Part shown: positions 1 through 40,741 of the stretch, in pieces
Layout: each line of letters starts with the position of its first letter
How positions within the stretch are numbered: the stretch's first letter is position 1
Source of the DNA: Cenarchaeum sp. SB0675_bin_21
GTDB lineage: Archaea > Thermoproteota > Nitrososphaeria > Nitrososphaerales > Nitrosopumilaceae
Direction of reading: 5' to 3'
Assembly (NCBI GenBank): GCA_009843815.1
Contig: VYCS01000021.1
Location: 1 to 40,741, forward strand
DNA length: 40,741 nt
Notes under the pieces: generated by a model
Seen by the model: only the letters and a program-made list of their open reading frames with translations
Told to the model about the DNA's origin: nothing
Database searches by the model: none
Made by a program: the position numbers and the translations under genes

Positions 1-177
1 GTATAGTTTTTAGATGTCATCTTTTATTCAACTACGATATTCTTCTCGAATGTAGCATTACGTTGAAATTTTGATAAATTGACAAAAAACATAATAAAAA
101 ACTAGTTGGAGCCACCTGTGACATTTGACAGATGAATGAAATTTTTAAATACAATTAGCACCCTAATATATAGCAAG

Positions 178-1035
178 ATGCCTATTGATCTGGGAGATTA
201 CAATGATCTAGTTGTTGAACCCATCGAGATACGATTTATTCGACCCTCGAAATTTCCTGTCAGATACTCTGCTGATGACACCGTAGAGATGATGTCACTC
301 AAGGAGAGCATAAGACAGCATGGTGTACTACAACCCATATTGGTGAGAGCATTAGAACAAGGTTTTGAGATTGTGGCCGGGCATCGACGATTCTCTGCCT
401 GCAGATCACTGCGTCACAGGTTTATACCGTGCCGCATAGGCGAATTTAGCGATCAGCAGGCATTTGAGATACAACTATCTGAGAACCTACAAAGAAAGAG
501 TATGGACCCATTAGAGGAGGCTGAAGCCTATCAGAAATATGTAACGGAGTTTGGATGGGGTGGTGTTGCGGACTTGAGTGCGCGTATAGGAAAGAGTGAG
601 GAGTATGTGTCACATAGAATACAGCTGTTACGGCTTCCAGACAGCGTAAAAAGCCACATCATAGACAAGAGTATGAATGTGAGTCAGGCGCTGGAACTGG
701 TGGGATCTCCCAACTCTGATATGTTTGTCGATGATATAGTGAATAATAGACTTACAGTAAAACAGATAAGACATCTAAAGACAGACATCCAAGATCCTGG
801 AACTGTGGCCAAACGTAGACGAGACTCCAAATCCAAAGAGTCCAACATAACAAAGAGAGGCATATTTGCACTAAAGATAGCACTCTCTCGGTTTGATGAC
901 TTGGTGGAGGCCGCCCATGACACCGACCCTCAACAGCGAGCTGCCTTGGTTGCTTTTTTGATGGATATGCGATTAAAAGTCCATTCTATGATAGATGAGA
1001 CCATACGGTTTGAAAAGAGTCGGCCTAAACGTTAA
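178..1035 (+). CDS. ParB/RepB/Spo0J-family DNA-binding protein
   Basis: Likely a chromosome-segregation or nucleoid protein that binds DNA as a CTP-dependent clamp, as known for ParB. The N-terminal ParB domain is clear: a first strand ending in an R-P-S-K-F-P stretch, an S-I-R-Q-H-G-V-L-Q-P-I motif, the nucleotide-binding VAGHRRFSACRSL, then ENLQRKSMDPLEEAEAY. A helix-turn-helix follows (LSARIGKSEEYVSHRIQLLRLP). The C-terminal ~90 residues are lysine-rich and unassigned. An upstream in-frame ATG at 136 exists, but the TATA-like TTTTTAAAT at 142-150 lies inside that extension and sits about 30 bases before the ATG at 178, so I use 178 (285 aa, leaderless). No parA is visible nearby. The 177 bases before it hold nothing else I can support. 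Confidence 0.85.
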   Translation: MPIDLGDYNDLVVEPIEIRFIRPSKFPVRYSADDTVEMMSLKESIRQHGVLQPILVRALEQGFEIVAGHRRFSACRSLRHRFIPCRIGEFSDQQAFEIQLSENLQRKSMDPLEEAEAYQKYVTEFGWGGVADLSARIGKSEEYVSHRIQLLRLPDSVKSHIIDKSMNVSQALELVGSPNSDMFVDDIVNNRLTVKQIRHLKTDIQDPGTVAKRRRDSKSKESNITKRGIFALKIALSRFDDLVEAAHDTDPQQRAALVAFLMDMRLKVHSMIDETIRFEKSRPKR

Positions 1036-1039
1036 CAGA

Positions 1040-1576
1040 TTATATGCCCAAAAATGGTGGTGCCCATTCCTGCATAAATTTTCTATATTCGGCCTTTGTA
1101 TACACTAATGCATACATGGAAGCGTCAGTCTGCGGGACAAAGTCGTATACCTCATACGTCTGTAGTATGTCTCCAAAGAGATTTCTGAATATATCGTTCT
1201 CCTCATATGCTATATCTTTGGTCAGAAACGATTTCACAGTTATCCAGTCATAGCCCCCCAAGGTCTTTCCAGAGTATGCAACAAAAGGTGCCTCGTTGAG
1301 ATACTTTTTAAGACCCTCCAACCTCTTTGGCAGGGCCTGAGATATTCGAAACGTCATTAAATCTATGTGTACTATTCGTCCAGGTATCTTTTTTGTATCT
1401 ACAGATATTGTATAACCACGAATTACGCCATCGGCCTCCATCTGTTTGATGCGAGACTCTATCTCATCCTGACTTATGCTGTACCCAAAGCCCCGCAGAT
1501 AGTCCCATATGGCAAACGTTCCCTGTCGAGCATCTTGACTCAGAGCTGATAATATTACATGATCTGCTCCATCCAT
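1040..1576 (-). CDS. Lrp/AsnC-family transcriptional regulator
   Basis: DNA-binding regulator of the feast/famine type. The first ~60 residues form a winged helix-turn-helix (DHVILSALSQDARQGTFAIW ... IESRIKQMEADGVIRGYTI), with the family's typical ending in which the recognition helix is followed by I-x-G-Y. The rest looks like a ligand-binding/oligomerisation region, but it lacks a clean RAM-domain signature, so the effector cannot be guessed. An ATG at 1591 is possible, but the TATA-like TTAATTAATTAA at 1600-1612 lies about 30 bases before the ATG at 1576, so I prefer that start (178 aa). It converges tail to tail on the parB-like gene with a 4-base gap. Confidence 0.8.
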   Translation of the reverse strand: MDGADHVILSALSQDARQGTFAIWDYLRGFGYSISQDEIESRIKQMEADGVIRGYTISVDTKKIPGRIVHIDLMTFRISQALPKRLEGLKKYLNEAPFVAYSGKTLGGYDWITVKSFLTKDIAYEENDIFRNLFGDILQTYEVYDFVPQTDASMYALVYTKAEYRKFMQEWAPPFLGI

Positions 1577-1662
1577 AATATGTAATAGCATAACGGTTAT
1601 TTAATTAATTAACCTCTTGTGGTGTGTAATATCTGTTAAATCTCTTAAAATATTATAAAATT

Positions 1663-2100
1663 ACAGTCTATGGGCCTGATTGACCAGAAAGGTACCTCAC
1701 AGCAATGCTGCATGTGCGACAGCACAAACACATGGCTCCACAGCAACAATTCAGGCGCCACAATTGTGGCGTTTTAATGCACGTAGGTGTCAACGTGGCA
1801 TTCAACATATTATTCATTTTTTATGCAGTGCAGTGGGGTAGGCGTGTGCAAGCTGTCTATGCACTACAAAACAAGATTGGAATGGTCTTGAGAGGAAAGA
1901 TACATCTTGGCACTTGCACGCTTCCTCCCAGTGTTAATGACATCATGGTCGGCACAGGCTGTCCAAAGGTTGGGTGTCAAAACCCGACCAACAAAAGACA
2001 TCTCAATGGAGCTCCTCTGAATGGCGGCTCATCGCCAACATCTGTGGAAACACAGGCTGTTTATCCCTCGGATTTAACACTCAGTTTCATCCCTCAGTAA
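1663..2100 (+). pseudogene. tnpB: Decayed C-terminal fragment of a TnpB transposon protein
   Basis: Remnant of an IS200/IS605-type TnpB. From about 1663 one frame reads MGLIDQKGTSQQCCMCDSTN, the conserved G-T-S-Q-x-C-x-x-C half of the TnpB zinc finger. Near 1745 the frame shifts, and the other frame continues QFRRHNCGVLMHVGVNVAFN, matching the usual F-x-C-x-x-C-G-x-x-x-H-x-D-V-N-A-A-x-N. Decay is clear: one zinc Cys is Arg, the catalytic Asp of D-V-N is Gly, and everything before the zinc finger, including the first two RuvC motifs, is missing. The open frame from 1705 to 2100 continues through the usual tail. It lies between two housekeeping genes, so it is probably a dead insertion. Confidence 0.75.
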
Positions 2101-2141
2101 CTTAACAGTTCCCTTATATGAAACAAGGATTATACTGTAAC

Positions 2142-3137
2142 ATGGATTATGCACACCCAGAAATTCTTGTAGATACAGACTGGGTGGAAGATAACTGTCT
2201 AAAAGAAGGTGTTCGATTAATAGAGGTTAACTATCGCCCAGAGAAGGCATACTTGAAGGGCCATATACGAGGCGCGACACTGATTCGATGGGGGGACCTG
2301 ATCAAAGAAGACAGCTATGTGGACAACGCATTTGGGCAGACATGGCTACCTGGAATGGACTCGTACGATGATAGCCTTCCTCAGGACATACTGGACAAGA
2401 AAGAGTTTGAACAGATGATGTCAAACCACGGTATAGATAGAGATACAAAAGTTGTGCTGTACGGAGATCATGGCAACTGGTTTGCTGCCTATGCATTCTG
2501 GCTCTTTAAGATATACAATCATCAAGACCTTTGTCTTATGGACGGGGGTAGAATAAAGTGGGAACTAGAAGGGCGCGAGTATGTTACCGAGGAGGTACAG
2601 GTGCAGCCTACCAAATACAAAGTAAAGTCCAACAATGAGGGTGACTTTCGTGCATCATTAGATGATGTCTACGACTCTCTTGAAAGTAAAGATGTGACAT
2701 TGGTCGATATAAGATCTCCTGAAGAATATTCGGGCAAGACCACATCCAACAAAGATTTGGGATTAGACGAGATGGATAAGAGAGGTCATATACCCGGAGC
2801 CGTCAATGTCCCAGCAAGTCAGACAGTTAACAAGGATGGTACATTCAAGAGTTATGATGAGCTATTGGAGCTGTATAAATCCCATGGAGTGATATCCGAT
2901 GATGATGTAGTAACGTATTGCCGACTTGGAGAGAGGGCTGCTCACTCATGGGTCGTTCTTAGGTACCTGTTGGGTTACCCTAACGTGTCCAGCTACGATG
3001 GTTCTTGGGGCGAGTGGGGGACTGCCCATGGTGTACCTATAGTGACATCTGATACGCCAAAATATACAGATTCAAAGAGAGAAGATGATGCACCAAAGAA
3101 ATCCAAAGGTTGGGGCGGTCGTTTTTGGAACAAGTAA
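2142..3137 (+). CDS. Thiosulfate sulfurtransferase (two-domain rhodanese)
   Basis: Sulfur-transfer enzyme that would move a sulfane sulfur from thiosulfate or a similar donor to an acceptor by a cysteine persulfide. Two rhodanese domains are visible. The N-terminal one (residues ~10-155) has no catalytic Cys loop (LYGDHGNWFAAYAFWLF), as is usual for the inactive half. The C-terminal one (~170-300) has the active loop TYCRLGERAAHSW, with Cys as nucleophile and the C-R-x-G-x-R shape. A lysine-rich tail follows. I start at the ATG at 2142 because the TATA-like TTATATG at 2114-2120 is ~26 bases ahead; an in-frame ATG at 2118 overlaps that box. Length (331 aa) is somewhat longer than the ~280 aa usual for the family. 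Confidence 0.88.
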   Translation: MDYAHPEILVDTDWVEDNCLKEGVRLIEVNYRPEKAYLKGHIRGATLIRWGDLIKEDSYVDNAFGQTWLPGMDSYDDSLPQDILDKKEFEQMMSNHGIDRDTKVVLYGDHGNWFAAYAFWLFKIYNHQDLCLMDGGRIKWELEGREYVTEEVQVQPTKYKVKSNNEGDFRASLDDVYDSLESKDVTLVDIRSPEEYSGKTTSNKDLGLDEMDKRGHIPGAVNVPASQTVNKDGTFKSYDELLELYKSHGVISDDDVVTYCRLGERAAHSWVVLRYLLGYPNVSSYDGSWGEWGTAHGVPIVTSDTPKYTDSKREDDAPKKSKGWGGRFWNK

Positions 3138-3629
3138 GAAAACACATGCCCAATTATAATGAGCAGGATGTCTAGCAACGTGAGGAATGGCTTTACTGAT
3201 TGTACAAACAGTACACCACCTAGCAGACACGTATTTCAAACTGGCCTATATCATAAAAGAGATTGACCCTGATACGTCAAGTTATATGAGATGCGCAGTC
3301 TATACCGACTGACACACATCAATCAACATTGCGTATCTGCCTAAAGCGGCCCTGTTCATGTCTGGTAAGTTGCGCCGTCTGGAGACTTTGACATTCCACC
3401 AGAACTCATTAAGCCGTCCGACTGTCGTATCACAACCATATACAATACATGCTGTGGAGCCATGTGATTATTTATAATTCATATGCTCGAACTCTATCAA
3501 AGATGAGCGCTCGTTGCAAATATGTCGTACTAATTATAATCAAATTTAGAGGATTTTGAAACATTCTTTGTATCTGCGGCAGTCTACAGCGATAACTCTT
3601 TTAGGTATGCTAAGCGTAATTTCGAGCTA
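3138..3629. other. Long intergenic region with possible small ORFs
   Basis: About 490 bases separate the rhodanese from the symporter. Besides the plus-strand ORF at 3187-3312, the minus strand has an open frame at about 3298-3475 reading VYGCDTTVGRLNEFWWNVKV and then LPDMNRAALGRYAML. This looks protein-like but has no good start codon, so it may be a gene relic. AT-rich stretches at 3470-3480 and 3530-3545 could be promoters. I see no tRNA or repeat. Confidence 0.4.
3187..3312 (+). CDS. Small hypothetical ORF (41 aa)
   Basis: Unrecognised. The reading begins MALLIVQTVHHLADTYFKLA and continues with a charged half including KEIDPDTSSYMRCA. A TATA-like TTATAAT at 3154-3160 is centred ~30 bases before the ATG, the spacing used by the leaderless genes elsewhere in this window, which is the main reason for listing it. 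It could equally be a chance frame or the remains of a longer gene. Confidence 0.3.
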   Translation: MALLIVQTVHHLADTYFKLAYIIKEIDPDTSSYMRCAVYTD

Positions 3630-5930
3630 TTGGAGTTTGTGCTATCACCAACTATCGGATATGTGGTACTCATAGGTGTGGGACTAGCGATGGCGGCCGT
3701 TGTTACTATGATGGTCAAGGTTGAGACCAAGTGGTTGGGAACCCGTAAGACTTCTGAATGGTTCTATACGGCAGGCCGTACCATAAAGACTGGACTCATT
3801 GCTGCATCTATAGTTTCAGCTTGGACTTGGGCAGCCACACTGTTGCAGTCGTCTACTGTAACGTTTGAGTTTGGTATGGCCGGAGCCTTTTGGTATGCCG
3901 CCGGAGCCAGCATACAGGTGGTCCTCTTTTCAATAATCGCCATAGAGCTGAAACGCAAGGCCCCCATGACCCATACATTTCCCGAGATGATATATGTCCG
4001 ATACGGGAAACACCCGCACAAAGTATTTCTCTTCTTTGCATTACTGACTAATACTATAGTTACTGCAATGCTGGTTTTGGGAGGCGCAGCAGTGGTGAAC
4101 TCCCTGACTGGCGTGGATATTACACTGGCCGCATTTCTCTTGCCCGTGGGGATAGTTGCGTATACAGTCTTTGGAGGACTAAAAGCTACATTCTTTGCTG
4201 AATATATCAATGCCGGCTTCATATTTGTGGTTGTTCTGATATTTGTCTTGGCGATATATTTTACTGGCCCGACTATAGGGGGCATACCTGGGATGTACGA
4301 CAAACTCACTGAGGCGGCATTACTTAACCCTGTGGAAGGAAACGTTGCAGGCAGCTTTCTCACTTTGGCCTCGGCTGGAGCTTTGGTCTTTGGGATAATA
4401 AACATTGTAGGGAATTTTGGAACCGTCTTTGTGGATCAATCATATTGGCAGAGGGCCATTGCCGCGCGGCCAAAATCAGCTACTGGTGGCTTCATACTGG
4501 GCGGTCTGGCGTGGTTTGCAATTCCCTTTGCGCTGGCCACTACGTTGGGTCTGGCAGCAGTAGCCAGCGGTGTGATATTGACCGAAGATCAGGTGGGTCA
4601 GGGCCTTGTGGCACCCACTACTGCATCAGTACTGATGGGTGATGTGGGCGCAATCTTGATACTAACAATAATCTTTACGGCCGTCACTGCCGCGGGTTCA
4701 TCACAACTAGTAAGTGTCTCATCACTGGTGACATATGATGTATACCGGACATACATGAAGCCCTCGGCTACAGGCCGCCAACTCATACGGGTGTCGCGAT
4801 ATACAATACTGTTATTTGGTATGGGCATGGGATTGTTGGGGCTAGCATTACTCCATATTGGACTATCGCTCCAGTATGTGTATCTTCTGATGGGCATATT
4901 GATAGGCTCTGCGGTTGCACCAATTGCCATGTCGCTATTGTGGTCTAGAACTGGCCCACATACGGCAATATCTGGAGCCATAGTGGGATTGGTGGCCGGC
5001 GTAGCAGTCTGGCTGGCATCAGCATATGCCATACACGGCGAGATCACTGTATTGGCTACAGGAGATACAATTCCAATGCTGGCTGGAAATATATCTTCCA
5101 TATCTACTAGTCTTGTAATATGCGTGGCTGGCAGCATGTTGACTCGCAACCGCTTTGACTTTCAGATGCTGCGACAAAAGATTGTTGTACTCGATGAGAA
5201 GATGCGCTCCATTATAGATAGGGATGCAGATGAGAATATGTTACGTCGTGCCTCGACAATATCTAAAAGGATAGGGTTGGCAGCAACAATGACGGTGGTG
5301 GTGGTCTGGCCGGCGCCTCTGTTTTTAAGCGGATATGTCTTTACATTGTCATCATTTACTGTGTGGGTCTGGTTGGCGGCTCTATGGGCGGTGGCCGGCG
5401 CCATAGTGGTGATCGTACTGCCACTCTTTGAGGCTAGACGAAGTATATGGCATGTCATATCTCATACGGACTCTGAAGATCATAATGATGTAATATATGA
5501 TCAAGACACTGTAATGGGTACGCCTTCAATTAGTGTTCTTGTACCTATAGATGGTTCAATACAATCTTTACGTGCCATGAGTAAGATGCATAATCTACTT
5601 CAGGAGATGGCTGGCGTCAGACTATATCTATTATACGTGATAGAGTGGCCCGAGGAGAATAAAGAGACCGATGAAAATATCATGCATCAGATGCAAAAAG
5701 AGGGTTACTTGGTACTACAGAGTGTGGTGGTTCCCAGAGAAGCTGGAGACGTGCACCGTATAGTGAAGGTTGGAGACCCATCTACACGAATAGTCGAGAT
5801 GGCCGAGAGCCTCCATGTAGATATGATAGCCATGGGGCGCCGGGGCCTGGGAGGCACTGATGATACTTTGGGCCATGTCACTCAAAATGTAATCCGGACC
5901 ACGCGCCAACCGGTCATACTACTGGACTAA
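3630..5930 (+). CDS. Sodium:solute symporter (urea transporter type) fused to a universal stress domain
   Basis: Membrane transporter of the SSS family, probably Na+- or H+-coupled urea uptake given that it flanks the urease genes. Residues ~1-600 carry about 13-15 hydrophobic segments with the motifs TSEWFYTAGRTIKTGL and SAWTWAATLLQSS, which are also found in the second symporter at 11096. From residue ~633 a soluble UspA-like domain follows (ISVLVPIDGS ... VKVGDPSTRIVEMAESL ... DMIAMGRRGLGGTDDTLGHV). Its nucleotide loop is G-x2-G-x8-G-H rather than the classic G-x2-G-x9-G-S/T, so ATP binding is uncertain. The start is TTG at 3630 (GTG at 3639 possible), with no ATG in frame. Its last 17 bases overlap the end of ureD on the other strand. 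Confidence 0.88.
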   Translation: MEFVLSPTIGYVVLIGVGLAMAAVVTMMVKVETKWLGTRKTSEWFYTAGRTIKTGLIAASIVSAWTWAATLLQSSTVTFEFGMAGAFWYAAGASIQVVLFSIIAIELKRKAPMTHTFPEMIYVRYGKHPHKVFLFFALLTNTIVTAMLVLGGAAVVNSLTGVDITLAAFLLPVGIVAYTVFGGLKATFFAEYINAGFIFVVVLIFVLAIYFTGPTIGGIPGMYDKLTEAALLNPVEGNVAGSFLTLASAGALVFGIINIVGNFGTVFVDQSYWQRAIAARPKSATGGFILGGLAWFAIPFALATTLGLAAVASGVILTEDQVGQGLVAPTTASVLMGDVGAILILTIIFTAVTAAGSSQLVSVSSLVTYDVYRTYMKPSATGRQLIRVSRYTILLFGMGMGLLGLALLHIGLSLQYVYLLMGILIGSAVAPIAMSLLWSRTGPHTAISGAIVGLVAGVAVWLASAYAIHGEITVLATGDTIPMLAGNISSISTSLVICVAGSMLTRNRFDFQMLRQKIVVLDEKMRSIIDRDADENMLRRASTISKRIGLAATMTVVVVWPAPLFLSGYVFTLSSFTVWVWLAALWAVAGAIVVIVLPLFEARRSIWHVISHTDSEDHNDVIYDQDTVMGTPSISVLVPIDGSIQSLRAMSKMHNLLQEMAGVRLYLLYVIEWPEENKETDENIMHQMQKEGYLVLQSVVVPREAGDVHRIVKVGDPSTRIVEMAESLHVDMIAMGRRGLGGTDDTLGHVTQNVIRTTRQPVILLD

Positions 5931-6738
5931 CTGCATGATGGCGCACTACACGCACAACACTATACATCATATGTAGGATCGCCTCAGTTTTGTTAGCGAG
6001 CATTCGTACTATTATGCCATCTTTACTATGCGTTATACTGGCACCACATGACACGTCCTTATGATGCAACATTGTGTCATTTATGTCACTGTATACTTTT
6101 GGTATTATACTGGCAGGTGCTAGTATGTATATGGTGGATACAATGTCGTATGTACCCATTATGCCATATTTAGAGATGCTATTTTGTGTGGGCTCGATCT
6201 GAGATGCATCGTACAGCCGCCATGTATCTGTATCACTTTTGGCAGATACTGTACTTTTAAACGATGAATATTCGAACATCTCCCCAAAAGCCCGCCGCCC
6301 TGAAGACAGTATGTCTGTGTATATTATGGTGGCCGACGGATGACAGACAATATCGACACTCTGTACATATCTGGAGTTCCTATACGGTATTGTGATGTCT
6401 GGCAGAAACTCCAGGTACGAGTCCTGCTCCAAGGTGATGGATATACTCTGGGTAGCCACCATACCCTGAGTATCATATATGCGCGTGGCTCCCTGAGTGG
6501 TCAGGCGGGCACGTGCCTTACCCTTTAATGTTATCTGTATGGTGTGATTATCTTTACCAAGAATTCCACCTGAACTACTCATCATGTATAGATGCGCCAT
6601 ATCGTATATTGTGTCATCACAGTGAATGGCTCTCTGTATGTGGTATGGTGGTTGCACAAACTGTTCTGTAATGGTGGTCTTTCTACCTCCACTTAGCACC
6701 AATCGCAGAACCCCCTGCCTCCCTACATGATACGTCAT
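5914..6738 (-). CDS. ureD: Urease accessory protein UreD
   Basis: Scaffold protein that binds apo-urease and, with UreF and UreG, delivers nickel to the active site. The family pattern is present through its length: an early LRLVLSGGRKTTITEQFVQP, then the MSSSGGILGKDNHTIQITL segment, and TTQGATRIYDTQ, the T-Q-x-x-x-R/K-I/V-Y motif typical of UreD. 274 aa is a normal length. The start overlaps the ureG stop by 4 bases (ATGA), so it is the last gene of the minus-strand ureE-F-G-D operon. Its 3' end overlaps the convergent symporter gene. Confidence 0.92.
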   Translation of the reverse strand: MTYHVGRQGVLRLVLSGGRKTTITEQFVQPPYHIQRAIHCDDTIYDMAHLYMMSSSGGILGKDNHTIQITLKGKARARLTTQGATRIYDTQGMVATQSISITLEQDSYLEFLPDITIPYRNSRYVQSVDIVCHPSATIIYTDILSSGRRAFGEMFEYSSFKSTVSAKSDTDTWRLYDASQIEPTQNSISKYGIMGTYDIVSTIYILAPASIIPKVYSDINDTMLHHKDVSCGASITHSKDGIIVRMLANKTEAILHMMYSVVRVVRHHAVSPVV

Positions 6739-7388
6739 TGTGTATGCGCCTTTGGTGCCTGATCAAACAGTATATCTGATATGATGTGGTCTACTATGCT
6801 ATCTACACCTGTATTATGTCTACAGTCGGACATCAAAAACGGCCTTTGGTCTCTCATGCGCAACGAGTCTTTACTCATGGTCTCTAGATTTGCATCAACG
6901 TGTGGGGCCAAATCTATCTTGTTTATCACTAAAAGATCACAACTCTGTATGCCTAACCCACCCTTACGGGGATACTTGTCTCCCCCGGCTACATCTATTA
7001 CATATATGAAGTAGTCCGCCAATACGGGACTAAAGGTAGTGGTGATGTTGTCTCCACCACTCTCTATAATTATAATGTCCAGCTCAGGATGACTCTGCTC
7101 CATCTCCTCTATTACTGCCAGATTCATGGAAGGGTCTTCGCGAACAGCCGTGTGTGGGCAGCCGCCGGTCGCCAGTCCGACTACTAAATCTTTGGGTATA
7201 ATGTTCAGATTTGTAGACAGTGTATGTCGAATTCTATCTGCATCCTCTTTTGATATGACATCATTTGATATTATGCCCGTCACATAGCCTCGGTCATACA
7301 ATATGGGAACCATCCGCTCTATCAACAGACTCTTGCCAGAGCCCACCGGACCTCCAATACCGACCCGGGGAATCCTACTGATCACCAT
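6735..7388 (-). CDS. ureG: Urease accessory GTPase UreG
   Basis: SIMIBI-class GTPase that carries nickel and powers its insertion into urease. Near the N-terminus is the P-loop GIGGPVGSGKSLLIERM. The metal-binding Cys-Pro-His triad follows in GLATGGCPHTAVREDPSMNL, then the switch-like ESGGDNITTTFSP and the base-recognition NKIDLAP. 217 aa is typical; there is no His-rich N-terminal extension, so it has no obvious nickel-storage role. It sits 14 bases after ureF and overlaps ureD by 4 bases. Confidence 0.96.
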   Translation of the reverse strand: MVISRIPRVGIGGPVGSGKSLLIERMVPILYDRGYVTGIISNDVISKEDADRIRHTLSTNLNIIPKDLVVGLATGGCPHTAVREDPSMNLAVIEEMEQSHPELDIIIIESGGDNITTTFSPVLADYFIYVIDVAGGDKYPRKGGLGIQSCDLLVINKIDLAPHVDANLETMSKDSLRMRDQRPFLMSDCRHNTGVDSIVDHIISDILFDQAPKAHTQ

Positions 7389-7402
7389 TTTATACCATCG
7401 AA

Positions 7403-8083
7403 TTATGTAATAAACATCTTGGCATCCATACGCTCATGAGCCATCTGCATTATCTCTGCCTGCGGACAGAACTGCCAGATATCTTTTGATGTATATCCGT
7501 ACTCTGCGGCCTGTAGTATATTTGGCTGAAGTGAATACATTATACTTTGAGCCTCTAGATGATGTATCATGCCCAACCTCAGGGCCGCCCCCATACTTGA
7601 AGTCACAAAACTGTACGATACGGCCAGCGGCGCCATCATATGCTCCAGATTCATGGCGCAGCAACATACGCCAATTGCTACAGGATGTGAACCTGAACCT
7701 GCATCAGATACATACTGTAGATACCACTTTAATGTGTCATTTTGTATAAAGTTGGCCACACATCGCGCCGTCTGTATACCTGACCTCCTATATGCTCTGC
7801 GCGACTCTTGTACCGTCTTGATAGCCGTGATCTTTTGATCTAACAACTCCAGTTCTTTGATGTTGTGTGTGGCGGTATACTTGTACGCTAAAGCGGCAGT
7901 CGTACAGTCGGTTGGTCCCACCTGATTCTGTAAGTATGCAGCACAGAACTCTTCTAGGTCTACACCTGACGTTATATCTTTAGCCAAATACATGGACTCT
8001 ATTCCATTGGACGTACTAAACAGGCCAGCTGGAAACATGCTGTCGCACAACTGCATCATGTTTAGCATGTTACGCATGGCCAC
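7403..8083 (-). CDS. ureF: Urease accessory protein UreF
   Basis: Helical accessory protein that bridges UreD and UreG in the nickel-insertion complex. The N-terminal signature LNMMQLCDSMFPAGLFSTSNGIES matches the UreF L-x-Q-L-x-D-S-x-F-P-x-G-x-F-S-x-S-x-G-x-E pattern. An HPVAIGVCC segment and a C-terminal stretch near SSMGAALRLGMIHHLEAQ are also as expected. It is all-alpha and 226 aa long. The start overlaps the end of ureE by 14 bases, which suggests translational coupling. Confidence 0.92.
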   Translation of the reverse strand: MAMRNMLNMMQLCDSMFPAGLFSTSNGIESMYLAKDITSGVDLEEFCAAYLQNQVGPTDCTTAALAYKYTATHNIKELELLDQKITAIKTVQESRRAYRRSGIQTARCVANFIQNDTLKWYLQYVSDAGSGSHPVAIGVCCCAMNLEHMMAPLAVSYSFVTSSMGAALRLGMIHHLEAQSIMYSLQPNILQAAEYGYTSKDIWQFCPQAEIMQMAHERMDAKMFIT

Positions 8084-8531
8084 TCACATTGGCGTTGTTG
8101 TGTGGTACAAATACCCGCATCTCAACTGCGATGTCATCGATGTCTAGCCTGTTTAATATGCGTCGGAATGTCGCCTCTTCAGATACATCCTGTATGGGGA
8201 GTAGTATCTGATTATTTTGTATGTCTATGGGGCGATGTAGATTTCCCAAGATGTGGCCCAACAGTACGAGTGTGGATGGTGCAACATTACGGGGCATCTG
8301 TATGACACATACCAACTCTGGCATCTGTTGTATGGTGACGATGTGACCATCGCCTTGCAGTATTATACCATTGTATAAAGTCATGCCGACAGGCAAATCG
8401 ATACCCATATCGTAACCCTTCTTCGACTGATGTCTGATGCGACTCTTTTGCATCTGTACCCTGTCTAATGATATGACATCCAAGTTCTTTGTGTTTGTTG
8501 TATCATCTAAGATTGTATCTAGCCTTATCAC
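8070..8531 (-). CDS. ureE: Urease nickel metallochaperone UreE
   Basis: Nickel-binding chaperone that hands metal to UreG. The N-terminal peptide-binding half is followed by the metal-binding half, with [20 protein letters not shown], where the His of G-N-x-H is the conserved nickel ligand. The C-terminus has only two further His residues ([12 protein letters not shown]), so the His-rich tail of some bacterial UreE proteins is missing. The start is GTG; the AT-rich promoter shared with ureA is ~26 bases upstream. First gene of the accessory operon. Confidence 0.88.
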
Positions 8532-8544
8532 ATCATACAGACAC

Positions 8545-8562
8545 CATTAATGATTATTAAGT
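8545..8562. promoter_or_regulatory. Shared divergent promoter of ureE-F-G-D and ureA-B-C
   Basis: The only gap between the two urease operons is 51 bases, and it contains a nearly symmetric AT-rich stretch (CATTAATGATTATTAAG, 8545-8561). Its centre is ~26 bases from the GTG of ureE on one side and ~26-29 bases from the ATGs of ureA on the other, the distance expected of a TATA box for leaderless transcripts. One AT-rich core may therefore serve both directions. Confidence 0.6.
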
Positions 8563-8582
8563 ACGCAGTATCTTGTAGAGTA

Positions 8583-8885
8583 ATGATGCTGACCCCTCGC
8601 GAGACAGACAAACTACAGATATTTGTAGTAGCAGAGCTGGCCCGGAGGCGACAAGGAAGGGGTTTGAAACTGAATAGACCTGAGGCGATAGCCTTGATTG
8701 CAGATCATGTACTTGAGGGTGCCCGAGATGGGCGTTCAGTAGCCGAATTGACCAGCTCAGGTCGTAATGTATTATCAAGTGATGATGTACTGCCTGGTGT
8801 TGCAGACCTGATAGATTCAGTACAGGTTGAGGCTACATTTGATGACGGGACAAAGCTGGTAACGGTGCACAATCCGATACGGTGA
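8583..8885 (+). CDS. ureA: Urease gamma subunit
   Basis: Small structural subunit of urease. The sequence begins [20 protein letters not shown] and has the family blocks [40 protein letters not shown] and a [20 protein letters not shown] ending. 100 aa is standard. An in-frame ATG at 8550 would add an unusual leader and lies in the promoter itself, so I start at 8583 (8586 is equally possible). First gene of ureABC; the ureB start is 3 bases after its stop. Confidence 0.94.
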
Positions 8886-8888
8886 TGC

Positions 8889-9254
8889 ATGATGATACCT
8901 GGAGAGTACTACATATCAGAAGGAACAATACAAGCCAACGAGGGTATGCCGACCAGAACTATACAGGTAGAGAATACTGGAGATAGGCCCATACAAGTAG
9001 GGAGTCACGTACACTTCTTTGAGGCCAATAAGATGCTCAAATTTAACCGTCAAGAGTCATACGGATTTCGTCTGGATATACCTTCAGGAACATCCATACG
9101 GTTTGAACCCGGCGATGCCAAGACAGTACCATTGGTGCAATACGGAGGTAATAAGGTGGTGTATGGTTTTGGAGGATTAGTGAATGGTTCTTTAGAGGAG
9201 AGATATGAGGATGCCAAAAGACTGGCTGTTCAGCGGGGGTATAAGGGGACATGA
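8889..9254 (+). CDS. ureB: Urease beta subunit
   Basis: Structural subunit of urease. The begin block [20 protein letters not shown] corresponds to the usual I-P-G-E-x-x-x-x-x-G-x-I-x-x-N-x-G. The core [20 protein letters not shown] and the end [14 protein letters not shown] match the family. 121 aa. Two adjacent ATGs (8889, 8892) are possible starts. Its stop overlaps the ureC start by 4 bases (ATGA), so the three structural genes are co-translated. Confidence 0.95.
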
Positions 9255-10957
9255 CAAGCAGCATACCTCGTCGACGATACGCATCTTTGTATGGACCTAC
9301 TGTCGGTGATCGTATACGGCTGGCAGATACAAATCTAATTATGAAGATTGAAAAAGATCTTGTACGGTATGGAGATGAGGCCGTCTTTGGTGGAGGCAAA
9401 AGTATACGAGATGGCATGGGACAGTCCAGTGGAGTATCTGATACAGATGCTTTGGATTTGGTGATTACAAATACTATAGTGCTAGACCCGATACTTGGTA
9501 TAGTCAAAGCCGACATTGGTGTAAAGAATGGCCGTATTGTAGGAGTGGGGAATGCTGGAAACCCTGACACCATGAATGATATAGATATGACCATAGGATC
9601 AACTACCGAAGTAATAGCTGGTGAGCACACCATATGCACACCAGGCACAATAGACAGCCATGTCCATTACATATCGCCGCAACAGGTGATAGATGCCATA
9701 TGCTCGGGTATTACCACAATGATTGGTGGAGGTACAGGACCTGCTGATGGAACCAACGCCACAACCTGCACCCCTGGCAGATGGAACCTACATCGCATGA
9801 TGGAATCCGCCGAAGAGTTTCCCGTAAATATGGGATTTCTGTGCAAGGGGAACGATTCACAGATTGATGCCTTGTTGGAGCAAGTAGAGGCAGGTGCTTG
9901 TGGCTTGAAACTGCACGAAGACTGGGGTACCACACCGGCCACAATAGATGCCGCACTCAAAGTGGCAGATAAGACCGATACTCAGGTGGCAATACATACA
10001 GACACATTAAATGAGTGCGGCTATGTGGATGATACCATATCTGCCATTGGTGGCCGTACGATTCATACGTACCACACTGAGGGCGCCGGGGGCGGTCATG
10101 CTCCAGATATAATGAAGATGGCCGGCGAGAGTAACGTATTGCCCTCATCCACAAATCCAACACGGCCATTTACAGTAAACACACTTGCCGAGCACCTAGA
10201 TATGATGATGGTCTGCCACCACCTAAACTCTTCAGTACCTGAAGATGTATCTTTTGCGGAGTCTCGCATACGGCGGGAGACCATTGCTGCAGAGGATATA
10301 CTACATGACATGGGCATCATAAGTATGATGTCATCAGATAGTCAGGCCATGGGTCGTGTAGGTGAGGTCACACTGCGAAACTGGCAGACGGCAGACTGTA
10401 TGAAGATCTCTCAAGGCCGCCTAGCTATGGAGGATGGTGATAACGACAACTTTAGAATCAAAAGGTACCTGGCAAAGATAACAATAAACCCGGCAATTAC
10501 ACATGGCATATCAAAGCATGTGGGCACACTAAAGCCGGGCAGACTTGCAGACATTGTAATGTGGAGTCCCAAATTCTTTGGCGTGAGGCCAAAGATGATA
10601 ATCAAGGGCGGCATGATTGCATACTCTATAATGGGCGATGCAAACGCATCCATACCCACTACCGAACCCATAATGTATCGGCCCATGTGGGGGGCGCTGG
10701 GTACGGCGCGCAACTCGATTGCAGTAACATTCACATCCAAAATTGCACTAGAGAAGGGTCAGGTGTCTGGAAATAGGCAGTTTGTAGCTGTCGAAGACTG
10801 TCGAAACATAACAAAGCAAGACATGATGTATAATGATGCGACCCCGGACATTCAGATAAACCCTGAGACATATGAGGTGCGTGTTGATGGCAGTATAGTG
10901 TCTGATGGGGAACCTGCCAGTGTAGTGTCCATGTCCCGTCTGTATAATCTGTACTAA
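9251..10957 (+). CDS. ureC: Urease alpha subunit (catalytic)
   Basis: Catalytic subunit that hydrolyses urea to ammonia and carbamate at a di-nickel centre. All metal and catalytic residues are in place with a constant +3 shift from Klebsiella numbering: His137 and His139 (DSHVHY), the carbamylated Lys220 and His222 (GLKLHEDW), His249 (IHTDTLNE), the [15 protein letters not shown] segment, the flap His in [14 protein letters not shown], and the Asp in [10 protein letters not shown]. 568 aa is full length. Urea would supply both ammonia for energy metabolism and CO2. It is the last gene of ureABC; the next symporter follows after ~140 bases with its own promoter. Confidence 0.98.
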
Positions 10958-11040
10958 ATACTGTATATTGTGTGAGTTCGTACTTGCGCACTTTTGTCAA
11001 TATTGCCGATATCGACAGAACTACATCGTCAAAAAACAGC

Positions 11041-11049
11041 TATATAAAG
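11041..11049 (+). promoter_or_regulatory. TATA box of the second symporter gene
   Basis: TATATAAAG is the strongest TATA-like sequence between ureC and the symporter start at 11096. It would start RNA near 11070, leaving a ~25-base leader. A weaker AT-rich site (AGTATAACAT, 11070-11079) is closer. The second symporter can thus be transcribed separately from ureABC. Confidence 0.45.
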
Positions 11050-11095
11050 AAAATTATCTGTAAAAGATCTAGTATAACATAACGTAATAGTATGC

Positions 11096-13063
11096 ATGGT
11101 AAATCGCACTATGTTGTGTTTGATGGTTCTAGGTATTGCAGCTGTTATGGGGCCATCATCCGCCTATGCAGCGGGCGCCATTGGTGAAGGATTCGCAATA
11201 GGTGATGTACTTGATGAGTCCTGGGGCTGGTTTATAGTAGTGGGATTGGGTGCTGTATTTGCCATTGTAATTACAATTGAGACCAAGATAGAGGAGAGAT
11301 ATCTGGGTGTCTCGCAAACTTCTGAATGGTTTAACACTGCTGGTCGTGTAATAAAGACAGGTCTTACGGCCGCAGCCATAGTATCCGCCTGGACTTGGGC
11401 GGCAACCCTACTACAATCATCTACAGTAGCGTATCAGTATGGTATCAGCGGACCGTTCTGGTATGCAGCGGGCGCATCCATACAAGTACTATTATTTGGT
11501 ATACTGGCAATAGAGCTGAAGCGCAAAGCGCCAAACGCTCACACATTCTTGGAGATAATTAGAGCCAGATACGGTGAAGCGGCGCACCGGGTCTTTTTGG
11601 TATTTGCATTAATGACAAACATGATAGTCACCGCAATGCTTCTTTTGGGCGGTGCAGCAGTCGTAAACGGCCTGACTGGCATGGACATATCACTGGCGGC
11701 ATTTTTGATACCCATAGGAGTCATGATATACACGTTAGTAGGTGGTCTTAAGGCGACGTTTGTGGCAGACTATATGCATACTATAATTATATTTGTGGTG
11801 ATCTTAACATTTGTAGGTACAGTGTACTTTGTGAGTCCAGTGACCGGGGGTGTTGAAGGCATGTTTGAAAAACTGACCGAAGCTGCTGCCATAAATCCCG
11901 TAGAAGGGAATGCTGCTGGAGCATATCTTACGATGGCCTCACTAGGCGGCCTCATATTTGGTATCATAAATATAGTTGGAAACTTTGGTACTGTCTTTGT
12001 GGACCAGGCCTATTGGCAACGTGCTATAGCGGCGCGACCCCAGTCTACAGTAAAGGGCTTTTTATTGGGTGGTGCTTGCTGGTTTGCTATTCCATTTACA
12101 CTAGCCACCACGATGGGCCTTACTGCAGTAGCCTTGGGCGTTGATCTTACACCCGAGGAGGTACAACTAGGTCTGACTGTCCCCGCAGCCGCATCAGTCC
12201 TGATGGGTGAGGTTGGAGCCGTATTAGTACTGACCATGCTGTTTATGGCAGTTACCTCTGCAGGATCTGCCGAACTGATTGCGGTCTCGTCGTTGGTGAC
12301 GTATGATGTGTATAGGACGTATAAGAATCCGAAGGCATCGGGGCAGAAACTGTTAAAGGTCTCTCGATATACCATAATCGGCTTTGGTATAGGCATGGGT
12401 GGCCTGGCAGTAATACTACTATCGATGGGACTTAGCTTGGGATTCGTCTATCTGGCCATGGGAGTTCTCATAGGCTCGGCGGTCATACCCATAGCATTGA
12501 CGATAACATGGAAGAGGACCAACAAGTATGCGGCTACGGCAGGTGCAATAATTGGCCTGGTTGTGGCACTTATAACTTGGACCGGAGTTGCCGCGGCACA
12601 GTATGGCGAGGTAACCCTTGCTAGCCTGGGAGATAACTACTCAATGCTATTTGGTAATATCGCGGGTATATTGACCGGTGGCGCCATTGCGGGCTTTGGC
12701 AGTCTGGCTACTAGAACCAAGTTCGATTGGGCCGAGATGAAAGAACGTATAAAGCTTGTAGATATATCAGAAGCTGAGATGGAACAGCTAGAAGTGGATG
12801 AGGCCACACTCAAGAAGGCATTCAAATTCAGTCTAAAGGGTGGCGGTCTTATGACTTTGATTCTAATAATAGCGTGGCCCATGCCCCTATTCTTTGCGGA
12901 CTATGTCTTTGATATGGGGTTCTACTCACTATGGGTAGGTATATCCATAGTGTGGGTGAGTGTTGCTACGTTCTTTATAGTGGGTCTGCCCATAATAGAG
13001 GCTAGACACGGTATCGCCAAGGTGGCCCGAGGCCGCAAAGCTACTCCTACAGGAGAAGAGTAA
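11096..13063 (+). CDS. Sodium:solute symporter, probable urea transporter
   Basis: SSS-family transporter, the paralogue of the one at 3630 but without the stress-protein domain. It begins with a signal-like hydrophobic stretch ending in SAYAAGA (residues ~5-28), then about 14 membrane segments. Shared motifs are TSEWFNTAGRVIKTGL, SAWTWAATLLQSS, AIELKRKAPNAHTF and IINIVGNFGTVFVDQ(S/A)YWQRAIAARP. A cytoplasmic loop at about residues 545-585 (FDWAEMKERIKLVD...) precedes two last helices. Its position after ureABC supports urea as substrate, but this is context, not proof. 655 aa. It runs straight into the next gene (TAATG overlap). Confidence 0.9.
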   Translation: MVNRTMLCLMVLGIAAVMGPSSAYAAGAIGEGFAIGDVLDESWGWFIVVGLGAVFAIVITIETKIEERYLGVSQTSEWFNTAGRVIKTGLTAAAIVSAWTWAATLLQSSTVAYQYGISGPFWYAAGASIQVLLFGILAIELKRKAPNAHTFLEIIRARYGEAAHRVFLVFALMTNMIVTAMLLLGGAAVVNGLTGMDISLAAFLIPIGVMIYTLVGGLKATFVADYMHTIIIFVVILTFVGTVYFVSPVTGGVEGMFEKLTEAAAINPVEGNAAGAYLTMASLGGLIFGIINIVGNFGTVFVDQAYWQRAIAARPQSTVKGFLLGGACWFAIPFTLATTMGLTAVALGVDLTPEEVQLGLTVPAAASVLMGEVGAVLVLTMLFMAVTSAGSAELIAVSSLVTYDVYRTYKNPKASGQKLLKVSRYTIIGFGIGMGGLAVILLSMGLSLGFVYLAMGVLIGSAVIPIALTITWKRTNKYAATAGAIIGLVVALITWTGVAAAQYGEVTLASLGDNYSMLFGNIAGILTGGAIAGFGSLATRTKFDWAEMKERIKLVDISEAEMEQLEVDEATLKKAFKFSLKGGGLMTLILIIAWPMPLFFADYVFDMGFYSLWVGISIVWVSVATFFIVGLPIIEARHGIAKVARGRKATPTGEE

Positions 13064-13590
13064 TGGCTCACTGTAGTGGATGCGGCTGTACATTGGGCTG
13101 GAAGAAGTACAAGTTTCAACGCATGTGGCGCATACCAGGGTACTACTGTAAATCTTGTATGATGGAGCTGGGCAAAGAGTTTGACAAGTATGGCCGTTTG
13201 ACCAGCATTGCCTCACCCTGTCACATGTGTGGTGTCGAATACTACTTTTTAAAGTCTGGCAAGGGAGAAGGCAAGCACCACAAGTACTGTGTGATATGTA
13301 ATGAGGCAATTAAGAATGGAGTTATACCAAAGAAAGCAAAGAAGTCGGGACCTCGCCCCCCTCCAAAACAGTTACCACTCACAATGATGATATTTGCAGG
13401 ATTGGGGGGACTGATGATGGTCATGGGACTGATATTCACAATGATGTCCACCGGCGAAGATGCAAACGTTCTAAACATTGTATTTGGTGCTGCCACCACC
13501 GCCATGGGATTTGTATTGGTCCGCCGGACACTCAAGTCCAGAAGTCTGCTGTTGGGTGCAAAGAGACCTTCCCCACCTGACATGTCGTAA
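13063..13590 (+). CDS. Zinc-ribbon protein with two C-terminal membrane helices
   Basis: Function unknown. The N-terminal ~85 residues carry CxxC pairs typical of zinc ribbons: CSGCGCTLG, YYCKSCMM, SPCHMCGVEYYF and KYCVICNEA. A basic, proline-rich linker follows, then two hydrophobic segments (about residues 103-127 and 136-155). The ATG overlaps the stop of the symporter by one base (TAATG), so the two are translated together; a role as partner or regulator of the transporter is inference. The zinc ribbons resemble those of the gene at 19982. Confidence 0.7.
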   Translation: MAHCSGCGCTLGWKKYKFQRMWRIPGYYCKSCMMELGKEFDKYGRLTSIASPCHMCGVEYYFLKSGKGEGKHHKYCVICNEAIKNGVIPKKAKKSGPRPPPKQLPLTMMIFAGLGGLMMVMGLIFTMMSTGEDANVLNIVFGAATTAMGFVLVRRTLKSRSLLLGAKRPSPPDMS

Positions 13591-13628
13591 AAAGACTGGA
13601 GTTACAACCATACAAGACGAAAAGTAGA

Positions 13629-13680
13629 CTGGGTTGACAGACTATCTTGGAAAGTGTAGATAGCTTTGCGGGAGGAACCT
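13629..13680 (+). repeat. Solitary right end of a TnpB element
   Basis: This segment matches the right end of the element at 18291-19904. Both share ACTGG..TGACAGACTATC (with two substitutions), and both finish with CTTTGCGGGAGGAACC (the last 16 bases here). About eight bases in between are missing here relative to the full copy. No tnpB reading frame and no left end lie upstream, because the zinc-ribbon gene ends at 13590. It is either the scar of a deleted element or a free-standing guide-RNA scaffold. The rest of 13591-13795 shows nothing I can assign. Confidence 0.7.
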
Positions 13681-13795
13681 TAAGTTCAATCTAAGTATAA
13701 CTGAAACAAAACCTTACATGATCCAGCGTAAAACTGGGGTGGCACATTGCCAAAGGATACATGCCCAAATGGGTCTTCTCTAAACTAATAGAACT

Positions 13796-14170
13796 CTAAG
13801 CCTTGGTATAGTCGTGGTAGAGCACCTCGTTGAGCACCTTGTCGATTATCTGCTGCTGCCCACCATCATTACCAAAGGTGACCAGAAGGATATTTCCACT
13901 CTTAAGGGGTACTGTAATCCTGCGTACCTTTTCATAGACCGCAAGTGTATAGATGCCCGCACCTATCTTGTCATAATGGTCCATGCGGGATTTCCAAGCG
14001 GTTACCGAATGCTTTAACGTCTTTTTAGTATCTGCGAGTCCAAGGTGTATTGCTAGTCCTGGCCTTGCTTTGTGGGCGATAAGGTCGCCCTCCATGTCTG
14101 CGACTGCAACGAATCTAATATTGCTGTCCAAACCTAGTACACGATCAAGCCTGTCATCATAACTGTTCAT
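13796..14170 (-). CDS. Conserved archaeal protein, DUF6659/profilin-like fold
   Basis: Function unknown. The layout resembles small Thaumarchaeota proteins of ~120 residues with a Roadblock- or profilin-like pattern: a first block NIRFVAVADMEGDLIAHKARPG, a helix-rich middle, then the YDKIGAGIYTLAVYEKVRRI strand pair and a late LLVTFGNDGGQQQIIDKVLN. The same layout occurs in the gene at 37883 (RFVGVLGERGELLAYSRR ... KSLGKVKFVWEERDGVQIIY). 124 aa, starting at the ATG at 14170. The family name is from memory and not certain. Confidence 0.65.
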   Translation of the reverse strand: MNSYDDRLDRVLGLDSNIRFVAVADMEGDLIAHKARPGLAIHLGLADTKKTLKHSVTAWKSRMDHYDKIGAGIYTLAVYEKVRRITVPLKSGNILLVTFGNDGGQQQIIDKVLNEVLYHDYTKA

Positions 14171-14368
14171 GGTGATGTGTTATTTTGAGTCCTCAAAAAG
14201 GTTTCTATCATACATGCTGTGGTATATGATCAGTTACACTTCCATCTGTTGATAATGGCAAGTCCATCTTGAAGGATGCCGCGTCCAGACTTAAAATATC
14301 TACACACAGTATATAGACAACACCGCCTAATGGAATAATTTTTAGAGCAGTAGATTTGTAATTATTGT

Positions 14369-14995
14369 ATGAATACAGGCAAGGCCCGTAGCGTACTAAA
14401 TGTAAAAGAGGGATCAACTCCAACGCAGATAAAAGCAGCATATCGAAAACTTGTCTTGGAATATCATCCCGACAAAAAAGGCGGGGACGAAAAACAGTTT
14501 CAACTCATCACTGAAGCATACCATACATTAACAGACAGTGAACATGTAGATGAAGAACCAAAGACACAAAACGTGAATAGGGCTCAATGGGGTGCTGGAC
14601 CCACAGATCATATACCAGAAGAGGATTGGAGTAAATACACCAAAGAGTTTGAGGAAGATGAGGCATGGTGGAAGGCATATGAGACCCGTTTCTGGGAGGA
14701 GTATGAGGGCAGAAACAATGGCGGTGGTAAGTCCGACAATGCCCGGGAACCTGATGCGCAACCCCGCCTGCGAGTTAATGTGGATCAGAGTTTGTGTATA
14801 GGGTGTTGTAGTTGCGAGACGATAGCACCCAATGTATTTGAGATAAATCGTAACGCTAGATCCAACCCAAAGTCTACTGTAAAGAATGAAGCCGGTGCAG
14901 GAGTGAATCGTATCATGAATGCTGCCGAGACATGCCCCACTAAAGCCATATTGGTAGACAATATGGATACTGGCGAGAGATTGTATCCGTTTTAG
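14369..14995 (+). CDS. DnaJ-ferredoxin fusion protein
   Basis: The first ~60 residues form a J-domain with the HPD tripeptide at residues 33-35 (LEYHPDKKGGDEKQF), which stimulates Hsp70 ATPase activity. After an acidic, tryptophan-rich linker comes a single [4Fe-4S] ferredoxin domain: Cys146, Cys149 and Cys152 (CIGCCSC) and Cys189 (ETCPTKAI). This fusion is known in Thaumarchaeota, where it was proposed to have come from the plant/cyanobacterial DnaJ-Fer line by transfer. A likely role is a redox-dependent co-chaperone, but that is inference. A TATA-like AATAATTTTTAG at 14333-14344 lies ~29 bases before the ATG. It overlaps the convergent HIT gene by 4 bases. Confidence 0.93.
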   Translation: MNTGKARSVLNVKEGSTPTQIKAAYRKLVLEYHPDKKGGDEKQFQLITEAYHTLTDSEHVDEEPKTQNVNRAQWGAGPTDHIPEEDWSKYTKEFEEDEAWWKAYETRFWEEYEGRNNGGGKSDNAREPDAQPRLRVNVDQSLCIGCCSCETIAPNVFEINRNARSNPKSTVKNEAGAGVNRIMNAAETCPTKAILVDNMDTGERLYPF

Positions 14996-15396
14996 TCTCG
15001 CAGTCTCTCAAATATTCTGGCGGTATCTTTCTCAGATGATGTAGTCTTCTTAAACATACCATGAATTGGCCCGGCACCATCATTCCCATATCTGGGCACT
15101 AAATGTACGTGGACATGGGGTATCTCTTGACCTGCATATGGTCCGTTATGTATGGCCAACAACGTGGACCCTGATAGGGCATCAGTTCTGGATATCAACT
15201 TTGCTGCTAGCTCAAACACATCCGATACTTCTGCAGTGACCATATCTTGTAATCTTTTACGGTGCTTTTTTGGTATGATTATAAGATGGCCCCGAGTTAA
15301 CGGGAAGGCATCCATGAAAGCTAGGGCGTTATCATTCTCGGATATCTTCTTTGATGGTACCTCTCCAGATACAATACGACAAAATATACAACTCAT
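14992..15396 (-). CDS. HIT-family nucleotide hydrolase/transferase
   Basis: Histidine-triad protein acting on nucleotide phosphoramidates or dinucleoside phosphates. It starts with the zinc-site-like CIFCRIVSGEVPSKKISEND, then FMDAFPLTRGHLIIIPKKHR, and has the active-site triad HVHVHLVPRYG. 134 aa is normal for the Hint branch. It is the last gene of a three-gene operon (C2H2 protein, small membrane protein, HIT): its ATG overlaps the stop of the membrane gene by 4 bases. Confidence 0.93.
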   Translation of the reverse strand: MSCIFCRIVSGEVPSKKISENDNALAFMDAFPLTRGHLIIIPKKHRKRLQDMVTAEVSDVFELAAKLISRTDALSGSTLLAIHNGPYAGQEIPHVHVHLVPRYGNDGAGPIHGMFKKTTSSEKDTARIFERLRD

Positions 15397-15674
15397 GGCT
15401 CAACTATTACTGCCCATGCCAGGCCCTCGCCGTATTTTATGGTCACAGTGTCACCCGCATCATATGTGCAGTTCTCGATATGTTTTGGTATCTCATCAGA
15501 GGTGTCCGCAACACATACGCCATTATTGTTTGATAGTATTGTAACATTCTCATATACGTCCTCACGAATGAGATTCCAGAAAGGAAATACTACCGTGGAT
15601 ATTATAATTCCGGCCAGAGCTAGAATCCCTACAAAGATGAGTGTATACTTTCGGCCAAATGTCATCTCGCCCAT
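15393..15674 (-). CDS. Small single-helix membrane protein
   Basis: Unrecognised. One hydrophobic segment at about residues 10-31 (YTLIFVGILALAGIIISTVV) is followed by a ~60-residue outside part that has two cysteines (VCVADTSDE, ENCTYDAGD) that could form a disulfide, and ends in a beta-like GDTVTIKYGEGLAWAVIVEP. It lies between a zinc-finger gene (1-base overlap) and the HIT gene (4-base overlap), so all three are one transcript. 93 aa. Confidence 0.65.
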   Translation of the reverse strand: MGEMTFGRKYTLIFVGILALAGIIISTVVFPFWNLIREDVYENVTILSNNNGVCVADTSDEIPKHIENCTYDAGDTVTIKYGEGLAWAVIVEP

Positions 15675-15835
15675 TACCAGACACTACCGCCTACATCACC
15701 AGGGTCCATCTTCTTTTCTGGCACATTACCGTGAGCTTTTTTAAGATGACGTTGTAGTCTTTCTGTAGTATGCAACTCTACACCACATTCAGGGCATTTA
15801 GTACCCTTATTCTTCTTCTTACCAAAGAGTCCCAT
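15674..15835 (-). CDS. Small C2H2 zinc-finger protein (53 aa)
   Basis: Short protein whose core is one classic C2H2 finger: CPECGVELHTTERLQRHLKKAH (Cys-x2-Cys-x12-His-x4-His), preceded by a basic MGLFGKKKNKGTK leader and followed by a 17-residue acidic/basic tail. It could bind DNA, RNA or protein. The ATG at 15835 is ~27 bases downstream of a TATA sequence at 15858-15866 that also serves the opposite gene. The stop TAA shares its last base with the next ATG. First gene of the operon with the membrane protein and HIT. Confidence 0.8.
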   Translation of the reverse strand: MGLFGKKKNKGTKCPECGVELHTTERLQRHLKKAHGNVPEKKMDPGDVGGSVW

Positions 15836-15857
15836 GGGTATTATCAATATGCCTATG

Positions 15858-15866
15858 TATTATAAA
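15858..15866. promoter_or_regulatory. Shared TATA region of two divergent genes
   Basis: GTATTATAAAG (15857-15867) is TATA-like on both strands. On the plus strand it lies ~27 bases before the TTG start at 15890. On the minus strand TTTATAATAC lies ~27 bases before the ATG at 15835. With only 54 bases between the two starts, one core element probably drives both leaderless transcripts. Confidence 0.6.
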
Positions 15867-15889
15867 GGGTTCTTATTGCATCCATGTAG

Positions 15890-17044
15890 TTGAAGAGTAT
15901 CAAAAACGTTACAGTGCTAGGATCCGGAGTCATGGGTCATGGAATAGCCCAGATATCTGCAACAGCAGGCTACAATGTCAAACTGCGAGACATAAAAGAA
16001 GAGTTTCTAGACAATGCCATGGCGAAGATACGCTGGAGTCTGAGTAAAATGGTAAAAAAGAACAAGATAACTGTGCAAGAAGAGTCCTCCATACTATCAC
16101 GTATTGTACCGGTTGTGGAGATAAACCAAGCACTTGATAACTCTGATTTGATTATAGAGGTCGTCCCTGAAAATATGGACCTAAAACGTAAGGTGTATGC
16201 CGAGTTGGATGATATCGCTGCTCCAGACACAATATTTGCCTCTAATACCAGCACATTACCGATAACAGAGATTGCCAAGACTACAAACCGCAAAGACATG
16301 GTTATAGGAGTACACTTCTTTAACCCGCCCCAACTGATGAAACTAGTGGAAGTCATACCTGGCACTGGTACATCATCTAGTATAACAGAGACAATGGAGA
16401 ATTTTGTTAAAACTTTAGGGAAGACTCCTGTTATATGTCGTAAAGACGTACCGGGCTTTATCATAAATCGGTTGTTCATACCAATGGTTCATGAGGCTTT
16501 ATACACGATGGATAGGCAGAATATCTCCAAAGAGGCGATAGACTCATCTGTAAGGTTCGATATGGGCTTTCCCATGGGAATATTTGAGCTGGCGGACTTT
16601 ACAGGGCTAGACGTAATCCATAAGGCCAGCAATGAGATGTTTGCCCGAGATAAAAAAGTCCTACGACAACACCCTACAATACAACAACTATTCGAGGAGA
16701 ATCGATTGGGCCAGAAGAGTGGGGAGGGGTTCTACAAGTATTCAGATACAAAGTATGAGAGGGTCGAGCTATCTGCAGAATTGGCCAAAGAGTGTAATCC
16801 CATAGATATGATATCTAACATAACAAATAATGCTGCATGGTTAATTACAAACAAAGTTAGCAATATTGCCGAGATAGACAAAGCTGCCGCTCTGGGACTG
16901 GGTCTTAAAAGGCCACTTTTTGATACTGCCGCAGAGGTGGGCATACAGAGAATAATAGATTCGTTGGATGATCTGGCAAAGCAACACGGCCCGTTCTATG
17001 AACCAGATCCATTCTTACGATCCCTTGTCGAGAATACCAAATAA
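15890..17044 (+). CDS. 3-hydroxyacyl-CoA dehydrogenase
   Basis: NAD-dependent oxidation of 3-hydroxyacyl-CoA to 3-ketoacyl-CoA. The N-terminal Rossmann motif is GSGVMGHGIAQISATAGYNV, followed by ENMDLKRKVYAELD, FASNTSTLPITEIA and VIGVHFFNPPQLMKLVEVI, where the catalytic His and its Asn-Pro partner lie. The helical C-terminal domain has the GFIINRLFIPMVHEALY pattern and a second half-repeat. In Thaumarchaeota such an enzyme acts in the 3-hydroxypropionate/4-hydroxybutyrate cycle on 3-hydroxybutyryl-CoA; the role here is inferred from that. 384 aa, TTG start supported by the TATA box ~27 bases upstream. The 3' end overlaps the opposite gene by 30 bases. Confidence 0.9.
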   Translation: MKSIKNVTVLGSGVMGHGIAQISATAGYNVKLRDIKEEFLDNAMAKIRWSLSKMVKKNKITVQEESSILSRIVPVVEINQALDNSDLIIEVVPENMDLKRKVYAELDDIAAPDTIFASNTSTLPITEIAKTTNRKDMVIGVHFFNPPQLMKLVEVIPGTGTSSSITETMENFVKTLGKTPVICRKDVPGFIINRLFIPMVHEALYTMDRQNISKEAIDSSVRFDMGFPMGIFELADFTGLDVIHKASNEMFARDKKVLRQHPTIQQLFEENRLGQKSGEGFYKYSDTKYERVELSAELAKECNPIDMISNITNNAAWLITNKVSNIAEIDKAAALGLGLKRPLFDTAAEVGIQRIIDSLDDLAKQHGPFYEPDPFLRSLVENTK

Positions 17045-17668
17045 AGTATCAATGGATTCTGATGGCGAGTCGGCACCAACAATTAAAACATGTTTACGGT
17101 GATCTAAATATTCATCAGCATACTTTTCTGCCATGCCCCCACTACTTCGGATTGCCACCATGGGCTTGTTGTGCATGTAGGCAGCACACATCTCAGATAA
17201 TGTTCCCACGCCCCCTCCAACTATGATTATGCCATCTGCTGCATATGCGTTTACAAAGTCACGCATCAACCCAAGACCTGTAGGTATTACGATATCACAA
17301 AACTCATTGGCAGCATCAGCATCTTTTGGCGGTATTATCCCCACTACGGTACCACCTGCGTCCTTTGCTCCCGATGATGCTGCCCTCATGACTCCGCCCA
17401 TACCACCAGTTAAAAGTATAGCCCCCCTCTCTGCTACAAGATGCCCCACATCATAAGCTATCTTTCTGTGTAGTGGCAGGCAGCCGTTATCATTATGACC
17501 AATTACCAATATCTGAGTCTTTTTCACATATTTGTGGTGCAATTTAGCACTAATAGGGATTCCTATGGCTGGTCTCTCCCGTAAAGACAGGCTATACCAT
17601 AAAATCAGTTCATACTTAACATGTAGTGTGCTGATGGTGACCGGCGTGGGCAACTCGCTGCGCAGCAT
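17015..17668 (-). CDS. TIGR00725/LOG-like Rossmann-fold protein
   Basis: Related to the putative lysine-decarboxylase/LOG and molybdenum-cofactor-carrier fold, which binds nucleotides or nucleotide-linked cofactors. Markers are ILVIGHNDNGCLP, the GAILLTGGMGGVMRAASSGA loop (the G-G-x-x-G-x-M of the superfamily), GGTVVGIIPPKDA and the late IIVGGGVGTLSEMCAAY, which matches P-G-G-x-G-T-x-x-E of LOG except that the Pro is replaced by Val. A ~50-residue N-terminal extension (VKYELILWYSLSLRERPAIG) precedes the domain; an internal start cannot be excluded. The substrate is unknown. It overlaps the dehydrogenase gene tail to tail by 30 bases. Confidence 0.8.
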   Translation of the reverse strand: MLRSELPTPVTISTLHVKYELILWYSLSLRERPAIGIPISAKLHHKYVKKTQILVIGHNDNGCLPLHRKIAYDVGHLVAERGAILLTGGMGGVMRAASSGAKDAGGTVVGIIPPKDADAANEFCDIVIPTGLGLMRDFVNAYAADGIIIVGGGVGTLSEMCAAYMHNKPMVAIRSSGGMAEKYADEYLDHRKHVLIVGADSPSESIDTLFGILDKGS

Positions 17669-17779
17669 TGTGGTCTTGGTATAGACCTTGACTGTTTTGT
17701 CACATTTTCATTAACTGCTAAAGAGCGTATCTTGTGACCCTATAGCAATAATGCCAGATTTCGTGCTATTATTTATGAT

Positions 17780-17935
17780 CTAATTGAATTTTGCCCAAAA
17801 ACCACATTCGCATGTAGAACCATCCAATCCATTAATATCGCATAATTTTGAGGAATTTGGTCCATAATCCAGCTTTGGACGAGGAACCAGATTCTGGGCA
17901 TTGTTGCAAATCCAACTGATGACATTATGCTTCAT
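17780..17935 (-). CDS. Small cysteine-containing ORF (51 aa), possibly a gene relic
   Basis: Unrecognised. It reads MKHNVISWICNNAQNLVPRP and later CDINGLDGSTCECGFWAKFN; the C-x8-C-x-C spacing could bind metal. The segment ISWICNNAQNL is echoed 170 bases away on the other strand as ISRICSNAQIL followed by a stop, so at least one copy is a fragment of a repeated gene. No convincing TATA box lies ahead of the ATG. Confidence 0.35.
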   Translation of the reverse strand: MKHNVISWICNNAQNLVPRPKLDYGPNSSKLCDINGLDGSTCECGFWAKFN

Positions 17936-18097
17936 GGCATAGCTTCAGAACAACGATTTTTCATTTCGTCTTAAGCATGTGCATGGTTGTTTTGAGTATG
18001 CCAATAACTTGTATTTGTGCTAAATAGCGTCTCAAAAACGAAAATAACACTTTGTTATATCTTATCAGTCGAATTTGCAGCAATGCCCAGATTCTGT
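17885..18097. repeat. Inverted pair of related ~32-base segments
   Basis: The minus strand from 17916 down to 17885 and the plus strand from 18066 to 18097 both read ATCAGT..., ATTTGCA.CAATGCCCAGA and TCTG, with about five substitutions in ~32 positions. Both translate to IS-x-IC-x-NAQ-x-L, which suggests an inverted duplication of coding sequence rather than a simple palindrome. The arms are ~150 bases apart. Confidence 0.55.
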
Positions 18098-18131
18098 AAC
18101 AGATATTAACTAGCAATCTTACATGTATGGT

Positions 18132-18257
18132 ATGGTCCATCGTTCCATGCCAGTCTGTTTTAGTATTGAGCAGTACAAAACAATAGAGGCATACGCTAAG
18201 AAGCATGGCATGCTTAATGCAAGCCAAGCTCTAGAAGAGTTACTAGAAAGGCGGTAG
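18132..18257 (+). CDS. Small ribbon-helix-helix-type ORF next to the TnpB element
   Basis: About 41 residues ending FSIEQYKTIEAYAKKHGMLN ASQALEELLERR, which fits the two helices of a CopG/Arc-type DNA-binding fold, with a preceding short strand (SMPVCFS). It could repress a promoter nearby. ATG codons at 18123, 18132 and 18147 are in frame; a TATA-like GATATTAAC centred near 18106 favours 18132. Its stop is 33 bases before the left inverted repeat of the TnpB element, so it lies just outside that element. A link to the element is inference. Confidence 0.5.
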   Translation: MVHRSMPVCFSIEQYKTIEAYAKKHGMLNASQALEELLERR

Positions 18258-18290
18258 GCGCCTCTCTGCTTATTTTATTATATGTTTAAT

Positions 18291-18316
18291 GGTTCCTCCC
18301 GCAAAATCGGGTGACG
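18291..18316 (+). repeat. Left terminal inverted repeat of the TnpB element
   Basis: The outer part is GGTTCCTCCCGCAAA and the inner part GGGTGACG. The reverse complement occurs at 19879-19904 with two mismatches, at the 16th and 18th base. Confidence 0.8.
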
Positions 18317-18363
18317 GTTGATGTGTGTTGGATAGTGTTAAATACGTTATTGAACCGTACTAT

Positions 18364-19878
18364 ATGATGGCTCTAGTCAAAAATAGCAGGGCAGTAACAC
18401 GTCCATACACAAAAAATTTGGGTATGCGGCATGTGTTTGAACATGTCAGGAAGGTGGCAGAGGTGGCGTACATTATAGCGAATAATACGGGAAAGGATAC
18501 CTATGGTGTTAACGCATTAATATATCATATAATGCGCGGCCCTGACCCCAAAGTATATTCGTCCATAACGCAGACCGCCATACGGGACGGGGTTGCCGCC
18601 CATAAAACGTACAATACAAAGACTGCACAGGGCATGAAGGTATCTGAACCTGTATTCTGTAATCCGGTTGTAAAGTTAAAAAACCAAAATTGGAGGCTGA
18701 ATCCGATAGCGGGCGGATATATGGCTATTGCAAATGTTGGCTCATCAAAACACCCACATATGATAGCAATTCCCGTCTCTTCAGATGTGGTACGTAAAAT
18801 AGGGCAAAATGAGTTGGGCGAGTTGTGGATCACGCCAACCACATATACCATTACATATTACAACAAAGTGCCCAAGGTTGAAAAGTCCCACCCACACGGC
18901 AAGTCAGAGATTATCGAACTACTTACGGATGTGGGCTGTGTGGGCGGTACACCAAGGGATGTAATTGGCATAGACATCAATGAAAAGAACATCACCGTAG
19001 GCGATAAAAACACGATGGTACGATTTGATCTATCATACACGATACAGGCCATTGAGGAGGCAAAGACTGAGGATACAAACAATACGTATACCCGTACACA
19101 TGATAATATCGCATATGCGGCACGTACCGGAAGGTGTGTTGTACACAAGAAAGAGGAGGAGCGCAGAGAAAAGCAACAAGTCACACATGGTGGTCACAAG
19201 TTACACAGCAAACTCAAACGCAGATACAATAAACTCAAGAGGGAGGGCAAACACAAGAGGGCCGCCGAGATAAAGAAGCAGATGAGCAGATGCATATTGA
19301 GCATACCACATAACCACACAAAATCAAGGAAGAATGCTAAAAAGCGCAGGATGGCCAAAGCCATGCGCCACCACGAACACGTGCTGAATGTAATAGCATT
19401 ATGTATAGCACAGTGGGCCGCACAATCCGGGTGCTTGGTGATGTTGGAGGATTTAACCAATATATCGTACAGTTGGCAGAAGAATGGGAAGTTTGGCCAT
19501 AATATGCGTCGCAGATTATATTCTGCCATGATGCGGAAAGCATCGAATTTAATTTATGAAAAGTCCCAATTTTTGGGAGTGGAGGCATTACATATGCGTC
19601 CACACAACACATCCAAGCTATGTGCTGTATGTAGAACCCCACTAACTGGAACTTATCATAAAAAAGACTACACCCACTGCCGTACAGTTGGCGTAGATCG
19701 TGACGTCAACGCAGTGGAGAACATACGGCGAACAAGCGCCGTATCCCGGTATGGTCGTAAGGTTTCGGCCAGTCTGGGCGAAGTCCGTCGTGGTGTGGAT
19801 GTAATCCTCGATCCCACACCGCTCATACAGGGTTGCTGGAGCAACTGGACTGACAGACTATCCCGCGTGGTGGTGTAA
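18364..19878 (+). CDS. tnpB: TnpB RNA-guided nuclease (IS200/IS605 type)
   Basis: Transposon-encoded nuclease related to the ancestors of Cas12. The RuvC triad is complete: Asp in VIGIDINEKNITVGD, Glu in LVMLEDLTNISYS, and Asp in the D-R-D-V-N-A motif near the end. Between them is the basic helical region (HSKLKRRYNKLKREGKHKRA). The zinc finger is partly broken: LCAVC is present, and the second pair reads HCRTV, so the fourth Cys is Val. GTG at 18325 is in frame, but TATA-like GTTAAATAC at 18337-18345 favours the ATG at 18364 (504 aa). That is longer than the ~400 aa usual, because of a larger N-terminal part. Nuclease activity looks possible. Confidence 0.85.
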   Translation: MMALVKNSRAVTRPYTKNLGMRHVFEHVRKVAEVAYIIANNTGKDTYGVNALIYHIMRGPDPKVYSSITQTAIRDGVAAHKTYNTKTAQGMKVSEPVFCNPVVKLKNQNWRLNPIAGGYMAIANVGSSKHPHMIAIPVSSDVVRKIGQNELGELWITPTTYTITYYNKVPKVEKSHPHGKSEIIELLTDVGCVGGTPRDVIGIDINEKNITVGDKNTMVRFDLSYTIQAIEEAKTEDTNNTYTRTHDNIAYAARTGRCVVHKKEEERREKQQVTHGGHKLHSKLKRRYNKLKREGKHKRAAEIKKQMSRCILSIPHNHTKSRKNAKKRRMAKAMRHHEHVLNVIALCIAQWAAQSGCLVMLEDLTNISYSWQKNGKFGHNMRRRLYSAMMRKASNLIYEKSQFLGVEALHMRPHNTSKLCAVCRTPLTGTYHKKDYTHCRTVGVDRDVNAVENIRRTSAVSRYGRKVSASLGEVRRGVDVILDPTPLIQGCWSNWTDRLSRVVV

Positions 19879-19904
19879 CGTCACCCAACTTTGCGGGAGG
19901 AACC
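19800..19904 (+). ncRNA. Candidate guide-RNA scaffold (omega/re-RNA) at the right end of the element
   Basis: TnpB proteins use an RNA made from the 3' end of their own gene and the right end of the element. Here this region contains a perfect hairpin (GTTGC, loop TGGA, GCAAC, 19832-19845) followed by ACTGGACTGACAGACTATC, which is preserved in the solitary right end at 13629. The guide would be the sequence after 19904. Boundaries are a guess; only the position and the conservation between the two copies support it. Confidence 0.45.
19879..19904 (-). repeat. Right terminal inverted repeat of the TnpB element
   Basis: It starts immediately after the tnpB stop codon and ends in TTTGCGGGAGGAACC, the reverse complement of the first 15 bases of the left repeat. 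The last 16 bases also end the partial copy at 13680. Confidence 0.8.
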
Positions 19905-19981
19905 TGCGACATAGCGACTCCTTACCAAAGTATGATTCTATGGCAAAGGGCTTAAAGATATGTTTACTTCATAATTGTATA

Positions 19982-20392
19982 ATGGGATTGCTTAGTAGAA
20001 AGCCCTCGTATTGTAAGATGTGTGGTGCCAAACTAAAACACAAGAACAAACCAAAACGTGAGTGGGGTGTGAAGGGACCTTTATGCGGAGACTGTTACGT
20101 AACAAAGACCACAGAGTTCTATGAGGCAAAGATAATTCAACCATGTGTAGTTTGCGGTGTACGTCGTCGTGTCGCGGACATGTGGGAGCCGCGCTGGCAA
20201 TGGGACATGGATGGACTACTATGTAAGGACTGCTTTGAAAAGAAAGAGACCGGCCATAAAAATGAGAAATCAACGTGTTCACATTGTGGTACCAAGCTGG
20301 GGTTTATACGATACAACCCAAAGCCGAAATGGAATATGAACGGGCAGCTATGCAGAGAGTGCTGGGACAATACAAAGGCAGAACTTGGATGA
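19982..20392 (+). CDS. Multi-zinc-ribbon protein
   Basis: Function unknown. Three successive zinc-ribbon-like units, each with a CxxC pair followed ~22-30 residues later by a second CxxC pair: YCKMCGAKL ... LCGDCY, PCVVCGVRR ... LCKDCF, and TCSHCGTKL ... LCRECW. Between the pairs is a repeated W-(x)n-G-x-L-C pattern (EWGVKGPLC, QWDMDGLLC, KWNMNGQLC). There are no membrane segments. It may bind nucleic acid or protein. ATG at 19940 is in frame, but the TATA-like CTTAAAGATA (19950-19959) and the M-G-L-x leader seen in other small genes here favour 19982 (136 aa). Confidence 0.7.
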   Translation: MGLLSRKPSYCKMCGAKLKHKNKPKREWGVKGPLCGDCYVTKTTEFYEAKIIQPCVVCGVRRRVADMWEPRWQWDMDGLLCKDCFEKKETGHKNEKSTCSHCGTKLGFIRYNPKPKWNMNGQLCRECWDNTKAELG

Positions 20393-20412
20393 TTTCAGAG
20401 TAATAGTCTGAT

Positions 20413-20517
20413 ATGTGCAGCAAGTCTACTCCTAAAAAATCAGGTAGCATACGACCTGTCAAGACAAATTCGTACGGGAAGCAGTATTTTTGTGATGATG
20501 TGACACGGGAATTGTAA
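20413..20517 (+). CDS. Possible very small protein (34 aa)
   Basis: Unrecognised. It reads MCSKSTPKKSGSIRPVKTNS and then GKQYFCDDVTREL, with two cysteines and a basic N-terminus. Codon choice is not unlike its neighbours, but no clear TATA box precedes the ATG, so it may be chance. Confidence 0.25.
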   Translation: MCSKSTPKKSGSIRPVKTNSYGKQYFCDDVTREL

Positions 20518-20581
20518 CAGACTGCATGCAAGCTGGCATAGCTATGACCTATGCTCTATCTGATGCGCAGGTAGGTGAACT

Positions 20582-20764
20582 TTAAACGGCGCGAATAGTT
20601 TTGACTATTCCTGGTCGACGCTTGACAAAGACGCGAAATCCGCATATACACTTTATCTCTGGTAATCGCGAGAGCTCGTCATTGGATGTGACGGTGGCGC
20701 ATTTTAGGCACGAATAGAGCACCTCAAATTTTTCATTTTCATTCTCTGACATTATATCACTCAT
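20582..20764 (-). CDS. rpoP: RNA polymerase subunit P (Rpo12)
   Basis: Small zinc-binding subunit of archaeal RNA polymerase (the Rpb12 equivalent), which helps hold the assembly platform together. The pattern is YSCLKC, a helix with SRLPEIKC, and CGFRVFVKRRPGIVKTIRAV; the second zinc pair reads CIC. The end block (K-x-R-P-x-x-V-K-x-x-x-A) is diagnostic. 60 aa; the N-terminal MSDIMSENENEK leader is a little longer than usual. Its ATG overlaps the rps10 stop by 4 bases. Confidence 0.88.
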   Translation of the reverse strand: MSDIMSENENEKFEVLYSCLKCATVTSNDELSRLPEIKCICGFRVFVKRRPGIVKTIRAV

Positions 20765-21069
20765 GTCAGCAACAGCTCGATATAAACGTCATCGGGTATG
20801 CGCAGACGCATTAACTGGCGAATCACCTTGTCATCGGCACTAATGTCAATCACCCGGCGATGCAGACGCATCTCCCATTTTTCATAAGTTTCAGTCCCGT
20901 TCCCACAGGGCGATTTACGCGTAGCGACATGAAGTCTTTTTATGGGCAGAGGCGTGGGTCCTTTCATACGAACACCGGTATTTTTACCGATTCCCATAAT
21001 TTCACCACATACACCGTCGAGTTTTGGTAGACTGATACTGGTCAGTTTAACTCGGGCGGTCTGGGCCAT
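20761..21069 (-). CDS. rps10: Ribosomal protein uS10
   Basis: Small-subunit ribosomal protein. The archaeal pattern is clear: ARVKLTSISLPKLDGVCGEI, then MKGPTPLPIKRLHVATRKSPCGNGTETYEKWEMRLHRRVIDI, and the end VIRQLMRLRIPDDVYIELLL. 102 aa is normal. It follows tuf by 10 bases, the gene order found in most Archaea, and leads into rpoP. Confidence 0.96.
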   Translation of the reverse strand: MAQTARVKLTSISLPKLDGVCGEIMGIGKNTGVRMKGPTPLPIKRLHVATRKSPCGNGTETYEKWEMRLHRRVIDISADDKVIRQLMRLRIPDDVYIELLLT

Positions 21070-21079
21070 CCAGATCTAC

Positions 21080-22378
21080 CTACGGGTTATACTCTTCGGA
21101 GATTTCCTTTACTACTCCGGCAGCGATAGTAGCGCCCATATCGCGCAGTGCAAATCTGCCCAATTCAGGAAATTCTTGGAATGTTTCAATTGGGGTTGGT
21201 CTCACTGGGCGAATCTTTACCATTGCCGAATCTCCAACCTTTAGGAATTTTGGATTCTCCTCTTCAACAGCGCCAGTTGCAGGATTCATCTTTTGCAAGA
21301 ATTCAGTAATAGTGGCGGCTACCTGTGCCGTATGACAGTGCATCACCGGGGTGTATCCTGGTGCTAGTGCTGTAGGGTGGTGTATGACTATAATTTGTGC
21401 CTTAAACTCCTTGGCAACCTGTGGCGGTTTGTCTGGAGTACCCAGAACATCGCCCCTTTTGATATCTTTCTTGTCTATTCCCCGAAGGTTAAAGCCTATG
21501 TTATCGCCGGCCTGAGCTGACGGCATTGCAGTGTGGTGAGTCTCTATTGACTTTATCTCGCCTACAGAGCCTGATGGCATCACTATGATCTTGTCACCTG
21601 GTGCCATCTTGCCTGTCTCGACTCGACCGACAGGAACGGTTCCGACTCCTGTGATTGTATATACGTCTTGTATTGGTACTCGTAATGGCTTGCCTATGGG
21701 CTTTTCATCGGCTTTAAAGTCGTCAAATGCCTCGAGCAACGTCTTTCCTTTATACCACGACATGTTATCAGATCTCTTAACTAGGTTATCACCCTTCCAA
21801 CCTGAGACTGGAATAAATGGCACAGCATCTACCTTGTATCCGACGGATCTTATCAGTGCAGTACCTTTTTTGACTGCCGCATTGTAGCCTTCCTCCTTGT
21901 AGTCTACAGCATCCATCTTGTTTATGGCAACAACAAGTTGTTTTACGCCCAATGTCCGTAGCAGAAAGGCGTGTTCACGAGCCTGTCCACCAGGAGCTAC
22001 TGCGGTATCAGTCTCTCCCTCCTTTGCAGACAAGACAAGCACTGCACAATCTGCTTCCGAAGCACCAGTAATCATATTTTTAATAAAGTCCCTATGGCCG
22101 GGAGCATCAATCAAAGTGAAGAAGAACTTTTTTGTCTCGAATTTTTGAAATGCCAAGTCAATTGTAATGCCCCTCTCACGTTCGTCCTTAATGTTATCCA
22201 TAACCCAAGCATACTTGAAAGTATCACCCTTGCCGGTCTTTTCTGATTCGGCTGCGTGTGATGCAATTGTTCGTTCATCAACCACGCCCAAATCCATCAG
22301 AAAATGGCCCATTGTAGTGGATTTACCATTGTCTATGTGACCTGTTATTATCAGGTTTAGATGGTCTTTTTCTGCCAT
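21080..22378 (-). CDS. tuf: Translation elongation factor 1-alpha
   Basis: GTPase that brings aminoacyl-tRNA to the ribosome. G1 is GHIDNGKST (most EF-Tu/1A have GHVDHGKST; Asn here may be a lineage trait), G3 DAPGHRDFIKNM, G4 NKMD. The switch region is YAWVMDNIKDERERGITIDLA. Domain 2 holds GVGTVPVGRVETGKM and domain 3 HCHTAQVAATITEF and the end GRFALRDMGATIAAGVVKEI. 432 aa, complete. A TATA-like TATATATAC (22398-22406) lies ~24 bases before the ATG. First gene of tuf-rps10-rpoP. Confidence 0.98.
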   Translation of the reverse strand: MAEKDHLNLIITGHIDNGKSTTMGHFLMDLGVVDERTIASHAAESEKTGKGDTFKYAWVMDNIKDERERGITIDLAFQKFETKKFFFTLIDAPGHRDFIKNMITGASEADCAVLVLSAKEGETDTAVAPGGQAREHAFLLRTLGVKQLVVAINKMDAVDYKEEGYNAAVKKGTALIRSVGYKVDAVPFIPVSGWKGDNLVKRSDNMSWYKGKTLLEAFDDFKADEKPIGKPLRVPIQDVYTITGVGTVPVGRVETGKMAPGDKIIVMPSGSVGEIKSIETHHTAMPSAQAGDNIGFNLRGIDKKDIKRGDVLGTPDKPPQVAKEFKAQIIVIHHPTALAPGYTPVMHCHTAQVAATITEFLQKMNPATGAVEEENPKFLKVGDSAMVKIRPVRPTPIETFQEFPELGRFALRDMGATIAAGVVKEISEEYNP

Positions 22379-22629
22379 ACAAATCTAGAATTCTGTCTGT
22401 ATATATACCAATCCATCTTGATTTTTTTGTAATTAATGGCTCCTCTCTTAAAGATGTGTGATGAATGAGAGACAGTATTCTGTATAGTCTTGCATTACTA
22501 ACAATCATACGTGTATAAATAGCGAATATGACCTTGATTATTACATATTCTTGCAGAAATAAACTAAAATAATAACGGCGTAGTACAGATACATTTAACA
22601 ATAAATCATAGTAAATTGTTTTGTTTAGT

Positions 22630-23763
22630 ATGGATGTAACAATCTCCGCCATAAAAGCAGATGTGGGTGGTATTGGGGGGCACACAAGACCCAGTGACGG
22701 ACTACTTGATGCTGTACGGCGAGTAGTAAGAGGTTCTGAAGATCTCTTGCTGGATCACTACATTGGATACTGTGGTGATGATGTTCACATAATAATGAGC
22801 CATACTCATGGTGTGGATAACACAAAGATACATGCATTGGCATGGGAGGCATTTATGGCAGGTACACAGGTAGCAAAAGATGAAGGGCTGTATGGAGCAG
22901 GACAAGATCTACTGAGTGACTCGTTTTCAGGTAATGTAAAAGGAATGGGACCAGGTGTGGCAGAGATGCAGTTTGAAGAGAGACCAAATGAGGCATTTGT
23001 TGTCTTTGCTGCTGATAAGACAGAGCCTGGCGCTTTCAACTATCCCATGTATCGACTCTTTGTTGATTCACTGAGTAATACAGGGCTGATAGTCAACAAA
23101 TCACTGGCACAAGGGGTTAGATTTAGAATTATGGATGTAGAAGAGGGCACCGTGGCAGATTTGGAGTTGTGGCAGGATAAACCAACACTAGAGGCAGCCT
23201 TGATGTATCCGGGTCGTTACGTTATAGATTCTATTGAGACTAAGGATGGTGAACCCATAATGGCGGCATCAACTGACCGATTACACAATATAGCAGGAAC
23301 ATATGTGGGCAAAGATGATCCCATCTGTGTTGTAAGGACACAGAAAAAATTCCCTGCTACCGAAGAGGCTGGTAGCGTATTTAGCAATCCACATCTGGTG
23401 GCAGGCAACACCCGCGGAAGTCATAATATGCCCCTAATGCCGGTGACTCTCAACTCTGCGGCCACCATTAACTTTTGCATACCCATAGTTGAATCGGCTG
23501 TGTTTAGTATGAAGATGGGTAAATTTACAGGACCATTTGATGGGTTCTCGACGGCAGACTGGGATGCAGTGCGCAATATTGCTGTACAGAGGGCTCAGTC
23601 TATACGGAGTCAGGGCTTTATTCATCCGGCTACACTGGTACCCTCAGAGTTGGAGTATGCTGAAGGGTACCGAGCTAGAATATCTGATTTGGAGCAAAAG
23701 ATGAAATCATTAGAAAAAGTAAAAAGCATACAACGCAAAGAAGCATATGAGGATCCGGACTAG
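22630..23763 (+). CDS. fbp: Fructose-1,6-bisphosphate aldolase/phosphatase
   Basis: Bifunctional archaeal gluconeogenic enzyme that joins triose phosphates and then removes the C1 phosphate. The conserved start VTISAIKADVGGIGGHTRPS carries metal-binding residues; GYCGDDVHIIMSHTHGVDN, GAGQDLLSDSFSGNVKGMGP and DKTEPGAFNYPMYRLFVD are the metal and substrate blocks; DGFSTADWDAVRNIAVQRAQ and the tail with REGYRAR-like EGYRARISD complete it. A TTG at 22621 is in frame, but the family begins exactly at this Met, and ATTTAACAATAAAT lies ~29 bases ahead. 377 aa. Marks autotrophic sugar synthesis. The next gene begins right after the stop. Confidence 0.97.
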   Translation: MDVTISAIKADVGGIGGHTRPSDGLLDAVRRVVRGSEDLLLDHYIGYCGDDVHIIMSHTHGVDNTKIHALAWEAFMAGTQVAKDEGLYGAGQDLLSDSFSGNVKGMGPGVAEMQFEERPNEAFVVFAADKTEPGAFNYPMYRLFVDSLSNTGLIVNKSLAQGVRFRIMDVEEGTVADLELWQDKPTLEAALMYPGRYVIDSIETKDGEPIMAASTDRLHNIAGTYVGKDDPICVVRTQKKFPATEEAGSVFSNPHLVAGNTRGSHNMPLMPVTLNSAATINFCIPIVESAVFSMKMGKFTGPFDGFSTADWDAVRNIAVQRAQSIRSQGFIHPATLVPSELEYAEGYRARISDLEQKMKSLEKVKSIQRKEAYEDPD

Positions 23764-24240
23764 ATGCACCCCATACAGCGTACCATGAAGACGATGTACA
23801 GTAATATCTCTCCCTTGCTTAACTGGAAGGGATATATGCTGATGGTTGTAGCATCAATAACATTTGTAAATATTGTACTTGTGATATTTGGAAATACAAT
23901 ACCCAATGTGTTTTTGGTGATATTTGGAAATACAATACCTGGCGTATTTCAGACTGTATTCAAAGTAGCTGCTGGCGGTGTGATATTGGGAGCGGTAGTT
24001 GTATTTGCCATGGCATGGTTGCTGAGGGCCAAACCACAAAACCGACCTCGGGCGTATCGTGTAATGATATTTGATGTCTTTGGAAGAGAGTCTGTAGTTG
24101 AGGGTTTGCGGCTTGACTTTCGAAACCATGATGTTGCATGGAGCCACATGAAGGATTACAAGAAGAGATACCCGTTGCACAACTTTGCCTTGGTGGGGGA
24201 CGTAAAAGGAAACAAGCCTACCATATATCGATATATCTGA
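23764..24240 (+). CDS. Membrane protein of unknown function
   Basis: Unrecognised. Two hydrophobic regions (about residues 24-60 and 66-88) are followed by a soluble part (YRVMIFDVFGRESVVEGLRL ... WSHMKDYKKRYPLHNFALVG). In the first region a 12-residue unit, VIFGNTIPNVFL / VIFGNTIPGVFQ, is repeated, encoded by a 36-base tandem duplication. The ATG directly abuts the fbp stop, so it is probably co-transcribed with fbp; ATGs further in (23788, 23797) could also be used. 158 aa. Confidence 0.65.
   Translation: MHPIQRTMKTMYSNISPLLNWKGYMLMVVASITFVNIVLVIFGNTIPNVFLVIFGNTIPGVFQTVFKVAAGGVILGAVVVFAMAWLLRAKPQNRPRAYRVMIFDVFGRESVVEGLRLDFRNHDVAWSHMKDYKKRYPLHNFALVGDVKGNKPTIYRYI
23881..23952 (+). repeat. 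36-base tandem repeat inside the membrane-protein gene
   Basis: The block GTGATATTTGGAAATACAAT recurs exactly 36 bases later (23881 and 23917), followed both times by ACC. The spacing keeps the frame and duplicates 12 residues of a membrane segment. Confidence 0.85.
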
Positions 24241-24515
24241 TAAGAAGACGGCAAGAGATAGCAACCTAGAAAAAGTTGGACATTTTGCGATCTAGACTGG
24301 ATATGTGGTATTTATAGTCGTGTGAAGATGTTGACTGCCCTTTACAGAATGAAGAGATGTTTACCAAGCTACAAGATTTACAACTTTGAGTCCCTATCTC
24401 CTTTGACAACCGCCCTTTGCTTATACTCGGCACATTTAGCTTCAAACATGTATTGCGAACTTTTAAGGTTTGATTTTGAAACCAAAACATCCGAATATAT
24501 GATTCAACAACTAAT
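24241..24515. other. Gap between membrane protein and cupin genes
   Basis: 275 bases. A minus-strand frame ending at 24378 reads SKSNLKSSQYMFEAKCAEYK and then QRAVVKGDRDSKL, which looks protein-like but is very short and has only a TTG (24485) or internal ATG (24449) as start. I see no other gene, RNA or repeat. Confidence 0.3.
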
Positions 24516-24968
24516 TTAGATTCTCCCAGTTATGGTATTTTTGTTGGTGTTGTACCATGTGGTGATGTATTCTCCTACGCCACAGGGTCGATTGTTTATT
24601 GCCAAATGAGAGAATGTCTTACCTGGGTTGATCGAACCGTGAGTATGCAATGTATTATGGGGTATATGTACAACATCACCAATATCCAGTGGTATCTCAT
24701 CGGTCTTTGTAATTTTAAATGATCCATCAACACCCTCCTCGGTATCTGCTTGGTATATCTCAAGACTGCCCCTGCCCTCTGTTACTATGAGTGTCTGCGA
24801 TCCATCATGCTTGTGAACCTTTGTTCTTGAACCTCCTTCAAAGTGGACATGATACATATCTGCTGCTGTACTGTTTAATGAAACATCCTTCATCCATACA
24901 TGACCCGTAAACCAAGCAGGATTTACCTCCCGCCGTCCATCTGAGCCATGAATGTTGGCCTTTTCCAT
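24516..24968 (-). CDS. Cupin-domain protein
   Basis: Small beta-barrel protein, probably metal-binding. The two cupin motifs are visible: VHFEGGSRTKVHKHDGSQTL, with the H-x-H pair, then DIGDVVHIPHNTLHTHGS, which supplies the late His. The substrate is not predictable; many stand-alone cupins are isomerases, dioxygenases or ligand binders. 150 aa. One base separates its start from the stop of the SHOCT-domain gene upstream, so the two are likely one transcript. Confidence 0.85.
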   Translation of the reverse strand: MEKANIHGSDGRREVNPAWFTGHVWMKDVSLNSTAADMYHVHFEGGSRTKVHKHDGSQTLIVTEGRGSLEIYQADTEEGVDGSFKITKTDEIPLDIGDVVHIPHNTLHTHGSINPGKTFSHLAINNRPCGVGEYITTWYNTNKNTITGRI

Positions 24969-24969
24969 T

Positions 24970-25254
24970 TTAAATTCTTCCTAAAAGCTTACTCTTTGCC
25001 ACTTTATACTCCTCGTCGGTTAGTAGGCCTTCTTTCCACATACTTCCCAACTTCTCTAGAGCATCCACATCTGACTCTCTTAAGGCTATTTTTTTGGCCT
25101 CCTTTAAGCCACCTTTGACATTCTTGTCTCCGGCTTTATAGGCCTTGTCAGCCGTATCTATGACTCCTTTTATACTGCCTTTTACTGCCTTGTCTCCGGT
25201 TTTATAGGCCTCGTCAGCCTTATCAATGGTCTTCTTCAAATAATCTTTAATCAT
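24970..25254 (-). CDS. SHOCT-domain protein with lysine-rich repeats
   Basis: The N-terminal ~55 residues are two imperfect helical repeats (IDKADEAYKTGDKAVKGSIK and IDTADKAYKAGDKNVKGGLK). The last ~32 residues form a SHOCT domain (LEKLGSMWKEGLLTDEEYKV AKSKLLGRI), a short C-terminal motif thought to mediate oligomerisation. 94 aa, no membrane segment. A TATA-like CTTAAATATATAG at ~25277-25289 is about 29 bases before the ATG. First gene of a pair with the cupin. Confidence 0.75.
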   Translation of the reverse strand: MIKDYLKKTIDKADEAYKTGDKAVKGSIKGVIDTADKAYKAGDKNVKGGLKEAKKIALRESDVDALEKLGSMWKEGLLTDEEYKVAKSKLLGRI

Positions 25255-25781
25255 AGATGTAGTTAGCAGATATCTACTATATATTTAAGGTGTTTTGGGA
25301 AGTTACATGGCATGGATGATGGTGGAGAGTTAGACACATGATGACTCTTCGAAACTGCTAGGAGAGTATGTTACCTAACTGTGCATCTCCCAGCTTTGGC
25401 TATCTTGTCCGTGAGCGAGATCACATACAACCGTTCCTTGTCATAATCGACATGGTCGTTTATTGGTGATTCAGACTTTGTCACATTCGCAGTTATAGAC
25501 GAGCTGGGGGATTGATACCAAAGTATCTAGATGTGTGTTTTATCAAACCCCTGCATACACAACTTGAAATTTGACTAGTCTTTAACCTTTCACAGATGCC
25601 AATGTATAGTGTAACTGTGCAGCAAATTCAACTTATGCCCCAATCCTGTACTAGCCGACAGCGTTTCATAATTTACATGCCTTTTGACTACGGGCCGGCA
25701 TGCGAATACGAAACGCTGTCAACTAACCAAAAACCATATAGCAACTGTGCATCATGTTGTCTATATGGGTGGGCATGATAC
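25255..25781. other. Long intergenic region before the CorA-like gene
   Basis: About 530 bases. The left end carries the promoter of the SHOCT gene. In the right third is a two-step inverted repeat (25657-25720), and GTCTATATGG at 25757-25766 may be the TATA box of the next gene. The open frames here look random and I assign none of them. Confidence 0.5.
25657..25720. repeat. Two-step inverted repeat (possible RNA or DNA hairpin)
   Basis: The outer arms GACAGCGTTTC (25657-25667) and GAAACGCTGTC (25710-25720) are perfect complements. Inside them CATGCC (25676-25681) pairs with GGCATG (25697-25702). Unpaired bases between the two stems are 8 on the left and 7 on the right, with a 15-base end loop. 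No reading frame explains it. Confidence 0.7.
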
Positions 25782-27416
25782 ATGTTAGGCAAGACACTGG
25801 GCATAGTGATAAATCGACTTACCGTAGGATTTGTCTTTGCCTTCATATATCAAGCACTCACCGGAGCAGCCACCTCTCTACTCTCCATACCTCTTACGGG
25901 TACAATTCAAGACCTCCTATGGGGTCTGGAGAGGACTAACCAGACAGACAGTTCGTGGGCCATTGTATGGTGGGTGATATCTACCATACTGTTTACCACG
26001 ATAGCCACACAATTGGTACGATTCCGTAGGTTCATATCCCCATACAAGGGCGAGAAGAGAATCTATGAGCCACTCACCATAACTCTTCCTACTATAGTGA
26101 TACTGGGAGCTGTAATGTCGTTCATATTCTTTGTCGTAGACTTGATTATAGGCACGACGACCAATGTAACTGATATCAGTACAATATACATGGCGGCCAC
26201 TACTGGAGACTATGGACCGCTGGGCATAAGCATACTCTTCTCTCTGGTGGCAGGATTTGTTGTTGTGGGTGTGATAAGTCGGGCCAGCAGAAAGGTCAAG
26301 GAACTGACTCGGGGTATGGGGGCAATAGACATGGAGCGCCTAAAGAAGAAGTTCGGCAAAGAGAAGGTAAAGACCACCGCGGATACTTTGGGTATGGCGC
26401 CCGGGGAACTGGTCCATATAGGAAAAAAGAAGGTCGATCAGATATGGTTCTCGACCATGCAGTATGAGCGAGAACAGCTAAACGAGATAGAGCGAACCTA
26501 CGATATAGATGAGTGTCTTGCCGCAGAGCCGATGAGGGTAAATTGGCTGAACATGACCGGTCTGCATGATGCCGAACCGGTTCAGGAGTTTGGAAGGAGG
26601 TTTGGTCTGCACGAGTTGCATCAGGCAGACATAATGAACACTGAGTTGCGTCCTTCTATTGATATCAGCGAGGACCACATATTCATGGTCCTAAAGATGC
26701 CGCGTTACGACGCAAATGATAACCTTGTCGTTGAACACCTGAGCATCATACTGGGAGATGAATACGTTATATCCTTTCAGGAGGATGATGGAGATGTCTT
26801 TGATCGTGTTCGCGAGAACATAAGAAAGTCTAGAGGAGAGTTCCGCAATATGCGTAGCGATTATCTGGCATATGCCCTAATTGATGCTATAGTGGACAAC
26901 TTTTTTGTGATACTAGAGAGAATCGGCAACCAGACCGAAGATTTGGAGAAAGAACTGATGGACAATCCGGATCCCCACACCCTACAAACAATATACACTC
27001 TCAAGCGTCAGATGGTGACACTGCGCCGGGTGATATGGCCCATGCGGGAAATCATAGATGGACTGGAACGAAACGACTCCCCCCTAATACACGATGGTAC
27101 AAAACGCTATCTGCGAGATGCATATAACCATACAGTTCAGACCATGGATACAATAGAGTCTCTCCGAGATATGATAGGTGGAATGCTGGACACATACCTC
27201 TCTAGTGTGAGCAACAGGATGAACGAGGTTATGAAGACGCTCACCATAATCGCCAGCATATTCATCCCAATTACATTTATCGCCGGTCTATATGGCACCA
27301 ACTTTGCCCACGTTCCTGAACTGGAACTGGAGGGTGGCTACTTTATTATGCTTGGCGTAATGGGAGTGATCTCCACCATAATGCTGATATGGTTCAAGAG
27401 AAAGGCATGGCTGTAG
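25782..27416 (+). CDS. CorA-family divalent-cation transporter with extra N-terminal membrane domain
   Basis: Probable Mg2+/Co2+ channel. The C-terminal ~330 residues are a CorA unit: a soluble alpha/beta funnel, a long helix (MDTIESLRDMIGGMLDTYLS SVSNRMNEVMKTLT), then two membrane helices around IPITFIAGLYGTNFAHVPEL. The signature loop is Y-G-T-N instead of the near-universal Y-G-M-N. The first ~190 residues carry an additional domain with about four membrane helices (QALTGAATSLLSIPLTG, WVISTILFTTIATQL, VILGAVMSFIFFVVDL, LFSLVAGFVVVGVISRA), which is not part of classic CorA. 544 aa. Its 3' end overlaps the K+ channel gene by 28 bases. Confidence 0.85.
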   Translation: MLGKTLGIVINRLTVGFVFAFIYQALTGAATSLLSIPLTGTIQDLLWGLERTNQTDSSWAIVWWVISTILFTTIATQLVRFRRFISPYKGEKRIYEPLTITLPTIVILGAVMSFIFFVVDLIIGTTTNVTDISTIYMAATTGDYGPLGISILFSLVAGFVVVGVISRASRKVKELTRGMGAIDMERLKKKFGKEKVKTTADTLGMAPGELVHIGKKKVDQIWFSTMQYEREQLNEIERTYDIDECLAAEPMRVNWLNMTGLHDAEPVQEFGRRFGLHELHQADIMNTELRPSIDISEDHIFMVLKMPRYDANDNLVVEHLSIILGDEYVISFQEDDGDVFDRVRENIRKSRGEFRNMRSDYLAYALIDAIVDNFFVILERIGNQTEDLEKELMDNPDPHTLQTIYTLKRQMVTLRRVIWPMREIIDGLERNDSPLIHDGTKRYLRDAYNHTVQTMDTIESLRDMIGGMLDTYLSSVSNRMNEVMKTLTIIASIFIPITFIAGLYGTNFAHVPELELEGGYFIMLGVMGVISTIMLIWFKRKAWL

Positions 27417-28186
27417 CAGAACGAATCTACAGTATAATGGAGAATGGCGACGGACGGGCAGGTGTTGCATTTCAGATTAGCATAACTGTTTTGATAATTT
27501 TGAATATCTTATTTGTCATAATAGAGACTGAACCATCCATACATACACTATATGGGGCACACATGGAGGCATTTGCAACAGTATCGTTAATTATATTTGC
27601 TGGTGAGTATATACTGCGTCTGTCACTATACCGTCACAAAATGGGATCCCGCCGATTCGCTCTGATCCGTTTTGCCGTATCACCCATGATGATCGTAGAC
27701 CTGATAGTCATACTTCCACTACTCTTGCCTTTCTTTGGAGTGGATACGCGCCTCATTCGTATACTGCGTCTACTACGCCTCTTTAGTGTATTCAAGCTGG
27801 CTCGTATGTCCGATGCCATGTCAGAATTTGCCATCGTACTGAGGTCTAGAGCGTCGGACTTTGCATTGGCGTTTTGTATATTTTTCATAGTGTTGATACT
27901 TGCATCCAGCTTTATGTATTACATAGAAAGAGATGCGCAGCCAGATGTGTTCTACAGTATACCTGCATCTATGTGGTGGGGCATAGTGACATTGACCACC
28001 ATTGGATATGGTGACACTGTACCTGTAACTCCCATAGGCAAGGCTATTGGGGCGGGTGTTGCGATACTGGGAATAGCCGTCTATGCCGTACCCACAGGAA
28101 TAATCGCCACCTCCTTTAACGAGTACCGCCGGAACAAAAAAGGTGACAGATGCCCACACTGCGGCAAGAATATAGGCTTTAGATGA
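27389..28186 (+). CDS. Voltage-gated-type potassium channel
   Basis: Six-helix cation channel. Helices S1-S3 cover residues ~25-115, the voltage-sensor-like S4 has repeated arginines (TRLIRILRLLRLFSVFKLAR), and the pore carries the potassium filter TTIGYGDTVPVTP between S5 and S6. The short C-terminus ends with one zinc-like pair (CPHCGKNIGFR) that has no second pair. ATG at 27389 lies inside the CorA gene; ATG at 27407, in the same frame, is an alternative start (259 aa). Overlap with the CorA-like gene suggests co-expression of two ion pathways. Confidence 0.88.
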   Translation: MVQEKGMAVAERIYSIMENGDGRAGVAFQISITVLIILNILFVIIETEPSIHTLYGAHMEAFATVSLIIFAGEYILRLSLYRHKMGSRRFALIRFAVSPMMIVDLIVILPLLLPFFGVDTRLIRILRLLRLFSVFKLARMSDAMSEFAIVLRSRASDFALAFCIFFIVLILASSFMYYIERDAQPDVFYSIPASMWWGIVTLTTIGYGDTVPVTPIGKAIGAGVAILGIAVYAVPTGIIATSFNEYRRNKKGDRCPHCGKNIGFR

Positions 28187-28231
28187 ATCTTATACGTGAC
28201 TTGTAGAACTGTCTGATGCGCAGTATAATAT

Positions 28232-29593
28232 ATGCAACAGTCTTGTTCTGTAAACAAATATTGGGCTTACAACAGATGGCAATCATTGAATAGATGGGAA
28301 GAGACATATCGTAAAAATACGCCTACATCCAGAGCGTTATTCGACAAGTCAAGACAGATGCACATCAATGGAGTCTCTCACAACATACGATACTACGAAC
28401 CATATCCATTTGTAACTGCACATTCATCTGGGAGATACCTGATAGATGTGGATGCTAACAAGTATACTGATTACTGGATGGGTCATTGGTCTCTGATATT
28501 GGGGCATAGTTCAGATTACATACTCACAAAGATCAAAGAACAGCTAAACCTTGGCTGGATGTATGGTACAGTAAACAGACAGACTCTGGAACTATCTGAG
28601 CTAATCTCCAAAGCGATACCCGTCGCCGAGCGTATACGCTATGTAACATCCGGAACAGAAGCGGTCATGTATGCCACAAGACTTGCTCGAGCATTCACAG
28701 GTAGACGCATAATAGCCAAGATTGATGGGGGGTGGCACGGATATGCATCAGATCTCTTAAAGACGGTAAATTGGCCGTTTACAGAGCCTGAAAGTAGCGG
28801 CATTACATCAGACGAATACGTAATCTCAATTCCGTATAATGATATAGAGAAATCTCTAGAGATACTAACCAGCGTTAAAGAGCAACTGGCCGGAATTATG
28901 GTGGAGCCCATTCTTGGTGGAGCTGGGTGCATACCCGCCGAATATGACTACCTGGCAAGCTTGCAGGAATTTGCCTCAAAGTCTGGAGCACTATTCATGC
29001 TTGATGAGATAGTTACAGGGTTCAGATTAAAGTATGGGGGAATGTATGATGATATTGGATTATCCCCAGATATCATAACCTTAGGTAAAGTAGTTGGTGG
29101 AGGGTTGTCCATTGGAGTCATCTGCGGCAGAAGTGAAGTAATGGATGTTGCCAACACCTCACAAATGTCCCGAAAGAGACGTTGCTACATAGGCGGTGGA
29201 ACATTTTCTGCAAATCCGGTATCCATGGTTGCAGGTGCTGCTACCCTAGAGACATTAAAAAATAATCCTGCAATATATCAAAAGATAAATCGTCTGGGAG
29301 CGCAGACTCGAGATAAAATTGGCAAAATATTAAAAGATAAATTACAGATGACCGGTGCTGGTTCCCTCTTTATGATACATTTTCCCAAAGATATCACCAA
29401 GCCAATAAAAGATGCAGCCACTGTATTTGAGTGCGATACAAACATGCTGTATAATTATCACATGTATCTGATGGCAAAAGAGAATATATTTTTTCTACCG
29501 GGCAAACTAGGGGCAGTATCAAATGCTCATGATGAGTCCGATGTTAAAGATATTATTCGGGCAACCGAAAGGTTTGTTGCCGATGAGCTATAA
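28232..29593 (+). CDS. Class III aminotransferase, glutamate-1-semialdehyde aminomutase-like
   Basis: PLP enzyme of the GSA-aminomutase branch. Marks: ALFDKSRQMHINGVSHNIRY, DVDANKYTDYWMGHWSLILG, TSGTEAVMYATRLARAFTGR, the GGWHGY loop, LFMLDEIVTGFR with the PLP-ring Asp, and TLGKVVGGGLSIGVICGR with the Schiff-base Lys. It may make 5-aminolevulinate for haem or cobalamin, or act on another amino substrate; the sequence alone does not settle this. ATG at 28232 directly follows a strong TATA-like TATAATATA, so translation may really begin at a downstream TTG (28286). 453 aa as given. Confidence 0.82.
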   Translation: MQQSCSVNKYWAYNRWQSLNRWEETYRKNTPTSRALFDKSRQMHINGVSHNIRYYEPYPFVTAHSSGRYLIDVDANKYTDYWMGHWSLILGHSSDYILTKIKEQLNLGWMYGTVNRQTLELSELISKAIPVAERIRYVTSGTEAVMYATRLARAFTGRRIIAKIDGGWHGYASDLLKTVNWPFTEPESSGITSDEYVISIPYNDIEKSLEILTSVKEQLAGIMVEPILGGAGCIPAEYDYLASLQEFASKSGALFMLDEIVTGFRLKYGGMYDDIGLSPDIITLGKVVGGGLSIGVICGRSEVMDVANTSQMSRKRRCYIGGGTFSANPVSMVAGAATLETLKNNPAIYQKINRLGAQTRDKIGKILKDKLQMTGAGSLFMIHFPKDITKPIKDAATVFECDTNMLYNYHMYLMAKENIFFLPGKLGAVSNAHDESDVKDIIRATERFVADEL

Positions 29594-29631
29594 AGCGTTA
29601 GACTAAAATCGATGTATTATGTTGTAACTGT

Positions 29632-30453
29632 GTGGGCCTATTTGGTAGAGACGAGAATCCTGAATATTTAATGCGTCAAGCCATGCTATTTATGCAAAAA
29701 AATCAACACAAAAAAGCTGTTGGAGAATTTAAAAAAATATTAAAACAGGAACCAAGAAATGAAAAAGTTCTATATCAAATTGGGATTGCTCTGAATGGTT
29801 TAAAAAAACACAACGACACAATAACATATGCAGATAGAATTCTTGAAATAAATCCTAAAAATACTGGCGCCTACAACAATAAAGGAAAAGCCTTTGCAGA
29901 GATGGGCAATCTTGAATCGGCCATTAAATGTTATGATGAAGCTATTATTGCAAATTCTAAGGATTATGAGGCGTATTTTAACAAGGGTGTACTTTTAGCA
30001 AAGATTCAAGACTATGACACCGCCTTAGAACTGATTAAAAAAAGCATATCTTTGAATAAAAAAAACCCTGCTCTGCATCTGCACTCGGGAATAATTTTAG
30101 GAAAGATGAAGAAAAATAAAGAGGCATTAAAAGTTCTTGAAAACATTGAACGTAAATTTGGAGCCCATCCGGATGTTACCTTCCAGCAGGGAATACAGCT
30201 GGCAGAGATGGGCGAACACAAAAAAGCAATAAAAATATTTGAAAATATGGGAGAGTCTCATGCAGATAATGTAAATATAATATATGCAATATCGCGTAGT
30301 CGGGCTGCCATAGGCGAGTACGATGATGCATTACGTCTGTTAAAGAAGGCCGTATCCAAGAGTCCCAAAGTAATACGGGCATGGGCCAAAGATGAAGACA
30401 TCTTTAATCCACTACATGCGAATAAAGCCTTTAGACGTCTGGTAAAGATGTAG
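29632..30453 (+). CDS. Tetratricopeptide-repeat protein
   Basis: Protein-protein interaction scaffold of about six to seven TPR units, e.g. QKNQHKKAVGEFKKILKQEP, NTGAYNNKGKAFAEMGNLES, DYEAYFNKGVLLAKIQDYDT and EHKKAIKIFENMGES. No catalytic domain or membrane segment. GTG start; CTAAAATC at 29603-29610 is ~26 bases ahead. The base use differs from its neighbours: long A runs, lysine mostly AAA and more ATT than elsewhere, until about 30280 where it returns to the local style. 273 aa. The last 23 bases overlap the opposite SWIM gene. Confidence 0.85.
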   Translation: MGLFGRDENPEYLMRQAMLFMQKNQHKKAVGEFKKILKQEPRNEKVLYQIGIALNGLKKHNDTITYADRILEINPKNTGAYNNKGKAFAEMGNLESAIKCYDEAIIANSKDYEAYFNKGVLLAKIQDYDTALELIKKSISLNKKNPALHLHSGIILGKMKKNKEALKVLENIERKFGAHPDVTFQQGIQLAEMGEHKKAIKIFENMGESHADNVNIIYAISRSRAAIGEYDDALRLLKKAVSKSPKVIRAWAKDEDIFNPLHANKAFRRLVKM

Positions 30454-30724
30454 ACTGTCTCTTTAGTGTGTCCGATAATAGTGCCGATATAAAACCATCA
30501 AATTCATCATCAGAAAAATCCACATAATCAATGAACTCCTCCTTTGATGCACACTTCAAGTGATAGCATTGTACATTGGGGTTGTAATAGTATGCAGGAC
30601 AAGAGCAGTAATTAAAAGATGGGGCCATCCAATGCTCGGCCTCCTTGCCAATCATGGTCCATATGCATCTGCCACTGGGCATAAATCGATGCACCTTGAC
30701 CCTTCCGTTAGATGTACTCTTCAT
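30431..30724 (-). CDS. SWIM zinc-finger protein
   Basis: 97 residues with a SWIM finger (Cys-x-Cys ... Cys-x-His): NYCSCPAYYYNPNVQCYHLK. SWIM motifs bind zinc and are found in DNA-binding or protein-binding contexts; no further domain is seen. The N-terminal 35 residues (GRVKVHRFMPSGRCIWTMIG) look like the strand that often precedes SWIM. The ATG overlaps the carB stop by 4 bases (ATGA), so it is the third gene of the carA-carB operon, an association whose meaning is unclear. Confidence 0.75.
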   Translation of the reverse strand: MKSTSNGRVKVHRFMPSGRCIWTMIGKEAEHWMAPSFNYCSCPAYYYNPNVQCYHLKCASKEEFIDYVDFSDDEFDGFISALLSDTLKRQSTSLPDV

Positions 30725-33700
30725 GTTTTATTATCTGTAGGTGGTATAAGATATGGTTGTATGGGATAGCGGGTTGTCTTGTTTGTCTTCATCCATTCGA
30801 GTGTATTTACAAAGGCGTCTGCCAGCTCTATGGTGGTCAGGACAGGTATCCCCAGCTCCAATGCCTTGCGCCGTATCTGATACTCGTCCTCAAGCATACC
30901 GATGTACTTTTCTAGTGTGGATGTACTGGGAATATTGATTATAAAGTCTATCTTCCGGTTGTATAACATGTCGGCGATATTTGGCTTTCTATTTGGCTCA
31001 GATATTTTATGGACTACTTTGATGGCGCCTAGTCTCTCCTCAAAGAACTCTGCAGTATGTTCGGTGGCCAATATATTAAAGCCCAATTCATGTAGTTTGG
31101 CCACACTAGGTAGTAGTTTCTCTTTGTTTCGTATGCCGCCTACAGTTACCAGCGCCGTGCCATGAGACGGCAAGTTGTAGCCTACCGCCGTCAGCCCCTT
31201 GGATAATGCATCATAAAAACTCTGTCCAAAACATGCCGCCTCACCAGTAGAGTGCATCTCCACACCCAATGTCAAATCGGCACCCTCTAACTGCATAAAA
31301 GAGAACTGCGGCACCTTTATGCCAAAGTTGGGTATACCTCTCCAATGATCAATGGGTACTTTGGGTAGTTTCATACCTAGTATGGACATGGAAGCCAGTG
31401 ATATCATGTTTATGCCCACAAGTTTTGATACAAACGGCATGGACCGTGATGCGCGTATATTCAGCTCTATAACATACACCTCATTATCATGTATTAAGAA
31501 CTGTAGATTGAACGGCCCCCTTATACGAAATGTACGGGCTATCTTGATGGTGTACTCAGTTATGGTCTCTATGGTCTTGTTGTTCAGTCGCCATGGCGGT
31601 ATGGACATCATGGCATCGCCAGAGTGAACCCCGGCGCTGTCTATATGTTCTACTATGGCGCCAATTATAACATCGGTACCATCAGATACGCCATCCACAT
31701 CCACCTCCAGTGAGTCTAACATGAACTTTGATATCACCACCGGATGGTTTGGCGAGAGGTTTGTGGCTTTGCGTGTGTAGGTGCGCAGCTCATCATCGGA
31801 CCAGACCACCTTCATGGCGGCGCCTGAGAGTACATAAGATGGTCTTACCAGTACAGGGAATCCCACCTCCCGGGCAAAGGAGCGAGCTTCGGGTAACTGG
31901 GAGAATGCTCGCCATTGAGGCTGACGAATGTGTAATTTATCTAAAGCTGCGCTGAACTTTGAGCGGTCTTCTGCGCGGTCCACATCTGACGCAAGCGTCC
32001 CTAGTATGGGAACCCCGCCCAGAGCCAAGGCCGGTGTAAGATTGTTGGCGGTCTGACCTCCTACACATGTAACTACCCCCCGGGGCTGCTCAAACTCAAT
32101 TATATCCATTATGCGCTCAAATGTAAGCTCCTCAAAGTATAACCTCTCGCATATATCATAGTCGGTGGAGACAGTCTCAGGATTGCAGTTTACCACCGAG
32201 ACGGGCATCTTGCCGTGTTCCCGAATGCCCCAGACCATATTGACCGTTCCCCAGTCAAACTCCACACTACTCCCTATTCTGTATGGCCCAGCCCCAATGA
32301 CCATTATGCCTCTACCATCATCGTTGGGTGTGGCTATATCGTGAGTCTCTCCTCCATATGTCATGTATAGATAGTTTGTGGCAGCAGGCCATTCGGCCGC
32401 CAACGAGTCTATCTGTTTGAGACTGGGCAGTATGCCCATCTCTTTGCGCATACTGCGTACTTGCGCATCTGTCTTCTGCCACGCTCTGCCAATCTGTACA
32501 TCCGAAAAACCAGCAGCTTTGGCCTCCCGCAATATACTGGTATCTTTTGATGATGCCATGGATGTCTGAACCTGCACAATATGTCGTATCTTTTCTATAA
32601 ACCACGGGTCTATGGCTGAAAGTTTTGTTATTCTCCTTGTACTGAATCCTGCCATGATGGCTGTCACAACATGATACAGTATGCTATCATCAAGATGGAC
32701 AAGTCTGTCTTCAAGCTCTTCCTCTGTATACTCTTTAGTTGCAAACCTGTTCAGCACCAGACCATCCATGCCTATATCCAACATGCGTATGGCCTTTTGA
32801 AGGGACTCTTCAAATGTACGCCCAATTCCCATGACCTCCCCGACAGACTTCATGGTGGGGCCTAATCTACGCTCTACCATGTCAAATTTGGCAAAGTCCC
32901 ATCTGGGATGTTTACATACTATATAATCCAATGACGGCTCAAAACATGCAGTAGTCTTTTTGGTTATTGTGTTTGTCAACTCGTGCAGTCCATATCCCAA
33001 GCCTATCTTGGCAGACATGTACGCCAACGGGTACCCGGTAGCTTTGCTGGCAAGGGCTGATGAGCGAGAAAGTCTGGGATTTACCTCTATGGCCACATAC
33101 TTTTCAGAGTCTGGACTCAGAGCAAACTGTATGTTACACTCGCCCACTATGCCTATGTGCTTGGTGGCCCGGAGTCCTGCAGATCTTAGTATGTGATACT
33201 CTCGGTTTGTCAATGTCTGTGAGGGTGCAACAACTATGTTGTCGCCTGTATGTACCTTCATGGATAGCACATTCTCCATATTGCATACAATGACACCATT
33301 GTCTTCTGCATCCCGCATTATCTCATATTCGATCTGCTTCCATGCTCCAATGTACTCCTCTATCAGAACCTGCCCAACCATACTGGCCTTGAGGCCTCTC
33401 TCTACAATCTCGTGCAGGTCCAGTTCGTTATATGCAACACCGCCACCCTTGCCCCCTAGAGTATATGCTACTCGGACTATTACCGGAAAGCCTAACCTTT
33501 GGGCTGTCTTTTTGGCATCCTCAAAGTTGGTTACTGTATCACTTGGCAGTACCGGTACGTCGCAGTCCACCATGGCATCCTTGAAGAGTTGTCTATCTTC
33601 GGTCATCTGTATACCTTCTATCTTGGTACCCAACACTTCAACACCATACTTTTTTAGCGTGTCACTTTGAGCCAGACTTACGCCACAGTTTAGCGCAGTC

Positions 33701-34000
33701 TGTCCACCGTATGAGAGCATTATTGCATCAGGACGCTCTTCTTCAATAACAGATTTGACATAGTCTGGCGTAACTGGTAAGAGGTACACCTTATCGGCAA
33801 AGCGTGTGTCGGTTTGGATGGTGGCAACGTTGGGGTTTATGAGTATGCTATGAAGCCCATCTTCCCTTATGGCTTTGAGGCATTGGCTGCCGGAGTAGTC
33901 GAACTGGCGGTCGATTTTGGCGACTTTCGCCGGCTTCTCCGATCTTTATTGCCCCACTACCAAGTACCAGTATATTCCTTAATGTCTCACGTCTAGGCAG
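30721..34000 (-). CDS. carB: Carbamoyl phosphate synthase large subunit, interrupted by a 22-base insert
   Basis: Makes carbamoyl phosphate from bicarbonate, ATP and glutamine-derived ammonia for arginine and pyrimidines. Both ATP-grasp halves, the oligomerisation domain and the C-terminal MGS-like domain are present. The N-terminal block is split: PRRETLRNILVLGSGAIKIG EAGE is coded from 34000 to 33926, then 22 bases intervene, and FDYSGSQCLKAIREDG continues from 33903. Removing the insert gives 1085 aa, the usual size; unspliced reading stops near 33850. A start inside (33789) would lose the first ~60 residues with the nucleotide-binding glycine loop. The Met position of the family is coded by CTG (34000), overlapping the carA stop; there is no ATG, GTG or TTG nearby in frame. 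Confidence 0.85.
33904..33925 (-). other. Candidate 22-base BHB mini-intron in carB
   Basis: Read on the minus strand, the upstream exon ends GGCG-AA, the insert is A-GTCG-CCAAAAT-CGAC-CGCC-AG, and the downstream exon starts T-TCGAC. GGCG pairs with CGCC (central 4-bp helix), GTCG with CGAC (inner helix, 7-base loop), and the bulges are AAA and AGT, three bases each. Cutting after the second base of each bulge, as the archaeal splicing endonuclease does, removes exactly these 22 bases and restores the CarB frame. The outer helix is not contiguous: CGGAG (33941-33937) can pair with CTCCG (33895-33891) only across an internal loop. Confidence 0.6.
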
Positions 34001-35111
34001 GCCGGGGGTCCTCCATCATACTCTGCAACTCCTTGAAGATAAATTCACAATCGTACGGCCCTGGCGATGCTTCAGGGTGAAACTGCACAGCAATGCATGG
34101 CCGAGTCTTGTGTCTTATACCTTCAACGGTACCATCATCGGTATTGGTAAACCATAAATCAAACTCCGAATCCGCCAAGGATTCGGGACTAATAGCATAG
34201 CCATGGTTCTGACTGGTTACGTGAACCTGGCCTGTGGATACATCAAGACATGACTTGTTCTGACCTCGGTGCCCATACTTTAGTTTGTAGGTCTTTGCAT
34301 TGCCAGCCAGGCTTATGATTTGTGCCCCCAAACATATTCCCAACATCGGTATGTCCTCATCTAGTATTTTACGTGCAGCATGTATGGTGTCTGGACAATG
34401 AATTGGGTCCCCGGGCCCATTACTGATAATTACGCCTGCAGGATCGTACGAGAGTATGTCTGATACTTTTGTATTATATGGAACCTTTACTGCACGATAG
34501 CCTAGATTTACAACGTGGCGCAGAATTGCATTCTTCGCACCCGTATCTACAACTACCACGTTGCGACCTGAACCAAACGTCAAATGTTTCCTGGTAGATA
34601 CATCATCTACTAGATGTTCTGAGTTATACTGGGGAGCATCTGGCAGTTGCTCTTTTAGTATGTCTGTATCTATGGGGTGCTCTGAGACCTTTAGGGCGGC
34701 CATGCGCACGCCATCTTCGCGTAGGGATTTTGTGAGGTGTCTTGTATCTATTCCAGATATGCCTGGTATGTTGTTTTTGTAGAGCCATTCATCTAAAGTC
34801 ATAGATAGATTCCAATGACTGGCAACTTTGGTTAACTCGTGTATGACAAGACCACGTACCTGTATACTGTCAGATTCAAAGTTCAATGGTATTCCTGAAT
34901 CATCAGTCACTGCGGGGTCGGGGACGCCATAATTTCCCACCAAAGGATATGTTATGGATAAGATTTGGCCTTTGTATGAGGGATCTGTCAGTGTCTCGAT
35001 ATACCCCACCATTCCTGTGTTGAATACGGCCTCACCGAACACCGTCTTTGGGTACCCAAAACCCTCTCCCTCAAGAACAACCCCATCATCTAGAACTAAT
35101 GCTGCAAACAT
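33993..35111 (-). CDS. carA: Carbamoyl phosphate synthase small (glutaminase) subunit
   Basis: Releases ammonia from glutamine and passes it to CarB. The N-terminal small-subunit domain begins AALVLDDGVVLEGEGFGYPK and includes the conserved DPSYKGQILSITYPLVGNYG. The class I glutaminase domain holds SNGPGDPIHCP, the nucleophile in PMLGICLGAQIISLAGN and the His-Glu pair in AVQFHPEASPGPYD. 372 aa, complete and without interruption. The TATA-like TTTAAAATAG at ~35136-35145 lies ~29 bases before the ATG. First gene of the carA-carB-SWIM operon. Confidence 0.97.
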   Translation of the reverse strand: MFAALVLDDGVVLEGEGFGYPKTVFGEAVFNTGMVGYIETLTDPSYKGQILSITYPLVGNYGVPDPAVTDDSGIPLNFESDSIQVRGLVIHELTKVASHWNLSMTLDEWLYKNNIPGISGIDTRHLTKSLREDGVRMAALKVSEHPIDTDILKEQLPDAPQYNSEHLVDDVSTRKHLTFGSGRNVVVVDTGAKNAILRHVVNLGYRAVKVPYNTKVSDILSYDPAGVIISNGPGDPIHCPDTIHAARKILDEDIPMLGICLGAQIISLAGNAKTYKLKYGHRGQNKSCLDVSTGQVHVTSQNHGYAISPESLADSEFDLWFTNTDDGTVEGIRHKTRPCIAVQFHPEASPGPYDCEFIFKELQSMMEDPRPA

Positions 35112-35464
35112 TCCGGTATGTTTTGACTCCTTGGTTACTATTTTAAACCCTTCATGAAGGTATTTCAGTCATGATTTAAGTGTAACAGATTATATGATAC
35201 AACAAAAATTATGCCAGCACTGACTATACACTGTCTAGCATCAGATATTCCAAAATCTCCCCAGTCTTGAGATGGACAACACTGCCAAGTTGTGCCATTA
35301 CAGTTAAACTCTGTGTTTTTTGTTGTGCATTGCGATCATTTCACACTACTATACATTATACGAACTCAGTATTATCTCTGATACAACTTTACATGGAAAT
35401 TATATACATTGTTTACAGAACTCTGTATACCTGTTGGCGCGTTCGCCATTCAGTATATGAGGTT

Positions 35465-35580
35465 GCTGAGGGTGCCCGTGCCAGCAGCCCGGCCACCAGA
35501 GAAGTCGTACGGTTATCAAGATGCATTCTATCTTTCAAGGCCAGCCCGGCCTTGTCGTACGACTTGTCGTAAGACTTGTT
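35465..35580 (-). ncRNA. Candidate structured small RNA
   Basis: A GC-rich island in AT-rich sequence with nested pairing: AAGTCGTAC (35502-35510) with GTACGACTT (35557-35565), enclosing AAGGCC (35537-35542) with GGCCTT (35548-35553), and beside it a hairpin at 35471-35497 in which GGTG pairs with CACC and inner CCG with CGG. On the minus strand ATATAATA (35602-35609) would start RNA near 35580, just ahead of this block. Strand and ends are inference. A minus-strand open frame (YNKSYDKSYDKAGLALKDRM) also runs through it without a good start. Confidence 0.45.
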
Positions 35581-35676
35581 GTATAGTTTGGCGGCGCCCG
35601 TGTATTATATGGGCCCTTGCGCAGGTGCGTATAACTTTCATTTTTTGTTGTTTACCATGCCATTGCGTGATTAAAT

Positions 35677-35769
35677 TGGTGCTCCAGTCGGGAGTTTCAT
35701 CTGTGATTTTGAACCCGAGATCTTCGCCTTGAAAGGGCGAAATGCTTGACCGGTCTACACCACTGGAGC
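35677..35769 (-). tRNA. tRNA-Glu (anticodon UUC) with a T-loop intron; CCA encoded
   Basis: Acceptor GCTCCAG pairs with CTGGAGC, the discriminator is A and CCA is encoded. The D arm starts GTGTAGACCGG. The anticodon stem TCGCC/GGCGA holds loop CTTTCAA, so the anticodon is TTC. The T stem is TCGGG/CCCGA, but 21 bases instead of 7 lie between its strands. Removing 14 bases (35694-35707) leaves the standard loop TTCAAAT. A TATA-like TTTAATT near 35791-35800 is ~26 bases before the 5' end, as expected for an archaeal tRNA promoter. Confidence 0.92.
35694..35707 (-). other. 14-base tRNA intron at position 59/60
   Basis: The minus strand reads TTCA-AA^A ... TGAA-AC^T. TTCA pairs with TGAA (central helix), the T stem TCGGG/CCCGA is the outer helix, and the bulges are AAA and ACT. 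Cutting after the second base of each bulge removes ATCACAGATGAAAC. The T-loop site is not the canonical 37/38; such sites occur in some Crenarchaeota and Thaumarchaeota. Confidence 0.85.
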
Positions 35770-35790
35770 TTAACATGTGTTTTGTAATGC

Positions 35791-35800
35791 GAAATTAAAC
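35791..35800 (-). promoter_or_regulatory. TATA box of tRNA-Glu
   Basis: On the minus strand GGGTTTAATTTCGC is the only TATA-like sequence ahead of the tRNA; its centre is ~26 bases before the first transcribed base. Confidence 0.55.
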
Positions 35801-35948
35801 CCTTTGCAGGGACCGCGCCCCCAAAGATATTACTGTAGTCGTTTTTAGTCTGAACCCTGTATCTTGTGTGGTACAACGCGATGCGTAGAGCCTGATCAAC
35901 CAAACAAATTATCTAATCTATATATCTAAAGTCTCTCATCATACATCA

Positions 35949-36521
35949 TTGGCAGATTTTAATAGTCTAGATGAGGTCGCAGATGCAGTCTCCACATGTA
36001 CAAAATGCGACTTGTGTCAGAGTCGTACCAACGCAGTACCTGGCATAGGTAACAAAGAATCAAAAGTTCTATTTGTGGGAGAGGCTCCTGGCCGAAGCGA
36101 GGATCTTAGGGGGCGGCCGTTTGTAGGCAGGGCAGGCCAGATACTTACAGAGGCATTAGAGAAGGCAGGTGTATCTAGACGTGATGTGTACATCACCAAC
36201 ACTGTAAAATGCAGGCCCCCAAAGAACCGCAACCCTAACAAAACAGAACGAGAGTCTTGTAAAGACTATCTGGATGCCGAGTTGCGCATACTAAAACCTC
36301 ATGTAATATGCATACTGGGAAATGTTGCATTAAAGTCACTATTGGGCGATGATAAAATCACATCAAAGCGCGGCAATATTATTCAAAAAGATGACATGTT
36401 GTACTTTCCCACAATACATCCTGCTGCAGTACTGTATAACCCACAATTGGCCCATACACTTGAGCAGGATATTAAAAAACTATTTGATATAATACAATTG
36501 AATGACGGTGCAGTAAATTGA
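35949..36521 (+). CDS. udg: Uracil-DNA glycosylase, family 4
   Basis: Removes uracil that arises by cytosine deamination. Family 4 marks: the [4Fe-4S] cysteines in CTKCDLCQSR, then NTVKCRPPKNRNP and the late CILG; motif A LFVGEAPGRSEDLRGRPFVG RAG with the catalytic E-A-P-G, and motif B TIHPAAVLYNP with the active His. 190 aa is typical. TTG start; TCTATATATC at 35917-35926 lies ~26 bases upstream. Its stop overlaps the start of the next glycosylase gene (TTGA), so two base-excision enzymes form one operon. Confidence 0.95.
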   Translation: MADFNSLDEVADAVSTCTKCDLCQSRTNAVPGIGNKESKVLFVGEAPGRSEDLRGRPFVGRAGQILTEALEKAGVSRRDVYITNTVKCRPPKNRNPNKTERESCKDYLDAELRILKPHVICILGNVALKSLLGDDKITSKRGNIIQKDDMLYFPTIHPAAVLYNPQLAHTLEQDIKKLFDIIQLNDGAVN

Positions 36522-37069
36522 TTCTGCCTCGAAAGTTCTATTGCAATAAAACCAATCTAGTTGCAACATCACTCTTGGGAAAACGACTAGTTAGAACCAT
36601 AAACAATGTGAAACTCTCGGGAATAATACAGGAGACCGAAGCGTATGGCCACCACGATGATCCCGACAGTCATGCATATAATGGTCGCACCAATAGAAAT
36701 TCTCCCATGTTTGGAGAGGTAGGTAGAGTCTATGTCTACTTCATATATGGTATGCATTACTGCTTTAATGTAGTGTGTAGGGCTCCAGATGTAATGGCAG
36801 GTGCCGTGCTTATACGATCCATAAAACCCGAAGATGGAGTATCTCACATGATGGCAAATCGTAAAAGAGAGACACTCACAAATCTGACTGATGGGCCAGC
36901 CAAACTGACACAATCTCTACGTATAACCACAGAACAGAACAATGAAGATTTGACCACATATGGTACAATACACATTGAGGATGCCAATATGGCCCCACAA
37001 AACATAGTACGTAAATCACGTGTGGGCGTGAAATCCACCATAGATTGGAATTTTAGCTGTTCGTTTTAG
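36518..37069 (+). CDS. 3-methyladenine DNA glycosylase (AAG/MPG family)
   Basis: Removes alkylated and deaminated purines from DNA. The family blocks are ATSLLGKRLVRTINNVKLSG, IIQETEAYGHHDDPDSHAYN with the catalytic Glu, GRTNRNSPMFGEVGRVYVYF IYGMHYCFNVV with the intercalating Tyr region, and TDGPAKLTQSLRIT. 183 aa; ends soon after KSRVGVK, where the usual RIG motif ends the domain. TTG start overlapping the uracil-glycosylase stop. It converges with the VTT gene (17-base overlap). Confidence 0.92.
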   Translation: MILPRKFYCNKTNLVATSLLGKRLVRTINNVKLSGIIQETEAYGHHDDPDSHAYNGRTNRNSPMFGEVGRVYVYFIYGMHYCFNVVCRAPDVMAGAVLIRSIKPEDGVSHMMANRKRETLTNLTDGPAKLTQSLRITTEQNNEDLTTYGTIHIEDANMAPQNIVRKSRVGVKSTIDWNFSCSF

Positions 37070-37703
37070 TGTCATCATTATCATCCGAGTCCAGTGTCCA
37101 TGGCGCAACCCTACCTAAAACCCGTGCCCAATCCATTCGTAGCAGCAATACGACTGCCAGCGTAGTTCCAACACCAAATATTATGATACCAATGTAGATG
37201 TCGGTGACTTTTATGACGTCCCCCAGATATGTCTCCACTATGGATAGTCCTAGGTAGTGTGAGAGTACGACTATGACATAATGTAAAACCAATTTGCCAC
37301 AAAGTGTGGATATAAAGAACCGTCTGGGATTATACTTTGCCAAACCCAACGGCACATAGACCATATCATCAGGTATGGGAGTGGCTGCGGCAACAAAGAC
37401 AGCTGCTGCACCATACCGCTTGACCAATCGTTGGAATGGAACTATCCGCTTGCGGGTTTTTTTGTTCATCATGCGGCGGCCACTATAACTGACATAGAAT
37501 ATTATCTGTTTGGCTGCAGTTGCGGCCAGCGCCGATGTTATGGCTAAAATATGCAGATTGAACGTCTCACCCACTGACATCGTAACTAGTAGTATGAAAG
37601 AAGGTACGGGGATGAATGGCGCCAGTGACCCAAAAAAACTCAACAGTACCAAACCCAGATAACCTAATTCTGAATCAAATGGAAGCAATGCTGCAATATC
37701 CAC
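37053..37703 (-). CDS. VTT/DedA-like membrane protein
   Basis: Membrane protein of the SNARE-associated/DedA group, members of which act as lipid scramblases or in membrane homeostasis. An early re-entrant-like segment GSLAPFIPVPSFILL, a helix LHILAITSALAATAAKQIIFY and the basic RKRIVPFQRLVKRYGAAAVFVAAATPIPDDMVYVPLGLAKYNPRRFFI, matching the G-x-x-x-x-(F/P)-x-P-(I/L)-P core, are followed by two further helices. 216 aa; the tail is acidic (DSDDNDDTKTNS). GTTAAATATC near 37724-37733 is ~25 bases before the ATG. Confidence 0.82.
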   Translation of the reverse strand: MDIAALLPFDSELGYLGLVLLSFFGSLAPFIPVPSFILLVTMSVGETFNLHILAITSALAATAAKQIIFYVSYSGRRMMNKKTRKRIVPFQRLVKRYGAAAVFVAAATPIPDDMVYVPLGLAKYNPRRFFISTLCGKLVLHYVIVVLSHYLGLSIVETYLGDVIKVTDIYIGIIIFGVGTTLAVVLLLRMDWARVLGRVAPWTLDSDDNDDTKTNS

Positions 37704-37739
37704 ATCGAATTTATTGTGGCGTGATATTTAACACACACT

Positions 37740-37830
37740 AAGTCGAAATCCCCCCACACAGTCGGGCGTGTCACACCAGTCATAAATCCAGCGGAGTCTC
37801 CCCCGGTAGCCCTACACCAGTGGAATACGC
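37740..37830 (-). other. GC-rich intergenic block, possible small RNA
   Basis: Between the VTT and DUF6659-like genes lies a C-rich (plus) / G-rich (minus) block, unlike the AT-rich sequence around it. On the minus strand, TTTATATTTATCC (37846-37858) is a good TATA box and would start RNA near 37826, at the edge of this block. Short stems are possible (for example GGA-GAC-TCC), but no known RNA family is recognised. The same AT-rich box may serve the gene at 37883 on the plus strand. Confidence 0.3.
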
Positions 37831-37846
37831 CACACACAATCTAAAT

Positions 37847-37857
37847 GGATAAATATA
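37847..37857 (+). promoter_or_regulatory. TATA box of the DUF6659-like gene
   Basis: GATAAATATAAAA lies ~30 bases before the ATG at 37883 and reads as TATA-like on both strands. Confidence 0.5.
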
Positions 37858-37882
37858 AAACAGATAAAATTAAAGGATACTC

Positions 37883-38269
37883 ATGCTAAGTTCCGAGGAC
37901 TGCGGAAAGATCTGTAGCACCATACGGACATTTAGCCCTGCAGTTCGATTCGTCGGGGTGCTAGGGGAGCGTGGTGAGCTGTTGGCATATAGTAGACGTA
38001 AAGACCTTGAACCTTTACTGGACTCTAAAAGTACACATTATCAGTTCTCCCATATTGCCATTAGGACTGGCCTTGATGCTTTCTTTGATAAGAGTCTGGG
38101 CAAAGTGAAATTTGTATGGGAGGAGCGAGATGGGGTGCAGATAATCTACTTTACCATAGGTAGCCTACATATCTGGATGTCGATAGACAAGATGGTGGTT
38201 AGATCCGAAGTACTCCGAATAATAGATTCATGTCTACCACTAGTAAAAGAATACTCACTGAAACTCTAA
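37883..38269 (+). CDS. Conserved archaeal protein, DUF6659/profilin-like fold
   Basis: Second member in this window of the family at 13796. Layout: a first helix (SSEDCGKICSTIRTFS), strands VRFVGVLGERGELLAYSRRK, a helix with HYQFSHIAIRTGLDAFFDKS, then the paired strands LGKVKFVWEERDGVQIIYFT and a last helix. 128 aa. Such proteins are abundant in Thaumarchaeota, and a signalling or sensor role has been suggested on fold grounds; no active site is visible. It ends one base before the convergent ABC ATPase gene. Confidence 0.7.
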   Translation: MLSSEDCGKICSTIRTFSPAVRFVGVLGERGELLAYSRRKDLEPLLDSKSTHYQFSHIAIRTGLDAFFDKSLGKVKFVWEERDGVQIIYFTIGSLHIWMSIDKMVVRSEVLRIIDSCLPLVKEYSLKL

Positions 38270-38270
38270 A

Positions 38271-39203
38271 CTACTCATACAACCAACATTTTACCATGCC
38301 GTTTGCTGTGACCAAGTCTGGTGGATCTCTTTGACACTTATCCATCGCCTCAGAACACCTATCAACGAATCTACATGTAGTGGGGGGAGTTAGGAGATTT
38401 GGTGGCGTTCCAGATATGTATGATGGCTGCGAGCCGTGCAGACGAGGTACGGACTCTAACAGCTTTTTGGTGTACGGATGTTGTGGGTTGTTGTATATAT
38501 TCTCAGAAGTACCAAACTCTACCAACTGACCACCATACATTATGCCTACCTTGTCGGCTATCTCAGATAGTAAAGCCAGATCATGAGTTATGAATAGAAA
38601 CGACATACCTGTGGACTTTAAGTCCTTTAACATGTTTATGATTCGAGCTTGTATGAGAACGTCCAGCGCCGTGGTGGGCTCATCTGCAATGACAAGGCGA
38701 GGATTTAGCAGTAACGCCATGGCAACTATTACTCTCTGCTTCATTCCTCCACTCAGTTCGTGTGGATATCTACCAAGTACTGACTCTTCCAGATTTACTG
38801 CTGCAATGGCACCAGAGATGGCATCGTTAGTATTGCCGTCAAACTTGTGATGTTGTAGTATCTCGGTGAACTGTTCTTGTATAGTGTATACGGGGTCTAG
38901 TGAGCTCATGGCCCCTTGAAACATCATGGATATCTGTTTCCATCTATATTTTTGATCAAACTCCGTATCGGATATGTCATTTATATTGTGTCCATCAAAG
39001 ATGACTGAGCCGCCTGTTATACTCCCTCCGGATAGACTGCGTATTATGCCCAAACCCAGTGTACTCTTGCCACATGCACTCTCGCCCACTATGCCTACGG
39101 TCTCACCAGACTCCATCTCAAAGCTGGCATGCTCCACAGCATAGACTGGACCTGCCATCGAATTATATTGTATAGACAAATCTTGAACGGATAGTAACGC
39201 CAT
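38271..39203 (-). CDS. Oligopeptide/dipeptide ABC transporter ATP-binding protein
   Basis: ATPase subunit of a DppD/OppD-type importer on the inner face of the membrane. Walker A GIVGESACGKSTLG, Q-loop MMFQGAMSSLDP, signature ELSGGMKQRVIVAMALL, Walker B LVIADEPTTALD and H-loop LFITHDLALL are intact. The C-terminal extension typical of peptide ABC ATPases, PPTTCRFVDRCSEAMDKCQR, has its cysteines, which in some members hold an iron-sulfur cluster. No permease or binding protein is in view. I start at the ATG at 39203, which has AATATAAAAATTAAC ~26 bases upstream; an ATG at 39212 is in frame. Confidence 0.92.
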   Translation of the reverse strand: MALLSVQDLSIQYNSMAGPVYAVEHASFEMESGETVGIVGESACGKSTLGLGIIRSLSGGSITGGSVIFDGHNINDISDTEFDQKYRWKQISMMFQGAMSSLDPVYTIQEQFTEILQHHKFDGNTNDAISGAIAAVNLEESVLGRYPHELSGGMKQRVIVAMALLLNPRLVIADEPTTALDVLIQARIINMLKDLKSTGMSFLFITHDLALLSEIADKVGIMYGGQLVEFGTSENIYNNPQHPYTKKLLESVPRLHGSQPSYISGTPPNLLTPPTTCRFVDRCSEAMDKCQRDPPDLVTANGMVKCWLYE

Positions 39204-39570
39204 GTTACACACTACACATTATGTTAATTTTTATATTTATTCATTCCATAGCACCCGCGGCTTGACTCAATAACTTGGATTGCAGGCACGGCTAAACAAG
39301 GATCAATTTATGTAATATGTGTATGGTGTCGCGCTTTTTTGTCTCAACTTTGTCAGTTGGTGGATTTGCCATGACTTACTTTTTGACAAGCTAACTGTGG
39401 TGGAGATTTTTAACGGGGTGTTGACATGCGTTTAGGTGCTATATGTCTGTCCCACAAGGATCCAGGACTTATCCCTGTAACTGTAACCTAAAAACAGCCA
39501 GACTTGTAAACCCATCTCATGAGTTAGGTTTTTAAAGTACTATAGTGTATAGAACGGTATATATAGATCA
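39204..39570. other. Intergenic region before a TnpB relic
   Basis: About 370 bases. The left end holds the promoter of the ABC gene. TAACCTAAAAAC (39485-39496) and GTTAGGTTTTTA (39524-39535) can pair over seven bases and may be the subterminal hairpin of the element's left end. GGTATATATAG (39557-39567) is a good TATA box for the TnpB frame. No other gene is seen. Confidence 0.45.
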
Positions 39571-40741
39571 CATAGTGTCCGCATAGACCTGACACGCCCT
39601 CAGGCGCGTCACATATCCAAAATACGGAACTCACAGCGGTTCGTGTATAATTGGGCCGTAGAGAAGTTGCTGGTCGACCCCACACTCACCGCATACGATC
39701 TCCAAAGTGAGTTTACCAAACTTCGCAGATGTACACCGCACCTACAGGAAGTGGAGCGCATATACCAAAATACGGCCATCCAGCAGGCCCGCACTGCTGC
39801 GGATGTCTCGAACAAATACGGCAACGGCAAACTAGGTTTCCGCTCCAGAAAGCGCGACAATACAAAGGCAGTATCATGTGATGTACAGCCACGATTTGTG
39901 GACAACAAGCATGCGTCATTGCCGGGCCTTGGTGTTGTTGAGTTGCCTGAGGAGCAGCCATACCAATTTCCACACAACTGGCTGTATGGCTAAAGGTCTT
40001 TCCGTTTGGTATGTGTAACACCAAAGTCGTGGATACATGTTAAGCCAGGTGACCACATATACAGGCTGCACATAACATATGACGTACCTACACCCGAACG
40101 GCGCGCCAGGACTGGTGTTGTTGCCGGTATAGATAGGGGGATAACAAATCCAACGGTTGTCTGTAAGACAGACCACAACACTTCGTGTATAATATCGTAT
40201 GACACGGCAACCGCATTCCGCACGAACCGTACATGGAATGATGGTGTGCGCCGTACCATATCACACCGCAACAAGCATTCTCATACAACACACAAGATGA
40301 AACGCAAACGAGAAAAGTACAATCGTGGTAATGCGAATGACCGCGAGTATGCGGAGTGGCTTCTAGCCAAGAAGATATGCGAGGGCGTGGATGTAATATA
40401 TGTCGAGCAGCTCAACCTTGAGGCCATGAGCAGGCGCGGTGGCAGGCACAAGAAGGGTATGAATCGCGGTATGCGGTTCATTCGGCATTATGCAATACTG
40501 CGAAAGATACGCATTATCGCAGAGCGGTTGGGCATCCGTGTAGTATAAGTGAATCCAAAACGCACGAGTCAGGAGTGCAGTGTGTGCGGCTACACAAACA
40601 AGGAGAATCGAAATGGGGAGATGTTCAAGTGTATGGGATGTGGGCATGTAGCAAACGCCGACGGCAATGCGTCGGTGAATATAATTCAACGGGGGACCGG
40701 TATGAAGGTTCCCGCGGGGGAAGGAATAGCCCTCGAAAGGC
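39571..40741 (+). pseudogene. tnpB: TnpB gene with two in-frame stop codons, cut by the window end
   Basis: One continuous frame codes for a TnpB: N-terminal VRIDLTRPQARHISKIRNSQ RFVYNWAVEK, RuvC Asp in VVAGIDRGITNP, the basic helix region, RuvC Glu in VIYVEQLNLEAM, zinc finger CSVCG ... CMGCG and the last Asp in NADGNASVNI. It is broken by TAA at 39991 (LYG-stop-RSFRL) and TAA at 40546 (IRVV-stop-VNPKRTSQ); each is one substitution away from a likely original codon (AAA Lys, TAT/TAC Tyr). No ATG, GTG or TTG lies in frame before residue RF-V; the first usable one is GTG 39643. All catalytic and zinc residues remain, so the decay is recent. The 3' end lies beyond the window. Confidence 0.8.

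Follow-up and report, generated by a model that had tools for sequence, protein, structure and literature searches.

The closest described system is the crenarchaeal cbf5 gene, whose frame is disrupted by a BHB intron (Watanabe 2002; Yoshinari 2006; Yokobori 2009, PMC2738675). PMC7714728 names it as the sole BHB intron reported for archaeal mRNA apart from its own 5'UTR case, a BHB element of Haloferax HVO_1309 that the splicing endonuclease cuts. According to PMC2738675, cbf5 was the one gene with confirmed splicing, though other introns were predicted, and the cbf5 genes of Cenarchaeum and Nitrosopumilus have no intron. The first-pass annotation of the DNA studied here had stated that archaeal mRNA introns of this type are very few, with cbf5 as the classic case.

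The carB gene described below resembles cbf5 in that a BHB or BHB-like intron appears to disrupt the frame of an archaeal protein gene, in that the host has a two-subunit splicing endonuclease, and in its patchy distribution with losses. It differs in being another gene in another class, with inserts of 20-26 nt, rarely up to 40; moreover, splicing was shown on RNA for cbf5, whereas for carB it was not. Like HVO_1309, carB has a BHB in an mRNA; however, the HVO_1309 element is in an untranslated region, whereas that of carB lies inside coding sequence and the reading frame depends on it. Archaeal tRNA BHB introns share with carB the 4-bp central helix, the two 3-nt bulges, the inner hairpin, and similar sizes, but the carB intron is in an mRNA, its exon strands also encode protein, and its outer helix lies beyond an internal loop. 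The bypass elements byp and gene 60 are also short hairpin inserts in an ORF; unlike these, the carB insert has no matching take-off and landing codons and does have exon-insert pairing. We found no report of a carB intron in the literature searched, with subscription papers and preprints outside the search.

A Frame-Breaking Insert in carB

The window (the whole stretch of 40,741 nucleotides that was analysed) is part of a 1.61-Mb assembly of an ammonia-oxidizing-type archaeon, fragmented into 48 contigs (G000, contig C30). The carB gene directly follows carA on the minus strand, and its product is 93% identical to CarB of Cenarchaeum sp. SB0662 (L036). The locus contains:

33993..35111 (-): carA, encoding the CPSase small subunit; ends with TAG at 33995-33993, giving an 8-nt overlap with the start of carB
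34010..34014 (-): Shine-Dalgarno-like GGAGG, 9 nt before the CTG
33926..34000 (-): carB exon 1; runs from a presumed start, CTG 34000-33998, through GAA and encodes (M)PRRETLRNILVLGSGAIKIGEAGE
33904..33925 (-): putative 22-nt BHB mini-intron AGTCGCCAAAATCGACCGCCAG, supported by the frame break, same-codon inserts in relatives, and the BHB fold
30721..33903 (-): carB exon 2, FDYSGSQ... to the stop; the sole full-length CPSase large-subunit gene in the genome

Exon 1 ends with ...GGAGAAGCCGGCGAA at 33926 and exon 2 begins with TTCGACTACTCCGG at 33903. When 33925-33904 are skipped, the frame is restored and the protein reads ...AIKIGEAGE/FDYSGSQCLK... (slashes mark junctions and cuts throughout); it is colinear with residues 1-198 of E. 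coli CarB, aligned end to end. The unspliced frame runs into a TAG at 33850-33848. The first-pass annotation had claimed both a 22-base frame-breaking insert at 33904-33925 in the carB N-terminus, whose omission restores GEAGE/FDYSGSQ, and a read-through stop near 33850, and both claims held. The boundary is ambiguous by 1 nt; a shift of -1 gives GAG TTC, still Glu-Phe. The tryptic peptide IGEAGEFDYSGSQCLK crosses the junction and is encoded only by the spliced mRNA. Automatic ORF calling puts the carB start at GTG 33789, inside exon 2. A second full-length CPSase large-subunit gene, i.e., another carB, was absent from the assembly contigs searched.

Two further contigs of this assembly (L172, G000:C4, and L184, G000:C16) contain long near-identical stretches with the same tRNA/gene neighbourhood, probably reflecting redundancy or strain variation in the assembly.

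The Insert in Related Genomes

In profile searches of related genomes, many carB matches began exactly at FDYSGSQ or held one in-frame TAA there. Comparison of carB at this codon, as the first-pass annotation had suggested, yielded 209 classified loci: 84 without an insert and 125 with one at exactly this junction. Some of these loci are repeat fetches of one genome; the distinct insert sequences number 56. Nine lengths between 20 and 40 nt occur, namely 20 (13 loci), 21 (69), 22 (32), 23 (2), 25, 26 (5), 30, 33, and 40 nt. The 33-nt insert belongs to L296 (genome G111), and the cultured strain Ca. Nitrosotenuis chungbukensis MY2 (L082) also bears an insert. Insert-bearing loci come from two orders of a single class, with eight families represented. 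Counted by genome handle, there are 43 insert-bearing genomes in the window's family and 14 out of 15 in family f8, with single insert-bearing genomes in f3, f5, f10, f11, f12, and f20, the last belonging to the other order of the same class. All classified insert-bearing loci give junctions of the GEAGE/FDYSGSQ type, and the intronless relatives are precise empty sites.

In-frame translation of the insert was rejected. Every insert divisible by three contains an in-frame stop (71/71) and the other lengths shift the frame, so no insert can be read through.

A sequencing or assembly error, or a frameshift pseudogene, might be suspected given the fragmented assembly. However, the same codon carries an insert in all 125 loci, which come from many independent assemblies including single-contig genomes, and the remainder of carB is intact and is the only copy in the genome. 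This explanation can be regarded as practically ruled out. An assembly error and a second intact carB, which the first-pass annotation had named as possible refutations, are both excluded by the recurrence in independent assemblies and by the genome search.

In the single-contig genome G003 (2,045,086 bp), the carB gene (G003:C1:720657-723754) has a 22-nt insert and a further break near profile position 690. Genome G054 has two carB genes, one bacterial-like without an insert and one archaeal-type with an in-frame TAA (L013 and G054:C49:7368-10556); this TAA likely belongs to the intron.

Predicted BHB Fold

The predicted fold of the window intron and its flanks has the following parts:

33928..33931 (-): central helix, exon strand GGCG; pairs with CGCC, with covariation
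33906..33909 (-): central helix, intron strand CGCC; pairs with GGCG, with covariation
33925..33927 (-): 5' bulge AA/A, predicted cut between 33926 and 33925; geometry kept in 56 unique sequences
33910..33924 (-): inner hairpin GTCG-CCAAAAT-CGAC with 7-nt loop; the covarying helix 3
33903..33905 (-): 3' bulge AG/T, predicted cut between 33904 and 33903, from sequence geometry
33937..33941 (-): distal outer helix P2, 5' strand CGGAG in exon 1; conserved pairing
33891..33895 (-): distal outer helix P2, 3' strand CTCCG in exon 2; conserved pairing
33950..33955 (-): proposed second exonic helix P1, 5' strand GGGGCA; pairing in intron-bearing genes
33877..33882 (-): proposed second exonic helix P1, 3' strand TGCCTC; pairing in intron-bearing genes

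Predicted cuts after the second base of each bulge remove exactly 22 nt. The helices GGCG:CGCC and GTCG:CGAC, the 7-base loop, the bulges AAA and AGT, and the cuts removing 22 bases had all been claimed beforehand, and all held in the window sequence.

A BHB core with 4 central and at least 4 inner base pairs, at a 22-nt spacing, occurs by chance at 4.8e-4 of genome positions, and one exactly at the needed junction is expected about once in 2,000. The core together with the 5-bp distal outer helix occurs 17 times in 3.2 million, the outer helix having been defined afterwards. The comparative data on the carB insert are far stronger than this single-site figure. When nearly all of the 1.61 Mb was scanned for other frame-restoring BHB cores, 3,128 cores and 936 loosely frame-restoring placements were obtained; the descriptor is unspecific, and the scan demonstrates neither that the carB intron is the only one in this genome nor that there are others. 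The top placement inspected was an operon boundary (secY-adk-like).

With RNAfold, 51 of 86 sequences had the complete BHB core in their minimum-energy fold. The isolated window RNA was not among the folds supporting it: its minimum-energy structure is a competing hairpin (GGCGA:UCGCC), with the BHB at -13.2 versus -18.0 kcal/mol. P2 is set off from the bulges by a 5/7-nt internal loop, and the element is not a strict hBHBh' motif. Relaxed BHB motifs are cut by broad-specificity enzymes (PMC6379350), and the unfavourable naked-RNA energies and the non-contiguous outer helix argue for a relaxed BHB recognised by such an enzyme. Energy folding alone is not decisive here; misplaced stretches of L017 and L023 were excluded from this evidence. 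Rfam covariance models gave no match up to E = 1 in 33750-34100, and a search of a plasmid collection gave no match.

Covariation and Constraint on Silent Sites

The predicted consensus consists of exon GGCG, bulge AR/A, inner helix, loop, intron CGYC, bulge NN/T, and exon. All four central positions are paired in 51 of the 56 unique no-loop sequences, and at least four inner positions are paired in all of them. Covariation was assessed in 32 distinct representatives with 500 shuffles. The number of cells changed on both sides of a pair was 36, versus 11.8 in the shuffles, and the covariation was 0.282, versus 0.158, a value as high being reached in 0/500 shuffles. Helix 3, the inner helix, changed on both sides in four of its five pairs; its variants include GUCG:CGAC, GUCAC:GUGAC, GCCG:CGGC, GCUGG:CCAGC, and GUUAG:CUAAC. 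Sliding the partner by 1-3 columns lowered pairing from 95% to 22-60%. In one family (L159), the exon-intron helix GGCG:CGCC is changed to GGTG:CACC, a silent Gly-codon change that is matched within the intron.

The exonic helices were compared with intronless genes encoding the same peptide. P2 (CGGAG:CUCCG) is formed in 74/75 intron-bearing versus 12/62 intronless genes, and P1 (GGGGCA:UGCCUC) is fully formed in 51/75 versus 3/62; Fisher p-values for both ignore relatedness. The outer helix pairing only across an internal loop had been flagged as the weak point of the BHB interpretation; this holds as geometry, yet P2 is a conserved feature. Contrasts on starred branches of the tree provide four independent pairs, too few for significance, and none contradicts the link between intron and P2. 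The paired silent sites of the exons are fixed in intron-bearing genes (Gly-2 GGC 75/75, Asp+1 GAC 75/75, Tyr+2 TAC 75/75, Gly-5 GGA 73/75), whereas the third positions of Glu-1, in the bulge, and Phe0, unpaired beside the bulge, vary freely. In the intronless genes, silent positions vary at all of those codons. This pattern is the expected sign of selection on an RNA fold inside coding sequence.

Ribosomes might instead hop over the insert, in the manner of the programmed bypassing described for T4 gene 60 and mitochondrial byp elements, with the peptidyl-tRNA leaving at GAR and landing just before TTY. In favour of this, the insert is a short, untranslated stretch that can form a hairpin, interrupts a conserved ORF, and in some cases contains an early stop. 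For such a hop, however, the triplet at the landing site has to match the take-off codon. The last triplets of the inserts are CAA, TAA, CAG, AAA, CAT, AAT, AAG, and TAG, and never GAA or GAG. Bypassing also leaves unexplained the 4-bp exon-insert pairing between two 3-nt bulges and the fixed silent positions far out in the exons. We consider it very unlikely because the landing triplet never matches GAR.

Alternatively, exon 1 could be a relic, with CarB translated only from a start inside exon 2 (e.g., GTG at 33789) and the insert in untranslated RNA. The start chosen by automatic ORF calling fits this, and ATG, GTG, and TTG are missing from the exon-1 frame of the window. Among the 88 intron-bearing sequences with a frame closed upstream, 44 likewise have none of these codons in the needed region. 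However, differences per site at the three codon positions of exon 1 are 0.281/0.144/0.555 in intron-bearing and 0.271/0.119/0.556 in intronless genes, i.e., amino acids are kept while silent sites vary, and exon 1 encodes the first strand and the glycine motif of the E. coli-type N-terminus. With codon positions that evolve as in translated DNA, exon 1 is also very unlikely to go unread.

Splicing Machinery

A BHB intron calls for a splicing endonuclease and a ligase, and genes for both are present. The genome encodes two PF01974 splicing-endonuclease proteins. One has a His/Lys catalytic region (HAPYLVH and RKQF) and matches A. pernix EndA (3p1z_B) at 4.7e-43, the alignment extending through its KPR loop; the other is without those catalytic residues. 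From sequence alone, we infer a catalytic and a structural subunit in an (alpha-beta)2 arrangement, which is associated with broad specificity (PMC6379350). An RtcB ligase gene is also present, and ARAGORN predicted introns of 16-32 nt in the tRNA-Tyr, -Thr, -Ser, and -Leu genes.

Distribution of the Probable Intron and the carB Start

At least nine changes of insert state are required on the CarB protein tree (mean of 43 when shuffled), with at least four changes forced by starred branches. Within the window's family, basal lineages carry the insert, and genes without it form clusters among Nitrosopumilus and Nitrosopelagicus. The tree pattern and the deep insert-bearing families suggest that the intron is ancient in this class of archaea, has been passed down with the gene, and has been lost precisely and more than once; we regard this as likely, but the carB tree alone cannot separate gain from loss. 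An intronless carB, L089, falls within a group of intron-bearing Nitrosotenuis-like genes; it still has the SD-like sequence and has no canonical start, and it looks like a recent intron loss.

The window has CTG at the start position; intron-bearing relatives without a canonical start have CTG, CTA, TCG, GCG, TTT, or ATA there (e.g., L118, L082, L296-L301, L306, L308). The overlap of intron-bearing carB with carA is usually 14 nt (58 distinct junctions) or 8 nt (8), and an SD-like sequence is present in 88/92 intron-bearing versus 12/67 intronless genes. For these start traits, too, the independent tree contrasts are too few (four starred pairs).

In Nitrososphaera-like genomes (L296-L299, L301), carA has a Lys/Ala-rich C-terminal tail that ends in VAKR or similar and overlaps carB. 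The tail looks linker-like, and a CarA-CarB fusion by +1 frameshifting is conceivable. In L149 (G057), carA ends in a TAG directly in frame before TCG CCA CGG..., and carB has no canonical start; read-through or a non-AUG start may be at work.

The intron might be retained as a regulated splicing switch on CarB synthesis, the entry point to pyrimidines and arginine, perhaps tied to the carA-carB overlap or start site. Its retention in eight families, the stop or frame break in every unspliced form, and its association with the SD-like sequence, non-canonical starts, and the 14-nt overlap speak for this. However, several clean losses in free-living relatives show the intron to be dispensable, and we consider a switch unlikely. 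More probably, CarB synthesis simply needs the splicing step, an inference that leaves a regulatory role unproven. A bolder, speculative reading joins these observations: most such archaea may start carB at a non-AUG codon (CTG, even GCG, TCG, or TTT) set by a strong SD-like sequence in the fixed 8- or 14-nt carA overlap, or by a CarA-CarB frameshift fusion or RNA editing; the BHB mini-intron would then be spliced, and the two linked events would jointly control the opening step in making pyrimidines and arginine.

Discussion

What is shown for carB is that an insert breaks the frame at a conserved position, that the BHB fold covaries, that helices in the exons limit the choice of silent codons, and that genes for the enzymes are present. 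That carB carries a 22-nt splicing-endonuclease (BHB) mini-intron is very likely, because the insert recurs at the same position in eight families with variable length and always with a frame break or stop, and because of the compensatory pairing (including exon-intron pairing), the silent-site fixation, the machinery, and the empty sites. The mini-intron proposed in the first-pass annotation is thus supported by comparative tests; splicing itself is inferred, without RNA or peptide data. In the proposed mechanism, exon and intron would pair as GGCG:CGCC in the carA-carB transcript, the two-subunit endonuclease would cut after the second base of each bulge (GGCGAA/AGUC and GCCAG/UUCG), and RtcB would ligate the exons. 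Without splicing the frame closes at 33848, so that only the joined mRNA would encode the complete CarB.

Archaeal mRNA splicing so far rested on cbf5 and one 5'UTR (PMC7714728, 2020). With splicing inferred, carB is likely the second archaeal protein gene known to us with a conserved BHB intron, in a new gene and a new class. Conserved in many relatives and obligatory for an essential metabolic gene, it would mean that the tRNA-splicing machinery has kept an mRNA substrate across a class of environmentally dominant archaea. CarB is probably misannotated, as truncated or frameshifted, across that class. The gene is also an example of how pairing with an intron can hold silent codons fixed, and its intron-bearing and intronless sister genomes offer a simple system for studying how and why archaeal mRNA introns persist.
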